From Acidovorax sp. 106 (lineage in GTDB: Bacteria > Pseudomonadota > Gammaproteobacteria > Burkholderiales > Burkholderiaceae_C), in the NCBI RefSeq assembly GCF_003663825.1, contig NZ_RCCC01000001.1, positions 4,100,501-4,164,500 of the forward strand: a stretch of 64,000 nt of DNA, written 5' to 3'. Shown in pieces: positions 1 through 64,000 of the stretch; the first letter of the stretch is position 1, and each line of letters opens with the position of its first letter. Made by a program: the position numbers and the translations under genes. The notes below the pieces were generated by a model, which saw only the letters and a program-made list of their open reading frames with translations, had not been told where the DNA came from and ran no database searches.

Positions 1-1566
1 GTGAACCTGGTGCCCCTGGCCACCATGCTGATGGCCAGCGCAACGCTGTGGCTGCTGTTTACGGCGGCAGGCGCGCGCAGCGTGGTCTACGCCTTGATTT
101 TGGGGTGCTGCCTGTTGGTGCTGGTGCTGGCGGCCCTGCGCCAGGCCATCGTGGTGAGCTTGCTCGAACGTTTGCGCATGGCCGAGGCGGCCATTTTGCG
201 CAACGAAGAGCAGCTCTATCACGTAGCCCACTTCGACACACTGACGGGCTTGCCCAACCGCCGTTACTTTGAAGACGCGCTCGATCAGGCCGTGCAACTG
301 GCGGTGCAGCAGGGCCCCCAGAGCGGGCAGTGCGTGGCGGTGCTGCTGCTGGACCTGGACCATTTCAACAACGTCAACGAAACCTTTGGTCACCGCACGG
401 GCGACAAGCTGCTGGTGGAGGCGGCCAAGCGCATTGCCGATCACCTGCAGGGGCGGGGCTTTCTGGCGCGGCTGGGCGAGGACGAGTTCATGGTCATGCT
501 CGCGCGCTCGCACACCCGCAACGAGGTCGCGCAGCTGGCCGCTTCGCTGGTCGAGAGCTTCATGCAGCCCTGGCAGCTGCCGGGCGTGGGCGCGCAGTTT
601 GTGGGGGCCAGCATTGGCATCAGCCTGTTCCCTGACGATGCACCTGATGCGGCAACCCTGGTGCGCAACGCACACACGGCTTTGAATGCCATCAAAGATG
701 CAGGGCGCGGTACTTACCGCTTTTACATCGACGAGTTCACCCGACAGGCACAGGGCCGCCAGGCGTTGCGTCGCCGTTTGCACCAGGCGCTGCAGGCTGG
801 TGAGCTGAGCCTCGAGTACCAGCCGCAGGTAGGCAGGCGCCAGCAACTGGTGGGGGTGGAGGCGCTGATGCGTTGGCGCCTGGACGGGCGCATGGTGCCG
901 CCCGATGAGTTCATCCCCATTGCCGAGGCCAGTGGCCTCATCGTGCCGCTGGGGCGCTGGGTGTTTGAGACCGCCTGCCGCCAGGCCGCTGTGTGGGACG
1001 CTGCGGGCTTCGTGGTGCCAGTGATATCGGTGAACATCTCCACCATCCAGCTGCGCGAGCCGCAGTTTGCCCAGTCGCTGCTGGCCTTGGTGCATGAGGC
1101 CGGGCGCGCACCCGCTGATTTCGTGCTGGAGATCACCGAGTCAGAACTGTTGGACGAATCCCTGTATGCCGCCGCCGTGGATTTGCGGCACATGGGGTTT
1201 GCTTTGTCGATTGACGACTTTGGCACCGGCCATTCATCGCTCATCAAGCTCAAGCGCTTGCCCGTGGGGGAGCTGAAGATCGACAAGGCGTTTGTCAGCG
1301 ACATCTGTGAAGACGCCAACGACCGCGAAATTTGTGCCACGGTGCACGCCCTGGCCCGCACCCTGCAACTGGAGGTCGTGGCCGAGGGCGTGGAGACGCA
1401 GGCGCAGTTTGACCTACTGGTGGGCATGGGCTGCCACCGGTTTCAGGGGTGGTTGTTTGCCAAAGCCTTGCCGCCCGAGGCGTTGCAGGCGCAGTGGTTG
1501 CAACGTGCCGGAGCCCAGCAGCCCCCACGGGGGGATGAGCACGATGCGATAGATGCCTGTATTTGA
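1..1566 (+). CDS. GGDEF-EAL c-di-GMP signalling protein, probably 5' truncated by window
   Basis: The frame is open from the first base (GTG), so the true start may lie upstream. Residues 1-50 form about two hydrophobic helices, a probable remnant of a membrane sensor. A GGDEF domain follows at about 78-242; its signature is GEDEF (159-163), a degenerate form. The EAL domain (about 260-510) looks intact: EAL at 287-289, a DDFGTG motif at 405-410, and the downstream KIDK, AEGVE and FQGW motifs with the catalytic acidic residues and lysine. From family knowledge, an intact EAL domain hydrolyses c-di-GMP, while a GEDEF site may be weak or only regulatory. I infer a net phosphodiesterase at the inner membrane. 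It converges on the next gene, with a short repeat between them. Confidence 0.9.
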   Translation: MNLVPLATMLMASATLWLLFTAAGARSVVYALILGCCLLVLVLAALRQAIVVSLLERLRMAEAAILRNEEQLYHVAHFDTLTGLPNRRYFEDALDQAVQLAVQQGPQSGQCVAVLLLDLDHFNNVNETFGHRTGDKLLVEAAKRIADHLQGRGFLARLGEDEFMVMLARSHTRNEVAQLAASLVESFMQPWQLPGVGAQFVGASIGISLFPDDAPDAATLVRNAHTALNAIKDAGRGTYRFYIDEFTRQAQGRQALRRRLHQALQAGELSLEYQPQVGRRQQLVGVEALMRWRLDGRMVPPDEFIPIAEASGLIVPLGRWVFETACRQAAVWDAAGFVVPVISVNISTIQLREPQFAQSLLALVHEAGRAPADFVLEITESELLDESLYAAAVDLRHMGFALSIDDFGTGHSSLIKLKRLPVGELKIDKAFVSDICEDANDREICATVHALARTLQLEVVAEGVETQAQFDLLVGMGCHRFQGWLFAKALPPEALQAQWLQRAGAQQPPRGDEHDAIDACI

Positions 1567-1575
1567 AGGTTTTGA

Positions 1576-1631
1576 TCAAAATTGCCCCTGGCGCTTGCAG
1601 GTAAAGCGCTAGCAGCTATTGTTTTGATAGC
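1576..1631 (+). repeat. Two-hairpin interspersed repeat, copy A
   Basis: This block between convergent genes starts TCAAAAT, carries GCGCTT...AAAGCGC as one hairpin, and AGCTATT...ATAGC as a second. The same layout recurs at 14604, 25848, 45341, 53445 and 58657, in both orientations. It may also help terminate both flanking genes. Confidence 0.7.
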
Positions 1632-1665
1632 GTTTGCATGGCGGTTTCTGCGCCCGCCTATCGGC

Positions 1666-2949
1666 TCAGGTCCGGCCCACCACCTGCTGCCTGCCACGTG
1701 ACTTGGCCTCGTACACCAGCGCATCGGCGCGTGCCAGCAGGGCGCTGGTGCTTTCCCCAGCCCGGTAGGCCGTGACACCGAAGCTGGCGCTGATGGTCAG
1801 CGGCGGCACGCTGCCCCCGGCAGGGCGTGCCACGCGTGCCGACTCCAGGGGCTGCTCGGGCAGGCTGCGGCACAGGCGTTGCGCGGTGGCCATGGCGGCG
1901 TCCAGCTCGGTCTCGGGCAGCACCACCACAAACTCTTCGCCACCATAGCGGGCCACCCAGTCCACCCCATGGCGCAGGCTGGCGCTGACATGGCTGGCAG
2001 CATTGCGCAGCACCTCGTCGCCTAGGGCATGGCCATGGGTGTCGTTGAACTGCTTGAAGCGGTCGATGTCCATGAAGATCACCGACAAAGCCCGGCCATA
2101 GCGCTGGGCACGGTCGATTTCTGCGGGCAGCCTGTCTTGCAGCGCGCGCCGGTTGAAGGTGCCTGTGAGCCCATCGGTGACAGACAGGTGGCGAATCTCT
2201 TCCAGCAGCCGCTCCAGCTGCTCGGTGCGCTCGGCCACCAGGTCATCAAGGTTGTGGATGTGCTCTTGCAGCGCTGTCTGTAGCTTGATGACGCCAGCCT
2301 CGAGCTGATCGATTTCATCGCTGTGCGCCTGGGGTGGGCGGTTCAGCCGCAGCGGAGTGGTCAGGTGGCGGGGGCAAACGTCGCTGGCAAATTCGGCCAC
2401 GGTAGACAGCGGTTTTTGCAGCAGTTGTTTGAGCATGAAGGCAATCAGTGCGCAAATGCCCGCGGTGAGCAGGCTGTAGCCCAGCAAAATGCGCAGCCCC
2501 TCGGTACGCAGCCCTTGCCACAGGTAATCAGGGTTGCCGGTAAGCTCCAACACCCCGAGCGCTGACGCACCCTGGACAGGTTGGGGCGACGGGATGGCAA
2601 TCTGCCGCGACACCCCCTGGGCGAGCAGGGCGGGGTTGCCTGCCTCGAAGCGCTGGCCACCCGCTGCTTGCAGGCGTGCGTAGCCAATCTCTGGCTTCTG
2701 GGTAATGCGCTGCAGTTGCGCGGCAATGGCCTGGGTTTCTATGTCCCACAGCGCCACAGCCAGCAGCGGCACGCTGGTGTTGGCCACATCGTTGATCGCC
2801 ATTTCAAACTGCTTTTGGTGCTGGGCGCGCAGCAGCCAGCTTTGCACGCTAAACACCAGCAACATGCACAGCACCGCCAGCACGATGGTGCGGCGGATGA
2901 GCACACTGGCAATGGAGCGGAACGGGCGCTGGGGCATATGGGGCATCAA
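1666..2949 (-). CDS. Membrane-anchored diguanylate cyclase with periplasmic sensor
   Basis: 427 residues. A transmembrane helix near residues 16-38 and another near 157-180 flank a periplasmic sensor of about 120 residues. A HAMP-like or coiled stretch leads into a C-terminal GGDEF domain with an intact GGEEF signature and the usual DGLTG-FNRR and DIDRFKQ motifs. The product inhibition site is usually RxxD four residues before the signature arginine; here it reads HGVD, so feedback by c-di-GMP may be weak. The start overlaps the stop of the upstream binding-protein gene by 4 bp, so the two are co-translated. This suggests that the cyclase senses the ligand-loaded binding protein in the periplasm (inference). 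Confidence 0.9.
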   Translation of the reverse strand: MMPHMPQRPFRSIASVLIRRTIVLAVLCMLLVFSVQSWLLRAQHQKQFEMAINDVANTSVPLLAVALWDIETQAIAAQLQRITQKPEIGYARLQAAGGQRFEAGNPALLAQGVSRQIAIPSPQPVQGASALGVLELTGNPDYLWQGLRTEGLRILLGYSLLTAGICALIAFMLKQLLQKPLSTVAEFASDVCPRHLTTPLRLNRPPQAHSDEIDQLEAGVIKLQTALQEHIHNLDDLVAERTEQLERLLEEIRHLSVTDGLTGTFNRRALQDRLPAEIDRAQRYGRALSVIFMDIDRFKQFNDTHGHALGDEVLRNAASHVSASLRHGVDWVARYGGEEFVVVLPETELDAAMATAQRLCRSLPEQPLESARVARPAGGSVPPLTISASFGVTAYRAGESTSALLARADALVYEAKSRGRQQVVGRT

Positions 2950-4052
2950 AGCAGCTGGGCAAAGCCGAACTGGTAGCGTTGAACGGTGGGGTTGAGCACC
3001 TTGCTGTAGGGGCGCACGTCCAGCCGATCAAACCCCTGGCCAAAGCGCTGCTGGTAGCGGCGCGCCATGGCCGGGGTGAACAGCGTGAACATGGGGCGCT
3101 CCAACTCCAGCCCCTCGCTCGCAAAGTCGCGGCCATGGTGGTAGTCGTACAGCATCACCAGCGCCCAGGCGCCTGCGATGAAATGGCCACCCGCCAGCGC
3201 CGCCAGTTGGCCGCTGTGCAGGCTTTGTAGCGCTTGCAGTGAGGTGTTGACCGAGCTGAACCAGACGGTGCTGCCCGGCTGGCCAGCGCCAGCGGCGGCG
3301 AGTGCATCCATGGCGCCAAAGGCCATCAGGTCGCTGCCGGTCCACACCAGCCGGGCCTGGGGGTGGCGATGCAGCAGCCAGCCCATTTGCTCTTGCGCCT
3401 TGGCGCGTGACCAGCCCGCGTACACAGTTTGCTGCAGCACCACATCGGGGGCTTGCCGCACAGCGCGCTGCATGCCCTCGTTGCGCTGGATGGATGAGTT
3501 GGTGGATCGGTCTCCGGCAATGGCCAGCAGGTGCAGCTTGCCGTCAGGCCCGTGGGCGCGCATGGCGCGGCCCTTGGCAATCAACGCTTGGGCGGTGAGG
3601 TAGCCTGCGTCTTGCGCGCGGGGCTCGAGCGAGCCGATCCAGTCCTTGAACTGCTCCCGTGGGCCTCCGTATTGCACGCGCTCTGGGGTGGTGAGCGTGC
3701 TGAACGCCATGAAGCTGCGAATGCCCGTCCCGTCAAAAATGCGCAGCAGCTCTGGGCCCGTGCCGTAGTCGTTGGTCAGGATCACATAGTCCGGCCGCTG
3801 CGCGGCGGGGCGTGCGGCGATGGCTTTGGCGATGGTGAACGTGCTCAGGTGCTGGCGCTCGGCAAACTGTTCTTCCAGTCGGATGCCCAGGCTGCGCGAT
3901 GCGGCGTGCATGGATTCACTCACCGTGCGCCAGAAAGGCTCGTCTTTCTTGCCCGGATTGATGAACGCAATCGTTTGCGCTTGCGCCCACAGCGGCATGC
4001 AGCACATGCAGCACAGCAGCCATCGACGCAGAAAAAAACAAGCCAATCTCAA
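2946..4052 (-). CDS. Periplasmic substrate-binding protein (sugar-binding type 1 fold)
   Basis: 368 residues. A signal peptide with a Cys-rich hydrophobic core ends near AQAQ at about residue 26. The mature start, AFINPGKKDEPFW, and the overall pattern fit the Peripla_BP_4/LuxP-like family of two-lobed ligand-binding proteins. No ABC permease or ATPase gene is nearby; the only partner is the diguanylate cyclase gene, which overlaps its stop codon by 4 bp. I infer a sensory role, presenting a ligand to the cyclase, rather than a transport role. The ligand cannot be read from the sequence. Confidence 0.8.
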   Translation of the reverse strand: MRLACFFLRRWLLCCMCCMPLWAQAQTIAFINPGKKDEPFWRTVSESMHAASRSLGIRLEEQFAERQHLSTFTIAKAIAARPAAQRPDYVILTNDYGTGPELLRIFDGTGIRSFMAFSTLTTPERVQYGGPREQFKDWIGSLEPRAQDAGYLTAQALIAKGRAMRAHGPDGKLHLLAIAGDRSTNSSIQRNEGMQRAVRQAPDVVLQQTVYAGWSRAKAQEQMGWLLHRHPQARLVWTGSDLMAFGAMDALAAAGAGQPGSTVWFSSVNTSLQALQSLHSGQLAALAGGHFIAGAWALVMLYDYHHGRDFASEGLELERPMFTLFTPAMARRYQQRFGQGFDRLDVRPYSKVLNPTVQRYQFGFAQLL

Positions 4053-4247
4053 GTCCCAGAAGGGCTACCAGGACGCCTTTGCAGCCGTTGACGGGCCAAA
4101 GCACCTTGGGTCGCCCTGAAAACTACACGCTAAAAAGCCAAAGTGCCTAGAGCGTGTCATACCGAATTTACATTAATGCACAAATGTCTCGGCTTGGGTC
4201 AGCCGTTGGGCAGACTTGAAGATTGTTTGCAATCCTGCAGTGGGCGC

Positions 4248-4299
4248 AAAAAACCCCGGTTTCCTGGGCACGCATGGTGCGTATCCAAGGAAGCCGGGG
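4248..4299 (-). terminator. Intrinsic terminator of azoR
   Basis: Arms CCCCGGTTTCCT (4254-4265) and AGGAAGCCGGGG (4288-4299) form a 12-bp stem with one wobble pair. On the minus strand the stem is followed by six Ts. The 22-nt loop can fold further. It sits about 50 bp after the azoR stop. Confidence 0.85.
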
Positions 4300-4348
4300 C
4301 TTCAGAGCGCCGTGCGCAGGGGGGGCACTGCGCGCAGTCTCGGGCCGA

Positions 4349-4963
4349 TCAGGCGGCGGTGTGCGTGCTGATCTGCTGGGCCGCAGCGGCCAACGCCTGG
4401 GCCTTGGCGTCAGGGCCCATAGAGACGCCTTCAGCACGCACAAAGCGTACATCGGTTACGCCAAAGAAACCCATCACGGTTTGCAGGTAGCTTTCCTGGT
4501 GTTCCATGGCACGGCCACCTTCGCTGGTGGAATACACACCGCCACGGGCCGAGGCAATGATCACGGTCTTGCCCTTGGCCAGGCCTTCGGGGCCGTTGGC
4601 GCCGTACTTGAAGGTGCGGCCGGGCTGGGCGAGGCGGTCGATCCAGGCCTTGAGTTGGGTGGGGATGCCGAAGTTGTAGAACGGGGCGCCAATCACCACC
4701 ACGTCTGCCGCCAGGAACTGGCTCACCAGTTGTTCGGACACGGCGTTTTCGCGCAATTGGGCTTCGCTCAGGCCATCGGTCTGGCCGGTGCGGGGGGCCA
4801 TGGCGTCCATGGTGAAGTGGTTGGGGGCGCTGGCCACCAGGTCCAGGTAGCTCACCTGGGTGCCGGGGTGGTTGGCCTTCCAAGCATCCACCACCTGGGC
4901 TGTGAGTTGGCGAGAAACCGAGGCGGCGCCGGCGATAGACGAGTCGATGTGAAGCAATTGCAT
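4349..4963 (-). CDS. azoR: FMN-dependent NADH-azoreductase
   Basis: 204 residues with a flavodoxin-like fold. The N-terminal MQLLHIDSS and the FMN/active-site segment [17 protein letters not shown] are typical of AzoR. The family reduces azo compounds and quinones with NADH and protects against thiol and quinone stress in the cytoplasm. The start at 4963 was chosen because it matches the family N-terminus and has GGAAA about 6 bases upstream; the frame is open further upstream to 5170, but that extension has no family character. It is divergent from a LysR regulator, with a perfect palindrome between them. Confidence 0.93.
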
Positions 4964-5065
4964 GGTGTTTTCCGTGATGTCGATGGTGGATGCCGCCAGA
5001 CTTTGCGGCCATGGGTGAATTGTGATGGGGCTCACAAAGATTGATAAGCTGCCGCAAATGCGATA

Positions 5066-5089
5066 GATTGTTCTAAAAATGGAACAATC
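5066..5089. promoter_or_regulatory. Perfect palindrome, probable LysR operator
   Basis: GATTGTTC (5066-5073) and GAACAATC (5082-5089) are exact inverted repeats separated by 8 bp. The site lies about 100 bp from each of the divergent starts of azoR and the LysR-type gene. This is the expected place for autoregulation and control of azoR. Confidence 0.65.
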
Positions 5090-5190
5090 GGAGTGAATGC
5101 ATTGGGGCTGTGCCCGTGACTTTGCAAGCCGCAATACATGCTCCCTGCGCTTGATTTCTGCGCTTCTCAACCCTTGTGGACGGCTGGCCC

Positions 5191-6138
5191 ATGCAAGACT
5201 TGAACGACATGCTGTACTTTGCCGAGGTGGTCGAGCGCGGTGGCTTTGCGGCCGCCGGGCGGGCCCTGGGCATCCCCAAGTCGCGCCTTTCGCGCCGGGT
5301 GTCTGATCTGGAAGCCCACCTGGGCGTGCGCCTGCTGCAGCGCACCACGCGCAAGCTCTCGCTGACCGAGGTGGGTGAGGCCTATTTGCGGCACTGCCAG
5401 GCCATGCGCGAATCGGCCCAGGCTGCAGCTGACACCGTGGCCCAGGTGCAAACCGAACCGCGTGGCACGGTGCGCGTGAGCTGCCCCGTCACGCTGGCCC
5501 AAACCGTGTTGGCCGAGCTGATGCCCGCGTTCTTGGCGCAGCACCCGCTGGTGCGGGTGGAGATGCAGGTGAGCAACCGGGCGGTGAATGTGGTGGAGGA
5601 GGGGATCGACGTGGCGTTGCGGGTGCGGCCTTCGCTGGAGGACAGTGCCAGCATGGTCGTCAAACGGCTGGACCGGGCTACGCAGGTGCTGGTGGCCAGC
5701 CCGGATTTGCTGATCCGCCAAGGCACCCCTCAAACCCTGGAGGACCTCGCCCGCATTGACAGCATTGCCATGTCCGCCCCCGACGGGCGCGCCACCTGGA
5801 GCCTGATTGGCCCCGGCGGGGTGCACCAGGTGGTGCACTACACACCGCGCTATGTGGCCGACGATTTGCTCACGCTCAAGTTTGCTGCGCTGGCAGGCAC
5901 GGGCATTTGCTGGCTGCCCGACTACATGTGCCAGGAGGAAATGCGCGAGCGCCGCCTGGTGCGCGTGCTGCCCGATTGGGCGCCACCGCCGGCCATCGTG
6001 CACGCGGTGTTTGCCTCGCGCAGAGGCTTATCGCCTGCCGTGCGGCGCTTTCTGGACTACCTGGGCGAGACCATGCCAGGGCGCAACAGCCTGACCACCC
6101 GCGCCGATTTGCAGGGGCTGGAGGGCGCTGGCATTTGA
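5191..6138 (+). CDS. LysR-family transcriptional regulator
   Basis: 315 residues. The N-terminal winged helix-turn-helix (about 1-60) starts [19 protein letters not shown] and includes [17 protein letters not shown], classic for LysR regulators. The C-terminal part is the periplasmic-binding-like effector domain. An in-frame GTG at 5176 is an alternative start, but the ATG at 5191 fits the family better. It is transcribed divergently from azoR, so it probably controls azoR in response to a quinone, azo dye or other electrophile; the effector is an inference. Confidence 0.92.
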
Positions 6139-6277
6139 ATGGTGGACTGCACCCGCCGGGTGATTTGGGCCATGTCAAGCGAATGATTGCCAGCCTTGTT
6201 CTGGGTCTGATTGCGTGGCGTGGGGCTGTTTTGGCGGCACAATGCAACCAATTGAAACCGTATCGAAGGGCGTCTCC

Positions 6278-7177
6278 ATGTCCGCTTCGGTGTCTGCGCG
6301 CCAACCTGCCGTGACCTCTCATTTGATCGACCAAGACATCCAGAAGGCCCGGGCGCATCCCAGCGTGCGGGCGATTGTGATTCCTCCCTGCCCCGAGTCA
6401 CTGGTGCGCCTGCAAGAGATCATTGCGGCGTCCGAGCTGGATTCGGCCGCTATGGAGCAGTTGGCGTCTTCGGACGTCGCCATGGCTGCCGCCTTGATCC
6501 GCACCGCCAACAGCCCCCTTTATGCGCTGGCGCAACCCGTGCAAACCGTGGGCATGGCCCTGACGGTGTTGGGCCTGCAACCCTCGGTAGAGCTGTTATC
6601 TGCCTTCATCACCCGCAACGCACTGCATGTGCGCACGCCGCTGCTGGAGCATTTTTGGGAAAGCTCGCAGCGCAAGGCCATTGCCTGCGAGCACATTGGC
6701 CGCCAGCTCTACAGCTTTGATCCAGGGCTGGGCTACAGCTTTGGGCTGTTTTGCCATGTGGGTATGCCTGTGCTGGTGAAGGCTGTGCGAGGCTACGCCG
6801 GCACCGTGACCGAAGCTCTGGCCCGCAAAGACCGCACCTTCACCCAGACAGAGAACGCCTCCCACCGCACCGATCATGCGGTGATGGGCGCCATCGTGGC
6901 GCGCACCTGGCACCTGCCGCCCGAGGTGGCGCAGGCCATTTGGTTGCACCACGACTTTGCCTGCCTGAACGATGAGCGGTTTGACGCCACCGTGCGGCAC
7001 TTGGTCGCCCTCGGCTTGCTGGCCGAGTTCTTGGTCAACCACCACGAAAACCTCTCGCCCACGCGCGAGTGGCAGCAACATGGCCAAGCCTGCATGGAGC
7101 ACCTGCACGTCACGCAGGACGAGTTGGACCACTGGATTGACGAGCTGTACGCCGCCTTTGAAGGCGTGATGCAGTAG
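6278..7177 (+). CDS. HDOD-domain signalling protein
   Basis: 299 residues. The body from about residue 38 shows the HDOD pattern: PPCPESLVRLQEII, then LIRTANSPLYAL and a helical core with scattered His residues (HVGMP, HRTDHAVMG, WLHHDF) but not the HD-GYP active site. HDOD proteins act as non-catalytic scaffolds in signal transduction, often in c-di-GMP or stress pathways. Upstream in-frame ATGs lie at 6215 and 6242. I chose 6278 because AAGGG lies 8 bases before it and a CACAAT hexamer at 6238-6243 would place transcription start after 6242. A strong terminator follows. Confidence 0.85.
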   Translation: MSASVSARQPAVTSHLIDQDIQKARAHPSVRAIVIPPCPESLVRLQEIIAASELDSAAMEQLASSDVAMAAALIRTANSPLYALAQPVQTVGMALTVLGLQPSVELLSAFITRNALHVRTPLLEHFWESSQRKAIACEHIGRQLYSFDPGLGYSFGLFCHVGMPVLVKAVRGYAGTVTEALARKDRTFTQTENASHRTDHAVMGAIVARTWHLPPEVAQAIWLHHDFACLNDERFDATVRHLVALGLLAEFLVNHHENLSPTREWQQHGQACMEHLHVTQDELDHWIDELYAAFEGVMQ

Positions 7178-7230
7178 CCGCTTCGCCCCCCTTGCTTGGC
7201 AGGCATGGACGGCGCGTTCGCCAAAGCAAG

Positions 7231-7260
7231 CGGCCTGCGTTGTGTAACGCAGGCCGTTTC
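7231..7260. terminator. Bidirectional terminator between HDOD gene and argA
   Basis: An exact 11-bp stem, CGGCCTGCGTT (7231-7241) and AACGCAGGCCG (7246-7256), has a GTGT loop. It is followed by TTTC on the plus strand and by a moderately T-rich stretch on the minus strand, and separates convergent genes. Confidence 0.8.
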
Positions 7261-7283
7261 AGTTTTGGGGTGTAGAGGGACGT

Positions 7284-8630
7284 TTACAGCTTTTTCACCA
7301 GCACCTGGCTCTTGCGGTCCCAGTTGTATTTGCGCTTGCGCGCATCGGGCAGCCAGTCAGGGTCCACGGGCTGGAAGCCGCGCTTGATGAACCAGTGCAT
7401 GGTGCGGGTGGTCAGCACAAAAATGCTTTCCAGCCCCATGGCGCGGGCGCGTTGTTCGATGCGCTTGAGCAGCTTTTCGCCATCGCCCGTGCCTTGGCTT
7501 TGGGGCGACACGGTGACCGCAGCCATTTCGGCCGTCTTGGCCTCGGGGTAGGGGTACAGCGCGGCGCAGCCAAAAATCACGCCGTCGTGGTCGATGATGG
7601 TGTAGGTAGCAATGTCGCGTTCGATCTCGGTGCGGTCGCGCTTGACGAGCGTGCCGTCCTTTTCAAACGGTTCAATCAACTGCAGGATGCCCCCCACATC
7701 GTCAATCGTGGCTTCGCGCAGTTCTTCGAGCTTTTCGTCGATGACCATGGTGCCGATGCCATCGTGCACATACACCTCCAGCAGCAGCGACCCGTCCACC
7801 GAGAACGGCAGGATGTGGCTGCGCTCCACCCCGGCTTTGCAGGCCTTGACGCAGTGCTGCAGATAAAAGCCCGTGTCTGATGGCACCTGGGCGGCAGGCA
7901 ACTGCGCCAGCAGGGCCTGGGCCGCGGCCAGCGGCAGCTCGGTGTCGATGGGGTTGTCTTCGCTCTCGGGCTCGGTCGGCTGCATGCGAATGCCAGGCAC
8001 TTCGGTCAAGAAGATCAGCTTGTCGGCCTGCAGCTCAATCGCCACGCTGGTGGCCACTTCTTCCATGCTCAGGTTGAAGGCCTCGCCGGTGGGCGAAAAG
8101 CCGAAGGGTGAAAGCAGCACCAGTGCGCCCATGTCCAGTGTGCGGGTGATGCCCGCCACATCCACCTTGCGCACCAGGCCTGAGTGCTGAAAGTCCACCC
8201 CATCCACAATGCCCACGGGCCGTGCGGTGAGGAAGTTGCCAGAAATGACGCGCACCGTAGCGCCAGCCATGGGCGTGTTGGGCAGTCCCTGGCTGAAGGC
8301 GGCTTCAATCTCATAGCGCAGTTGGCCGGCGGCCTCCTGGGCACAGTCCAGCGCCACCGAATCGGTGATGCGGATGCCGTGCGAATACTTGGCCGCATGC
8401 CCCTTGGCGGCGAGCTGCTCATTCACCTGGGGCCTGAAGCCGTGCACCAGCACGATCTTGACGCCCATGGCCTGGATCAGCGCCAAGTCTTGCGCAATGT
8501 TGTGCAGCTTGCCCGCCGCAATTGCCTCACCCGTCAGCCCGATCACAAAGGTCTGGTTGCGAAACTTGTGGATGTAAGGCGCCACAGAGCGAAACCAGGG
8601 CACAAAGGTGAAGTTGAAAACAGCGGACAT
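7284..8630 (-). CDS. argA: N-acetylglutamate synthase
   Basis: 448 residues. The N-terminal amino-acid-kinase-like domain (to about residue 290) contains the VLVHGFRPQVNEQL segment. The C-terminal GNAT acetyltransferase domain carries the acetyl-CoA loop QSQGTGDGEKLL. It makes N-acetylglutamate from glutamate and acetyl-CoA, the first step of arginine synthesis; in this classical form the kinase-like domain serves arginine feedback inhibition. The start MSAVFNFTFVPWF at 8630 is the family N-terminus; the longer open frame to 8834 was rejected. No other arginine gene is adjacent. Confidence 0.95.
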   Translation of the reverse strand: MSAVFNFTFVPWFRSVAPYIHKFRNQTFVIGLTGEAIAAGKLHNIAQDLALIQAMGVKIVLVHGFRPQVNEQLAAKGHAAKYSHGIRITDSVALDCAQEAAGQLRYEIEAAFSQGLPNTPMAGATVRVISGNFLTARPVGIVDGVDFQHSGLVRKVDVAGITRTLDMGALVLLSPFGFSPTGEAFNLSMEEVATSVAIELQADKLIFLTEVPGIRMQPTEPESEDNPIDTELPLAAAQALLAQLPAAQVPSDTGFYLQHCVKACKAGVERSHILPFSVDGSLLLEVYVHDGIGTMVIDEKLEELREATIDDVGGILQLIEPFEKDGTLVKRDRTEIERDIATYTIIDHDGVIFGCAALYPYPEAKTAEMAAVTVSPQSQGTGDGEKLLKRIEQRARAMGLESIFVLTTRTMHWFIKRGFQPVDPDWLPDARKRKYNWDRKSQVLVKKL

Positions 8631-8745
8631 GGCAGTGGGACGGGGCCTCAGGGTGGGAGCATGGCAGACGGCGAAAGGCGACCGCTCTGGGTCGCCAAGT
8701 CGCGCATCATAAGCATGCAAAGCAAGTTTGTGCGTGACAAAGCGC

Positions 8746-10881
8746 TCATTGCGCCGCGCACTGGCCCTGAAATTGGGCCAACCGCTGCGCAAAGGGCTCC
8801 AGCACCAGCGTCTCGTCCGCTCCCACCGGGGCACTGGTGCGAATCTGCAGCCCCTGGGCGCATAGCAGTTGCTGCATCTCGGTCTGGGCGATCATGCCGT
8901 GCGCCATCAGTGCGCTGACCAGGGCGTTGAGCGTTGCCTGGTGTTCGCTCAGCAGTGCTTGCGCGCGCTGGTACTGCGTTTGCAACAGGGCTTCAATGGC
9001 AGCGTTGCTGGGTGCGACATCGGTGTTGATGTGGTTGTCCATTTCCAGCGTCACATCGGTGCGGCTGATGCGGCCATCAAAACCCAGGTGCCTGACATAG
9101 CGGGCGGCCTCAGCGGTGACCTGCTTGTAGTCCTGCTCGGCACCAGTGGTGCAGGCCATCTCGCCAAACACCATGGCTTCGGCCACGCGCCCGGCCAGGC
9201 CCACGCACATCATGTCCAGTGCGTTTTGCCGCGTGGTGACCTTCAGGCCCGCAAAGCTGTTGTAGCCGCCCTCGAACGAGGCAATGTTGATCTTGACCTC
9301 TTGCGGCGCCTGGCCAAACAACAGGCAGTACACCAGCGCATGGCCCGCTTCGTGCACCGCCAGCAGCGCCCGAAAATCGGCATTGGCCCGCTGCTTGAGC
9401 CGGTTCAGTTCCAAAGAGACTGCAAAGCGGCTCTCTCGCTCGGTTCCGCTCGCGTTCCGCCCGGACACCCGCAATTCGCGCTTGTCTGGGCTCAGGCCAA
9501 TGGCAAATGTCTGGGCCAGGGGCAATTGTTGTTCGAGCACCCACAGCGCTGCATTCACCAAGTTGGCGCTGAGGATGGCGTGCACCGAAGAAAACAGCGG
9601 CCGCGTGCCCTGCGCCGGAAACACTGCGTTGGCGTACAGCTCATCGCGCAGGTCTTGCCCGATGTGGAACTGCACACCACATTGGGCGGCAATGTCGTGC
9701 ACATAGCGGTGGCACAGATTCTGGATGAGGCGCTCGTACGTGGCTTTGCTGAACGAGGGGTAGATCACATGCTCGTTGCCCAGCCGCGCAATTTGCTCGG
9801 GCTTGAAGCGCTCGCCCAGCGCCTTTTTCACGTCGATGAGCGAGAGCTTGCGGGTCAGGCGGTGAAAGATATCGGCGTCGGTGTCGCAGTCTTCCACGCG
9901 CTGTGCGGTCTCGTGGTACATCTCGTCCAGGTTGCCGCACACAAACACCAGCAGCTTGCTGTAGTCCGTCTCCCAGGCCTGGCTGGACTGCTGGAACCGG
10001 GTGTACAGCGACTGCACCTTGCCGGGCGGCCACTGCATGATCTCGCCCAGGGGCTCTTGCAGCTTGAGCATGCGTTTGAGTTCCTGCGCGTCCCATGCGT
10101 CCAGCTGAAAGCGGTAGGCTGCCTTTCCTGCGCGTTTTTCGTCTTCCTCGTCCTCGGCCCGCTCTGCGTCGTACTGGGCATCGGCCAGCTTGCGCTCGAT
10201 GTTGGACAGCGCGCTGAGCGCAGGTGGCAGGCGCCCGTCGGACAGCAGCGTCCACACGTCCTGGTAGCGCTCCACCTTCACATCCCCACCTTTGGTGTCC
10301 ACCGTGCGAAAGCGCTGGAATTCGTCCAGCACCAGCATGCCCGGTGCGCCTTCGTGGATGCCAGAGTCACCCAGCATGCCTGAGATGGTGGAGCTGCGGT
10401 AGCTCGCGCCGTGGCTGAAGCCGTCCATCTGCACTTCAACAAAGCGGTCGTAAAAGCCCAGCAGCTGGGCCAAGCGCCGCGTGAGCTGGGTCTTGCCTGT
10501 GCCCGTCAATCCCCAAAGGCAGACGATGACCGGGCGGCTGATGAGCTGTGGCAGCACGTACCAGGCGCGGATGGCGTCGATGACACGGTCAATCACATCG
10601 TCGATGCCAAACAGCTCTGCCTTGAGCTGCGCAGCGGCATGGGCCAGGGTTTGCTGGCGCAAGGCCAGCGTGGCTGTGGTGGGCGGGTTGTGCGAGATGG
10701 GCTGGCCAGATGGGTCGGATGGGATGGATAGGCCCTGGACAGCTTGGGCTGCCGCAGCACCTGCCTTTGCCTGCGCCGCCCCTGCGGGCTGGTGAGGGCC
10801 GAAGCCCTGGGTGAGCCGCCCCTGCAGCCCGTGGGCTCCATGCAAGAGCGACCCGTTGGAGTACGGATTCGTTTCAGTCAT
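8746..10881 (-). CDS. Soluble Clp-like AAA+ ATPase fused to an FtsH-type (M41) metallopeptidase
   Basis: 711 residues. Residues 1-70 are low-complexity. An AAA+ module follows with Walker A GLTGTGKT (124-131), Walker B MLVLDEF (182-188), a sensor-1 asparagine near 317, and a Clp/HslU-like box ERFKPEQIARLGN (358-369). A long charged helical insert at about 225-290 interrupts the module. The C-terminal half is an M41 peptidase: zinc motif HEAGH at 510-514 and TTGAEQD at 578-584 supplying the probable third ligand, as in FtsH. No transmembrane segment is visible, unlike true FtsH, and the ATPase resembles the Clp type rather than the FtsH type. I infer a cytosolic ATP-dependent protease. The start overlaps the preceding 81-codon gene by 8 bp, implying coupling. 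Confidence 0.85.
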   Translation of the reverse strand: MTETNPYSNGSLLHGAHGLQGRLTQGFGPHQPAGAAQAKAGAAAAQAVQGLSIPSDPSGQPISHNPPTTATLALRQQTLAHAAAQLKAELFGIDDVIDRVIDAIRAWYVLPQLISRPVIVCLWGLTGTGKTQLTRRLAQLLGFYDRFVEVQMDGFSHGASYRSSTISGMLGDSGIHEGAPGMLVLDEFQRFRTVDTKGGDVKVERYQDVWTLLSDGRLPPALSALSNIERKLADAQYDAERAEDEEDEKRAGKAAYRFQLDAWDAQELKRMLKLQEPLGEIMQWPPGKVQSLYTRFQQSSQAWETDYSKLLVFVCGNLDEMYHETAQRVEDCDTDADIFHRLTRKLSLIDVKKALGERFKPEQIARLGNEHVIYPSFSKATYERLIQNLCHRYVHDIAAQCGVQFHIGQDLRDELYANAVFPAQGTRPLFSSVHAILSANLVNAALWVLEQQLPLAQTFAIGLSPDKRELRVSGRNASGTERESRFAVSLELNRLKQRANADFRALLAVHEAGHALVYCLLFGQAPQEVKINIASFEGGYNSFAGLKVTTRQNALDMMCVGLAGRVAEAMVFGEMACTTGAEQDYKQVTAEAARYVRHLGFDGRISRTDVTLEMDNHINTDVAPSNAAIEALLQTQYQRAQALLSEHQATLNALVSALMAHGMIAQTEMQQLLCAQGLQIRTSAPVGADETLVLEPFAQRLAQFQGQCAAQ

Positions 10882-11119
10882 TGAATATTTGGTTTTGAAT
10901 CGCCTTGCGCAAGGCGACGTTGTCCGCACGGCGCTGGGCCCCACGGGTTCGGATGTGCTTGCCCGCCGCGCTGGACAGGCTGCGTTGGGCCATGGCGGCG
11001 GCTACAGGGTTTCGGGGCGGGCCCGAGGCTTCGAGTTTCAGCACCAGGGGCTGCTTCATGCGGCGCAGCTTTTTGATCTCACCCTGGGCGTATGCCCGAG
11101 ACAGTTTTTTTGCACTCAT
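10874..11119 (-). CDS. Small highly basic protein coupled to the AAA-M41 protease
   Basis: 81 residues, very rich in Lys and Arg, with no Cys and no membrane segment. The N-terminus MSAKKLSRAYAQGEIKKLRR and the C-terminal part, rich in Arg and Ala, are both likely helical. I do not recognise a named family. It ends inside the start of the protease gene (shared ATGACTGA), so the two are co-translated. It may be an adaptor, a substrate or a nucleic-acid-binding partner of the protease; none of these is shown by the sequence. The start has only a weak GGAA about 10 bases upstream. A terminator-like hairpin ends about 20 nt before the start codon. Confidence 0.7.
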   Translation of the reverse strand: MSAKKLSRAYAQGEIKKLRRMKQPLVLKLEASGPPRNPVAAAMAQRSLSSAAGKHIRTRGAQRRADNVALRKAIQNQIFND

Positions 11120-11139
11120 ACGTTGTGCGTTCCACAAAC

Positions 11140-11168
11140 AAAAAACCCCGGCGATGTAGCCAGGGCTT
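11140..11168 (-). terminator. Intrinsic terminator in the leader of the AAA-M41 operon (attenuator)
   Basis: On the minus strand a stem of about 9 bp (GCCCTGGC pairing with GCCGGGGT, two wobbles, loop TACATC) is followed directly by six Ts. It lies downstream of a likely promoter and leader peptide but about 20 nt before the start of the 81-codon gene, so it would stop transcription before the operon. Confidence 0.7.
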
Positions 11169-11172
11169 GTGG

Positions 11173-11241
11173 AGCGCAAAGTAAAGCGCTGAGCCTTGGC
11201 TGAACTGAGTGTGCACAGTCCAGCCGGGGCGGTGGACTGTG
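11173..11241 (-). promoter_or_regulatory. Leader hairpins between leader peptide and terminator
   Basis: An exact 9-bp stem CACAGTCCA (11214-11222) and TGGACTGTG (11233-11241) begins one nucleotide after the leader-peptide stop in transcript order. A second small stem, AGCGC/GCGCT (11173-11177 and 11186-11190), lies between it and the terminator. A ribosome at the leader stop would mask the first stem, the usual arrangement in attenuators. Confidence 0.55.
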
Positions 11242-11242
11242 G

Positions 11243-11272
11243 TCAGGTGTGTGCGAAGAAGTTGGCAGACAT
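11243..11272 (-). CDS. Leader peptide MSANFFAHT
   Basis: A 9-codon reading frame with a near-perfect Shine-Dalgarno GGAGGT (11279-11284) six bases upstream of ATG. It encodes Met-Ser-Ala-Asn-Phe-Phe-Ala-His-Thr and stops one base before the leader hairpin. Its size, strong ribosome site and position ahead of a terminator are those of a regulatory leader peptide. Two adjacent Phe codons could be control codons, but that is weak evidence for phenylalanine sensing. Confidence 0.55.
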   Translation of the reverse strand: MSANFFAHT

Positions 11273-11336
11273 ATCGGGACCTCCAGTGCTTTCAGCGCCG
11301 TGCCGGGGTGGCTGGCTTTGCTTGAAAGAAGGCGCG

Positions 11337-11365
11337 ATTGTGGCGGCGTGGAGCCTCGCCTGCAA
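11337..11365 (-). promoter_or_regulatory. Candidate promoter of the attenuated AAA-M41 operon
   Basis: Minus strand: TTGCAG, 17-bp spacer, CACAAT. Transcription would start near 11330 and give a leader of about 210 nt that contains the leader peptide and hairpins. Confidence 0.4.
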
Positions 11366-11451
11366 GCCAAATGGCCAGAACGCGGCGAAAAATGTCGCGT
11401 CAAACGCACAAAACAGGGGGGCCGGGCGCCTTGGCACAGGGGCGCGCTGCC

Positions 11452-11457
11452 GATAAT
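11452..11457 (+). promoter_or_regulatory. Candidate -10 box of hrpA
   Basis: GATAAT lies 8 bases before the hrpA ATG, with TTGGCA 15 bp upstream. If used, the transcript would begin at or next to the start codon (leaderless). No Shine-Dalgarno is evident. Confidence 0.35.
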
Positions 11458-11465
11458 GCGGGGCT

Positions 11466-14400
11466 ATGTCTTCTTCTGATCCGCGTTTGTCCGAGCTTTC
11501 CCCCGCTTCTGCCCCGCCTGGTGCCCAGCCCATATCCCCCCTGCGCATCACGTTCCCCGAATCCCTGCCCGTGTCGGGCAAGCGCGAAGAAATCATGGAG
11601 GCCATCGCCAAGCACCAGGTCATCATTGTTTGCGGGGAGACTGGCTCGGGCAAAACCACCCAGCTGCCCAAGATTGCGCTGGCGCTGGGCCGGGGCAAGT
11701 GCAACGCCAAACCTGGCCAGAAAGGCCAGCTCATCGGCCATACCCAGCCGCGCCGCATTGCCGCCAGCAGCGTGGCTAAGCGCATTGCCGAAGAGCTGAA
11801 CACGCCGCTCGGTGACGTGGTGGGCTTCAAGGTGCGCTTCCAGGACCGCCTGAGCCGCGATGCCTCCGTTAAGCTCATGACCGACGGTATCTTGCTGGCC
11901 GAGACGCAGACCGATCCTCTGCTCAAGAATTACGACACCATCATCATCGACGAGGCGCACGAACGCAGCCTCAACATCGACTTCCTGCTGGGCTACATCC
12001 GCCAGATCCTGCCGCGCCGGCCGGACCTCAAGGTCATCGTGACCTCGGCCACCATCGACGCCGACCGGTTTGCCAAGCATTTCGAAAGCGCCAAGGGCCC
12101 CGCCCCCGTCATCATGGTGTCGGGCCGCACCTTCCCGGTCGAGCAGCGCTACCGCCCGTTTGAAGACAGCCGCGACTACGGTCTTAACGAAGCCATTGCC
12201 GATGGCGTAGACGAACTCTGGCAGGGCAACGCGGCGGGCGACATCCTGGTCTTTCTGCCTGGCGAGCGCGAGATCCGCGAAGCGGCCGACCACCTGCGCA
12301 AGCACCTGTCGCACCAGCCCGTGATGCGCAATGCCGAGGTGCTGCCGCTGTTCGCACGCCTGTCGCAGGCGGAGCAGGACCGAATCTTTGACGGCCACAC
12401 GGGCCGCCGCATTGTGCTGGCCACCAACGTGGCCGAAACCTCGCTCACCGTGCCGGGCGTCCGGTACGTCATTGACGCAGGCACAGCGCGCGTCAAGCGC
12501 TACAGTTTTAGAAGCAAGGTGGAGCAGCTGCTGGTCGAGCCCGTCAGCCAGGCCGCCGCGAACCAGCGTGCTGGCCGCTGCGGCCGGGTGGCCAACGGCA
12601 TCTGCATTCGCCTGTACGACGAGGCCGGTTTCAATGGCCGCCCCCGTTTTACCGACCCCGAAATCCTGCGGTCATCGCTGGCAGGCGTCATCCTGCGCAT
12701 GAAGTCGCTGCACCTGGGCGACGTGACGCAGTTCCCCTTCATCGAGGCGCCCTCGGGCCGCGCGATTGCCGACGGCTACCAGCTACTGGCCGAGCTGGGC
12801 GCCGTGGACGACGCGAACGAACTCACACCGATGGGCGTGGAGCTGTCGCGCTTGCCGCTGGACCCGCGCGTGGGCCGCATGATCATCGAGGCGCGCGACC
12901 GCAAGGCGCTCGATGAAGTGCTGGTGATTGCCAGCGCCCTGAGCGTGCAGGACGTGCGCGACCGCCCCATGGAGGCGCAGCAGCAGGCCGACCAGGCGCA
13001 CGCCAAGTTCGACGACGACAAGAGCGAGTTCAGCGGCTACCTCAAGCTGTGGAAGTGGATCAACGAGGCCCGGGGCGGCGCGCCCAGCCTGCCATCGGCC
13101 CGTGCCCAAAAGGCCATGGCCGCGCAGAAAGCGCCGTCGCAGGCCTTCTTGCCGGTGGCGCAGCGCAGCAGCGGCGCAAGCCCTGTGGAGGCCCCGCCCA
13201 GTGTTACCGCCACCGCACCCGCCGCCACCCACAAGCTCAGCAACCGCCAATACGAGCAGTTGCTGCGCCAGAACTTCATCAGCATCCGGCGCCTGCGCGA
13301 GTGGCGCGACATCCACACCCAACTGCTCACAGTGGTCACCGAGCACAAGTGGCAGATCAACACCCAGCCCGCCAGCTATGAGCAGCTGCACCTGTCGATG
13401 CTGGCCGGGCTGCTGGGCAACGTGGGCGCTAAGAGTGACGAAGAAGACTGGTACCTGGGCGCGCGCGGCATCAAGTTCTACAAACACCCCGGTGCGCACC
13501 TGAACAAGAAGCCCGGCCGCTGGATCGTGGCGTCGGAACTGGTAGAGACAACGCGCCTGTTTGGCCGGGGCATTGCCGCCATTGAGCCGCAGTGGCTGGA
13601 GCAGATTGGCGGGCATGTGCTGCGCAAGCAACTGCTCGACCCGCACTGGGAGAAGAAGTCTGCCGAGGTGGTGGCGCTGGAGCGCGCCACGCTCTACGGC
13701 ATCGTGGTCTACAACAACCGCCGCGTGAACTTCGGCAAGGTAGACCCGCATGCCGCGCGCGAGGTGTTCATCCGCGAGGCTCTGGTGGGCGGCAACTGGG
13801 AAACCAAGCTGCCGTTTCTGGCCGCCAACCAGAAGCTCATCGCCAAGGTCGAAGAACTGGAGCACAAGTCCCGCCGGCAGGACGTGCTGGTGGACGACGA
13901 ATTGATCTACGCCTTCTACGACCAGCAACTGCCGCCCGAGGTGTGCAGTGGCCACAGTTTTGAAGCCTGGTACCGCGACGAAAGCCGCAAGAACCCCGAC
14001 CTGCTGAAGCTCACCCGCGAAGAGCTGATGCGCCACGAGGCCGCAGGCATCACCACCAACGCCTTCCCCAAGACCGTGCGCTTGGGCGGCGTGGACTGCG
14101 CCGCCACCTATCTGCACGAACCTGGCGACGCGCGCGACGGCATCACCGTGACCATCCCGCTCTTTGTGCTCAATCAGGTGAGCGACGAGCGTTGCGAATG
14201 GCTGGTGCCCGGCATGCTCAAGGACAAGATCCAGGCGCTGCTCAAAAGCCTGCACCAGCGCCCGCGCAGCCGCTTCGTGCCGCTGCCCGAGTCGGCCGCG
14301 CGGCTGGCCGAGCTGTTCAACGCGCCTGAGCGTTTTGGCACCGGCAGCCTGACGGACGCACTGCTCAAGCAGGTGCGCGACGAGACCTCGCTCGATGTGA

Positions 14401-15566
14401 AGCGCGCCGACTTCAAGCTCGACATGCTCAGCCCGCATTTGTTCATGAACTTCCGCGTGGTGGACGAACATGGCCGCCAGCTCGGTCACGGCCGCAACCT
14501 GGGCGCACTCAAGGCCGAGTGGGGCGCCAAAGCGCGCGGTGCGTTCCAGGCGCTGGCGGGGCTCAAGCTCGGTGATGCGGCGGCGCAGGGCGCAAAATCT
14601 GAATCAAATTCGGCCCCAGCGCTTGATAATAAAGCGCAAGCAGCTATCAAATCAGGAGTAAAAGGCGCAGCCCCCATTGCGGCGAAACCCGCAAGCGCTG
14701 CGCCATCGGCCCCAGCAGGCCAGCGCTACACCACCTGGACATTCGGCGAGCTGCCTGAACTCATGGAGATCAGGAAGGCCGGTCAGACGCTGATCGGCTT
14801 CCCGGCGCTCATCGACGGCCGCGACGCCGTGACCATCGAAGTCTTCGACGAACCCGAGGTGGCCGCCGCCAAACACCGCGCGGGCCTGCGCCGCCTGTTT
14901 GCGCTGCAGATCAAAGATGCGCTCAAGTACCTCGAAAAGAACATCCCCGACCTGCAGAAGATGGCCGTGGCCTACATGCCGCTGGGTACCCAGGAAGAGC
15001 TGCGCACCCAGATCATCGACGTGGCCCTGGACCGCGCTTTTCTGCTGGACCCGCTGCCCACCGACGAGTACGCCTTCAAGCGCCGCGTGGAAGAGGGCAG
15101 GGGCCGCCTCACTCTGATCGCCAACGAGGTCGCGCGTCTGGCCTCCACCATCCTCACCGAATACGCGGCTGCCGCCCGCAAGATCAAGGACACCAAGAAC
15201 GCGCCCGACGCCACAGCAGACGCGCTGCAGCAGCTACAACGCCTGGTGCCCAAGAACTTCATCGCCGTGGCTCCCTGGGCGCAGCTGGCCCACTATGCCC
15301 GCTACCTCAAGGCCATCACCCTGCGCCTGGACAAATACCGCGCCGACCCCGCCCGCGACGCCGCCAAACTGGCCGAACTGCGTCCGCAGGAGCAGCGTTA
15401 CTGGCGCCTGGTGGCCGAGCGCAAGGGGGCGGTGGATGCGCGCATGCAAGAGCTGCGCTGGCTGCTGGAGGAGCTGCGTGTGAGCTTCTTCGCGCAGGAG
15501 CTGCGCACACCCCAGCCGGTGAGCGTGAAGCGGCTGGACAAGCTGTGGGCGCAGATCCAGAGTTGA
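11466..15566 (+). CDS. hrpA: ATP-dependent RNA helicase HrpA
   Basis: 1366 residues, the length expected for HrpA. DEAH-box helicase motifs: Walker A GETGSGKT (57-64), DEAH (162-165), SAT (194-196), then motifs V and VI near QRAGRCGR. The helicase-associated and OB-fold regions and the long C-terminal DUF3418 region follow. The family unwinds RNA and takes part in mRNA processing and rescue of collided ribosomes. One oddity: about residues 1047-1064 are encoded by an interspersed DNA repeat inserted in frame in an Ala/Lys-rich linker before the C-terminal domain. Confidence 0.95.
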   Translation: MSSSDPRLSELSPASAPPGAQPISPLRITFPESLPVSGKREEIMEAIAKHQVIIVCGETGSGKTTQLPKIALALGRGKCNAKPGQKGQLIGHTQPRRIAASSVAKRIAEELNTPLGDVVGFKVRFQDRLSRDASVKLMTDGILLAETQTDPLLKNYDTIIIDEAHERSLNIDFLLGYIRQILPRRPDLKVIVTSATIDADRFAKHFESAKGPAPVIMVSGRTFPVEQRYRPFEDSRDYGLNEAIADGVDELWQGNAAGDILVFLPGEREIREAADHLRKHLSHQPVMRNAEVLPLFARLSQAEQDRIFDGHTGRRIVLATNVAETSLTVPGVRYVIDAGTARVKRYSFRSKVEQLLVEPVSQAAANQRAGRCGRVANGICIRLYDEAGFNGRPRFTDPEILRSSLAGVILRMKSLHLGDVTQFPFIEAPSGRAIADGYQLLAELGAVDDANELTPMGVELSRLPLDPRVGRMIIEARDRKALDEVLVIASALSVQDVRDRPMEAQQQADQAHAKFDDDKSEFSGYLKLWKWINEARGGAPSLPSARAQKAMAAQKAPSQAFLPVAQRSSGASPVEAPPSVTATAPAATHKLSNRQYEQLLRQNFISIRRLREWRDIHTQLLTVVTEHKWQINTQPASYEQLHLSMLAGLLGNVGAKSDEEDWYLGARGIKFYKHPGAHLNKKPGRWIVASELVETTRLFGRGIAAIEPQWLEQIGGHVLRKQLLDPHWEKKSAEVVALERATLYGIVVYNNRRVNFGKVDPHAAREVFIREALVGGNWETKLPFLAANQKLIAKVEELEHKSRRQDVLVDDELIYAFYDQQLPPEVCSGHSFEAWYRDESRKNPDLLKLTREELMRHEAAGITTNAFPKTVRLGGVDCAATYLHEPGDARDGITVTIPLFVLNQVSDERCEWLVPGMLKDKIQALLKSLHQRPRSRFVPLPESAARLAELFNAPERFGTGSLTDALLKQVRDETSLDVKRADFKLDMLSPHLFMNFRVVDEHGRQLGHGRNLGALKAEWGAKARGAFQALAGLKLGDAAAQGAKSESNSAPALDNKAQAAIKSGVKGAAPIAAKPASAAPSAPAGQRYTTWTFGELPELMEIRKAGQTLIGFPALIDGRDAVTIEVFDEPEVAAAKHRAGLRRLFALQIKDALKYLEKNIPDLQKMAVAYMPLGTQEELRTQIIDVALDRAFLLDPLPTDEYAFKRRVEEGRGRLTLIANEVARLASTILTEYAAAARKIKDTKNAPDATADALQQLQRLVPKNFIAVAPWAQLAHYARYLKAITLRLDKYRADPARDAAKLAELRPQEQRYWRLVAERKGAVDARMQELRWLLEELRVSFFAQELRTPQPVSVKRLDKLWAQIQS
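14604..14657 (+). repeat. Two-hairpin interspersed repeat, copy B, inside hrpA
   Basis: Begins TCAAATT, then CAGCGCTTGAT...AAAGCGCAAG and CAGCTATCAAATC, matching the plan of the intergenic copies at 1576 and 25848. It stays in frame, adding a Ser/Ala/Lys-rich linker to HrpA. Confidence 0.65.
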
Positions 15567-15773
15567 TGGCGCGTCGGCTTTCTGTGTCTTGGGGCGGTCT
15601 GCTGTTCGTCATGGTTTGACGATCGCGAGGGCGGTAGCGCGCGTGAGGGAAGGGCGGGTGTTGGACGCCGCAAAATTGCTGTGGTCACTTTGGTGACGCG
15701 GGCGCGGGGCATCCCCCATTGCTCCCCACTGGCGAGGCATCTAGGCTTGCAAGCTCAAGGAGATTTGTAATCC

Positions 15774-17465
15774 ATGCGCTCTCACTACAAGTTCTGGCCC
15801 CATCGCCTGCCCAAGTCCATCACCTTGCCATCCACATCGCTGTGGGATAACTTGGCGATCAGTGCGCGCCGCTATCCAGACAAGGCGGCCCTGGTCTTCT
15901 TTGGGCGGTCGCTGAGCTATCGGCAGTTGATGGAGGGCGCCGAGCGCATGGCAGCCCGGCTGGCTGCGTTGGGCGTGCAGCGGGGTGACCGCGTGGTGCT
16001 GTGCATGCAGAACTGTCCGCAACTGGTGATGGCGCACTTTGCCATCTTGCGGGCCAACGCGGTGGTGGTGCCAGTCAACCCGATGAACCGGGCTGAAGAG
16101 CTCAAGCATTACATCACCGACCCAGATGCCAAGGTGGCCTTCACCACCGGCGACTTGGCGCCAGAACTGGCCAAAGCCAGCAACGCGCTGCCGCCCGCTG
16201 AGCGCCTCGCGCACCTGGTGGTGGCGCAGTTCAGCGATGCGTTCGATGTGGATGTGGCGGGCGCCGATGCGCCGCCTGAGGCTTGGCGCGAATGGTTGGG
16301 CACGCGCCATCCCCTGCCAGCGTTGGACGGTGGCCAGGCCCATGCCTGGACGGAGGCCTTGGCCTGTGTCGATGCGCCGCCTGAACTGGTGGTGGGGCCC
16401 AATGACCTGGCGCTGCTGCCCTACACCAGCGGCACCACGGGCTTGCCCAAGGGCTGCATGCACTTGCACAAAAGCATCATGCACAACGCGGTGGCCAGCA
16501 GCCTGTGGGGCAATGGCTCGGCCGACAATGTGACGCTGGCCGTGGTGCCCATGTTCCATATCACCGGCATGGTGAGCGTGATGCACACGTCCATCTGCTG
16601 CGGCGCCACGCTGGTCATCATGCCCCGGTGGGACCGCGACCTGGCAGGGCGCCTGATTTCGCGTTACCAGGTCACCACCTGGACCAACATTCCCACCATG
16701 GTCATCGACCTGCTGGGCAGCCCGAACTTTGCCAGCTACGACCTGTCGAGCCTGGTCTATATGGGCGGTGGCGGCGCGGCGATGCCGCAAGCAGTAGCGC
16801 AGCGCCTGCTGGAGCAATACGGCCTGCGCTATGCCGAAGGCTACGGCCTGACCGAAACGGCGGCCCCGTCGCACGCCAACCCGCCCGACAGCCCCAAGCA
16901 GCAGTGTTTGGGCATTCCGTTCATGAGCGTGGATGCGCGCGTGGTAGACCCCGACACTCTGCAGGAGGTGCCGGTGGGTGAACAGGGCGAAATCATCATC
17001 CACGGCCCGCAGGTGTTTGAGGGCTACTGGAAGCGGCCAGACGCTACGGCGTCGGCCTTCATCGAGTTCGAGGGCAAGCGCTTTTTCCGCTCTGGCGATT
17101 TGGGGCGCATGGACGGGGATGGCTACTTTTTCCTGACCGATCGCTTGAAGCGCATGATCAATGCCAGCGGCTTTAAGGTGTGGCCTGCGGAGGTCGAGGC
17201 GCTGATGTTCCGCCACCCCGCCATCCAGGAAGCCTGCATCATCGCGAGCAAGGACAGCTACCGGGGGGAGACGGTGAAGGCGGTGGTGGTGCTGCGCGCG
17301 TCGCACAAAGACACGACCGAGCAGCAGATCATGGACTGGTGCCGCGAGAACATGGCGGTCTACAAGGTGCCGCGCATCGTGCAGTTTGTGGATGCGCTGC
17401 CCAAGAGCGGCAGCGGCAAGGTGATGTGGCGCACCCTTCAAGAGCGTGAGGTTGCGTCGAGTTGA
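15774..17465 (+). CDS. AMP-dependent long/medium-chain fatty-acid-CoA ligase
   Basis: 563 residues. This is an ANL-superfamily adenylating enzyme: the AMP/ATP loop YTSGTTGLPKG near residue 220, the GYGLTE core motif, the SGDLG motif, and the C-terminal lysine region PKSGSGKVMWR. The family joins a carboxylic acid to CoA via an acyl-adenylate. The N-terminus resembles the long-chain acyl-CoA synthetases common in Burkholderiales, but substrate chain length cannot be read from the motifs. A strong AAGGAG lies 11 bases before the ATG. It stands alone between hrpA and a convergent PilZ gene. Confidence 0.9.
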   Translation: MRSHYKFWPHRLPKSITLPSTSLWDNLAISARRYPDKAALVFFGRSLSYRQLMEGAERMAARLAALGVQRGDRVVLCMQNCPQLVMAHFAILRANAVVVPVNPMNRAEELKHYITDPDAKVAFTTGDLAPELAKASNALPPAERLAHLVVAQFSDAFDVDVAGADAPPEAWREWLGTRHPLPALDGGQAHAWTEALACVDAPPELVVGPNDLALLPYTSGTTGLPKGCMHLHKSIMHNAVASSLWGNGSADNVTLAVVPMFHITGMVSVMHTSICCGATLVIMPRWDRDLAGRLISRYQVTTWTNIPTMVIDLLGSPNFASYDLSSLVYMGGGGAAMPQAVAQRLLEQYGLRYAEGYGLTETAAPSHANPPDSPKQQCLGIPFMSVDARVVDPDTLQEVPVGEQGEIIIHGPQVFEGYWKRPDATASAFIEFEGKRFFRSGDLGRMDGDGYFFLTDRLKRMINASGFKVWPAEVEALMFRHPAIQEACIIASKDSYRGETVKAVVVLRASHKDTTEQQIMDWCRENMAVYKVPRIVQFVDALPKSGSGKVMWRTLQEREVASS

Positions 17466-17556
17466 CGGGGGGCTCGCGCTACTTTTGCCTTGGCTTTGGG
17501 TGAAATGACGGGTTCGCCAGAGCCAATGGCAGGCTTTTTGTCAGGTGTGAAGTGTG

Positions 17557-17937
17557 TCAGTTGCCTGAGCTGACCGAGACCTGGATCAGCTCTGCCAAGT
17601 CTCGCTCCAGCAGGGCGGGGTCACCCAGCTGCAACTCAATCAGGCGCCGCAGGTGGGTGACGCTGTCTAGGTCAATGCTTCGGCACAGCAGCCCAGCATG
17701 GTTGCCGTCTACATGGGCAATGCCGGCGGTCATGGAGATGTGATCGCCAGTTTCTGCCAGCGGCACCGTGAGCTGGCAAGGCATGCCTGCGGGCACCATG
17801 GCGTTGTCGGGCAGGGTCACCAGCGCGCCTTTGAGCGATAGGTCAAGAACCTGCACGCTGAAGGCTGCGGTGGCGATGGTCAACAGCGCTGGTGCGTCAA
17901 ATTGCACGCGCACGTAGTGGCGGCGTTCGTGGGGCAT
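17557..17937 (-). CDS. PilZ-domain c-di-GMP effector
   Basis: 126 residues. The N-terminal ERRHYVRV segment supplies the arginine-rich c-di-GMP-binding loop (RxxxR), and DLSLKGA matches the (D/N)xSxxG signature. A single-domain PilZ protein of this size works as a c-di-GMP receptor acting on a partner. It fits the c-di-GMP enzymes elsewhere in the window, but no target gene is adjacent. It converges on the acyl-CoA ligase gene. Confidence 0.9.
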   Translation of the reverse strand: MPHERRHYVRVQFDAPALLTIATAAFSVQVLDLSLKGALVTLPDNAMVPAGMPCQLTVPLAETGDHISMTAGIAHVDGNHAGLLCRSIDLDSVTHLRRLIELQLGDPALLERDLAELIQVSVSSGN

Positions 17938-18161
17938 GTGCGGTCTCCTGGGCCGAGGGATCGACTCATCCTAATGCAAAGCGCTACGGTGCTCCAGCAC
18001 TATTCCTAGGGTTTTATTGAACCCGGGCCCACGCACAAAAGTGACCAGCATGCCCAGGCAAAGAACCAAAACCCTGTGGTTACAAAAAAAGCAGGGCATT
18101 TGCCATGCTTTGGCTCATAGCTGGTTACAAACGGGATGAATTGAAATCATTGGAGTGAATT

Positions 18162-18650
18162 ATGGGTTTTTTCAGTCGCACCGGGCCTGTTGTTGGGGCC
18201 TCTATCGCGTTGTTGCTGGCGGCTGGTGGCGCTAGCGCACAAGCCTATGTGAATGCCACGGTGGATGGTCAGATCGTTCCGGGCGTTTATGGCCGAATCC
18301 AGATTGGCAATGCAGCGCCTCCGGCATTGATCTATGCCGAGCCTGTGATCATCCACCGTCCCCAAGTGCCGGTTCAGCGTGCTCCTATTTACATGTACGT
18401 GCCCCCAGGGCACGCCAAGAACTGGGGCAAGCACTGCGCGCGCTACAACGCCTGTGGTCAGCCCGTGTACTTTGTGCAGGAGCCGCCCCGCCGTCAGCCG
18501 CCCCGTGGCCCCCACTATGGTGGCCCATCCCAGGGGGATCGGCATGACCACCATGATGAGCGACCTGGGCGCGGTCGTGGCCACGACCGAGGGGACCATG
18601 ATGACCACCGTGGCCACGGGCGTGGGCATGGCGGGGGGCACAGGGACTGA
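18162..18650 (+). CDS. Secreted protein with His/Arg/Gly/Asp-rich tail
   Basis: 162 residues. A signal peptide (about 1-27, ending ASAQA) precedes a conserved-looking core (YVNATVDGQIVPGVYGRIQIG) with two Cys near residues 92 and 98. The last 45 or so residues are almost entirely His, Asp, Arg and Gly. GGAGTG lies 8 bases before the ATG. I know similar small periplasmic proteins of unknown function in Comamonadaceae. The His/Asp tail could bind metal, but this is a guess. The stop codon lies in the left arm of a large inverted repeat. Confidence 0.7.
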   Translation: MGFFSRTGPVVGASIALLLAAGGASAQAYVNATVDGQIVPGVYGRIQIGNAAPPALIYAEPVIIHRPQVPVQRAPIYMYVPPGHAKNWGKHCARYNACGQPVYFVQEPPRRQPPRGPHYGGPSQGDRHDHHDERPGRGRGHDRGDHDDHRGHGRGHGGGHRD

Positions 18651-18766
18651 GAGCGGCTAACAAAACTAAGCGAAGCGGCCCTTGCTAGGCGTTTCGTCGC
18701 AGGCAGTACAAGCAGTACGACAAGGCGAGACAACGACGCCAGGGGCGTTTAGTTAGCCGCTCTGAG
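18647..18766. repeat. 120-bp inverted-repeat element between convergent genes
   Basis: The 20-bp ends (18647-18666 and 18747-18766) are inverted repeats with 2 mismatches, including an exact 12-bp core AGAGCGGCTAAC. The interior has the short direct repeat GCAGTAC. It fills the gap between two convergent genes and overlaps one stop codon. It resembles a small non-autonomous or REP-like element; it probably also acts as a terminator. Confidence 0.7.
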
Positions 18767-18772
18767 CGAGTC

Positions 18773-19843
18773 TCAGGCGGCAGGTGGGGCTTGCTGGCTT
18801 TCTTCTGAAGACGCCAGCAAGTCCCAGCTAGCCATGAAGAGGGCTGCAATGGTGGGGCCAATGACAAAGCCTGTCAGCCCAAACATGGCCATGCCGCCCA
18901 GTGTGGAGATGAGCACCACGTAGTCGGGCATCTTGGTGTCCTTGCCCACCAAGATGGGCCGCAGGATGTTGTCTACCAGCCCGATGACGCATATGCCGAA
19001 CAGGGTAAGTACAACCCCCTGCCACACGGCACCTGTTGCCAAAAAGTAAATGGCCACAGGTACCCAAATCAGGCCTGCACCCACAGCGGGCAGCAGGGAT
19101 AGGAACGCCATCAGCACGCCCCACAGCACGGGACCTTGAATGCCTAGAAACCAGAAAATCAATCCACCCAATGCGCCTTGTGAGGCGGCCACCACGATGT
19201 TGCCTTTGACGGTGGCGCGAATGACGGTGGTGAATTTGGTGACCAGCTGTTTCTTGTGCTCGTTGTCCAGAGGGGTGGCTTGCCCAATGCGCAGCGCCAG
19301 GCTGCGTCCGTCACGCAGCAGGAAAAACAGCAGGTACAGCATGATGCCGAAGCCCACCAGAAACTCCAGGGTGTTTTGCCCGATGCTCACTGCCTGGGTC
19401 GCAATCAATTGACTGGCCTGTACGGCCACGGAGGATAGCTTCTGCTGTATTTGGGTGATGGTAGTGAGGTTCAGCCGCTCCAGTAGGCCCACGGCCCAAC
19501 TGGGCAAAGCTGCCACGATTTGCTCGAAATATGCGCCGAAATTGAGCTGCCCTGAGCGCAACCTTTCGTAGATGGTGTTGGCCTCTTGGATCAGGGATAC
19601 CGTGATGAGAGACAGGGGCAAAATCACCACCACCAGGCACAGTCCGAGGGTGCACAGCGCCGCCAGGTTTTCACGCTGGGGCATGCGCCTGAGCATTTTG
19701 CGGTGCAGTGGTGCGAACAAAATGGCCAGCACCATGCCCCAGAAGATGGCCCCATGGAATTGCCAGAGGATGGCGCCAAACGCAACGGTGACGAGCGTTA
19801 GCAAAAGCAGAAAGGTTTTTTGCTGGAGCGGGTGTTGGGTCAT
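18773..19843 (-). CDS. AI-2E-family (PerM/TqsA-like) membrane transporter
   Basis: 356 residues with about 7-8 hydrophobic segments, a large soluble stretch at about 90-190, and the C-terminal family pattern (GxxGPVLWGVLMAFLSLLPAVGAG, later DNILRPILVG). The family exports small molecules or ions, and named members include TqsA (autoinducer-2) and PerM; substrate cannot be assigned. The start at 19843 (MTQHPLQQKTF) is preferred to the longer open frame to 20026, whose extension is not membrane-like. Confidence 0.88.
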   Translation of the reverse strand: MTQHPLQQKTFLLLLTLVTVAFGAILWQFHGAIFWGMVLAILFAPLHRKMLRRMPQRENLAALCTLGLCLVVVILPLSLITVSLIQEANTIYERLRSGQLNFGAYFEQIVAALPSWAVGLLERLNLTTITQIQQKLSSVAVQASQLIATQAVSIGQNTLEFLVGFGIMLYLLFFLLRDGRSLALRIGQATPLDNEHKKQLVTKFTTVIRATVKGNIVVAASQGALGGLIFWFLGIQGPVLWGVLMAFLSLLPAVGAGLIWVPVAIYFLATGAVWQGVVLTLFGICVIGLVDNILRPILVGKDTKMPDYVVLISTLGGMAMFGLTGFVIGPTIAALFMASWDLLASSEESQQAPPAA

Positions 19844-19949
19844 AGGGCCTTGGGGGCTGGGTGATCGGATGCACAAGTGCAAGACCCGCAATGTACGACA
19901 CCGTTGCCTGTGAATTGGCTGGCGCGCCGCGGCGCCTTTGGGCTTGATC

Positions 19950-19978
19950 TTGGTTAATGCCCTGTTCGGTGGCACAAT
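19950..19978 (+). promoter_or_regulatory. Candidate sucA promoter
   Basis: TTGGTT (19950-19955), 17-bp spacer, CACAAT (19973-19978). Transcription would start about 115 bp before sucA. Confidence 0.45.
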
Positions 19979-20099
19979 GGCGCCCGCAACCCTAGGCCCT
20001 TCCCCAGCCACAGTCGCATCCGCCAATCGGTTCAGCCGTGTCGCGGAAGGTTTCTTAACCAGCTAATGCTTTCTCAAGGAAAGCGGAGGTCAGCGGAAT

Positions 20100-22976
20100 A
20101 TGAGCGATACGACATCCGTCTATCAAGCCTACCAAGGCAACACCTACCTCTTCGGCGGCAATGCGCCCTATGTCGAAGAGATGTATGAAAACTACCTTGC
20201 CAACCCTGGCAGCGTGCCTGACAACTGGCGCGAGTATTTTGATGCGCTGCAGCATGTCCCCGCTGTAGACGGTAGCAATGCCAAGGACGTTCCGCACCTG
20301 CCTGTGGTCAATGCCTTTGCCGAGCGCGCCAAGGCCGGTGGCACCAAAGTGGTGGTTGCCAGCGCTGACGCCGAAATGGGCCGCAAGCGCACTTCTGTTC
20401 AACAGCTGATTGCCGCATACCGCAACGTTGGCCAGCGCTGGGCCGACCTGGACCCCCTCAAGCGCACTGAGCGCCCACAGATTCCTGAGCTGGAGCCGTC
20501 GTTCTACGGCTTCACCGACGCCGACCAAGAAACCGTGTTTGACACCAGCAACACGTTCTTCGGCAAAGACAAAATGTCCCTGCGCGAGCTGCTCAATGCA
20601 CTGCGCGAAACGTACTGCGGGACGCTGGGCTCCGAGTACATGTACACATCGGACCAGAACCAGAAGCGCTGGTGGCAGCAAAAGCTGGAAAGCATTCGCA
20701 GCAAACCTAACTTCACGGCCGACAAGAAGCGCCAGATCCTGGATCGCCTGACTGCTGCCGAAGGCCTGGAACGTTTCCTCCACACCAAGTATGTGGGCCA
20801 AAAGCGCTTCTCGCTGGAAGGTGGTGAGAGCTTCATCGCCTCCATGGACGAACTGATCCAGTCCGCTGGCGCCAAGGGCGTGCAGGAAATTGTGATCGGT
20901 ATGGCCCACCGTGGTCGTCTGAACGTGCTGGTGAACTCGCTGGGCAAAATGCCCAAGGACTTGTTTGCCGAGTTCGACCACACAGCGCCCGAAGAATTGC
21001 CTGCTGGTGACGTGAAGTATCACCAGGGTTTCAGCTCTGATGTGTCCACCGTAGGTGGTCCGGTGCACTTGTCGCTCGCGTTCAACCCCTCCCACCTGGA
21101 AATCGTGAACCCTGTGGTGGAAGGCTCGGTGCGCGCTCGCATGGACCGCCGTGGCGACCCCAAGGGCAGCCAAGTGCTGCCCGTGCTGGTGCACGGCGAC
21201 TCCGCCTTCGGCGGCCAAGGTGTGAACCAGGAAACCCTGGCGCTGGCACAGACCCGTGGGTACACCACCGGCGGCACGGTGCACATCATCATCAACAACC
21301 AGATCGGTTTCACGACGTCCGACCCGCGCGACATGCGCTCGACCGTGTATTGCACCGACATCGTCAAGATGGTTGAGGCCCCGGTTCTGCACGTCAATGG
21401 CGATGATCCAGAAGCCGTGGTGCTGGCCACGCAGCTGGCGCTGGAGTTCCGCATGGAGTTCCGCCAGGATGTGGTGGTGGACATCACCTGCTTCCGCAAA
21501 CTGGGCCACAACGAGCAGGACACGCCTGCACTGACCCAGCCGCTGATGTACAAGAAGATTGCCCAGCACCCCGGCACGCGCAAGCTGTATGCCGACAAGC
21601 TGGCTGCCCAAGGCCTGGGCGCCACGCTGGGCGACGACATGGTCAAGGCCTACCGCGCCGCCATGGACGCTGGCAAGCACACGGTGGACCCTGTGCTGAC
21701 CAACTTCAAGAGCAAGTACGCCGTGGATTGGTCCCCCTTCTTGGGCAAGAAGTGGACCGACGCTGGCGACACCGCCATCCCTCTGACGGAGTGGAAGCGT
21801 CTGGCCGAGAAGCTGACGACCATTCCCGCCACAGTGACCCCCCACCAGTTGGTGAAGAAGGTGTATGACGACCGCGCAGCCATGGGCCGGGGCGACGTCA
21901 ATGTGGACTGGGGCATGGGTGAAACCATGGCCTTTGCTTCGCTCGTGGCCAGCGGCTATCCCGTGCGTCTGTCGGGTGAGGATTCGGGCCGTGGCACGTT
22001 CACGCACCGCCACGCAGTGATTCACGACCAGAACCGCGAAAAGTGGGACACCGGCACCTACGTGCCCTTGCAAAACGTGGCGGAGAACCAGGCTCCGTTT
22101 ATCGTGATCGACTCGATCCTGTCCGAAGAAGCCGTGCTGGGCTTTGAGTATGGCTATGCCGGCTCTGACCCCAGTAGTTTGGTGATTTGGGAAGCGCAGT
22201 TTGGCGACTTTGCCAACGGCGCGCAGGTGGTGATCGACCAGTTCATCGCGTCGGGCGAAGTCAAGTGGGGCCGCGCCAATGGCCTTACCATGATGCTGCC
22301 CCACGGTTATGAAGGCCAGGGTCCAGAGCACAGCTCTGCGCGCCTGGAGCGCTTCATGCAGTTGGCTGCTGATGCCAATATGCAGATCGTGCAGCCCACC
22401 ACGGCCAGCCAGATCTTCCACGTGCTGCGCCGCCAGATGGTGCGTGACCTGCGCAAGCCGCTGATCATCTTCACGCCCAAGTCGCTGCTGCGCAACAAGG
22501 ATGCGACTTCGCCGCTGTCCGAGTTCACCAAGGGCAGTTTCCAAACGGTGATTCCTGAACAGGACGACGCGATCGAGAAGAAGGCCGCCAAGGTCAAGCG
22601 CGTGATCGCTTGCTCGGGCAAGGTGTACTACGACCTCGTCAAGAAGCGTACCGAGAAGGACGCTGACGACGTGGCCATCATCCGCGTTGAGCAGCTGTAC
22701 CCCTTCCCGCACAAAGCTTTTGCCGCCGAGCTGAAGAAGTACCCCAACGCGACCGACATCGTCTGGTGCCAGGACGAGCCGCAGAACCAGGGTGCCTGGT
22801 TCTTCATCCAGCACAACATCCACGAGAACATGCTCGAAGGCCAAAAGCTGGGTTACTCCGGCCGTGCTGCTTCGGCATCGCCTGCCGTGGGTTATTCGCA
22901 CCTGCACCAAGAGCAGCAAAAGGCTCTGGTGGACGGCGCGTTTGCCAAGCTCAAGGGTTTTGTACTGACCAAGTAA
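20100..22976 (+). CDS. sucA: 2-oxoglutarate dehydrogenase E1 component
   Basis: 958 residues, the full length expected for OdhA/SucA. The N-terminus ([18 protein letters not shown]) is the short E1o docking segment. The core has [13 protein letters not shown], the thiamine-diphosphate region, and [16 protein letters not shown]. The enzyme decarboxylates 2-oxoglutarate with thiamine diphosphate and passes the succinyl group to E2, in the TCA cycle. CGGAGG lies about 13 bases before the ATG. It is the first gene of sucA-sucB-lpdA. Confidence 0.98.
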
Positions 22977-23037
22977 GGCCAGCCAGCCCATTTCTAAAAA
23001 ACTGTCAGAACAAAACCCCATTCCCGAAAGAATTGAT

Positions 23038-24303
23038 ATGGCTATCGTAGAAGTCAAAGTTCCCCAGCTGTCCGAATCCGTGGCGGAAGCCACCATGCTG
23101 ACGTGGAAGAAAAAAGCAGGCGAGGCCGTTGTTGCCGATGAAATCCTGATCGAAATCGAAACCGACAAGGTGGTGTTGGAAGTGCCTGCGCCGTCGTCTG
23201 GCGTGCTGTCTGAGATTGTTCAAGGCGACGGTGCTACCGTCGTGGCTGAGCAGTTGATCGCCCGCATCGATACCGAAGGCAAGGTTGGTGCTGCTGCTCC
23301 GGCAGCTGCAGCCCCAGCGGCACCCGCTGCTGCACCTGTGGCCGCCGCCGCTGCAGTCACCGGTGGTTCCAAGGCCGATGTGGCCATGCCTGCAGCAGCC
23401 AAGCTGCTGGCCGACAATAATCTGTCGGTCGGCGATGTGGCTGGTTCTGGCAAGGACGGCCGCGTGACCAAGGGCGACGTGCTGGCCGCAGTGGCCGGTG
23501 GTGCCAAGCCCGCTGCAGTGGCTGCACCCAGCGCCATTCCAACCGGTGTGCCCACCAAGGTGTTGCCCCAGGTGGCCGCTCCTGCGCCCGCTAACCTGGG
23601 CGACCGCCCAGAGCAGCGCGTGCCCATGAGCCGCCTGCGTGCCCGCGTGGCCGAGCGCCTGCTGCAGTCGCAATCGACCAACGCCATCCTGACCACGTTC
23701 AACGAAGTGAACATGGCCCCCGTGATGGACATGCGCAAGAAGTTCCAGGACGCGTTCACCAAGGAACACGGCGTGAAGATCGGCTTCATGTCCTTCTTCG
23801 TGAAGGCGGCTGTGCATGCCCTCAAGAAGTACCCGGTGCTGAACGCCTCGGTCGATGGCAACGACATCGTCTACCACGGCTACTTCGACATCGGTATCGC
23901 TGTGGGTTCGCCCCGTGGTTTGGTGGTGCCTATCCTGCGCAATGCCGACCAGATGAGCTTTGCTGACATCGAGAAGAAGATCGCTGAATTTGGCCAAAAG
24001 GCCAAGGACGGCAAGCTGGGCATTGAAGAAATGACCGGCGGCACGTTCTCCATCTCCAATGGCGGCACGTTCGGCTCCATGCTGTCCACCCCCATCATCA
24101 ACCCGCCTCAATCGGCCATCCTGGGCGTGCACGCCACCAAGGACCGCGCCGTGGTTGAAAACGGCCAGATCGTGATCCGCCCAATGAACTACCTGGCGAT
24201 GTCTTATGACCACCGCATCATCGACGGCCGTGAAGCTGTGCTGGGCCTGGTTGCCATGAAGGAAGCGCTGGAAGATCCATCGCGTCTGCTGTTCGACATC
24301 TGA
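23038..24303 (+). CDS. sucB: 2-oxoglutarate dehydrogenase E2 (dihydrolipoyl succinyltransferase)
   Basis: 421 residues. A lipoyl domain (1-75) has the lipoylated lysine K44 in ETDKVVLE. An Ala/Pro linker follows, then a peripheral subunit-binding domain (about 118-153), a second linker, and the catalytic domain with SYDHRIIDG (H392, D396). The core transfers succinyl groups to CoA. It lies 61 bp after sucA and is clearly in the same operon. Confidence 0.98.
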
Positions 24304-24320
24304 TCGAGCCCTGAGACTTG

Positions 24321-24379
24321 AAACCCACCTGTGAAGCATGGGCGCAAGCACTGCGCGGCGCTCTCGTCGGTGGGTTTTT
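24321..24379 (+). terminator. Terminator-like hairpin between sucB and lpdA
   Basis: AAACCCACC (24321-24329) and GGTGGGTTT (24369-24377) form an exact 9-bp stem ending in five Ts. The 39-nt interior can form smaller GC-rich hairpins. It lies within the operon, so it probably lowers rather than abolishes lpdA transcription. Confidence 0.65.
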
Positions 24380-24405
24380 CTTCAACTGAATCAAAGAGAT
24401 TTCCT

Positions 24406-25833
24406 ATGAGCAAGCAATTTGATGTGATCGTGATTGGTGGCGGCCCCGGCGGCTACATCGCTGCCATCCGCGCCGCCCAGTTGGGCAAGAACGTGGCGTG
24501 TATCGACGAGTGGAAGAATGAAAAGGGCGGCCCTGCGCCCGGTGGCACCTGCACCAACGTGGGCTGCATCCCCTCCAAGGCGCTGCTGCAGTCGTCCGAG
24601 CACTTCGAGCATGCCAACAAGCACTTTGCCGACCATGGCATCACTGCCACCGATGTGAAGATCGATGTGACCAAGATGATTGGCCGCAAGGATTCCGTGG
24701 TGAAGCAGAACAACGACGGCATCCTGTACCTGTTCAAGAAGAACAAGGTCAGCTTCTTCCATGGCCGTGGTTCGTTTGTCAAAGCCGTTGAAGGCGGCTA
24801 CGAGATCAAGGTGGCAGGCGCTGCTGAAGAAACCTTGGTGGGCCAGCAAATCATCATCGCCACCGGCTCCAATGCCCGCGCCTTGCCCGGTACGCCTTTT
24901 GATGAAGAGCTGGTGCTGTCCAACGACGGAGCGCTGCGCATTGGCGCCACGCCTAAAAAGTTGGCGCTGATTGGCTCGGGCGTGATTGGCCTGGAAATGG
25001 GTTCGGTGTGGCGCCGCCTGGGTGCTGACGTGACCATTCTGGAAGGCCTGCCTACCTTCCTGGGCGCGGTGGACGAGCAGATCGCCAAGGAAGCAAAGAA
25101 GGCGTTCGACAAACAAGGCCTGAAGATCGAACTCGGCGTGAAGGTCGGCGAGATCAAGACCGGCAAGAAGGGCGTGAGCATCGCCTACACCAATGCAAAG
25201 GGCGAAGCCCAGACGCTGGACGCCGACAAGCTGATCGTCTCCATTGGCCGCGTGCCCAACACCATTGGCCTGAACACCGAAGCCGTGGGCCTGGCCCTGG
25301 ACGAGCGCGGCGCCATTGTGGTGGACGGCGACTGCAAGACCAACCTGCCTGGCGTGTGGGCTGTGGGTGATGTGGTGCGCGGCCCGATGCTGGCGCACAA
25401 GGCCGAAGAAGAGGGCGTTGCCGTGGCCGAGCGCATTGCGGGCCAGCACGGTCACGTCAACTTCAATACCATCCCCTGGGTCATCTACACCAGCCCCGAG
25501 ATCGCGTGGGTGGGCCGCACCGAGCAGCAGCTCAAGGCCGATGGCGTGAAATACAAGGCCGGTACGTTCCCCTTCCTGGCCAACGGCCGCGCCCGCGCGT
25601 TGGGCGATACCACGGGCATGGTCAAGTTCCTGGCCGATGCAGCCACGGATGAAATCCTGGGCGTGCACATCGTGGGCCCGATGGCCTCCGAACTGATCTC
25701 TGAAGCCGTGGTGGCTATGGAGTTCAAGGCCAGCGCCGAAGACATCGCGCGCATTTGCCACGCCCACCCCTCCTTGAGCGAAGCCACCAAGGAAGCGGCC
25801 CTGGCGGTGGACAAGCGCACGCTGAACTTCTGA
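24406..25833 (+). CDS. lpdA: Dihydrolipoyl dehydrogenase (E3)
   Basis: 475 residues. FAD-binding GGGPGGYIAA near 11-20, redox pair CTNVGC (C49, C54), a central NAD-binding GSGVIGLEMG, and the C-terminal HAHPSLSE with the catalytic His-Glu pair (H454, E459). It reoxidises the lipoyl group of E2 with NAD. The start at 24406 has AAAGAG about 8 bases upstream and matches the family; the in-frame ATG at 24331 falls inside the preceding hairpin. It is the third gene of the 2-oxoglutarate dehydrogenase operon. Confidence 0.98.
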   Translation: MSKQFDVIVIGGGPGGYIAAIRAAQLGKNVACIDEWKNEKGGPAPGGTCTNVGCIPSKALLQSSEHFEHANKHFADHGITATDVKIDVTKMIGRKDSVVKQNNDGILYLFKKNKVSFFHGRGSFVKAVEGGYEIKVAGAAEETLVGQQIIIATGSNARALPGTPFDEELVLSNDGALRIGATPKKLALIGSGVIGLEMGSVWRRLGADVTILEGLPTFLGAVDEQIAKEAKKAFDKQGLKIELGVKVGEIKTGKKGVSIAYTNAKGEAQTLDADKLIVSIGRVPNTIGLNTEAVGLALDERGAIVVDGDCKTNLPGVWAVGDVVRGPMLAHKAEEEGVAVAERIAGQHGHVNFNTIPWVIYTSPEIAWVGRTEQQLKADGVKYKAGTFPFLANGRARALGDTTGMVKFLADAATDEILGVHIVGPMASELISEAVVAMEFKASAEDIARICHAHPSLSEATKEAALAVDKRTLNF

Positions 25834-25847
25834 TTCCAGAGTTTCAG

Positions 25848-25904
25848 TCAAAATGGCCTCTGGCGCTCTATACATAAGCGCTAGCAGCTATTGATTTAAT
25901 AGCT
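25848..25904 (+). repeat. Two-hairpin interspersed repeat, copy C
   Basis: TCAAAATGGCC, then GCGCT...AGCGC, then the exact AGCTATT-GATTT-AATAGCT hairpin. It follows lpdA and runs into the terminator. Confidence 0.75.
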
Positions 25905-25938
25905 AACCCTCGCGCCATCGCGGGGGTTAGCCTTTTCT
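25902..25938 (+). terminator. Terminator of the suc-lpd operon
   Basis: Thirteen-base arms GCTAACCCTCGCG (25902-25914) and CGCGGGGGTTAGC (25919-25931), with one wobble pair and loop CCAT, are followed by CTTTTCT. Confidence 0.85.
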
Positions 25939-25952
25939 GAGGCATCAACACC

Positions 25953-27050
25953 GTGAGTGTCAAACAGGCGTACCTGGCCGAGCTGGCCGCCAAAGGCTTT
26001 CAAAGTGACCCGGCGCAATTGCGTGCGGTCGATGCTTTGCAGCGCTGTGCTGACGATTGGAGCGCCTACAAAGCCAAGCGCTCCAATGCGTTCAAAAAGC
26101 TGGTGAACCGACCGGACATTCCCAAGGGCGTGTACATGTACGGCGGCGTGGGGCGGGGCAAGAGCTTTTTGATGGACTGCTTCTTCAATGCCGTACCGCT
26201 CAAGCGCAAGGTGCGCCTGCACTTCCATGAGTTCATGCGTGAAGTGCACCGTGAGCTGGCGGTGCTGCAAGGCACCGTGAACCCGCTGGATGTGTTGGGT
26301 GAGCGCATTTCCAAGCGCTACAAACTGATCTGTTTTGACGAGTTCCATGTGGCCGACATCACGGATGCCATGATCCTGCACCGCCTGTTGGCGGCGCTGT
26401 TTGAGAACGGCGTGGGGTTTGTGACCACCTCGAACTTTGAGCCCAATGGTCTTTACCCAGACGGCTTGCACCGTGACCGCATCCTTCCGGCGATTGCGTT
26501 GCTCAATGAGCGCATGCAGGTGATCAACGTGGACAACGGCACCGACTACCGGCGCCGTACGCTGGAGCACGTGAAGCTGTACCACACGCCCTTGGGCCCT
26601 GAGGCCGATGCAGCGATGGATGACGCCTTCAATCAGCTGGCCGAAGTACACGACGAAGACCCGGTGTTGCACATCGAAGCCCGCGAGATTCGCGCCCGAC
26701 GCAAAGCGGGTGGGGTGGTCTGGTTTGACTTCAGCACGTTGTGTGGTGGGCCGCGTTCACAGAACGACTACCTTGAGATTGCCACGCAGTTCCACACGGT
26801 GTTGTTGTCGGGTGTGCCCTACATGCCGGTGAACATGGCATCGCCCGCGCGGCGCTTTACCTGGCTGGTGGATGTGCTGTACGACCGGCGGGTGAAGCTT
26901 ATTCTGTCAGCCGCCGTGGCCCCTGAGCAGCTTTACACCGAGGGCCCTTTGGCCCATGAATTTCCGCGCACAGTGTCGCGGCTCAACGAAATGCAGTCCA
27001 AAGAATTTTTGGATTTGGAGCGGCGTTTGGTGGATACGGGGCTGACATGA
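25953..27050 (+). CDS. zapE: Cell-division AFG1-type ATPase ZapE
   Basis: 365 residues. P-loop GGVGRGKS (64-71) and Walker B LICFDEFHV (D129, E130), with the LHFHEFM and TTSNFEP segments typical of the AFG1/ZapE family. In E. coli, ZapE acts at the Z-ring under stress; mitochondrial AFG1 works with proteases. The start codon is GTG at 25953. It follows the suc-lpd terminator by a few bases, so it needs its own promoter or read-through. Its stop overlaps the next ATG by 4 bp. Confidence 0.93.
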   Translation: MSVKQAYLAELAAKGFQSDPAQLRAVDALQRCADDWSAYKAKRSNAFKKLVNRPDIPKGVYMYGGVGRGKSFLMDCFFNAVPLKRKVRLHFHEFMREVHRELAVLQGTVNPLDVLGERISKRYKLICFDEFHVADITDAMILHRLLAALFENGVGFVTTSNFEPNGLYPDGLHRDRILPAIALLNERMQVINVDNGTDYRRRTLEHVKLYHTPLGPEADAAMDDAFNQLAEVHDEDPVLHIEAREIRARRKAGGVVWFDFSTLCGGPRSQNDYLEIATQFHTVLLSGVPYMPVNMASPARRFTWLVDVLYDRRVKLILSAAVAPEQLYTEGPLAHEFPRTVSRLNEMQSKEFLDLERRLVDTGLT

Positions 27051-27769
27051 AAAAGACCATTGCATCATCGGTATGGAGCATGGCGGCGTGCGTCGCTGTG
27101 TTGTCGGCAGGCCAGGCGGCAGCCCAGCCTCGTGACGCAGACCTTTCCCCGCATGAGGCGCTGCGCGCAGCATCTGCTCAGCGGGCGGCACAGCGTTCGG
27201 GTATCGAGCAAGAGCGCAAGCAGAATCTGGCACAGCGCAAGCAGACGGAGGTGAAGTGCTACCGCCTGTTTGCCGTGGAGGATTGCTTGCGCGATGCCCG
27301 CAACGAGTGGCGGCAGGTGGAAACGCGGCTGCGTGCCCAAGAGGTGCAAATCAACGATGCCGAGCGCAAAGAAAAGGCCCAGGAGCGCCTGCGCCAGATT
27401 GAAGAAAAGCAGTCTTCTGCGGCCGATGCTGCGGGGCCTGCGGGGGGAGCGTCTGCAGCTTCAGCCACTGTGCGCAACGCACCCCAGGGGGGGAAGCCTG
27501 CGGCCCGAGAGAAGTCTCCCGGAACGGTCGTGCTGCGCGACCGTGAGGCCCAGGAAAGGGCCAGCCAGCAGCGGGCTCGCCAGTCTTCGCAGGCCGCTGA
27601 ACAATCAGCCCGTGAAAAAGAAAGCGCCGAGCGCGCAGCCAAGGCCCGCCAACGACAGTTGGATGCGGAAAAAGCCTCCGAGGCGCGTCGGGCCCGGCGA
27701 GACAAAGAGCAGGCCCAATCCGCAGCGGATGGGCATAAGCCCGCAGCACCGTTGCCCACGCCACAGTGA
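27047..27769 (+). CDS. Secreted charged coiled-coil protein coupled to zapE
   Basis: 240 residues. A signal peptide (about 1-26, ending AAAQP) is followed by a long helical region rich in Glu, Arg, Gln and Ala, with a Cys pair at about residues 71 and 80 (CYRLFAVEDC). The last third is Ala/Arg/Lys/Glu repeats of coiled-coil type and a Pro-rich end. The ATG overlaps the zapE stop (ATGA). I do not recognise a named family. It may be a periplasmic structural or envelope protein. Confidence 0.75.
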   Translation: MKKTIASSVWSMAACVAVLSAGQAAAQPRDADLSPHEALRAASAQRAAQRSGIEQERKQNLAQRKQTEVKCYRLFAVEDCLRDARNEWRQVETRLRAQEVQINDAERKEKAQERLRQIEEKQSSAADAAGPAGGASAASATVRNAPQGGKPAAREKSPGTVVLRDREAQERASQQRARQSSQAAEQSAREKESAERAAKARQRQLDAEKASEARRARRDKEQAQSAADGHKPAAPLPTPQ

Positions 27770-27834
27770 TGGTGAGCCATTGGGTGGGGCCGCATGACAG
27801 GTGGCCCTGGCTGATGGCCCTGCCTTGGCCCATG

Positions 27835-27873
27835 CAAAGCAAAACGGCCCGCCAGAGAGCTGGCCGGGCCGTT
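27835..27873 (-). terminator. Terminator of the PP2C phosphatase gene
   Basis: AACGGCCCG-CCAG and CTGG-CCGGGCCGTT form a 13-bp stem with one bulge around an AGAG loop (27843-27873). On the minus strand it is followed by TTTTGCTTTG. Confidence 0.75.
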
Positions 27874-27899
27874 GGGTCGCTGTGTCGGTTGGGGTGGAA

Positions 27900-28697
27900 T
27901 CAGGGTGTTGTGCTGACCAGCCTGGCGTGCTTTTTCTCTTCAGCCAAGGCTTCGATCTTGACAATTACCAGCGACAGGTTGTCGCCGCCCCCACGGGCAC
28001 GTGAGCGGGCTTTTTCAATCAAGAACTCCGTGGCTTCACGCGGCGACAAGGATTCAACCACCGAGGCCAACTCGGTGGGCGAGAAGTAGTGCCAGACCCC
28101 GTCGCTGCATGCCAGCAGGACATCGCCAGGGCGCAGTTGCGAAATCATGTGGGGTGTTGCGGGCGGATCGCTCTCGGTGCCCAGGCAACCCACCAGGATG
28201 TTGGAGTGAGGGTGGTTGTTGGCCTCGGCCTCGGTCAGCTCGCCCCTGTCTACCAGGGCCTGCACATAAGAGTGATCGCTGCTGCGGTGGATGAGCCGTC
28301 CGCCTTGGAAGTGGTAGATGCGCGAATCGCCTGCGTGCACCCAATGGCAGTCGCCACGGGGGTTGATGAGGAAGGCGGCGATGGTGCTGTGAGGCTCTTG
28401 CTCGGCTGAAATGGCCGTTAGCCGGATGACGATGTGGGCCTCTTCCACCATGGCTTTGAGCATGGCAGCAGGGTCGTCTGTCTCGGGGGAATAGCGCTCA
28501 AACAACTGGCGGGCCGTCATCATGACTTGGTCGGAGGCTTTGCGGCCCCCGCTGCGCCCGCCCATGCCATCGGCCACCACGCCCAAAACACAGCCGTTGT
28601 GCCGGTTGTGCGAAATCAAGGCCACTTGGTCTTGCTGGTATTCCCGGTCACCTTTGTGGATGCCGGTGGATGCGATGAGACGGAACGCTTTGGTCAT
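27900..28697 (-). CDS. PP2C-type serine/threonine protein phosphatase
   Basis: 265 residues. PP2C metal motifs are in order: REYQQD, VADGMGGRSGG, HAGDSRIY, CSDGVW and GGGDNLSLVIV, giving the Asp set that binds two Mn or Mg ions. Such phosphatases reverse Ser/Thr kinase signalling. A Ser/Thr kinase gene is encoded 20 kb away at 48574, but a link is only a guess. The start at 28697 has no clear ribosome site; CACAAT lies exactly 7 bases before it, so the mRNA may be leaderless. An upstream in-frame ATG at 28736 is possible. Confidence 0.9.
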   Translation of the reverse strand: MTKAFRLIASTGIHKGDREYQQDQVALISHNRHNGCVLGVVADGMGGRSGGRKASDQVMMTARQLFERYSPETDDPAAMLKAMVEEAHIVIRLTAISAEQEPHSTIAAFLINPRGDCHWVHAGDSRIYHFQGGRLIHRSSDHSYVQALVDRGELTEAEANNHPHSNILVGCLGTESDPPATPHMISQLRPGDVLLACSDGVWHYFSPTELASVVESLSPREATEFLIEKARSRARGGGDNLSLVIVKIEALAEEKKHARLVSTTP

Positions 28698-28957
28698 GCT
28701 GGGGATTGTGGTGCGTGGTAGAACGCTGCCGGTCATTATGAAGCGCTGAGCCGCGTATTATCCGCCTGCCTGTGGCGTTTTTGCCATGGCGGTGCTGCCG
28801 CACAGCTTTGCCCACTGTTTGAGATGCCTTGCGTTGTGGCGCCAGGCGGCGCAGGCTGGGGTATAGAGATTTTTCGCTCCGCTTGCGTGGCCGCTGCATT
28901 GGGCATCATTCGAGTGCCCCAGTGTCTTCGGCCTTTCCACTTTCTTTTCGTTGAGCT

Positions 28958-31054
28958 ATGCCACAGGACTCCGCTGCGCCCTTGTCTTCCCCTTCGGTTT
29001 TGGGTGCGGTGGTGGAGTCCATATTCGTGGGCGATGGCCTGCTGGCCCGCTCGGACCCTTTGTATCGGCCGCGCGCGGGGCAGGTTCAGATGGCGCTGGC
29101 GGTGTCTGGCGCCATTGAGTCAGGTGGTGCCTTGGTGGTCGAGGCCGGGACGGGCGTCGGCAAAACCTATGCGTATTTGGTACCCGTGTTGCTCAGTGGG
29201 GAGCGGGCTTTGGTCTCCACGGCCACCAAGGCTTTGCAGGACCAGCTTTGTTCGCGCGACATCCCTAGATTGCTGGAGATTTTGGGAATTCCAGCGCGCA
29301 TTGCGTTGCTCAAAGGGCGAAGCAGCTACCTGTGCCTGCATCGCATGGCGCTGGCGCGCCATGACATGGCTGTGCAAGGTGCGCAAATGTTGCGCGTGCT
29401 GGCGAAGATCGAAGACTGGTCGCGCAGCACCCGCTCGGGTGATCTGTCTGAACTCACGGGCCTGGACGAGCGCTCGCCAGTGATCCCTCTGGTCACCTCC
29501 ACCCGCGATAACTGCCAGGGCTCACAGTGCCCCAGCGCCAAAGAGTGCCATGTGAATCTGGCCCGTCGCGAAGCCATGGCGGCTGACGTGGTGGTGGTCA
29601 ATCACCACCTGTTCTTTGCCGATGTGGCCGTACGAGAGTCGGGCGTCGCCGAGTTGCTGCCCTCGGTGCGCGTGGTTATTTTTGACGAAGCACACCAGCT
29701 GAGCGACACTGGGGTGCAGTTTTTGGGGATGCAGCTGACATCTGGGCAAATCCAGGAGTTTGCGCGTGATGTTCTGGCTGCGGGGTTGCAGCATGCGAGG
29801 GGCTTCGCTGATTGGCTGGGCCTTCACGCCGCGCTGGAAGAGGCCGCGCGCCGATGGAGCGCAGTCGCCGGGGCGGACGGGACGATGCCATCCAGGCGCG
29901 GCTGGTGGCATGGTGCGCCAGAGGGGCTGGATCTGCCACGCTGGCAAGCGGCCATGGCTGGGCTGGAGCAGGTATGCGCACAGGCGCAGAACGCTGTTGA
30001 GGCCTTCAGTGAGGTGGCGCCAGACATGGCCCGGCTGGCCGAACGGGGGGCGGCGCTGCTGTTGCGGTTGTCCAGGTTTCAGGGGCTTTGCCCGGAGGGC
30101 TATGTGCGCTGGCTGGAGGCGGGAGGCGGCTTGCGCTTGGTGGAGTCGCCGCTGGACATTGCAGAAGCCATGCGCACCCGTTTGCTGGCCACTGCGCAAG
30201 AAGCGGTGGATGACGATGGGTGGCCCGCGCCAGCTCGGGGTCCTTCGCGCGCCTGGGTGTTTACTTCAGCAACGCTGGGGCACGATGCGGAGTTGTCCTG
30301 GTTTGTGAAGCGCTGTGGGCTGGAGGGCGCTCGCATCTTGCGGGTGGAGAGTCCGTTTGACTACAGCACCCAGGCAGGGTTTTTTGTGCCGAAGGACTTT
30401 CCTTCGCCGTCAGATCCACAGCATGGCCCGGCGGTAGCCGCCTTGGCAGCCCAGGCTGCAGCGACTCTGGGCGGACGCACCCTCGTACTCACCACCACGT
30501 TGCGAGCACTGGGCGTCATTGCCTCCACGTTGCGTGAGGAACTGGCCAAGCATGGGGCACTGCTAGAGGTGCTGGTGCAGGGCGAATGGCCCAAGCGCAG
30601 ATTGATGGAGCGTTTCCGAGCGGGAGCGGCGCATGGGCAAAAAGGCTGCATCCTGATCGCGTCCATGGGTTTTTGGGAGGGCTTTGATGTGCCTGGCGAT
30701 GCGCTGCAGTTGGTGGTCATCGACAAGCTGCCCTTTCCTCCACCGGGTGACCCTCTGGTAGAGGCACGCACCCAGCGCATTGAGGCGGCGGGTGGCCGAG
30801 CGTTTCAAACTTACGCTTTGCCCGAGGCGGCTGTGGCCCTCAAGCAGGGTGCTGGCCGATTGATCCGGCGCGAGTCGGACCACGGCATTTTGGTGGTGTG
30901 TGACCCGCGCTTATTGACCAAGGGCTATGGCAAGCGGTTGGTGGCGGTGCTGCCGCCCATGCGGCGCCTGGAAACCCCCGAATCGTTTCAAGAGGCGCTG
31001 CAGGCGCTGGCCGAGATCACCAGAACTTCCACCAAGGATCCGATTTGGTCTTGA
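28958..31054 (+). CDS. DinG/YoaA-family ATP-dependent iron-sulfur DNA helicase
   Basis: 698 residues. Walker A AGTGVGKT (63-70). Four cysteines fitting a 4Fe-4S cluster lie at 126, 186, 191 and 197, followed by DEAH (243-246). C-terminal helicase motifs include SATLGHD and QGAGRLIRRESDHG. This is the XPD-like superfamily 2 type: a 5'-to-3' helicase that unwinds damaged or forked DNA. It could be called dinG or yoaA; the order of features does not settle which. The 3' end overlaps bamD on the other strand by 38 bp. Confidence 0.92.
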   Translation: MPQDSAAPLSSPSVLGAVVESIFVGDGLLARSDPLYRPRAGQVQMALAVSGAIESGGALVVEAGTGVGKTYAYLVPVLLSGERALVSTATKALQDQLCSRDIPRLLEILGIPARIALLKGRSSYLCLHRMALARHDMAVQGAQMLRVLAKIEDWSRSTRSGDLSELTGLDERSPVIPLVTSTRDNCQGSQCPSAKECHVNLARREAMAADVVVVNHHLFFADVAVRESGVAELLPSVRVVIFDEAHQLSDTGVQFLGMQLTSGQIQEFARDVLAAGLQHARGFADWLGLHAALEEAARRWSAVAGADGTMPSRRGWWHGAPEGLDLPRWQAAMAGLEQVCAQAQNAVEAFSEVAPDMARLAERGAALLLRLSRFQGLCPEGYVRWLEAGGGLRLVESPLDIAEAMRTRLLATAQEAVDDDGWPAPARGPSRAWVFTSATLGHDAELSWFVKRCGLEGARILRVESPFDYSTQAGFFVPKDFPSPSDPQHGPAVAALAAQAAATLGGRTLVLTTTLRALGVIASTLREELAKHGALLEVLVQGEWPKRRLMERFRAGAAHGQKGCILIASMGFWEGFDVPGDALQLVVIDKLPFPPPGDPLVEARTQRIEAAGGRAFQTYALPEAAVALKQGAGRLIRRESDHGILVVCDPRLLTKGYGKRLVAVLPPMRRLETPESFQEALQALAEITRTSTKDPIWS

Positions 31055-31817
31055 AGCCACCCTCGCGCAGGTAGCTGCTTTGGGGGTAGGAGGTGGCCAT
31101 GACGCGGCGGGCGTCATCGCGCAGTTGGGTCATGCCCAGGGCATCGTAAGAGCGAACCAGGATGTACAGCGCTTCTTCCAGTGCGGGGACATCCTTGTAG
31201 TCGGCCAGTGCAACTTGTGCCCGGCTCACGGCTGCCACATAGGCTCCGCGCTCGTAGTAGTAACGTGCCACATGCACTTCGTACTGGGCCAGCGAATTGA
31301 CGATGTAGGTCATGCGCTGGCGAGAGTCCTGCGCATAGCGGGACTCGGGAAAGCGGGTGACCAGATCACTGAAAGACTCGAAGGAGTCCTTGGCCGCCTT
31401 TTGGTCGCGTTCTGAAAGGTCCTGGCGAGAGATCCAGGAGAACAGGCCCAGGTTGTCATTGAAATTGACCAAGCCTTTCAGGTACAGCGCGTAGTCCAGC
31501 GCCGGGCTGGCGGGATGTAGCTTCATGAAGCGATCCAGGGTGGCGATGGCCTGGGCTTTTTCGCCTCCCTTGAATTGGGCGTAGGCCTTGTCCAATTGCG
31601 CTTGCTGCGCCAGGGGGGTGCCAGCGGCACGGCCTTCGAGCTTCTCCAGCAGCGGCACGGCCTTGTCATAGGCGCCGCTGCTCATTTCATCTTTCGCTTC
31701 CGAGTGGATACGGTTCGGACTCCAGCCGGCGGTTTTGTCTTCCGGGGTGCTGGAGCAACCGGCCAGCACCAGGGACGCTAGCAGGACAGAGCAAAGAGGC
31801 AGTGGGGCAAGACGCAT
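31017..31817 (-). CDS. bamD: Outer membrane assembly lipoprotein BamD
   Basis: 266 residues. A lipoprotein signal peptide ends in lipobox LAGC (lipidated C21). Five TPR-like repeats follow, typical of BamD/ComL (KAYAQFKGGEKAQAIATLDRFMKLHP and later ones). It is an essential part of the Bam complex that inserts beta-barrel proteins. Its 3' end overlaps the helicase gene by 38 bp on the opposite strand. The often-linked rluD is not next to it here. Confidence 0.95.
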   Translation of the reverse strand: MRLAPLPLCSVLLASLVLAGCSSTPEDKTAGWSPNRIHSEAKDEMSSGAYDKAVPLLEKLEGRAAGTPLAQQAQLDKAYAQFKGGEKAQAIATLDRFMKLHPASPALDYALYLKGLVNFNDNLGLFSWISRQDLSERDQKAAKDSFESFSDLVTRFPESRYAQDSRQRMTYIVNSLAQYEVHVARYYYERGAYVAAVSRAQVALADYKDVPALEEALYILVRSYDALGMTQLRDDARRVMATSYPQSSYLREGGFKTKSDPWWKFW

Positions 31818-31987
31818 CGCAAGCAGCTTTCAGGCAATTAGAAGAACCTAGTCTTCCACGAGTGGGGCGGGGTGGACTGCCAATGCAATCCTCCTACCGG
31901 TGGCCACAGATTGAAGCGGCATTGTAATGGCCTCATTTGCCCCCTCAAATTCCTCGGCGCTAGCGAATGGAAGCTTGGGCGCCTTTC

Positions 31988-31993
31988 TACAAT
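31988..31993 (+). promoter_or_regulatory. Candidate -10 box of dnaE
   Basis: TACAAT followed by exactly 7 bases and the dnaE ATG at 32001. If used, transcription starts at the ATG. A clear -35 is not seen. Confidence 0.4.
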
Positions 31994-32000
31994 GGAGGGC

Positions 32001-35000
32001 ATGTACGTTCACTTGCGCCTGCACACAGAGTTCTCCGTCGTTGACGGTACCACCCGCATCGATGAGGTCGTCAAGGCCGCTGCGGCAGACGGGCAGCCAG
32101 CCCTTGCCATCACCGATCTCAACAATTTTTTCGGCGCCATCAAGTTTTACAAGGAAGGGCGCGGCAAGGGCGTCAAGCCGGTGCTTGGCGCCGAGATTTA
32201 TCTGGAGGGTGAGTCGGGCGCGGACCCCACGCGGTTGCTGCTGCTGGTGCAAAACAAGCAGGGTTACCTGAATCTTTCGGAATTGCTAGCGCGCGCCTGG
32301 ACCAAGAACATTGTCAAGAATCTGGCAGTGTCCACCTGGGCGTGGCTGCAGGAGTTGTCGGATGGGCTGATCGCCTTGTCTGGTGCGCAGGCTGGGCCTG
32401 TAGGCCAGGCTTTGCTCAAGGGCGACGAGGCGGGCGCTGCCGACCTGGCGTTGAGGCTGGCGGGCATTTTCACCCATCGGTTTTACATGGAGTTGCAGCG
32501 CGCAGGCCGTGTGGACGATGAAAGCCATGTGGTGGCTGCTGTGCAATTGGCCGCTCGGCTGAACTTGCCTGTCGTTGCCACGCACCCCGTTCAGTTTTTG
32601 ACTGCCGAGGACTACGAGGCCCATGAAGCCCGGGTGTGTATCGCTGGCGGGGAAATTCTGGCCAATCCGAAACGGGTGCGGCGTTTTACGCGCGAGCAGT
32701 ATTTCAAGTCCGCTGAGCAGATGCAGGCGTTGTTCGCAGATGTGCCCTCGGCGCTCGCCAACACCGCAGAAATCGCCAAGCGGTGCAGCCTTACCCTGGT
32801 GCTGGGCAAACCGCAGTTGCCAGCGTTTCCCACGCCTAACGGCATGCCTGCTGAAGAGTACTTCCGCTTTGCATCGTTCGAGGGGCTGGAGGAGCGTCTG
32901 AAGCACCTGTTCCCTGACGAAGCCAAGCGAGACAAGGAGCGCCCGCGCTACGTGGAGCGACTGGAGTTTGAGTTGGGCACCATCCTCAAGATGGGGTTCC
33001 CAGGCTACTTCCTCATCGTGGGGGACTTCATTCAGTGGGCCAAGGCCAACGGCTGCCCCGTGGGGCCGGGCCGGGGGTCGGGTGCGGGCTCGCTGGTGGC
33101 CTATGCGCTCAAGATCACCGATCTGGATCCGCTGGAATACAACCTTCTGTTTGAGCGCTTCCTGAATCCCGAGCGGGTATCGATGCCCGACTTCGATATT
33201 GACTTTTGCCAGGGCAACCGAGACCGGGTGATCGATTACGTGAAGGAAAAGTACGGCAAGAATGCCGTGAGCCAGATTGCAACGTTCGGCACCATGGCCG
33301 CCAAGGCCGCGATCCGCGATGTGGGCCGGGTGATGGACATGAGCTACACCTTCTGCGATGGCATCTCCAAGCTGGTGCCCGGTAAGCCTGGCATGTCCTA
33401 CACCTTGCAGTACCCGCCCGAGGTGAAGAAAGAGGGCGACAAAAACAACTACGCGCTGGAGCTGGAGCCCATGCTCTACGAGCGTGTGCGCAAGGAAGAA
33501 GACGTCAAAACCGTCATCGAGATGGCGCAAAAACTCGAAGGCATGACGCGCAACATCGGCATGCACGCCGGGGGTGTTTTGATCGCGCCGGGCAAGCTCA
33601 CTGACTTTTGCCCGCTGTACCAGCAGCCCGGCAGCGAGTCGGCAGTGAGCCAGTACGACAAGGACGATGTGGAGGCCATTGGCCTCGTGAAGTTCGACTT
33701 TTTGGGCCTGGCGACGCTCACCATCCTGGAGATTGCGCGCGAGTTCATCATGAAGCGCCACAAGGGTCAGGAGGGCTTTGCCTACGAGAACATTCCGCTC
33801 GACGACGGCCCCACCTACCGGCTGTTTTCCGAAGGCAAGACCGAGGCCGTGTTCCAGTTTGAAAGCCGGGGCATGCAGGGCATGCTCAAAGAAGCCCGCC
33901 CGAGCCGTCTGGAGGACTTGATTGCGCTCAATGCGCTGTATCGCCCGGGCCCCATGGACCTGATCCCCACCTTCGTGAACCGCAAGCACGGCAAGGAGCC
34001 GGTGGAGTACCCCCACCCGTTGGTCGAGCCGGTGCTGGCCGAAACCTACGGGATCATGGTGTACCAGGAGCAGGTGATGCAGACCGCCCAGGTATTGGGT
34101 GGCTACAGCCTGGGCGGCGCCGACATGCTGCGCCGCGCTATGGGCAAGAAGAAGGCCGAGGAAATGGCCGAGCACCGGGAGATCTTTCGCAAGGGGGCTG
34201 CGGAAAAGAACATCAGCCAGGACAAGGCGGACGAAGTGTTCGACTTGATGGAGAAGTTTGCGGGCTACGGCTTCAACAAGTCGCACGCTGCCGCTTATTC
34301 GCTGTTGGCGTATCACACTGGCTGGCTCAAGGTGCACTACACCGCTGAGTTTTTCTGCGCCAACATGACCGTTGAAATGGACGACACCGACAAGCTCAAG
34401 GTGTTGTACGAAGACGCTTGCAAGAATTTTGGGTTGAGCTTTGAGCCGCCTGATGTCAATCGCGGTTTCTACCGTTTCGAGCCAGTGACCGACAAGGTCA
34501 TTCGTTACGGGCTGGGTGCCATCAAGGGCACGGGTCAACAAGCCATCGAAGCGATGGTGGCCGCGCGCGAAGGGCGCGGAGAGGGGCCACAGGGCAGCAC
34601 CAAGGGGCCTTTCAAGAGCTTGTTCGATTTTTGTGTGCGGGTAGACAAAGGTCGGCTGAACAAACGAACGCTCGAGGCGCTGATCAAGGCTGGGGCCTTT
34701 GATTCGATGAACATGAATCGGGCCTCTCTGGTGGCGTCGATTGACCGAGCCTTTGACTTTGCAGCGGCCACGCTGGCCAACGTGAACCAGGGCGGTCTGT
34801 TCGACATGATGGGCGACGACGCCCACGGCTCCAGCACGCAAGAGCCCGATCTGGTGGATGCAATCCCCTGGGGTATCAAAGAGCGGCTGACCCAGGAAAA
34901 AACAGCGGTGGGTTTCTATCTCTCAGGCCACCTGTTCGATGAGGTGGCGGGGGAGGTGCGCAAGTTCGTTCGCACCCAGATCGATGAATTGCTGGACAGC

Positions 35001-35537
35001 CGTGAGCCACAAGTCTTGGCAGGCATCATCAGTGACTTCCGGGTCATCAATGGCCAGCGAGGCAAGCTGGGCCTGTTCAAGCTGGACGATAAGTCGGGAA
35101 TGATCGAAGCCTCGGCAGACGAGGCACTGCTCAATACCTACCGCAATCAACTCAAGGAAGACGAGTTCGTGGTGATGATGGGGCGCCTGCAGATGGACCA
35201 CTTTAGCGGCGGGTTGCGCGTGAAGGTGCAGCAGGTGTGGGATCTGGCTGGCGCACGGTGCCGGTTTGGCAAATACCTGCACATTGCAATGGGTGACGCC
35301 CAGCCGGATGTGCGTCGCCTGGTGTCAGAGTTTCCGCCTCACAAGGAGGAAACTGAGTCGGGCGACATCTTGCATGGGCTGCGAGTTCGCATGGGCGTAC
35401 GTTGCCAGTCTTATGCCGGAGGGGCCGTTGCCGAGCTGCAGCTGGGCGAGGGCAGCCGGTTTTTCCCCACCGATGCTGCGCTGGCCGCCTGGAGCGCGCA
35501 GGCTGGCAGTGGCACCACCACGGTGGTGTACGAATAG
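32001..35537 (+). CDS. dnaE: DNA polymerase III alpha subunit
   Basis: 1178 residues, the usual length of DnaE. The N-terminal PHP domain starts YVHLRLHTEFSVVDG. The polymerase core has GPGRGSGAGSLVAYAL and the catalytic aspartates in PDFDIDFC. The tandem HhH, OB-fold and C-terminal region follow. It is the replicative polymerase. An in-frame ATG lies at 31992, but 32001 matches the family N-terminus and fits a leaderless start after TACAAT; GGAGGG lies only one base before 32001. Confidence 0.97.
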   Translation: MYVHLRLHTEFSVVDGTTRIDEVVKAAAADGQPALAITDLNNFFGAIKFYKEGRGKGVKPVLGAEIYLEGESGADPTRLLLLVQNKQGYLNLSELLARAWTKNIVKNLAVSTWAWLQELSDGLIALSGAQAGPVGQALLKGDEAGAADLALRLAGIFTHRFYMELQRAGRVDDESHVVAAVQLAARLNLPVVATHPVQFLTAEDYEAHEARVCIAGGEILANPKRVRRFTREQYFKSAEQMQALFADVPSALANTAEIAKRCSLTLVLGKPQLPAFPTPNGMPAEEYFRFASFEGLEERLKHLFPDEAKRDKERPRYVERLEFELGTILKMGFPGYFLIVGDFIQWAKANGCPVGPGRGSGAGSLVAYALKITDLDPLEYNLLFERFLNPERVSMPDFDIDFCQGNRDRVIDYVKEKYGKNAVSQIATFGTMAAKAAIRDVGRVMDMSYTFCDGISKLVPGKPGMSYTLQYPPEVKKEGDKNNYALELEPMLYERVRKEEDVKTVIEMAQKLEGMTRNIGMHAGGVLIAPGKLTDFCPLYQQPGSESAVSQYDKDDVEAIGLVKFDFLGLATLTILEIAREFIMKRHKGQEGFAYENIPLDDGPTYRLFSEGKTEAVFQFESRGMQGMLKEARPSRLEDLIALNALYRPGPMDLIPTFVNRKHGKEPVEYPHPLVEPVLAETYGIMVYQEQVMQTAQVLGGYSLGGADMLRRAMGKKKAEEMAEHREIFRKGAAEKNISQDKADEVFDLMEKFAGYGFNKSHAAAYSLLAYHTGWLKVHYTAEFFCANMTVEMDDTDKLKVLYEDACKNFGLSFEPPDVNRGFYRFEPVTDKVIRYGLGAIKGTGQQAIEAMVAAREGRGEGPQGSTKGPFKSLFDFCVRVDKGRLNKRTLEALIKAGAFDSMNMNRASLVASIDRAFDFAAATLANVNQGGLFDMMGDDAHGSSTQEPDLVDAIPWGIKERLTQEKTAVGFYLSGHLFDEVAGEVRKFVRTQIDELLDSREPQVLAGIISDFRVINGQRGKLGLFKLDDKSGMIEASADEALLNTYRNQLKEDEFVVMMGRLQMDHFSGGLRVKVQQVWDLAGARCRFGKYLHIAMGDAQPDVRRLVSEFPPHKEETESGDILHGLRVRMGVRCQSYAGGAVAELQLGEGSRFFPTDAALAAWSAQAGSGTTTVVYE

Positions 35538-35687
35538 CCGTGATTGGCGCGTTGATTCACCGTGAGGTGATCGTTTTGGAAAGGACGGCGGCGCGCTGGA
35601 CGGGCCGCCACGATATTTGCAGCCGGGCCTTGAAAAATAGACGCCAATCATTAGATTTCTTAGGCGACAACCGGGCTTCGGGATCGC

Positions 35688-35693
35688 TAGAAT
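35688..35693 (+). promoter_or_regulatory. Candidate -10 box of clpS
   Basis: TAGAAT, 7 bases, then ATG at 35701, the same geometry as at dnaE. The in-frame ATG at 35692 overlaps this hexamer. Confidence 0.35.
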
Positions 35694-35700
35694 GAATTTC

Positions 35701-36060
35701 ATGGCAACAAAACCACCCTCTCCCCCCACCGCGCCGCCTGTTTCTCGGCCAGCGCGGGATGATGGCGGTTCGGTCGTGCTTGAGCGGCGCACCCAAAAGA
35801 CCCAGCCCCCCCAGATGTACCAGGTGGTCATGCTCAATGATGACTACACCCCCATGGAGTTTGTCATTGTGGTGCTGCAGGAGTTTTTCAGTAAAGACCG
35901 TGAGCAGGCCACCCAAATCATGCTCAAGATCCACCTCGATGGCAAAGGCGTTTGCGGCGTTTATTCGCGCGACGTGGCTGCCACCAAGGTGGAGCAGGTG
36001 CTGGATGCCGCCGCAAAAGCGGGCCACCCCCTGCAATGTGTCAGTGAGCCTGTTGAATAA
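35701..36060 (+). CDS. clpS: ClpS adaptor of the ClpAP protease
   Basis: 119 residues. A Pro-rich flexible N-terminus is followed by the ClpS core [20 protein letters not shown], which binds N-degron residues, and later motifs GKGVCGVY and A..V. ClpS delivers N-end-rule substrates to ClpA. The start is set at 35701 because family members begin MATK and the upstream ATG (35692) lies in the probable -10 box. clpA follows at 59 bp, so the pair is an operon. Confidence 0.95.
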
Positions 36061-36119
36061 CAGGTCTTTGACCCTGAACTAAAGTTATTCCTACCCCGCA
36101 AGCACAAAGGAGTTCTCAA

Positions 36120-38465
<2,346 letters not shown>

Positions 38466-38513
38466 TCTGGTAGACGCTGGTGCCTGACGGGCATCTGTGT
38501 CCTGCTCCTCCAC

Positions 38514-38542
38514 AAGCCGACCCGATGGGTCGGCTTTTTTTT
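38514..38542 (+). terminator. clpSA terminator
   Basis: AAGCCGACCC (38514-38523) and GGGTCGGCTT (38527-38536) form a perfect stem with a GAT turn, followed by eight Ts. Confidence 0.92.
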
Positions 38543-39028
38543 GTCTCGCTACAGCTCGCACAGCGCAACCCGTTGTGCAGTGGATGGATGCATTCCGATC
38601 TGCATGGCTGTTCGATGGTTCGGATGTTGGTGCGTTTTGTTGTTCGGTTTTCCGAATGTTTGTGGGCGGTCGCCATGCGCTTTGTCTTTGCAAATCAATG
38701 ACTTGGATCGGCTGCAGGCATTGGCACATTGCATGCAAAGGCTAGGGCAGGCTGCGCGAGACGTGGCCAGTTACCCATCGGAGACAAGCCATGCAACATG
38801 CCACCCACGGTGGTCCCATCCGTCTGATCGGGGAGGTCCTTCCATCCCCTGGGGCGCGCGATTGCCTTCATGGGCTGACGGGGTCTCGCCACAGCTTGCG
38901 CTGTGGTGCGTGTGTGCCGTTCGCGCTATTTGCAATGCAGTCATAGCCCATTCCTTGAGTGCGGCGATTTCTGAACCAGGAAACGCCGTCTCGCGGGGCT
39001 TTTCCTTTTTCAATCCATAGAAGATCGC
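38543..39028 (+). other. Long regulatory region upstream of the symporter gene
   Basis: Nearly 490 bp without a convincing gene. It holds inverted repeats GCGCAAC-CC-GTTGTGC (38563-38578, one mismatch) and TTCGG-TTTT-CCGAA (38643-38656) and, downstream of these, a sigma54-type promoter at 38722. This order, activator sites then promoter, fits NtrC-family control. About 290 bp of untranslated sequence would separate promoter and gene; I see no clear structure in that part. Confidence 0.5.
38722..38737 (+). promoter_or_regulatory. Candidate sigma54 promoter
   Basis: TGGCAC-N5-ATGCA keeps the invariant GG and GC exactly 10 bp apart; consensus is TGGCAC-N5-TTGCA. The GAFTGA-type activator encoded at 42416 would be the natural partner. 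Confidence 0.5.
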
Positions 39029-40336
39029 ATGAAACTCAATCGTCTGACCGCGATGGTCATCCTGGCCGTGGTTTTGGGGGTATTGGTCGGGTACGCCTGC
39101 CACACCTGGGCGCCCACGCCTGAGGCGGCCAAGGAAATCGCAGGCTACTTTGGCCTGCTGACCGACATCTTCCTGCGCATGATTAAGATGATCATCGCCC
39201 CCCTGGTGTTTGCGACCCTGGCCGCTGGCATGTCCACCATGGGCGATTCGCGCACCGTGGGGCGCATTGGTACGCGCGCTCTGGCATGGTTCATGGGGGC
39301 CTCCCTGATCTCCCTGGCGTTGGGCTTGGTCATTGCCAATCTGACCCAGCCGGGCAGTTCGTTGTCGATCCCTCTGCCCGAGGTGGGCACCGCCACACAA
39401 CTCAAGACAGGTGCCTTGAACCTGCGTGACTTCATCACCCAGGTGTTCCCTAAGAGCATTGTGGAGTCGATGGCCAACAACGCGATCCTGCAGATCCTGG
39501 TGTTCTCGCTGTTCTTTGGCATGGCGCTGGGGCACTTGCACAACCAGGCTGCGCGCACCCTGGTGGCCACTTTGGACGAGGTGGTCCATGTGATGCTCAA
39601 GGTCACCGACTACGTGATGCGCTTTGCTCCCGTGGGCGTGTTCGGCGCGGTGGCTGGCGCCATCACCACCCAGGGCCTGGGCATGTTGGGTGTGTTTGGC
39701 AAATTCATGCTGAGCTTCTACCTGGCCTTGGCGGCGTTGTGGGTGGTGCTGGTGTTGGCTGGCTACATGGTCTTGGGGCGTGATGTGTTCCGCCTGCTCA
39801 AGCTGATCCGCACGCCCATGCTCATTGGTTTCTCCACCGCCAGTAGCGAGTCCGTGTATCCGAAGCTGATGGAGCAACTGGAAAAATTTGGCATCAAACC
39901 CAAGGTCACGGGCTTTGTGCTGCCCCTGGGCTATTCCTTCAATCTGGATGGCTCCATGATCTACACCACGTTTGCAGCCATCTTCATTGCCCAGGCCTAT
40001 GGCATTGACATGCCCCTGTCTGCGCAAATCACCATGCTGCTGGTGCTCATGGTGTCCAGCAAAGGCATTGCCGGTGTGCCACGCGCCTCGCTCGTGGTGG
40101 TGGCGGCGGTGCTGCCCATGTTCAACCTGCCGGAGGCGGGTGTGCTGCTGATTCTGGGCATTGACCACTTCCTGGACATGGGCCGCACGCTCACCAACGT
40201 CATGGGCAACGCCATCGCCACGGCGGTGGTCGCCAAGTGGGAAAAAGCCATCGACCCGGTGCCTGAGGCCTTGGCCGAGCGTGAGGAGATGATTCCTGCC
40301 GTGGGTGACGACGAGGCCGCCCAGCCTGCAACGTAA
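39029..40336 (+). CDS. Dicarboxylate/amino acid:cation symporter (DAACS family)
   Basis: 435 residues with about 8 transmembrane helices and two re-entrant loops. Family motifs: GFSTASSESVYPKL (serine-rich loop), PLGYSFNLDGSMIY, and SSKGIAGVPRASL. The family takes up C4-dicarboxylates or glutamate/aspartate with H+ or Na+. The downstream DctB/DctD-type genes and the sigma54-type promoter favour a C4-dicarboxylate role (dctA-like), but glutamate transport cannot be excluded from sequence. A terminator follows, so the regulatory genes are transcribed separately. Confidence 0.92.
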   Translation: MKLNRLTAMVILAVVLGVLVGYACHTWAPTPEAAKEIAGYFGLLTDIFLRMIKMIIAPLVFATLAAGMSTMGDSRTVGRIGTRALAWFMGASLISLALGLVIANLTQPGSSLSIPLPEVGTATQLKTGALNLRDFITQVFPKSIVESMANNAILQILVFSLFFGMALGHLHNQAARTLVATLDEVVHVMLKVTDYVMRFAPVGVFGAVAGAITTQGLGMLGVFGKFMLSFYLALAALWVVLVLAGYMVLGRDVFRLLKLIRTPMLIGFSTASSESVYPKLMEQLEKFGIKPKVTGFVLPLGYSFNLDGSMIYTTFAAIFIAQAYGIDMPLSAQITMLLVLMVSSKGIAGVPRASLVVVAAVLPMFNLPEAGVLLILGIDHFLDMGRTLTNVMGNAIATAVVAKWEKAIDPVPEALAEREEMIPAVGDDEAAQPAT

Positions 40337-40397
40337 CGACAGGGGCGGCTGCGGCAATGTGGCCGTCACTTCTTTGAGCACGCTCTCATAGCGTCTG

Positions 40398-40424
40398 AAG
40401 GGCTGGCCTGTGCCAGTCCTTTTT
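40398..40424 (+). terminator. Terminator after the symporter gene
   Basis: AAGGGCTGGC (40398-40407) and GCCAGTCCTT (40412-40421), one wobble pair, CTGT loop, then a T-run. Confidence 0.8.
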
Positions 40425-40502
40425 CGTTGGGCGTAGGCATGGCTTTGCCGCCAATGCCGTACCACTGCCTGCAGTGCTTGCACTGCTACTATTTCGCCCT
40501 CC

Positions 40503-42419
40503 ATGCCATCGCCCAGATCCTTGCGCCGTCTCTCTGTTTTGCTGCTTTTGTGCGGTGTGCTGCTGTGCGGAGGCATGGCCTACCTGCTGGCCCAGCGCAT
40601 GGGGCAGGCGCAGATCCAGGCCACGGGTTTGCACCGGCTGGAGCTGTACACCGCCAGCCTGCAGCGCGAGATCAGCAAATACGCGTTTTTGCCCGGCACG
40701 CTGGAGCTGCAGAAAGACGTGTTAGAGCTCCTGTCGGCTCCGTCAGCCCCATCGGTGCCCCGTCGCGCTGAAACCGTCAATGCCTACCTAGAGCAGCTCA
40801 ACGAGCGCGCAGGCACGCTCTCCATCTATGTGATCAACCTGCAAGGCCAGGTGGTGGCCACCAGCAATTGGCGCAGGCCCGATAGCTTCATGGGTGAAGA
40901 CCTGCGGTTCAGGCCCTACTTTCAAGACGCGCTGAGCACCGGCACGGGGCGCTTGTTTGGCATTGGCACCACCCGGGGCGAGCCGGGGTACTACCTTGCG
41001 TCCGCTTTGCTGGATGGCAGCCGCACCGTGGGGGTGGGCGTCACCAAAGTCAGCCTGGACCAGCTGGAGCAATCCTGGTCCACCGTCGAGGCGCCGGTCA
41101 TCGTGACCGATGAAAACGGCGTGGTGATTCTGGGCTCGGTGCCCGACTGGAAGTTCACCGCGCTGCGCCCCCTGGACGAAGCCACGCGCAAGGCTTTTGA
41201 CCAGACCTTGCAATACAACCGCAAGGCACTCACCCCCTTGGGCATGAAGGTGCTGAGCGACTTGGACCAGGGCGCGCGGCTGGTGCGCGTGGCGCGTGAG
41301 GGCACCGAAATGGCGTCGGTGTACCCGGTCACAGGCCGCTTCCTGACCCAGTCACGTGCCTTGCCTGGCACGCCTTGGACGCTCACCGTGTTTTCGCACC
41401 TGGCGCGGGCGGACGAGGCGGCGCAAAGCGATGCCTTGATCGCCACCATTGGTGCCGCCTTTGTCGCCCTGCTGGGCTTCATGTTCAGCCAGCGCCGCCG
41501 GCACGAGCGCGACCGATTGCGTGACCGCCTGGCCGCCCGCGAGGCATTGCAAGCCGCACACGATGAGCTAGAGCGCAAGGTGCAACAGCGCACTGCCGAT
41601 TTGTCCAGCACCAACGAGCGTCTACAGTCTGAAGTGCAAGAGCGCATCCGTGCCGAAGGCACGCTGCGCGCTGCGCAGAACGAGCTGGTGCAGGCGGGCA
41701 AACTGGCGGTGATTGGCCAGCTTTCCACTGGTGTCGCGCACGAGCTCAACCAGCCGCTGACGGCGCTGCGTACCTTGTCGGGCAACAGCGTGCGGTTTCT
41801 CGAGCGGGGCGATTTGCCCACGGTGCGCGTCAACCTGGAGCGCATTGCGCAACTGGCCGACCGCATGGGCCGCATCACTGGCGAGCTGCGGGCCTTTGCC
41901 CGCAAATCGACCGGCGAGCCACGGCCCGTGCCGCTGCGCGCTGCGCTGGCCAACGCCCTGGCGGTGTTGGAGCCGCGCATCCAGCAGACCAGCGCCCAGT
42001 TGCTGCTGGACGTGGCCGAGCCAGAGCCTGTGGCCTGGTGCGATGGCAACCGCCTGGAGCAAGTGCTGGTCAACCTCATCAACAACGCATTGGATGCGAT
42101 GGCAGGGTGTGCCACTTTGCGTGTGGATATTCGCTGCGAGCAATTGGCCGCAACGGGGGGCGAGCAGGTGCATGTGCAGGTGCGCGACCTGGGCCCGGGC
42201 CTCACCGAAGAAGCCCTGGCCCATCTGTTCGAGCCATTTTTCACCACCAAGGGTTCGGGTGACGGACTGGGCCTGGGGCTGGCTTTGTCGGCGGGCATCG
42301 TGCGTGAATCGGGCGGCACCCTCAGCGGGGCCAACCACCCCGAGGGCGGCGCTGCGTTCCACTTGGCCTTGCCCGCAGCCCCCCGCCCAGACGCTGATAC
42401 CACCCCAGACCGCCCATGA
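40503..42419 (+). CDS. dctB: C4-dicarboxylate-sensing histidine kinase, DctB type
   Basis: 638 residues. One transmembrane helix near 10-30, a periplasmic double-Cache sensor (about 40-300) with the DctB-like segment RRPDSFMGEDLRFRPYF, a second helix near 312-330, then a coiled coil and the kinase core. The phosphoacceptor is H413 in GVAHELNQPLTALRTL; N, G1 and G2 boxes follow (NNALDAM, DLGPGL, GSGDGLGLGL). Its stop overlaps the next gene by 4 bp. It likely senses C4-dicarboxylates, perhaps together with the symporter. Confidence 0.9.
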   Translation: MPSPRSLRRLSVLLLLCGVLLCGGMAYLLAQRMGQAQIQATGLHRLELYTASLQREISKYAFLPGTLELQKDVLELLSAPSAPSVPRRAETVNAYLEQLNERAGTLSIYVINLQGQVVATSNWRRPDSFMGEDLRFRPYFQDALSTGTGRLFGIGTTRGEPGYYLASALLDGSRTVGVGVTKVSLDQLEQSWSTVEAPVIVTDENGVVILGSVPDWKFTALRPLDEATRKAFDQTLQYNRKALTPLGMKVLSDLDQGARLVRVAREGTEMASVYPVTGRFLTQSRALPGTPWTLTVFSHLARADEAAQSDALIATIGAAFVALLGFMFSQRRRHERDRLRDRLAAREALQAAHDELERKVQQRTADLSSTNERLQSEVQERIRAEGTLRAAQNELVQAGKLAVIGQLSTGVAHELNQPLTALRTLSGNSVRFLERGDLPTVRVNLERIAQLADRMGRITGELRAFARKSTGEPRPVPLRAALANALAVLEPRIQQTSAQLLLDVAEPEPVAWCDGNRLEQVLVNLINNALDAMAGCATLRVDIRCEQLAATGGEQVHVQVRDLGPGLTEEALAHLFEPFFTTKGSGDGLGLGLALSAGIVRESGGTLSGANHPEGGAAFHLALPAAPRPDADTTPDRP

Positions 42420-43762
42420 TCCCCGACCTCAAGGTCCTCATCGTTGAGGACGATCCCGACATCGTGCTGGGCTGTGAACAAGCCTTGCAGCTTGAAGGCA
42501 TTGCCACCGAAAGCGCCCCCAGTGCCGAGTTGGCCCGCATGCGCTTGGGGCGTGATTACCCAGGCGTGGTGGTCAGCGATATCCGCTTGCCGAAGATGGA
42601 CGGTATGGCCTTTTTGCAAGAGCTCATGGCCATGGACCCCCAGCTGCCCGTGGTGCTCATCACCGGCCATGGCGATGTCTCCATGGCCGTGCAGGCCATG
42701 AAAGACGGCGCGCACGACTTCATCCAAAAGCCCTTTGCCCCCGAGCAACTGGTGGGCGCTGTGCGCCGCGCGCTCGACAAGCGCCGCCTGGTGCTGGAAG
42801 TGCGCCAGCTGCGCAGCCAGCTGGCGCAGCGCGATGCGATTGAGCGCCTGGTGATGGGCCGTGCACCCAACATGCAGCGCCTGCGCGAGGTGCTGGCGGG
42901 CCTGGCCGCCAGCACGGTGGATGTGCTCATACACGGCGAAACCGGCACGGGCAAAGAGCTGGCCGCCCGCTGCCTGCACGACGCCAGCCCACGCAGCAAG
43001 GGCAACTTTGTGGCCATCAACTGCGGCGGCCTGCCCGATACGCTGTTTGACAGCGAAATGTTTGGCAACGAGGCCGGGGCATTTACCGGGGCGGGCAAGC
43101 GCCGCATCGGCAAGATCGAGCATGCCAGCGGCGGCACGCTGTTTCTCGATGAAATCGAAAGCATGCCCCTCGCCATGCAGATCAAGCTGCTGCGTGTGCT
43201 GCAAGAGCGCGTGCTGGAGCGCCTGGGCTCCAATGCGCTCATTCCCATCGACTGCCGCGTGGTGGCTGCTACCAAGGTGGATTTGCTGGAGCTGTGCCGC
43301 CAGGGCAAATTCCGCGAGGACCTGTACTACCGCCTGAGCGTCGCCACGGTGGACTTGCCCCCGCTGCGTGAGCGCCGCGAAGACGTGCCGCTGCTGCTGG
43401 AGCACTTTGTGATGGGCGCTGCCGCCCGCCACCAGCGCCCGGTGCCTGAGCTGGCCGCTGGCCAGTTGCACCAGCTGCTGGGCTACCACTGGCCCGGCAA
43501 TGTGCGCGAGCTGCGCAACGTGGCCGAGCGCATGGTGCTGGGCATTGCCGCAGGCGCCGCGCCTTTTGCCGGGGCGGCTGGCGATGCCGGTGTCGCAGCA
43601 CAGCCCCAGGCGTTGGCGGCCACGGTGGAGGCCTTTGAGCGCACCCTGATCGCCGAAGCCTTGCGCCAGCAGGGGGGCAGCCTGGCCCGCACGGCCGAAG
43701 CGCTGCGGGTGCCCAAGACCACCTTGCACGACAAGATTCGCAAATACGGCCTCGGCACCTGA
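42416..43762 (+). CDS. dctD: Sigma54-dependent response regulator, DctD type
   Basis: 448 residues. Receiver domain with phosphoacceptor D55 and K105. AAA+ domain with Walker A GETGTGK (174-180) and GAFTGA (221-226), the loop that contacts sigma54. A C-terminal Fis-type helix-turn-helix ends the protein (GGSLARTAEALRVPKTTLHDKIRKYGL region). It activates sigma54 promoters when phosphorylated by the co-translated kinase. The candidate sigma54 promoter at 38722 is the obvious target. Confidence 0.92.
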   Translation: MIPDLKVLIVEDDPDIVLGCEQALQLEGIATESAPSAELARMRLGRDYPGVVVSDIRLPKMDGMAFLQELMAMDPQLPVVLITGHGDVSMAVQAMKDGAHDFIQKPFAPEQLVGAVRRALDKRRLVLEVRQLRSQLAQRDAIERLVMGRAPNMQRLREVLAGLAASTVDVLIHGETGTGKELAARCLHDASPRSKGNFVAINCGGLPDTLFDSEMFGNEAGAFTGAGKRRIGKIEHASGGTLFLDEIESMPLAMQIKLLRVLQERVLERLGSNALIPIDCRVVAATKVDLLELCRQGKFREDLYYRLSVATVDLPPLRERREDVPLLLEHFVMGAAARHQRPVPELAAGQLHQLLGYHWPGNVRELRNVAERMVLGIAAGAAPFAGAAGDAGVAAQPQALAATVEAFERTLIAEALRQQGGSLARTAEALRVPKTTLHDKIRKYGLGT

Positions 43763-43839
43763 TGCCTCTGATGCCCTGGCCCTTGCTCTGACCCAGACTC
43801 AGTCGTTCAGATCAGACCGGGGCAGGGCGCTGCTGCTCC

Positions 43840-45243
43840 TTACTTGGCAGGCGTGCCGTTCACCAGGCCCTGCAACACCTCCAGCGTGGGATAGCCATCG
43901 GCCACCAGGCCCTGGCTTTGCTGGTACTTGCGCAGCCCTGCGCGGGTGGCGGGGCCTTGCACCCCGTCGGGCGTGCCCGTGTCAAAGCCGCGTGCGTTCA
44001 GTGCGGTCTGCAGTTGGCGCGTTTGCTCGCGCGACAGGGGTTGCAGGTCGCGCGGCCAGTCGGCCACCACGCCCGGGCCACCATCGAGCCGCTGGGCCAG
44101 CAAGGCTACGGCCAGTGCGTAGCTGGTGGAGTTGTTGTAGCGCAGGATGGTGCGAAAGTTCTGCCCCACCAAGAACGCCGGGCCGCGTGCGCCCGCAGGC
44201 TCCAGTACGGAGGCCGATGCCAGGTCTGGCAGTGGGCCGCCAGACACGGCTTGCAAACCCTCTGCCGCCCACTGGGCCGTGCTTTGGCGCACCGTCAGCT
44301 CGGCCCGGGCATGGTCAAAGCCCGATGGCAGGCGCACTTCGGTGCCCCAGGTCTCGCGTGGCTGCCAGCCTTCGGCTGCCACAAATTTGGCGGTGGAGGC
44401 CAGCACGTCCGGAATGCTGCCCCAGATGTCGCGGCGCCCGTCGCCATCCGCATCCACCGCGTGGGCCAGAAACACCGAGGGAATGAACTGCGTGTGCCCC
44501 ATGGCGCCAGCCCAAGAGCCCACCATGGCCTCGGGCGCAATGTCGCCCAGGTCAATGATGCGCAGCGCGGCCAGCAATTCAGACTGCGCCCATGCCTGGC
44601 GCCGGCCCTCGTAAGCCAGGGTGGCCAGTGCATCCACGGCGCGGAAGCTGCCGAAATTGCCGCCGTAGTTGCTCTCTATGCCCCAAAAGGCCGTGAGGAC
44701 GCTGGCGGGCACGCCGTAGCGGTGGGCTGCGGCTTCCAGCGGTGCTCGGTGCGCCGCCATTTGTGCTTGCCCTTGCACTACGCGCTGGCGCGACACGGCG
44801 CTGTCCAGGTACGCCCAAGGCGTGCGGTTGAACTCGGGCTGGGAGCGGTCCAGCTCAATCACGCGGGGCTGCCACTGGGCCTGGCCCAGCACGTCGCGCA
44901 CGGTTTGGGGGCGTATGCCCGCAGCCAGCGCCTGGGGCGCAAATGCATCGCGCCAGCGGGCGAAGCCCTGGGCGTGTTCGGCATCGGCGGCATTCAGGGG
45001 CGCGGCTGCAGGGGATGGTGGCTGGGCTGCAGCTTGCGTCGGGGCTGGCGCAGGGGGCGTCGCGGTGGTTGCTGCCGTGGCAGGCTTTGTGGCAAGGGCT
45101 GGGGCGCTGCCTGGCCCGCTGGCGCAGCCCGTCAGTGCTTGAGTGAAGGCCAGCGCGCAGGCCAGTGCAGCCCAGCCCAGGCGCGCTGGGTGGGAGCGTC
45201 CATTGGCCTGGGACGTCAAGGAAGTGGGGGGTGTGCGGTGCAT
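43840..45243 (-). CDS. mltB: Membrane-bound lytic murein transglycosylase B family lipoprotein
   Basis: 467 residues. A signal peptide ends in lipobox LTGC (C40), then an Ala/Pro-rich spacer to about residue 85. The MltB catalytic domain has the acid E190 in FWGIESNYGG and the GAMGHTQFIPS motif. A C-terminal peptidoglycan-binding domain (PG_binding_1, about 400-465) is present, which E. coli MltB lacks. It cleaves murein glycan strands to anhydro-muropeptides. The start at 45243 gives a proper signal peptide; a longer frame to 45315 was rejected. Confidence 0.9.
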   Translation of the reverse strand: MHRTPPTSLTSQANGRSHPARLGWAALACALAFTQALTGCASGPGSAPALATKPATAATTATPPAPAPTQAAAQPPSPAAAPLNAADAEHAQGFARWRDAFAPQALAAGIRPQTVRDVLGQAQWQPRVIELDRSQPEFNRTPWAYLDSAVSRQRVVQGQAQMAAHRAPLEAAAHRYGVPASVLTAFWGIESNYGGNFGSFRAVDALATLAYEGRRQAWAQSELLAALRIIDLGDIAPEAMVGSWAGAMGHTQFIPSVFLAHAVDADGDGRRDIWGSIPDVLASTAKFVAAEGWQPRETWGTEVRLPSGFDHARAELTVRQSTAQWAAEGLQAVSGGPLPDLASASVLEPAGARGPAFLVGQNFRTILRYNNSTSYALAVALLAQRLDGGPGVVADWPRDLQPLSREQTRQLQTALNARGFDTGTPDGVQGPATRAGLRKYQQSQGLVADGYPTLEVLQGLVNGTPAK

Positions 45244-45340
45244 GCAGCATTGTCCCGCGTTGTGTTGGGCTGCGGCCCCGCGCTGTGCCTTCGGGATGTA
45301 TCGCTGTGTGTGCATGTCTGGCGTGCAATACGGATTGTTT

Positions 45341-45396
45341 GCTATATGTTTTATAGCTGCCAGCGCTTATCCAATAAGCGCTGGGTGCCAAAATGA
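45341..45396 (-). repeat. Two-hairpin interspersed repeat, copy D
   Basis: Reverse orientation: GCTATA...TATAGC, then a perfect 10-bp stem CAGCGCTTAT-CCA-ATAAGCGCTG. It lies between divergent mltB and sbcB. Confidence 0.75.
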
Positions 45397-45481
45397 CTTC
45401 AAATCGGGTTACAGTTGGCGCTTTCGCCAAGCCCCCGCACGGGTTGCGGGCTGGTTCGGATGTATCCCCACGGCAGCCTTC

Positions 45482-45517
45482 TTGCGATTGTTCTTGCGAC
45501 TGTTTTTGCGACCGTTT
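45482..45517 (+). repeat. Three tandem 12-bp repeats before sbcB
   Basis: TTGCGATTGTTC, TTGCGACTGTTT, TTGCGACCGTTT in direct succession, followed by a partial GCGACC and, 13 bases on, the sbcB ATG. The set lies where the ribosome site would be expected; no Shine-Dalgarno is present. Confidence 0.75.
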
Positions 45518-45530
45518 CACTGCGACCACC

Positions 45531-46976
45531 ATGGCCTCACACACCTTTCTCTGGCACGACTACGAAACCTTTGGTGCCAACACCCGGCGCGATCGCCCGG
45601 CGCAGTTCGCCGCCATTCGCACCGATGCCGATCTCAACGAGATCGGCGAGCCGCTGATGATCTACTGCCAGCCGGCCAACGACTACCTGCCCGACCCGCA
45701 GTCCTGCCTCATCACCGGCATCACCCCCCAGCTGTGCCTGGAAAAAGGCCTGCCAGAGCGCGAGTTCGCGAACCGCATCGAGGCCGAGTTTGCCCAGCCT
45801 GGCACCATTGGCGTGGGCTACAACACCATCCGGTTTGACGACGAGATCACGCGTTTCATGTTCTGGCGCAACCTCATCGACCCCTATGCGCGCGAGTGGC
45901 AAAACCAGTGCGGGCGATGGGACTTGCTGGACGTGGTGCGCATGACCTACGCACTGCGCCCAGACGGCATCACTTGGCCGAAGAAGGAAGACGGCGCGCC
46001 CAGCTTCAAGCTGGAACACCTGTCCAAAGCCAACGGCCTGGCGCACGAGGCCGCGCACGATGCGCTGTCGGACGTGCGCGCCACCATTGCGCTGGCGCGC
46101 CTGATTCGCCAGCACAACGCCAAGCTGTTTGACTTTGCCCTGGCGCTGCACAAAAAAGACCGGGTGGCCGCCGAGCTGCGCTTGCCCACCACCGCCATCA
46201 CGGCGCGGCCGTTTCTGCATGTGTCGGGCATGTTCCCCACCGAGCGCGGCTGCCTGGGCGTGATGTGGCCACTGGCCAGCCACCCCACCAACAAGAACGA
46301 GCTGATCGCCTGGGACCTGGCCCACGACCCGCGCGAGCTGGCCACGCTGAATGTGGACGACCTGCGCCTGCGCATGTTCACCCGCGCGGCCGATTTGCCC
46401 GAGGGCGTCACGCGCCTGCCCATCAAAACCATCCACCTCAACAAGTCGCCCATGGTGGTGGGCAATGTGAACACCCTCACGCCTGCGCTGGCGCAGCGCT
46501 GGGGCATAGATCTGGCCCAGGCCGCGCAGCATGCCGAGGTGGCGCGCAGCCTGCCCGACATGAGCGGCATCTGGCCCGCCGTGTTTGCCCGGCCTGCCGA
46601 GACCACTCCCGACGTGGACCAGGACCTGTACGGCGGCTTTGTCGGCAACAACGACCGGCGCTACCTGAACGAGCTGCGCGAAATGTCTGGCCCCAAGCTG
46701 GCCACGGCCCGCACGGGCTTTGACGACCCGCGCCTGACCGAGCTGGTCTGGCGCTACCGGGCGCGCAACTTTCCGCAAACCCTCACCCCCGAAGAACAAG
46801 AGCGCTGGGAAGCCCACCGCGCCGCCTGCCTGTTTGACGGGCAGGGCGGGGCGCGCACTGTGGAGCAACTGTTCACGGAAATCGACCAACTCTCCGAGAC
46901 CGCCGACGATGACCGTACGCAGGACATTCTGGGTGCGCTGTACGATTACGCCGAACACATCGCGCCGGAACGGTAG
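45531..46976 (+). CDS. sbcB: Exodeoxyribonuclease I
   Basis: 481 residues, the usual length of ExoI. The DEDDh exonuclease domain starts FLWHDYETFGANTRRDRPAQ with catalytic D10 and E12. Later motifs are GYNTIRFDDE and HDALSDVRATI. The SH3-like and C-terminal helical domains follow. It degrades single-stranded DNA 3' to 5' and acts in recombination and mismatch repair. The ATG at 45531 matches the family N-terminus; the upstream open frame only reads through the tandem repeats. Confidence 0.96.
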   Translation: MASHTFLWHDYETFGANTRRDRPAQFAAIRTDADLNEIGEPLMIYCQPANDYLPDPQSCLITGITPQLCLEKGLPEREFANRIEAEFAQPGTIGVGYNTIRFDDEITRFMFWRNLIDPYAREWQNQCGRWDLLDVVRMTYALRPDGITWPKKEDGAPSFKLEHLSKANGLAHEAAHDALSDVRATIALARLIRQHNAKLFDFALALHKKDRVAAELRLPTTAITARPFLHVSGMFPTERGCLGVMWPLASHPTNKNELIAWDLAHDPRELATLNVDDLRLRMFTRAADLPEGVTRLPIKTIHLNKSPMVVGNVNTLTPALAQRWGIDLAQAAQHAEVARSLPDMSGIWPAVFARPAETTPDVDQDLYGGFVGNNDRRYLNELREMSGPKLATARTGFDDPRLTELVWRYRARNFPQTLTPEEQERWEAHRAACLFDGQGGARTVEQLFTEIDQLSETADDDRTQDILGALYDYAEHIAPER

Positions 46977-47138
46977 GGGTCCTTGGCACGAATCGAGCGG
47001 TAAGTGTGCGCTGTGGATCGGGATGGGCTGCTAGGCGCAAAGCGCAGCAATAGCCATCGCTATTGCGAGTATTTGCAACGAAGCAGACCGCCCGAGACCG
47101 CAGATGCACACGGCGCGGCGATTCGTGCAAAGGATCCC
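46976..47138. repeat. 163-bp inverted-repeat element after sbcB
   Basis: The outer 20-bp arms (46976-46995 and 47119-47138) match as inverted repeats with 2 mismatches around TCCTT and GCACGAATCG. Inside, GCAATAGC-CATC-GCTATTGC is an exact hairpin. It starts on the last base of the sbcB stop codon. It looks like a small non-autonomous element. Confidence 0.65.
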
Positions 47139-47139
47139 T

Positions 47140-47179
47140 GTCCCCCTGAGGCGCTGCGCGCCTTCCCCCTCAGGGGGAC
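47140..47179. repeat. Long GC-rich hairpin
   Basis: GTCCCCCTGAGG (47140-47151) and CCTCAGGGGGAC (47168-47179) are exact inverted repeats with a 16-nt loop. I associate this motif with repeats scattered through Comamonadaceae genomes. A further imperfect hairpin, GCACCCGGTGG...CCACGGGTGC, follows. The remaining sequence up to 47289 holds no gene. Confidence 0.65.
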
Positions 47180-47289
47180 GCACCCGGTGGCCTGGCAGAG
47201 CCAGCTCCACGGGTGCGCTGGCCTTGGCGCACGCCAGTGTCCATCGCCCAGCCTTGCATGTAGACCCGTAGACATAGCCTTTGAGATTT

Positions 47290-48534
47290 ATGACGACACC
47301 GCACAAACCCAACTTCACCACGCAAATCGTTCACGCCGACCGCTGGGGCGGCGCAGAAAAAGGGGCGGTGCACCAGCCCATCCATTCGTCGGTGCAATAC
47401 GGCTATGACACGGTCGAAGACCTGATAGCGGTCTTTCAGGGCACGGCCAAGGGGGGCTTTAACTACGCCCGCCAGGGCACGCCCACCACGGCTGCGCTGG
47501 AAACCAAGATCACCCAGATGGAAGGCGGCGTGGGCACCATCGTCTTCTCTACCGGCATGGCGGCGCTGTGCGCGGTGTTTCTCACGCTGCTCAAGGCGGG
47601 CGACCACCTGGTGGCCAGCAAGTTTGTGTTTGGCAACACCAACAGCGTGTTTGGCACCCTGGCCGACTTGGGCGTGGAGGTGACCACGGTGGACGCCACC
47701 GACGCAGCCCAGGTGCAAGCGGCGGTGCGCCCCAACACCCGCATGGTGTTTGTCGAGACCATTGCCAACCCCGGCACGCAAATCCCTGACCTCGAAGGCA
47801 TCGGCGCACTGTGCCGCAGCAAGGGCCTGCTGTACGTGGTGGACAACACCGTGGCCTCGCCCTACCTCTTTCAGCCCGCCACGGTGGGTGCAGGGCTGGT
47901 GATGAATTCGCTCACCAAAAGCATCGGCGGCCACGGCGATGCGCTGGGCGGCGCCATCACCGACACGGGCTTGTTCGACTGGTCTACCTACCCCAACATC
48001 TTCGCGGCCTACCGCAAGGGCGATGCCAAAGGCTGGGGCCTGCAGCAGCTTCGCAAAAAGGGCCTGCGCGACATGGGCGGCACGCTGTCGTCGCACAGCG
48101 CCCACCAGATCGCGCTGGGCGCAGAAACCCTGGCACTGCGCATGGACCGCACCAGCGCCACCGCCCTGGCCCTGGCCCAGTGGCTGGAGCAGCACCCCGC
48201 CGTGGCCAAGGTGCATTACCCCCTGCTGCCGTCCCACCCGCAGTACGAGCGGGCACGCAAGCACTTCAAATCCGGCTCCTGGCTGCTGTCGTTTGAGTTG
48301 AAAGACGCCGCCCGGTGCCTGCCGCTGTGCAACCGCTTGCGCCTGCCCATCAAAGCCACGGGGCTGGCCGACACGCGCACGCTCATCATCCCGGTGGCCC
48401 ACACCATCTTTTGGGAGGCGGGCCCCGAGGTGCGCGCCAACATGGGCATTGGCGACGGCATGATCCGCCTGTCGGTGGGTCTGGAAGACGCGCAAGACCT
48501 GCTGGCCGACTTTGAGCAGGCCCTCGCGGGCTGA
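47290..48534 (+). CDS. Cys/Met-metabolism PLP-dependent enzyme (cystathionine gamma-synthase family)
   Basis: 414 residues. The PLP-binding lysine is K210 in NSLTKSIGGHGD; earlier motifs are NYARQGTPTTAALE and VVDNTVASPY. This is the fold of cystathionine gamma-synthase, O-succinyl/acetylhomoserine sulfhydrylase and methionine gamma-lyase. Which reaction it performs cannot be decided from the motifs; sulfur assimilation into homocysteine or sulfur amino-acid degradation are both possible. The ATG at 47290 is preferred over TTG at 47281. There is no strong ribosome site. Confidence 0.9.
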   Translation: MTTPHKPNFTTQIVHADRWGGAEKGAVHQPIHSSVQYGYDTVEDLIAVFQGTAKGGFNYARQGTPTTAALETKITQMEGGVGTIVFSTGMAALCAVFLTLLKAGDHLVASKFVFGNTNSVFGTLADLGVEVTTVDATDAAQVQAAVRPNTRMVFVETIANPGTQIPDLEGIGALCRSKGLLYVVDNTVASPYLFQPATVGAGLVMNSLTKSIGGHGDALGGAITDTGLFDWSTYPNIFAAYRKGDAKGWGLQQLRKKGLRDMGGTLSSHSAHQIALGAETLALRMDRTSATALALAQWLEQHPAVAKVHYPLLPSHPQYERARKHFKSGSWLLSFELKDAARCLPLCNRLRLPIKATGLADTRTLIIPVAHTIFWEAGPEVRANMGIGDGMIRLSVGLEDAQDLLADFEQALAG

Positions 48535-48573
48535 TAGCCTCTTTATCCCCGCCACCTGCCGCAAGCTGACCGC

Positions 48574-49887
48574 ATGAACACCCCCTGCGACTTACCCTTT
48601 CACATCGGCAAGTACCAAGTGCAGGCCGAGCTGGGGCGGGGCGCCACCGGGGTGGTTTACTTGGCGGTGGACGGTTTCAAGGGCCGCCAGGTGGCCATCA
48701 AAGAGGTGCACGCCCACCTGCTGCGCAAGCCCGACGATGCCGATCGCTACCGCAAGCTGCTGCGCAACGAGGTGATGCTCACGGCCCGGCTGCGGCACCC
48801 CAACATCGTGCGCCTGCTCGATGCCGACGAGCAAGCCACCCAGCCCTATCTGGTGCTGGAATATGTCGATGGCCAGCCCCTGTCGGCTTTCACCACGCCC
48901 GACACCCTGTTGCCCGTGGCCCAGGTGCTCGACATTGCCTACAAATGCTGCAACGCGCTGGAGCATGCCCAGCGCGAAGGCCTGGTGCACCGCGACATCA
49001 AGCCCGCCAACGTGCTGCTGTCGAAAGAGGGCGAGGTCAAGCTCACCGACTTTGGCGCCGCCCTGGCGGTGCGCAGTGATGCCACGCAACTGGCCGGGTT
49101 GGTGGGCTCGCCCTCGTACATGTCGCCCGAACAGGTGCAAGAGCAGGACCTGACGCACCACAGCGACATGTTCTCGCTGGCAGTGGTGGTGTACGAGCTG
49201 CTGACCGGGCGCCGCCCGTTCGATGCGGACACCGACTTCGCCACCCTCTACCGCATCACCCACGAAGCGCCCACCGCACCGCGCCTGCTGCGCACCGATT
49301 TGCCCGAACACCTGGACGCCGTGCTGCTGCGCGCCCTGGCCAAGCGCCCCCAAGACCGCTTTGCCACCTGGGCCGACTTTGCCGACGCCTTGCTCACCGT
49401 GCAGCACGCGCTGCCCGCCCAGCGCACGCAAGACTCCGAAGCGCAGCGCTTTGCCCTGCTGCGGGCCTTGCCGTTTTTTGCCGACTTCCACGACGTGGCG
49501 CTGTGGGAGCTGATGCGCCTGGGCCGCTGGCGCTGGGCCCCCAAGGGCAAGGTCATCCTGTTTGAAGGCCAGCCTGGCGACTCGTTCTACGTGCTGGTGG
49601 AAGGGCGCGTCAGCATCACCCGAGAGGGCTGGCAACTGAGCACGCTGGGCCCGGGTGTCACGCTGGGCGAGATGACCTATTTGCAACCCGAGCACAAGAT
49701 CCGCAGCGCCACCGCTACTGCGGAAACCGACGTGCTGGTACTCAAAGTGCGCAACCCCTCCCTGCGCGAGGCGTCTGCCGATCTGCAGTCCCGTTTTGAC
49801 AAGGCTTTTATCAAGGTGCTGGTGTCGCGGCTTGCGGCTACCAGTAAGCAGTTGGGGTCTTGGGAATTGAGTTCGCCGGAGGAGTGA
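48574..49887 (+). CDS. Ser/Thr protein kinase fused to a cyclic-nucleotide-binding domain
   Basis: 437 residues. Hanks-type kinase (about 12-280): glycine loop GRGATG (21-26), K43 in VAIKEV, catalytic HRDIKPAN (D141), DFG (159-161) and GSPSYMSPEQ. No transmembrane helix follows. Instead, residues 300-425 form a cNMP-binding-like domain with ILFEGQPGDSFYVLVEGRVSI and LGEMTYL, although the phosphate-binding RxA signature is not clear. I infer a cytosolic kinase regulated in cis by a small ligand or the empty fold. It lies 39 bp after the PLP-enzyme gene and may be co-transcribed. Confidence 0.9.
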   Translation: MNTPCDLPFHIGKYQVQAELGRGATGVVYLAVDGFKGRQVAIKEVHAHLLRKPDDADRYRKLLRNEVMLTARLRHPNIVRLLDADEQATQPYLVLEYVDGQPLSAFTTPDTLLPVAQVLDIAYKCCNALEHAQREGLVHRDIKPANVLLSKEGEVKLTDFGAALAVRSDATQLAGLVGSPSYMSPEQVQEQDLTHHSDMFSLAVVVYELLTGRRPFDADTDFATLYRITHEAPTAPRLLRTDLPEHLDAVLLRALAKRPQDRFATWADFADALLTVQHALPAQRTQDSEAQRFALLRALPFFADFHDVALWELMRLGRWRWAPKGKVILFEGQPGDSFYVLVEGRVSITREGWQLSTLGPGVTLGEMTYLQPEHKIRSATATAETDVLVLKVRNPSLREASADLQSRFDKAFIKVLVSRLAATSKQLGSWELSSPEE

Positions 49888-50159
49888 GAGGTGTTGCGCT
49901 GCCAGTTGGGGCTGTTGGGCCTTGTACAAGCACTGATTGCAAAAGCGGATGGGGCGACAGTCAGGGCTTGTGGTCGGCGGGCTGGGTTCTCGCGTTCATT
50001 AAGGCATGGTGTTGAATGACTGCTTTGGTGAAAATCGTACAGCCGCTTTGGGCCCCTAGCCGACGGTGGACACCCCTTCAAAAGCGGTCATTGTTTCAAA
50101 CGGATTGGTATCTCGCAGCCTCCAGTTCATGTCACAGGATTAAGTGAAGCACCATCACC

Positions 50160-50612
50160 ATGCCAAGTACTCTGCGTCTGTGGTTCGAGTTTGACTCCGA
50201 CGGAACGGGTGAGCTGTTCGCCGAGGTTACATCAGGGAAATTCTCAGGAACTGGCTCTGCATGGTTCGATGCTCAAGCACTCCTTGAATTTGGGGAGACT
50301 CTTGCCTCTGCGTATCCCTTGCCGTCCGACACGCCACTTTCGCTGGAGGGAGGCTACTGGGCTAAGTCAGGAGCAGTCATCGAGCAGCTTCATCTTGGCC
50401 TCAGGTTCTATCCCATCGGATCGATAGGGAAGGTTGGCTGTCGAGTCACCCTGGCGACCCCAGTGCACGAGGGTCAAGATCGGCCCGAAGCGCAGTCTAT
50501 GGTCGCAGTAGAGCTGAACACCAACTACGAGCAGCTACGTACCTTCGCCCACTCAATTGAGGCACTTGCGAAGGGGGCGATTGTTGAGGCTGTTCTACAA
50601 ACTGAGGGCTAG
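50160..50612 (+). CDS. Orphan hypothetical protein, possibly immunity-like
   Basis: 150 residues, no signal peptide and no membrane segment. Conserved-looking features: LWFEFDSDGTGELFAEV, FSGTGSAWFD and HLGLRFYPIG. I have a loose memory of similar proteins in scattered bacteria without known function. The DNA is less GC-rich in codon choice than the neighbours, and about 270 bp upstream and almost 490 bp downstream hold no gene. This suggests horizontal arrival or a remnant of a larger locus. Confidence 0.65.
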   Translation: MPSTLRLWFEFDSDGTGELFAEVTSGKFSGTGSAWFDAQALLEFGETLASAYPLPSDTPLSLEGGYWAKSGAVIEQLHLGLRFYPIGSIGKVGCRVTLATPVHEGQDRPEAQSMVAVELNTNYEQLRTFAHSIEALAKGAIVEAVLQTEG

Positions 50613-50967
50613 CCTCTACGCCTAGAAGACCTACCTGCGGCGGGTACCTGCCATCAAGCGTTGAGCGTCTGCTTCCACACGTACCAACGGCCGCTCGTGG
50701 CCGAATTCTGCCTCACAGAAGCAGCGCCGAATAACTCCTCGGGTTGACTTGTTGCTGCGGGCAACTGGAGCTGGCATTGAAGGCCAGTGGTTCAGTCAGA
50801 TTGCAAAGATTGAAACGCCTTTGCAATGGGCCATTTCCTTATAGCCCTTCAGTCCGGAAAGTCCCGATTTATTGCACCCACTGTGATGGTGTTTTCTCAA
50901 CTCCCTTCATCTTGCACCCATCTTCGGGTGTGCTTTGAACCCACCCTTAAGCGTATGAGCCCAAAGA
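50613..50967. other. Gene-poor spacer after the orphan gene
   Basis: No convincing coding region. A small hairpin GCACCC-N6-GGGTGTGC lies at about 50917-50935. A 64-codon frame at 50744 has no ribosome site or protein character. Base composition is less GC-rich than elsewhere. Confidence 0.5.
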
Positions 50968-50996
50968 TAGACATCTCAAATGAGAATGTTTATCAT
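50968..50996 (+). promoter_or_regulatory. Promoter overlapped by a Fur box, sodA operon
   Basis: TAGACA (50968-50973), 17-bp spacer, TATCAT (50991-50996). The sequence TGAGAATGTTTATCA at 50981-50995 matches the 7-1-7 Fur consensus TGATAATNATTATCA at all but 2 positions and covers the spacer and -10. Iron-loaded Fur would block RNA polymerase here. The leader would be about 97 nt. Confidence 0.75.
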
Positions 50997-51099
50997 TCAT
51001 GTGCCTGACTACGCAGCACTCCTGCCAACGCAAAAGGTTCTACCCCCATGACCGCACCTCGGCGGCCAACGCATGCGGGGCCTTTTCAGGAGTTGCTTC

Positions 51100-51594
51100 A
51101 TGAACCTCAGCGCGTCGGTCAGCCCTCTCTTTCATCGGGCAGAAGTGCCTGCACATTCGCCCCTGGATGACTGGGAGCGGCTGATGCGCCGCGCGGCTTC
51201 TGCCATGCATCTGCAGCAGCCGCGCATGGCGCTGGCGTATCAGCGCCAAGCCCTGGCGCTGGCGACCGAGATGGCGCTGGAGCCGCGTGTGGGGCGTGAA
51301 GACGATTGCGCGGCGGCGTGGGTGGTGTCGCACCTTAACCTGGCAGAGCTGGCGCAAGAGGCGGGCGACCCGGCTGAATCAAGGCGCTTGCTGTGTGCGG
51401 CGCATGCCACCTTGCTGCGCTGGATGGGGGACCCCGCCTGCGCCCCGGCCTTGCGCCAGGCGGCCCTTCGCCATGCGCGCGAAACCCTGGCGGCGCTGCT
51501 GCGCCATGCAGCGGCCTATGGGGCTCCACCCGATGCAGAAGTGACCCGGCTGTTACAGGCCGATGTGCCCTGGCCGTCCATGCGGCCTAATTGA
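51100..51594 (+). CDS. Helical protein of the Fur-sodA operon
   Basis: 164 residues, Ala/Leu-rich and helical, no signal peptide. It resembles the small protein encoded just before sodA in iron-regulated operons of Pseudomonas (OrfX/PA4469 position), judging by size and place. Its function is unknown; the pattern of pairs of helices recalls a TPR-like fold. CAGGAG lies 7 bases before the ATG at 51100. It is the first gene after the Fur box, with sodA 135 bp downstream. Confidence 0.75.
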   Translation: MNLSASVSPLFHRAEVPAHSPLDDWERLMRRAASAMHLQQPRMALAYQRQALALATEMALEPRVGREDDCAAAWVVSHLNLAELAQEAGDPAESRRLLCAAHATLLRWMGDPACAPALRQAALRHARETLAALLRHAAAYGAPPDAEVTRLLQADVPWPSMRPN

Positions 51595-51729
51595 TCGATT
51601 GGGGCGCGTGCTGCATGCGCTCGCATCTTTCCCGCTTGTTCCCGTTTGTTCATGCAGGGGCGTGCTCTCTCCCACTCGCACCTGGCTGCACCGCCTCACC
51701 CAACCCTTTTTTAACCGGAGGATGTTCCC

Positions 51730-52353
51730 TTGCCATACACCTTGCCCCCATTGCCCTACGCCTACGACGCGCTGGAGCCGCACGTGGATGCCCGTACCAT
51801 GGAGATCCACCACACGCGCCACCACCAGACCTACATCAACAACCTGAATGCCGCGTTGCAAGGCACACCGCATGCCGACTTGCCGATCGACGAGCTGGTG
51901 TCGCGCCTGGTGCTGCTGCCCGAGGCGCTGCAGCCCGCCGTGCGCAACAACGGCGGGGGGCACGCCAACCACAGCCTGTTCTGGCGCGTGATGTCACCCA
52001 CCGGTGGTGGCTCGCCGCAGGGCGAATTGGCCCGTGCCATCGACGCAGAGCTGGGTGGGTTTGGTGCGTTCAAAGACGCGTTCACCAAGGCCGCCATCAG
52101 CCGTTTTGGCAGTGGCTGGGCCTGGCTCAGCGTGTCGCCGCAGGGCACGCTGGTGGTAGAGAGCACGGGCAACCAGGACAGCCCGCTCATGTCGGGCCTG
52201 ATGTCGGGCAACACCCCCATCCTGGGGCTGGACGTGTGGGAGCACGCCTATTACCTGCACTACCAAAACCGACGCGCCGACTACATCGCCGCTTTCTACA
52301 ACGTCATCGACTGGCCCGAGGTGGCCCGCCGCTATGCGCAGGCTCGGGCCTGA
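51730..52353 (+). CDS. sodA: Superoxide dismutase, manganese type
   Basis: 207 residues. Metal ligands H27, H81, D168 and H172 are in place ([26 protein letters not shown]). Manganese-type markers are GGGHANHS and Gln149 in GNQDSPLM, as in E. coli SodA, instead of the iron-type pattern. It converts superoxide to oxygen and hydrogen peroxide. The start codon is TTG, supported by a perfect GGAGG 8 bases upstream; the ATG seven bases earlier is out of frame. Control by Fur would raise this Mn enzyme when iron is scarce. Confidence 0.93.
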
Positions 52354-52422
52354 GGTGGCGCAGCGCCCTTGACTTGACCTTGTTGTCGCGTCCGTCTTCT
52401 GCCCTTTTGCAAGGCCACCGCC

Positions 52423-53418
52423 ATGTCTACACCGCATGTTTCCCAAGCGCCATCCCATGTCCCTGTGGCTGCAAGCCCCGCCCCAGCCTTAGTTGGGGCG
52501 GGGGCGGCCGAGGAGGGCGATGACGGCACCGTGCAGCCCGCCTACCTGCGCTGGCAGGGGCACTGGCGCCAGCGCCTGGGCTTGGCCATCGTGTTGCTGG
52601 GGGCCGTAGTGCTGGCTTTGCATGGCTGGCGCATGGTGGCTACGCAGCCGCTGGTGCGCGATGCCTTGCTGGGCGGGCTGCTGGCGGCCCTTGCCACCGC
52701 GCTGGGGGCCGTGCCGGTGTGGTTCTCGCAGCAGCTGTCAGCCCGGGTGCAAGACACCTTGTTTGGCTTTGGCGCGGGCGTGATGCTGGCGGCCTGCTCG
52801 TTCTCGCTGATCTTGCCGGGCCTGCAAGCCGCCCGCGCGGCTGGGGCCGGGGGCTGGGCCGCTGGGGGCACCATCGGCGCTGCCATTTTGCTGGGGGCTG
52901 CGGCACTGCTGTGCCTGGAGCGGTGGCTGCCGCACGAGCATTTCATCAAAGGAGTCGAGGGCCAGGCCTCGCGCACGCTGCGGCGCACCTGGCTGTTTGT
53001 GTTTGCGATTGCGCTGCACAACTTGCCCGAGGGGTTGGCCATTGGCGTGGCCTACGCTGGCGGCGATGCCTTACGCGCCGGGGCTTTGACCACAGGCATT
53101 GCGATCCAGGATGTGCCTGAGGGGCTGGTGGTGGCGGTGGCGTTGCTGGCTGCGGGCTACCGCCGCACGGTGGCGGTGGGGCTGGGCATGGCCTCGGGGT
53201 TGGTCGAGCCGCTGGGCGCCGTGCTGGGGGCGGTGGTCATCAGCCATGCAGCCAGCCTGCTGCCCTGGGGGCTGGGCTTTGCTGCGGGGGCCATGTTGTT
53301 CGTCATCAGCCACGAGATCATTCCCGAATCCCACCGCAAAGGGCACGAGGCCTGGGCCACTGGCGGGCTGATGTGGGGCTTTGTGCTGATGATGCTGCTG
53401 GACACCGCGCTGGGTTGA
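52423..53418 (+). CDS. ZIP-family metal transporter
   Basis: 331 residues. A long N-terminal tail and about 8 membrane helices, with the ZIP signature HNLPEGLAIGVA and the second metal helix QDVPEGLVVAVALL. ZIP proteins import divalent metals (Zn, Mn, Fe). As the third gene of a Fur-controlled operon with a Mn-dependent superoxide dismutase, manganese import is an attractive role, but this is inference. The same order (small protein, sodM, ZIP) is known in Pseudomonas aeruginosa. Confidence 0.9.
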   Translation: MSTPHVSQAPSHVPVAASPAPALVGAGAAEEGDDGTVQPAYLRWQGHWRQRLGLAIVLLGAVVLALHGWRMVATQPLVRDALLGGLLAALATALGAVPVWFSQQLSARVQDTLFGFGAGVMLAACSFSLILPGLQAARAAGAGGWAAGGTIGAAILLGAAALLCLERWLPHEHFIKGVEGQASRTLRRTWLFVFAIALHNLPEGLAIGVAYAGGDALRAGALTTGIAIQDVPEGLVVAVALLAAGYRRTVAVGLGMASGLVEPLGAVLGAVVISHAASLLPWGLGFAAGAMLFVISHEIIPESHRKGHEAWATGGLMWGFVLMMLLDTALG

Positions 53419-53444
53419 TGTCTCGCATCAGTGTGGCGATGGGT

Positions 53445-53506
53445 GCTATTTATTTGATAGCTGCTTGCGCTTGATTGGTAGGCGCTGCAGGCCGATTTGG
53501 CTTGAA
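53445..53506 (-). repeat. Two-hairpin interspersed repeat, copy E
   Basis: GCTAT...ATAGC followed by TTGCGCTTGAT...GGCGCTGCAGG in reverse orientation, between the convergent ZIP and SpmAB genes. Confidence 0.65.
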
Positions 53507-53519
53507 CCGTGACAAGCCC

Positions 53520-54749
53520 TCAACCAAAGAACTGGTAGCACACCACAATGGCCGCCACCACCCCGGCCAGCTCGGCCAGCAGCGCGCAGGCCACGGCGTG
53601 CCGGGCACGTTGAATGCCCACGGCCCCAAAGTACACCGCCAGCACGTAAAAGGTGGTTTCGGTGCTGCCCTGGATGGTGGCCGCAGCCAGCGCGGCAAAG
53701 CTGTCTACGCCTTGCGTTTGCATGGTCTCGATCAACATCGCCCGCGCCGCACTGCCTGAAAACGGCTTGACCAGCGCAGTCGGCAGCGCGTCCACAAACC
53801 GTGCATCCACCCCCAGGGTGTTCACGCACCAGCGAATCCCCTCCAGCGCATACCCCAGCGCGCCCGATGCGCGCAGCACGCCCACCGCGCACAGCATGGC
53901 CACCAAGTAGGGCAGCAGCCCCTTGGCCACATCAAAGCCCTCGCGGGCGCCCTCTACAAAGGCTTCGTACACCGGCACCTTGCGCCAGGCGCCAATCGCC
54001 ACAAATGCCACCACCAGCCCAAACAGCGTGAGGTTGCCCAGCAGCGACGACAGCTGCGCCAGGGCTGCAGCACTCAGGCTGCTCAGCAATGCCATGAAGC
54101 CGCCCAACACCAGCGCTACTGGCAGCAAATACGCCAGCACCACCGGGTGCCACAGCGGCAGCCGTTGCACCACGGCCACGGCCAGCAGCCCGGCCAGGGT
54201 GGATGCAGATGTGGCCAGCAAGATGGGCAAAAACACCAGCGTAGGGTCGTGCGCCCCTTGCTGCATGCGGTACATGAAGATGGTGACAGGCAGCAGCGTG
54301 AGCGATGAGGCGTTGAGCACCAGGAACAGAATTTGCGCGTTGGTGGCAGTGGCGGGCTCGGGGTTCAACTCTTGCAGCGCACGCATGGCTTTGAGCCCCA
54401 TGGGCGTGGCGGCGTTGTCCAGCCCCAGCGCGTTGGCGGCAAAGTTCAAAGTCATCAAGCCCAGGGCAGGGTGGCCGCGCGGCACCTCGGGCATCAGGCG
54501 GGCAAACAGGGGTGCCAGCCAGCGCGCCAGCACATCCACAATGCCGGCCTTTTCTGCGATGCGCAAAAAGCCCAGCCACAGCGTGAGCGTGCCAAACAGC
54601 AGCACCATCACCTCGACCGAGAGCTTGGCCATGGCAAACAGCGACTCGACCATGGCCGCAAACACCTGGGCCTGGCCGCCGAGAAGCCACTGGGCCAGGG
54701 CGGCAATGGCTGCCGTAAGAAAAAAGCCCAGCCAGAGGGTGTTGAGCAT
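53520..54749 (-). CDS. Fused SpmA-SpmB nucleoside-recognition membrane protein
   Basis: 409 residues. Two Gate/nucleoside-recognition domains in one chain: the SpmA-like half (about 1-200) with LNFAANALGLDNAATPMGLKAM and the SpmB-like half (about 215-409) with TALVKPFSGSAARAM and QGSTETTFYVLAVYFG. In Bacillus these are two separate spore-maturation proteins; in Gram-negatives fused forms are common and likely transport an unknown small molecule. About 10 membrane helices. The organism probably does not sporulate, so the name is historical. Confidence 0.9.
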   Translation of the reverse strand: MLNTLWLGFFLTAAIAALAQWLLGGQAQVFAAMVESLFAMAKLSVEVMVLLFGTLTLWLGFLRIAEKAGIVDVLARWLAPLFARLMPEVPRGHPALGLMTLNFAANALGLDNAATPMGLKAMRALQELNPEPATATNAQILFLVLNASSLTLLPVTIFMYRMQQGAHDPTLVFLPILLATSASTLAGLLAVAVVQRLPLWHPVVLAYLLPVALVLGGFMALLSSLSAAALAQLSSLLGNLTLFGLVVAFVAIGAWRKVPVYEAFVEGAREGFDVAKGLLPYLVAMLCAVGVLRASGALGYALEGIRWCVNTLGVDARFVDALPTALVKPFSGSAARAMLIETMQTQGVDSFAALAAATIQGSTETTFYVLAVYFGAVGIQRARHAVACALLAELAGVVAAIVVCYQFFG

Positions 54750-55147
54750 GTGAAGTGATCGCGGGGATTGGATTTGGAGGCTGCAGGGAAAGGTCGGGCG
54801 CAGCGATATGCGAAGCAGTTTAAGAGAGGTTCCAAGCCTGGGCTGGCTGCAGCTGTGCGTGGGTGGCAGGCAACATGGATCAGCGCCCGGATTTGACTGA
54901 AATCAAAATCTGTTTGTTTTTATTATTTATGCTGATTTTTGATGAATTGGCGTTGTTGCTTCTGCCAAAAAATTCAGGCGTAATCGCAAAAATGAGATTT
55001 TCCGGCAGCGTTGCAAGCTTGAGTGCCGTGTAGCCAAGGAGCATCGCGGTCTTCGCCAGCAGCTTGGTTTTGTGGCTTGTGATGCATGTGCCGAAGCTTG
55101 CACAGGATGATGAGCGCAAGGTTTCCAGTCGTCTAAAAGAGGGTTCC
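54750..55147. other. Intergenic region upstream of the chemoreceptor gene
   Basis: About 400 bp without a supported gene. It includes an AT-rich stretch (about 54890-54990) unlike its surroundings, which may hold the chemoreceptor promoter. I did not find a sigma28-type TAAA-N15-GCCGATAA site. Confidence 0.4.
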
Positions 55148-56944
55148 ATGAACAACTTGAAGATTTCCACCCGCCTGTCTGGCGCGTTTGCCTTGCTGGT
55201 GTTGATGCTGGTGGGCTTGGCCGTTGCAGCGATGGCCCAGCTGTCGGCCATGCGTGCGGCCACTGTCGAGATCAGCGACAACTGGTTGCCCAGCGTGGAG
55301 GTGGTCAACAGCATTGACGCACAAGCCTCGGCGTTACGTTTGATCGTGCTCACCCACATCATGAACACCGACGAGGCAGCCATGGCCAAGATCGACCAGC
55401 AACTGCTGGCGGGCCGCGCAAAAATGGCCCAACTGCGAAAAACGTATGAAACCTTCATCAGCAGCGCTGAAGAAAAAAAGCTCTATGAAGAGTTTGCAGA
55501 GAACTGGACCAAGTACATCTCCGTGAATGACACGGCTCTGGCCCACTCGCGCAAGAATGAGAACGACCAAGCTCGGGCGATCGTGGAGGGGGAGTCCGCC
55601 AAGCTCTTTCTTAAAAGCGGCGATATCTTGGACAAACTTGTCAAGTTGAACGCAGACGGTGCAGCCGCAGCCAAAAAAGACTCCGAACACACCTACAACA
55701 CAGCCCGCAACACCCTGCTGATCGTGGCCGCGCTGGCCATCGCCTTGGCCATTGCCGCCGCTCTGTGGCTCATCCGCTCCATCACAGCCCCCCTGTCACG
55801 CGCCGTAGAAGTGGCCGACCAAGTGGCCGCAGGCGACCTCAGCGCCCACATCGAAATCACCTCCACCGACGAAACCGGCCAGCTGCTCGGTGCCCTGCAA
55901 CGCATGCAGCAAAGCCTGGTGCGCACCGTGAGTGTCGTGCGCCAGAACTCTGAAAGCGTGGCCTCGGCCAGCGCCGAGATCGCCTCCGGCAACAACGACC
56001 TGAGCGCGCGCACCGAACAGCAAGCCTCGGCCTTGGAAGAAACCGCAGCGTCCATGGAAGAGCTCGGCTCTACCGTGCGCCAAAACGCAGACAACGCCCG
56101 CACGGCCAACCAACTGGCCATGAGCGCCTCCACGGTGGCTACGCAAGGCGGAGAAGTCGTGGCCGAAGTGGTGGAGACCATGAAAGGCATCAACGCCAGC
56201 AGCAACAAGATTGCAGACATCATCAGCGTGATCGACGGCATTGCGTTCCAGACCAACATCCTGGCGCTGAACGCCGCGGTGGAAGCCGCGCGAGCAGGCG
56301 AACAAGGCCGAGGCTTTGCCGTGGTGGCCTCTGAAGTACGCAACCTGGCAGGACGCAGCGCAGAAGCGGCCAAAGAAATCAAAAGCCTCATCATGGCCAG
56401 CGTAGAGCGGGTAGAGCAAGGCACCCTGCTGGTAGACAAAGCGGGCAGCACCATGACCGAAGTCGTCACCGCCATCCGGCGCGTGACAGACATCATGGGA
56501 GAAATCAGCGCGGCCAGCAGCGAGCAAAGCGCAGGCGTAGGCCAAGTGGGCGAAGCCGTCACGCAAATGGACCAGGCGACCCAGCAAAACGCAGCCTTGG
56601 TGGAAGAAATGGCGGCAGCGGCCAGCAGCTTGAACAGCCAAGCGGGCGAATTGGTGAACGCCGTGGCGGTGTTCAAGCTGGCGCACGATGCCAGCTACAG
56701 CGCCCCCAGTGCCCCTGGCGCCAGCTACAGCCCCCGCGCCAGCAGCGCCAGCACCTTGGGCAAAAGCCCCAGCGCCCGGCCTGCGCTGAGCAAACCCAAG
56801 GCGACAACGGCAAAAGCGCCAGCCCAAAGCAAGCCAGCAGCGAGCTTGGCAGCGCCTCAAGCGACGGCGCCTGCACCCAAGGCAACGCCAGCACCTAAAG
56901 CAGCGAAGGCCGGGGGCAATGACGATGAGTGGGAGAGCTTCTGA
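55148..56944 (+). CDS. Methyl-accepting chemotaxis protein, Tar-like
   Basis: 598 residues. Helix 1 near 10-32, a four-helix-bundle periplasmic sensor to about 190, helix 2 near 192-213, HAMP, then the long signalling coiled coil with the conserved hairpin tip (IIDGIAFQTNILALNAAVEAARAG region). An Ala/Pro/Ser/Lys linker of about 80 residues leads to the C-terminal EWESF, matching the CheR/CheB-binding xWxxF pentapeptide. So this receptor can recruit the methylation enzymes. The ligand is unknown. The ATG at 55148 was chosen over an earlier start since it begins the first helix. Confidence 0.95.
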   Translation: MNNLKISTRLSGAFALLVLMLVGLAVAAMAQLSAMRAATVEISDNWLPSVEVVNSIDAQASALRLIVLTHIMNTDEAAMAKIDQQLLAGRAKMAQLRKTYETFISSAEEKKLYEEFAENWTKYISVNDTALAHSRKNENDQARAIVEGESAKLFLKSGDILDKLVKLNADGAAAAKKDSEHTYNTARNTLLIVAALAIALAIAAALWLIRSITAPLSRAVEVADQVAAGDLSAHIEITSTDETGQLLGALQRMQQSLVRTVSVVRQNSESVASASAEIASGNNDLSARTEQQASALEETAASMEELGSTVRQNADNARTANQLAMSASTVATQGGEVVAEVVETMKGINASSNKIADIISVIDGIAFQTNILALNAAVEAARAGEQGRGFAVVASEVRNLAGRSAEAAKEIKSLIMASVERVEQGTLLVDKAGSTMTEVVTAIRRVTDIMGEISAASSEQSAGVGQVGEAVTQMDQATQQNAALVEEMAAAASSLNSQAGELVNAVAVFKLAHDASYSAPSAPGASYSPRASSASTLGKSPSARPALSKPKATTAKAPAQSKPAASLAAPQATAPAPKATPAPKAAKAGGNDDEWESF

Positions 56945-57000
56945 GCCGGGCTTGAGCGGGGAGGGGGCAACTCCTCTCGTCCTCACACCTGCACCTACCG

Positions 57001-57026
57001 AAGCACGCCTCAGAGCGTGCTTTTTT
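57001..57026 (+). terminator. Chemoreceptor gene terminator
   Basis: AAGCACGC (57001-57008) and GCGTGCTT (57015-57022), CTCAGA loop, six Ts. Confidence 0.88.
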
Positions 57027-57143
57027 GCTTTCGTCTCCCTGTCGTGTTTCGATAGCGTCCGTACGCGCAGTGAATGGGCCAAGAGGGGCGCTTTAGCACG
57101 CAGAAGGTGTTGGTGCCATGGTGAATTTGGGGCACAAACAGTC

Positions 57144-57157
57144 TTGATCTTTATCAA
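57144..57157. promoter_or_regulatory. Perfect FNR/ANR box
   Basis: TTGAT-CTTT-ATCAA equals the FNR consensus TTGAT-N4-ATCAA; the palindrome extends one more base on each side. TAAAAT at 57183-57188 would place a start about 44 bases downstream of its centre, close to the activating geometry. The next gene, 57345, starts about 190 bp downstream. The rest of 57027-57264 holds no gene. Confidence 0.6.
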
Positions 57158-57264
57158 GAAAGTCAACTTCAGCGATGGTTTTTAAAATGATAAAAATGGC
57201 AAATCGGAGAGGCTGGTTGTTTACCAATACGTACCCTCTTGCCTAAATCAACAGATCATTTGGT

Positions 57265-57317
57265 GATTAAGTAAAAGCAATATATTCGTTTGGGTTTTAA
57301 AGGCGCAAACCCAAAAT
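57265..57317 (+). promoter_or_regulatory. Peroxiredoxin promoter with sulfur-type upstream block
   Basis: An AT-rich block 57265-57305 containing AATATATTC, then TTGGGT (57290-57295), 16-bp spacer and CAAAAT (57312-57317). The block is about 85 percent identical to the one before sbp (58815). Transcription would start near 57324, with a 20-nt leader. Confidence 0.7.
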
Positions 57318-57344
57318 CAGGCTCCATCCACCAAGGAGCTTTGC

Positions 57345-57986
57345 ATGACCACGCTGCGCCTGGGCGACACCGCCCCTGACTTCACACAAGAATCCACCGC
57401 TGGACCGATCCGTTTCCATGAATGGGCTGGCAACTCGTGGGTGGTGCTTTTCTCGCACCCTGCAGATTTCACGCCGGTGTGCACCACCGAACTGGGCAAA
57501 ACGGCGGCCCTGGCCAGCGAGTTTGCCAAGCGGGGCGTCAAGCCCATTGCGGTGAGTGTGGACCCCGTGGATTCGCACCAAAAGTGGGTGCACGACATCA
57601 ACGACACGCAGAACACCACGGTGAACTTCCCGATCCTGGCCGATGCGGACCGCAAGGTGGCGGACCTGTACGACATGATCCACCCCAACGCTTCGACCAC
57701 TGTCACGGTGCGCAGCGTGTTCATCATCGACCCGCAAAAACGCATCCGCGCCACCTTCACTTACCCGGCCAGCACGGGGCGCAACTTTGACGAAATCCTG
57801 CGCGTGATCGACTCGCTGCAGCTCACCGACAGCCACAAGGTGGCCACGCCCGCCAATTGGAAGGACGGCGACGATGTGATCATCGTGCCGAGTCTGCAAG
57901 ACCCGGCCGAGATCGCGCAGCGTTTTCCCAAGGGCTTCAAAGCCGTGCGCCCCTACCTGCGCATCACCCCTCAGCCCAACAAGTAA
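57345..57986 (+). CDS. 1-Cys peroxiredoxin, LsfA/Prdx6 type
   Basis: 213 residues. The peroxidatic cysteine C46 lies in HPADFTPVCTTELG; no other Cys is present, so it is a true 1-Cys enzyme. The C-terminal arm (TPANWKDGDDVIIVPSL) is typical of Prdx6/LsfA. The family reduces peroxides. LsfA was found as a sulfate-starvation-induced protein in Pseudomonas, and here the promoter resembles that of the sulfate-binding protein gene. AAGGAG lies before the ATG. Confidence 0.95.
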   Translation: MTTLRLGDTAPDFTQESTAGPIRFHEWAGNSWVVLFSHPADFTPVCTTELGKTAALASEFAKRGVKPIAVSVDPVDSHQKWVHDINDTQNTTVNFPILADADRKVADLYDMIHPNASTTVTVRSVFIIDPQKRIRATFTYPASTGRNFDEILRVIDSLQLTDSHKVATPANWKDGDDVIIVPSLQDPAEIAQRFPKGFKAVRPYLRITPQPNK

Positions 57987-58034
57987 ATAAAGGGCTCCGT
58001 CGCCTCTGCGGCCCGCCTTTGAAGGCGGCTGCAG

Positions 58035-58652
58035 GTGGCCGGGGTAGTTCACGCTGTGACCTCCACACCCATCATCATCGTGCCCGGCTGGCGCGACTCC
58101 GGCCCCGGACATTGGCAAACCTTGTGGGCAGATCGCCTGCCCGAGGCGCGCCGTGTGGTGCAAGACGACTGGATCACGCCCACCCGCGCAGCCTGGGTGT
58201 CGCAGTTAGAGAAAACCGTGCTGGCGCAACAGCAGCCGGTGGTGATCGTGGCGCACAGCCTGGGCTGCATTGCCACCACCCACATGGGGCCCGAGGCAGC
58301 GGCGCGGGTGCGCGGTGCGCTGCTGGTGGCCCCGGCAGACCCCGAGCGCCGCGCCATCCTGAGCGACTTTGCCCCTGTGCCTTATGCGGCGCTGCCGTAC
58401 CGCAGCATTCTGGTCGCCAGCAGCAATGACCCGTTCTGCCCGATTCGCCTGGCCGGTGCCTATGCGCGTGCGTGGGGCAGCGAGTTTGTGCGCATGCAAA
58501 ACGCCGGTCACATCAATGTGGAGTCCGGACACGGCGAATGGCCTTTGGGCCGGGCGTTACTGCAATCGTTGACAGATGACGGGGCAGGCGGGGCCGAGTG
58601 GCCTGCATCGCCAGCGGAGTCACCACAGTCTGTGGCTGCCAATGTGCTATGA
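58035..58652 (+). CDS. RBBP9/YdeN-family alpha/beta hydrolase
   Basis: 205 residues from GTG at 58035. The start IIIVPGWRDSGPGHWQTLW and the catalytic triad segments AHSLGC (Ser), SSNDPFC (Asp) and AGHIN (His) are typical of the RBBP9/YdeN serine hydrolases, of unknown substrate. There is no ATG; a second GTG at 58056 with GGGGTAG upstream is also possible. It follows the peroxiredoxin by 48 bp and is probably in the same transcript. A terminator follows. Confidence 0.85.
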   Translation: MAGVVHAVTSTPIIIVPGWRDSGPGHWQTLWADRLPEARRVVQDDWITPTRAAWVSQLEKTVLAQQQPVVIVAHSLGCIATTHMGPEAAARVRGALLVAPADPERRAILSDFAPVPYAALPYRSILVASSNDPFCPIRLAGAYARAWGSEFVRMQNAGHINVESGHGEWPLGRALLQSLTDDGAGGAEWPASPAESPQSVAANVL

Positions 58653-58656
58653 GTTT

Positions 58657-58711
58657 GCTATGAAATAAATAGCTGCCAGCGCATGATTTGATTGCGCTGG
58701 CGGCCTTTTTT
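58657..58711 (-). repeat. Two-hairpin repeat, copy F, also a plus-strand terminator
   Basis: GCTATGAAATAAATAGC in the first hairpin, then the perfect 9-bp stem GCCAGCGCA-N9-TGCGCTGGC (58675-58701), then six Ts (58706-58711). Here the repeat serves as an intrinsic terminator for the peroxiredoxin-hydrolase unit. Confidence 0.8.
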
Positions 58712-58814
58712 ACTTAAACCGGGGAGGGGCGAGCCGCCGGTGGCGTTGTGCGCGCCACGGGTGGCAGGCCTGCCGCAGTGCGCAAGCGCTACGCCTTTCT
58801 ATATTCCACATTTC

Positions 58815-58867
58815 GATTAATTTAAAAGAATATATTCTTTTGAGTTTTAAAAGGCGTTGTACACAAT
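58815..58867 (+). promoter_or_regulatory. sbp promoter with sulfur-type upstream block
   Basis: Block 58815-58856 with perfect palindrome AAAGAATATATTCTTT, then TTGAGT (58840-58845), 16-bp spacer and CACAAT (58862-58867). Same order and spacing as at 57265. A start near 58874 leaves a 25-nt leader and rules out the in-frame ATG at 58866. Confidence 0.7.
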
Positions 58868-58898
58868 GCAACACCTTCAGCTTATTGAGCGACGCGAC

Positions 58899-59903
58899 AT
58901 GACTTCTTTGAAACTCAAGACCCTTTTGGCTTCTTTGGCCCTGACTGTCAGTGGCGTGGCTGGCGCCCAGAACGCGCTGCTCAATGTGTCGTACGACGTG
59001 GCCCGCGAGTTCTACAAGGATTACAACGCCGCCTTCGTCGCCCACTATAAGAAGACCACGGGGCAAGATGTGAAGGTGGACCAGTCGCACGCAGGCTCCA
59101 GCGCCCAGGCGCGTGCTGTGAACGATGGCTTGGCCGCCGACGTGGTCACCATGAACACCACCACCGACGTGCAGTTTCTGGCCGACAGCGGTGTGGTTGC
59201 CAAGGACTGGACCAAGAAATTCCCGCACGATGCATCGCCCACCACATCGACCATGCTGTTTTTGGTGCGCAATGGCAATCCTAAGAACATCAAGGACTGG
59301 GAAGACCTCATCAAACCCGGCGTGCAGGTGATCGTGGTGAACCCCAAAACGGGCGGCAATGGCCGCTATGCCTATTTGGCCGCCTGGGGCGCTATCCGTG
59401 AAAAGGGTGGCACCGAGGCACAAGCCGCAGAATTTGTGGGCAAGCTCTACAAGAACGTGCCCATCCTGGCCAAGGGCGGGCGCGATGCCACGGCCACCTT
59501 CCTGCAGCGCAACCAGGGTGACGTGCTGATCACGTTCGAGTCCGAAGTGGTGTCGATCGACCGCGAGTTTGGCTCCGGCAAGGTCGACGCGGTGTACCCC
59601 TCGGTGAGCGTGGTGGCCGAGAACCCCGTGGCGGTGGTGGAGCGCACCGTGGCAAAGAAGGGCACGGGCGCATTGGCCAAGGCGTATCTGGATTACCTGT
59701 ACTCTGAAGAAGCCCAGGAGATTGCCGCTAAGCACGCCATCCGCCCCCGCTCGGAAACAGTGCTCAAAAAATACGCTGCCACTTTCAAGCCCTTGAAACT
59801 GTTCACCGTCGCCAAGTACTTTGGCTCGCTGACAGAAGCACAAAAAGTGCACTTCAATGACGGCGGCCAGTTCGACAAGCTCTACACGCCCGGTGCCAAG
59901 TAA
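58899..59903 (+). CDS. sbp: Sulfate/thiosulfate-binding protein
   Basis: 334 residues. A signal peptide (about 1-24, ending GAQN) precedes the mature start LLNVSYDVAREFYKDYN, a hallmark of Sbp/CysP. The body has the SSAQARAV and PKTGGNGRYAYLAAW segments. It binds sulfate in the periplasm for the permease encoded downstream. The start at 58899 fits the signal peptide and the predicted transcription start. It is the first gene of sbp-cysT-cysW-cysA. Confidence 0.95.
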   Translation: MTSLKLKTLLASLALTVSGVAGAQNALLNVSYDVAREFYKDYNAAFVAHYKKTTGQDVKVDQSHAGSSAQARAVNDGLAADVVTMNTTTDVQFLADSGVVAKDWTKKFPHDASPTTSTMLFLVRNGNPKNIKDWEDLIKPGVQVIVVNPKTGGNGRYAYLAAWGAIREKGGTEAQAAEFVGKLYKNVPILAKGGRDATATFLQRNQGDVLITFESEVVSIDREFGSGKVDAVYPSVSVVAENPVAVVERTVAKKGTGALAKAYLDYLYSEEAQEIAAKHAIRPRSETVLKKYAATFKPLKLFTVAKYFGSLTEAQKVHFNDGGQFDKLYTPGAK

Positions 59904-59936
59904 GCCCAGCGCGTTCCTCGTTTCCATACCTCACTT

Positions 59937-60806
59937 ATGACCACTGCGAATGCTGTGGCCGCAGCCCCGGCCGGCCGGCGTGCGCCCAAACGCGTGCTGC
60001 CCGGCTTTGGGCTGTCGCTGGGCTACACCCTGTTTTATCTGAGCATCATCGTGCTGATCCCGCTGTCGGCACTGATCTTCAAGACCTTCACGCTCACCTG
60101 GGAGCAGTTCTGGGCGGCCATCAGTGCGCCGCGTGTGATGGCTTCGTACCGGCTGACCTTCGGCGCCTCGTTCCTGGCGGCGCTGGTCAACCTGGTGTTT
60201 GGTCTGCTGATCGCCTGGGTGCTGGTGCGCTACAAGTTTCCTGGCAAGAAGATCGTAGACGCGCTGGTGGACTTGCCCTTTGCGTTGCCCACTGCCGTGG
60301 CGGGTATCTCGCTCACGGCTTTGCTGGCGGGCAATGGCTGGGTGGGCAGCATTTTGGAGCCCATGGGCATCCAGTTGGCGTTCAAGCCTGCGGGCATTGT
60401 GATTGCGCTCATCTTCATTGGCCTGCCGTTTGTGGTGCGCACCGTGCAGCCTGTGCTGGAAGACGCCGAGAAAGAGCTGGAAGAAGCCGCCACCTGCCTG
60501 GGTGCCACGCGCCTTCAAACCTTTACCAAGGTGATCCTGCCCTCCATCACCCCCGCATTGCTCACCGGTTTTGCCATGGCGTTTGCGCGGGCGGTGGGCG
60601 AGTATGGCTCGGTCATCTTCATCGCAGGCAACATGCCCATGGTTTCTGAAATCACGCCTTTGATCATCATTGGCAAGCTGGAGCAGTACGACTATGCAGG
60701 TGCCACCGCAGTGGCCGTCGTTATGCTGGTGATTTCATTCATCTTGCTTTTGGTCATCAACGCGCTGCAGGCCTGGCAGCGTCGTCACACGGGGGCACCA
60801 GCATGA
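59937..60806 (+). CDS. cysT: Sulfate ABC transporter permease CysT
   Basis: 289 residues, six transmembrane helices, with the ABC permease EAA loop [23 protein letters not shown]. It pairs with CysW to form the membrane channel for sulfate. It starts 33 bp after sbp and overlaps cysW by 4 bp, so these genes are translated together. It is also called cysU. Confidence 0.95.
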
Positions 60807-61708
60807 GCGGCAATAACGCCCGAACTGTTCGCCGCGCCCAAGCGGGCACGACCGAAGCGCCCTGGGTGCGCTACACCCTCATCGCCATTGCACTGGCCTT
60901 CATGCTGCTGTTCCTGGTGCTGCCGCTGGCCGCCGTGTTTGCAGAGGCGTTGCGCAAGGGCTTTGGTGCTTACCTGGAGGGTCTGCGCGAGCCCGACGCC
61001 TGGTCGGCCATCAAGCTCACGTTGATCACCGCCCTGATTGCCGTGCCGCTGAACCTGGTGTTTGGCGTGGCAGCCGCTTGGTGCATTGCCAAGTACGAGT
61101 TCAGGGGCAAGGCGTTTTTGACCACGTTGGTGGATTTGCCGTTTTCGGTGTCGCCCGTGGTGGCGGGCTTGGTTTATGTGCTGATGTTTGGCGCCCAGGG
61201 CTGGTTTGGCCCGTGGCTGCAGGCGCACGACATCAAGATCATCTTTGCCGTGCCGGGCATTGTGCTGGCCACCGTGTTTGTCACCTTCCCGTTCATCGCC
61301 CGCGAGCTGATCCCGCTGATGCAGGCCCAGGGCAACGACGAGGAGCAGGCCGCCATCGTGCTGGGCGCCACCGGCTGGCAGACCTTTTGGTACGTGACGC
61401 TGCCCAACATCAAGTGGGGGCTGCTGTACGGCGTGATCTTGTGCAACGCCCGCGCCATGGGTGAGTTTGGCGCGGTGTCGGTGGTGTCCGGCCACATTCG
61501 CGGCCAGACCAACACCATCCCGCTGCACGTTGAGATTCTCTACAACGAATACCAGTCGGTGGCCGCGTTTGCCGCAGCCTCGCTGCTGGCCTTGCTGGCC
61601 CTGGTTACCCTCGTTATCAAGACCGTTGCCGAACACCGCAACGAACAGGCAATGAAGGCGGCGACCGACCTGCCGCCCGAGCGTCCTGCCGACGCCGCTG
61701 CCCGTTGA
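60803..61708 (+). CDS. cysW: Sulfate ABC transporter permease CysW
   Basis: 301 residues, six transmembrane helices. Its EAA loop is [24 protein letters not shown], and the [18 protein letters not shown] and [15 protein letters not shown] segments are typical of CysW. The ATG overlaps the cysT stop. The C-terminus carries a short Glu/Arg-rich tail. Confidence 0.95.
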
Positions 61709-61733
61709 ACTGCCCGCTGAAGGAAGAAACACC

Positions 61734-62858
61734 ATGAGCATCGAAATCCGTAACGTCAGCAAGCAGTTTGGCGACTTCCATGCACTGCGCGATGTCAGCC
61801 TGGACATTGCCTCCGGCGAATTGATCGCACTGCTGGGCCCCTCGGGCTGCGGCAAGACCACGCTGCTGCGCATCATCGCGGGGCTGGAGACTGCCGATGT
61901 CGGCACCATCCATTTCAGCGGCGAGGACACCACCGACGTGCACGTGCGCGAGCGCAACGTGGGCTTTGTGTTCCAGCACTACGCGCTGTTTCGCCACATG
62001 ACGGTGTTTGAGAACGTGGCCTTCGGCCTGCGCGTCAAGCCCCGTGGCGAGCGCCCAAGCGAAGCGCAGATCAAGCAGAAGGTGACCGACCTGCTCAAGC
62101 TCGTGCAGCTCGATTGGCTGGCCGACCGCTACCCCTCGCAACTGTCTGGCGGCCAGCGCCAGCGCATTGCCCTGGCCCGCGCGCTGGCGGTGGAGCCCAA
62201 GGTGCTGCTGCTCGACGAGCCCTTTGGCGCGCTCGACGCCAAGGTGCGCAAGGAACTGCGCCGTTGGCTGCGCCGCCTGCACGATGAACTGCATGTGACC
62301 AGCATCTTCGTGACCCACGACCAGGAAGAGGCGCTGGAAGTGGCCGACCGCGTGGTCGTGATCAACCAGGGCCGCATCGAGCAAAGCGGCTCGCCCCAGC
62401 AGGTGTGGGACCAGCCCGCCAGCCCGTTTGTGTACGGCTTTTTGGGCGATGTGAACCTGTTCCATGGCCGCGCGCACGAAGGGTTGGTGCACCTGGATGG
62501 CATGCAGATTGACTCGCCCGAGCACAGCCAGGCACAAAACGCCAAAGCCTTTGCCTACGTGCGCCCGCATGATCTGGATGTGGAGCGCTATTCGCCCGGC
62601 GCAGGACTGGACGCCGAAGGCCGCCCACGTGGCATCGTGGCGCAGCTTAGCCGCGCCATCGTGGTGGGGCCGATTGCGCGGTTGGAACTTATTCCCTCCC
62701 AAGACCACAAACCAGCGGACAATGCGTCCCCAGACCCCCTGATCGAAGCGCAGATTCCTGCGCAGCAGTTCAAGGAGCAGGGCTTCAAAGAGGGTGAAAC
62801 GCTGGTGGTGACACCGCGCCGCGCCCGTGTTTTTTTAGATCACGCTGCGGGGATCTGA
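61734..62858 (+). CDS. cysA: Sulfate ABC transporter ATP-binding protein CysA
   Basis: 374 residues. Walker [10 protein letters not shown] (35-43), signature [15 protein letters not shown], Walker [12 protein letters not shown], and the switch His in [11 protein letters not shown]-terminal TOBE-like regulatory domain (about 240-360) follows. It powers sulfate uptake by CysTW-Sbp. It lies 25 bp after cysW, with AAGGAAG upstream. It is the last gene of the operon. Confidence 0.96.
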
Positions 62859-63015
62859 GCCGGTTTTCTTAGGAAAGCTGCTCGCGATGCAGTGGCTTTC
62901 AGCGGATGGTGATTCGACCGCATCACTAGGCGGGGCGCCGCAGACAGTGCTTTGGCACGGCAAGGCGCCCCAACGACGTGAGGCGGTTGAAGGACCATAC
63001 GCCACAAGGATAAGA

Positions 63016-63555
63016 ATGATGGTGTTGAACTGGATTGATCAGGCCCCGCGCCGCGTGCTGGCGCTGATCAGCGTGGCCTGCGTGGCCATGCTGGCTTTTG
63101 GCATGTATTTGCAGCATGTGGTGGGCCTGGAGCCTTGCCCCATGTGCATCGTGCAGCGATATGCTCTCATTTTGGTAGCTGTCTTCGCTGCATTGGCGAG
63201 CGTTAGAGGCTCAAAAGGCTGGTGGATGGGTTTTGCTGCGCTGGGCTTGCTCTCTTCAGGGTTCGGTGCTTTTGTTGCCGCCCGCCAAAGCTGGCTGCAG
63301 TGGTATCCCCCCGAAGTCGCTACCTGCGGCCGCGACTTCTACGGCATGATTGAAAACTACCCCATCGGCCGCGCCATCCCCATGATCTTCCGTGGCTCGG
63401 GTGACTGCACTGCCATCGACTGGACCTTCCTGGGTGGCTCCATCGCCAACTGGTCGTTTATTTGCTTTGTCGGCTTTGGGCTGGTGCTGCTGGCTTTGTT
63501 GGTGCGCGGCTTCAAGGGCGACCGCCGCGGTGCAGCGGGGTACTCGGCTGCTTGA
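63016..63555 (+). CDS. dsbB: Disulfide bond formation protein DsbB
   Basis: 179 residues, four membrane helices. The quinone-side pair is CPMC (C41, C44), and the second pair is C104 and C131 in the periplasmic loop, as in DsbB. It reoxidises DsbA and passes electrons to quinone. Two adjacent ATGs (63016, 63019) follow AAGGA; an upstream in-frame ATG at 62887 is unlikely. Codons 50-67 of helix 2 resemble the interspersed repeat found elsewhere in the window. Confidence 0.94.
   Translation: MMVLNWIDQAPRRVLALISVACVAMLAFGMYLQHVVGLEPCPMCIVQRYALILVAVFAALASVRGSKGWWMGFAALGLLSSGFGAFVAARQSWLQWYPPEVATCGRDFYGMIENYPIGRAIPMIFRGSGDCTAIDWTFLGGSIANWSFICFVGFGLVLLALLVRGFKGDRRGAAGYSAA
63163..63216 (-). repeat. 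Possible degenerate repeat copy G inside dsbB
   Basis: GCTCTCATTTTGGTAGCTG and GAGCGTTAGAGGCTCAAAA have the order of the minus-orientation copies (D, E, F), but the hairpins are poor. Convergence with membrane-helix codons is possible. Confidence 0.35.
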
Positions 63556-63580
63556 AAATTGTTGCAGGCACCGACTTGGC

Positions 63581-63611
63581 AAAAGGCGCTCTGTGGAGCG
63601 CCTTTTGTTTT
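63581..63611 (+). terminator. dsbB terminator
   Basis: AAAAGGCGCTC (63581-63591) and GAGCGCCTTTT (63596-63606), TGTG loop, then GTTTTT. Confidence 0.92.
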
Positions 63612-63743
63612 TGTCTGCACGCTCAACGGTACCTGTTCACGCGCTGAGGGATGTGGGCGGGCGGCCCGCCTGTAGCTGCAGGCCGTCAAGGTTGCTCGGT
63701 GCGATCCAATGTGCAAAGGGGGCTATCCCACCGCTTTCGCTGC

Positions 63744-64000
63744 TTATGTCTGGCCCGCAGTGTATGGGCTTGCGCCCTGGTGCAAAAAGGGGGCAGAAGC
63801 ACCATTCGATTCGACCCGATTGCGTCCTGCGGCCTTGCCCCGGTAAAGCGCTGCATCGGCGGCCCGCATGGCGCCTTCCAGGGCCGGAAGGCTGGCGAAG
63901 TCGCCTGAAACCCCGATCGTGACCGTACAGCGCAGCGGTTCGTCAAAGCCGCTGATTTCGATGGTTTGATTTTCAACCGCCTTGCGCACACGCTCTGCCA
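63744..64000 (-). CDS. C-terminal end of a GGDEF-domain protein (cut by window)
   Basis: About 85 codons are visible, open to the window edge. The sequence ERVRKAVENQTIE...CTVTIGVSGDFAS...ADAALYRGKAAGRNRV is the distal half of a GGDEF domain: the beta-strand TIGVS and the ADAALYRGKAAGRN helix. The signature GGDEF loop lies beyond the edge, so activity cannot be judged. It is convergent with dsbB. Confidence 0.85.
   Translation of the reverse strand, partial: AERVRKAVENQTIEISGFDEPLRCTVTIGVSGDFASLPALEGAMRAADAALYRGKAAGRNRVESNGASAPFLHQGASPYTAGQT

Follow-up and report, generated by a model that had tools for sequence, protein, structure and literature searches.

The region in front of a small basic protein gene, designated ORF1, in the analysed window (the whole 64,000-nucleotide stretch of Acidovorax sp. 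106 DNA) probably acts, at a likelihood that we put at about 0.65, as a ribosome-dependent transcription attenuator that reports the timely completion of a short leader reading frame and not which amino acid is short. The full layout of ribosome-controlled attenuation, recognised earlier from the letters of the window, is present at this locus and is kept in relatives; two of its alternative helices (1:2 and 2:3) covary, and its terminator (4:5) is maintained.

All elements lie on the minus strand, and the promoter, ribosome-binding site, nine-codon frame, 9-bp hairpin, terminator with six Ts and next gene were each recovered where the sequence-only reading had placed them. The promoter-like TTGCAG-N17-CACAAT (11337..11365; −35 hexamer at 11365-11360 and −10 hexamer at 11342-11337) would be expected to start transcription at about 11330 and is followed by the Shine-Dalgarno (SD) sequence GGAGGT (11279..11284) and by the putative leader ORF MSANFFAHT (11243..11272), which consists of nine codons and a TGA stop (ATG TCT GCC AAC TTC TTC GCA CAC ACC TGA). 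Segment 1, CACAGTCCA (11233..11241), occupies bases 2-10 past the stop and forms one arm of hairpin 1:2. Its pairing partner is contained in CCCCGGCTGGACTGTG at 11229-11214, within segment 2, GCCCCGGCTGGACTGTG (11214..11230), which can pair with either segment 1 or segment 3. Segment 3, CAGTTCAGCCAAGGC (11193..11207), can in turn pair with segment 2 (anti-antiterminator) or with segment 4 (antiterminator), and segment 4, AAGCCCTGGCT (11158..11168), is a near copy of segment 2 and the 5′ arm of the terminator, the 3′ arm and T-run of which belong to segment 5, GCCGGGGTTTTTTG (11139..11152). The predicted terminator, AAGCCCTGGCTACATCGCCGGGGTTTTTTG (11168-11139), has 10 pairs and six Ts, against five pairs in each of the other two minus-strand terminator-like sites between 9000 and 13000. 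The ATG of ORF1 at 11119 follows the T-run block by 19 nt, in agreement with the distance of about 20 nt given originally.

The leader accompanies ORF1 in relatives. A blastn search with 221 bases found one copy in each of 25 of 60 genomes, all within the genus, and of the 36 genus genomes taken first, these 25 were also the ones in which a protein search detected ORF1 (27 when all 40 were included); blastn found no leader in the other 11. Across the family, ORF1 was found at E 0.001 in 39 of 299 genomes and 25 of 141 genera, the weakest being short matches. Eighty named loci were fetched out of 95 encoding an ORF1 relative; they come from Acidovorax, Delftia, Hydrogenophaga, Ottowia, Paracidovorax, Comamonas, Xenophilus, Variovorax, Aquabacterium, Roseateles/Pelomonas/Mitsuaria, Rubrivivax, Caldimonas, Inhella, Vandammella and others, and the arrangement accompanies ORF1 across the Comamonadaceae and the Roseateles group. 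Among all 135 fetched loci (L001-L135, some genomes being included more than once), 121 parsed completely as leader ORF, core and terminator, a count conditional on the rules of the parsing script, which demanded a start ATG, a stop codon and the core motif, with a preference for TGA; 98 of the leaders are distinct from the stop codon on. The subsets of 40, 38, 37 and 33 leaders and the 23 clades referred to below were hand-picked from these 98 for clade spread and are not independent. Twelve loci were incomplete, among them L039, L040, L042, L047 and L082, in which the leader looks diverged or interrupted by eye, and two (L052 and L053) were not parsed, with the leader visible in both. Extra sequence apparently lies inside the leader of three Roseateles/Rubrivivax loci (L098, L099 and L047), where it pushes core and terminator end apart.

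A covariance model built from 38 leaders gave 23 matches of at least 43 bits in the 299 family genomes, and every one of them directly precedes an ORF1. In the genome of the window itself, the leader copy scored 88.8 bits and the next match listed 26.4. After a gap, the remaining matches scored 37 bits or less, and seven of those between 34 and 37 bits were fetched (L182-L188). Six of these are not this leader and come from genomes without an ORF1 match; the seventh, L188 (34.4 bits), precedes ORF1 and is a true but diverged copy, as is, judged by its position, a match in G157 (33.9 bits). Of the 39 family genomes in which ORF1 was matched, 16 gave no leader match of at least 43 bits: two of them (G157 and G335) carry 34-bit matches in place, four (G077, G205, G275 and G288, i.e., loci L040, L039, L047 and L042) have a leader that is diverged or interrupted by eye, two (G144 and G319; L054 and L055) have a short leader with a changed core, and the remaining eight are weak ORF1 matches. 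No Rfam leader family was matched at the locus at the gathering threshold; the only such match in the window is the sucA RNA motif RF01070 at 20014-20095 (+), with 89 bits.

The leader ORF has nine codons in 43 of the 98 distinct leaders, ten in 29, seven in 24, and 11 and six in one each, and it ends with TGA in 97 of them, a preference that the script slightly favours; in the Acidovorax-type alignment (24 of 25 loci, L011 being left out), all 24 leaders have nine codons, TGA and a GGAGG sequence. By eye, the SD of the leader is clear except in Variovorax, where it is weak or missing. The promoter of the window matches the consensus weakly (7/12), and a strict promoter scan lists none there. 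Over the 98 distinct leaders, the best hexamer pair upstream of the leader ATG scored 9-10/12 in 38, compared with 2 of 490 mononucleotide shuffles, and the cases printed were mostly TTGCCA or TTGGCA with a CACAAT-like −10; the same search upstream of the ATG found no pair in eight of the 98. Three further patterns were seen upstream of the leader SD. A small hairpin, GCAACGA(GC/AT)(A/G)ACCTTGC, with a varying stem and a nearly fixed loop, ends 27-35 nt before the leader ATG in 18 of the 98 distinct leaders (L033 to L083), from Paracidovorax, Ottowia, Xenophilus, Comamonas and others; a GGCGACGATC(A/G)ACCTCCCGGG-like stretch occurs in 20 Variovorax leaders, and a GGCGCCCACGACAGCGCC-like stretch in 20 Roseateles/Aquabacterium leaders. 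None of these patterns matched an Acidovorax-type leader in the scan of the 98. The ACCTT/ACCTCC of these stretches could, by complementarity, pair with the leader SD.

The 133 nt from the leader ATG to the T-run fold with −51.1 kcal/mol, compared with −33.5 ± 3.1 for shuffled sequences (z −5.7; reached by 0 of 200). The exact 9-bp arms noticed at the outset, CACAGTCCA and TGGACTGTG, are indeed present and begin at the second base past the leader stop; as a stable fold, hairpin 1:2 was rejected, since the minimum-energy fold consists of 2:3 and 4:5, in which the 3′ arm of the hairpin pairs with segment 3 instead. This hairpin is the outermost of four alternating helices, namely 1:2, 2:3, 3:4 and the terminator 4:5. 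Helices 1:2 and 2:3 are mutually exclusive, and both covary in the alignment of 38 sequences. For 1:2, 79% of the cells are paired, compared with 26-39% when one strand is slid, and 57 cells are double-changed, compared with 19.6 ± 3.7 in shuffles; the count of pair types is less striking, the same number being reached by 35 of 500 shuffles. For 2:3, the corresponding values are 87% paired against 20-53% slid and 22 double-changed cells against 9.0 ± 3.3. These shuffles, unlike the slides, ignore relatedness, so that kin sequences can exceed them without structure. The terminator, with 93% of its cells paired and hardly varying, is the most strongly kept part. Helix 3:4 is the weakest: 74.5% of its cells are paired and its covariation score exceeds the shuffles (1/500), but its double-changed pairs do not (486 of 500 shuffles reach the count) and a slide of +1 scores nearly the same. 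The refuting condition set by the sequence-only reading, a peptide or terminator without conservation in relatives, came out evenly split: the terminator is kept, leader length and stop position are kept within clades, and the peptide sequence is not.

Duplex energies point in the same direction. With the strands of 40 leaders swapped between species, the cognate duplex was the better one in 38 cases for 1:2 and in 36 for 2:3, compared with 28 for 3:4, 26 for 4:5 and 26 for 2:5; the pairings outside the model gave 17 (1:3), 15 (1:4) and 23 (2:4). Segment 2 resembles segment 4 so closely that pairing 2:5 is as strong as 4:5 (−19.7 and −19.5 kcal/mol), and these computed energies leave room for 2:5 to play some part outside the proposed model. 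With 1:2 closed, the preceding RNA sequesters the 5′ arm of the terminator to a value of 0.68, compared with 0.56 when the upstream RNA is dinucleotide-shuffled. The natural sequence exceeded the shuffled one in 20 of 23 clades, 36 of the 40 hand-picked leaders and 83 of 96 overall, where the clades are related and the p values indicative only; the test failed in L071 and L074 (Comamonas) and L086 (Aquabacterium).

The position of these helices relative to the stop codon assigns a role to the terminating ribosome. Segment 1 begins at base 1, 2, 3 or 4 past the stop in 31, 41, 6 and 20 of the 98 distinct leaders, i.e., at base 1-2 in 72, and the stop codon thus ends 0-3 nt before it. In published toeprints, the distance between the 30S edge and the first nucleotide of the P-site codon is 16 nt (PMC9226507). 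A ribosome holding the last sense codon in its P site would therefore cover about ten bases past the stop, which in the window takes in CACAGTCCA up to its last base; elsewhere, segment 1 can extend to base 12-15, and the cover there would be partial. The first base past the stop is 21-36 nt from the A of the leader ATG, and at this distance a ribosome at the start codon leaves segment 1 uncovered.

From this anatomy we infer the following course of events. A ribosome that arrives at the stop codon during transcription of the leader would cover segment 1; segments 2 and 3 would then pair, segment 4 would stay free, and the 4:5 terminator would form, leaving ORF1 and the protease gene behind it off. 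If no ribosome is loaded, or if it stalls in the first codons, hairpin 1:2 would form first and leave segment 3 free for segment 4, so that the terminator would come too late and transcription would read through into ORF1. Translation of the leader, pairing of 3:4 in the cell, the direction of the switch and the inducing condition would all have to be as assumed here. The original suggestion that the operon is induced when leader translation slows agrees with the logic of the alternating helices for an early stall; a late one, at or beside the stop, should keep the operon off. The sequence preceding the terminator may, in Acidovorax-like leaders, pair with the ORF1 SD as well: GCGCTCCACAA (11167..11177) can pair across the T-run with the ORF1 SD region, TTGTGGAACGC (11137-11127). 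Pairing of this type has a mean z of −3.4 against shuffles in 29 Acidovorax-like leaders and of −1.3 in all 89 tested, and the cognate pair beats the swapped one in 19 of 29 and 48 of 89, respectively, which is not decisive; a second, translational lock on ORF1 is plausible from these calculations for Acidovorax-like leaders only.

Such a switch must be kinetic, since the OFF structure nearly always wins at equilibrium: in the equilibrium model, whether a ribosome is present or not, 2:3 plus 4:5 prevails in nearly every one of the 33 leaders, the exceptions being L113 and L086. Before segment 5 is made, the model predicts for the window leader that a ribosome on the start codon gives 1:2 plus 3:4 and one on the stop codon 2:3, and that structures are mixed when there is no ribosome. 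The same responses to start and stop ribosomes were obtained for several Acidovorax-type leaders (L001, L003 and L023) but not for L012, L029 and L061, and the leaders of Comamonas, Roseateles, Paracidovorax and most Variovorax prefer 2:3 already at that stage. When only segments 1 and 2 have been transcribed, hairpin 1:2 has 6-11 expected pairs in all of the 33 leaders but L038 (3.9). The barrier from 1:2 to 2:3 has a median of 12.9 kcal/mol (range 7.8-18.7; at least 10 in 28 of 37 leaders). For the step from 3:4 to 4:5, the median is 10.3 kcal/mol (range 3.9-19.3), and all of these barriers are heuristic upper estimates. If 1e6-1e7 attempts per s are assumed, a barrier of 10 kcal/mol corresponds to 0.8-8 s, which is about the transcription time of the leader. 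The computed barriers thus allow a kinetic switch, in which a first-formed 1:2 could last for about as long as the leader takes to be transcribed.

The gene directly behind the leader is ORF1 (10874..11119, minus strand), which encodes a basic protein of 81 aa from an orphan family. Among the 120 homologues listed out of 690, the names go no further than “hypothetical” or “uncharacterized”; ORF1 had no match in Pfam, NCBIfam or PDB, its best value against PHROGs was 0.016, to a family without assigned function, and PADLOC gave no help either. Counted by eye, it has about 18 Lys/Arg and 4 Asp/Glu. Its predicted structure (pLDDT 76.5) is a string of separate helices with no compact fold, and the global confidence of its models is low (pTM 0.40 and 0.35, the latter for this structure). 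A resemblance of its C-terminal helix to bS20, seen by eye, was dismissed, as hhalign gave a probability of 0.2%. The end of ORF1 is overlapped by the start of a gene for an AAA plus peptidase M41 (FtsH-like) protein of 711 aa (8746..10881, minus strand), in which the M41 part is clear (Pfam Peptidase_M41, 8.6e-21) and the AAA part weak (2.2e-4); with 62 bits, the protein stays far below the cut-off of 600 of the FtsH equivalog model. Next downstream of it (7284..8630, minus strand) lies an argA-like gene of 448 aa (amino acid kinase plus acetyltransferase by Pfam), which was seen in 16 of the 80 fetched loci, these ending about 3 kb downstream.

The protease had at first been taken for the controlled gene. 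Judging from the gene neighbourhoods, however, the leader controls first of all ORF1, since leader and ORF1 also occur without the protease, as in 3 of the 27 genus genomes having ORF1 (G015, G018 and G035); the other 24 have a close protease. A distant second type, of 54-55% identity, is found in four genus genomes (G003, G019, G025 and G355), three of which (G003, G019 and G355) have this type only and no ORF1. Protease-like sequence occurs in 50 of the 80 named loci. Within about 3 kb downstream, no protease was found in 21 Variovorax loci (L114-L134) or in four Paracidovorax loci (L069, L072, L073 and L079) that retain the leader; L080, a Variovorax MAG, has one. A short gene containing M(Y/D)KVIVERPR is present downstream of ORF1 before the protease in L041 and without a protease in L053. 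A gene for an HrpA-like helicase with DUF3418 (Pfam; 11466-15566, plus strand) is the divergent neighbour. Such a gene adjoins ORF1 in 21 of the 80 named loci, from Acidovorax, Hydrogenophaga, Paracidovorax and Xenophilus, which makes the adjacency clade-specific.

An amino-acid-specific attenuator of the pheA, trp or his type, in which a shortage of charged tRNA for Phe or another residue stalls the leader ribosome, is one alternative and appears very improbable here. Phe does occur in 45 of the 53 distinct leader peptides and makes up 14% of the residues after Met (Ser 17%, Leu 12%, Thr 12%), and in the window the argA-like biosynthesis gene follows the protease. However, no recurring codon run was found among the 53 peptides, eight lack Phe altogether, Arg accounts for only 2.4% of the residues, and the Phe-Phe pair offered initially as a weak hint to the signal is present in only three, on which grounds Phe-specific sensing was rejected. 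The leader is rich in pyrimidines and poor in G (C 41%, T 31%, G 12%), a composition that by itself favours Phe, Leu and Ser and that selection for a structure-free leader would give. Moreover, neither ORF1 nor the protease gene is biosynthetic, and argA is only a candidate member of the transcript. The same RNA switch might instead be tuned to a single ribosome-targeting drug, or to slow termination at UGA by release factor 2, with a stall at a fixed place. The nearly invariant TGA (subject to the script preference mentioned above) and the clade-specific peptide endings HT, APA, ID and NT would suit this reading, and known uORFs are described as sensing antibiotics (PMC12121999, PMC9226507). 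We nevertheless consider it unlikely, given that these endings differ between clades and that a ribosome held at the stop would cover segment 1 and should keep the gene off. What stays constant as the peptides change from clade to clade is the set of RNA strands.

Two further alternatives were weighed. In one, the basic ORF1 protein would bind the conserved GCCGCCCCGGCTGG core in segment 2 and steer the switch itself, the leader peptide setting only the basal state. In favour of such autoregulation, the 98 parsed leaders retain the core, in part because the script demanded it, each leader match of at least 43 bits precedes an ORF1, and the protein is very basic and predicted to be helical. Against this, the core diverges in L039, L040, L042 and L082 and is explained by its pairing with segments 1 and 3, which renders the putative binding rather unlikely. 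In the other, the leader would be plainly constitutive, its terminator trimming read-through or ending a separate small RNA, and the short ORF would be fortuitous. That the terminator is the most strongly kept part and that at equilibrium the RNA almost always folds into the terminated form would accord with this; a reason would be needed, however, for the covariation of two helices that exclude each other and for a stop codon placed 0-3 nt ahead of segment 1 in the 98 distinct leaders, and a merely constitutive leader is correspondingly improbable.

The attenuator that reports leader completion, as preferred here, shares its plan with trp-type attenuators, which likewise combine a leader peptide and alternating hairpins with an intrinsic terminator as the last of them. 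Leaders of the trp type carry regulatory codon runs, of which there is none here, and they terminate without a ribosome, whereas the present anatomy predicts read-through. One added alternating hairpin under the stop codon would thus, as a rule of parity, reverse the outcome for the untranslated leader. Judged by its sequence features, the element is a member of the ribosome-dependent attenuators in the wide sense, and its variant features are the extra outer hairpin under the terminating ribosome and the independence of codons.

Among the described systems, PA5471.1-armZ of Pseudomonas aeruginosa is similar in its short leader ORF, in termination upon full translation and in a target outside biosynthesis; ribosome stalling, deletion of the leader or an early stop raises the downstream gene there (PMC13041342). 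According to the same account, it differs in that segments 3 and 4 make up its terminator, that the response studied there involves codons Q3 and F4, and that the target armZ encodes a MexZ anti-repressor (PMC13041342). The vmlR leader of Bacillus subtilis is described with a comparable set of a uORF, an anti-antiterminator, an antiterminator, a terminator and an SD-sequestering hairpin; its uORF lies within the anti-antiterminator hairpin, which a drug-stalled ribosome inside the uORF blocks (PMC9226507). In the present leader, the covered strand lies past the stop and belongs to the extra outermost helix 1:2, which would reverse the sign of a ribosome at the leader end. The duf1127 uORF of Sinorhizobium meliloti is reported to read ribosome availability, with the RNA and not the peptide sequence being of importance and with a small protein gene induced if ribosomes are not loaded in time, as proposed here; its element, as outlined in that source, is located at the uORF start and presumably involves Rho, unlike alternating helices with an intrinsic terminator (PMC12218461). 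The toiL uORF of Escherichia coli topAI is similarly presented as a multipurpose uORF for translation stress, which in that presentation acts on topAI translation and Rho-dependent termination and not on an intrinsic terminator of the leader (PMC12121999). Among the open-licence papers that were searched for attenuators, leader peptides and term-seq/uORFs, no description of the present leader was seen. A weak candidate named “Burkholderiales-1”, which appears without details in the part of PMC2864571 concerned, may be the same element.

A more far-reaching version of the proposal is speculative, and we hold it to be possible but doubtful. The leader would be a family-wide, codon-independent sensor of ribosome arrival, with an outer anti-anti-antiterminator hairpin under the terminating ribosome, that switches on a module for ribosome protection or rescue, consisting of ORF1 as a ribosome-associated factor, the M41/AAA protease and, in some clades, the divergent hrpA; E. 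coli HrpA is reported to rescue stalled ribosomes (PMC13159725). If the attenuator as preferred here is right, a compact RNA circuit gauges the pace of translation against that of transcription without a codon code and has been kept in many genera of one bacterial group, tied to a single uncharacterised family of small proteins. The translation stress that is guarded against and the role of ORF1 would thereby become directly testable questions.
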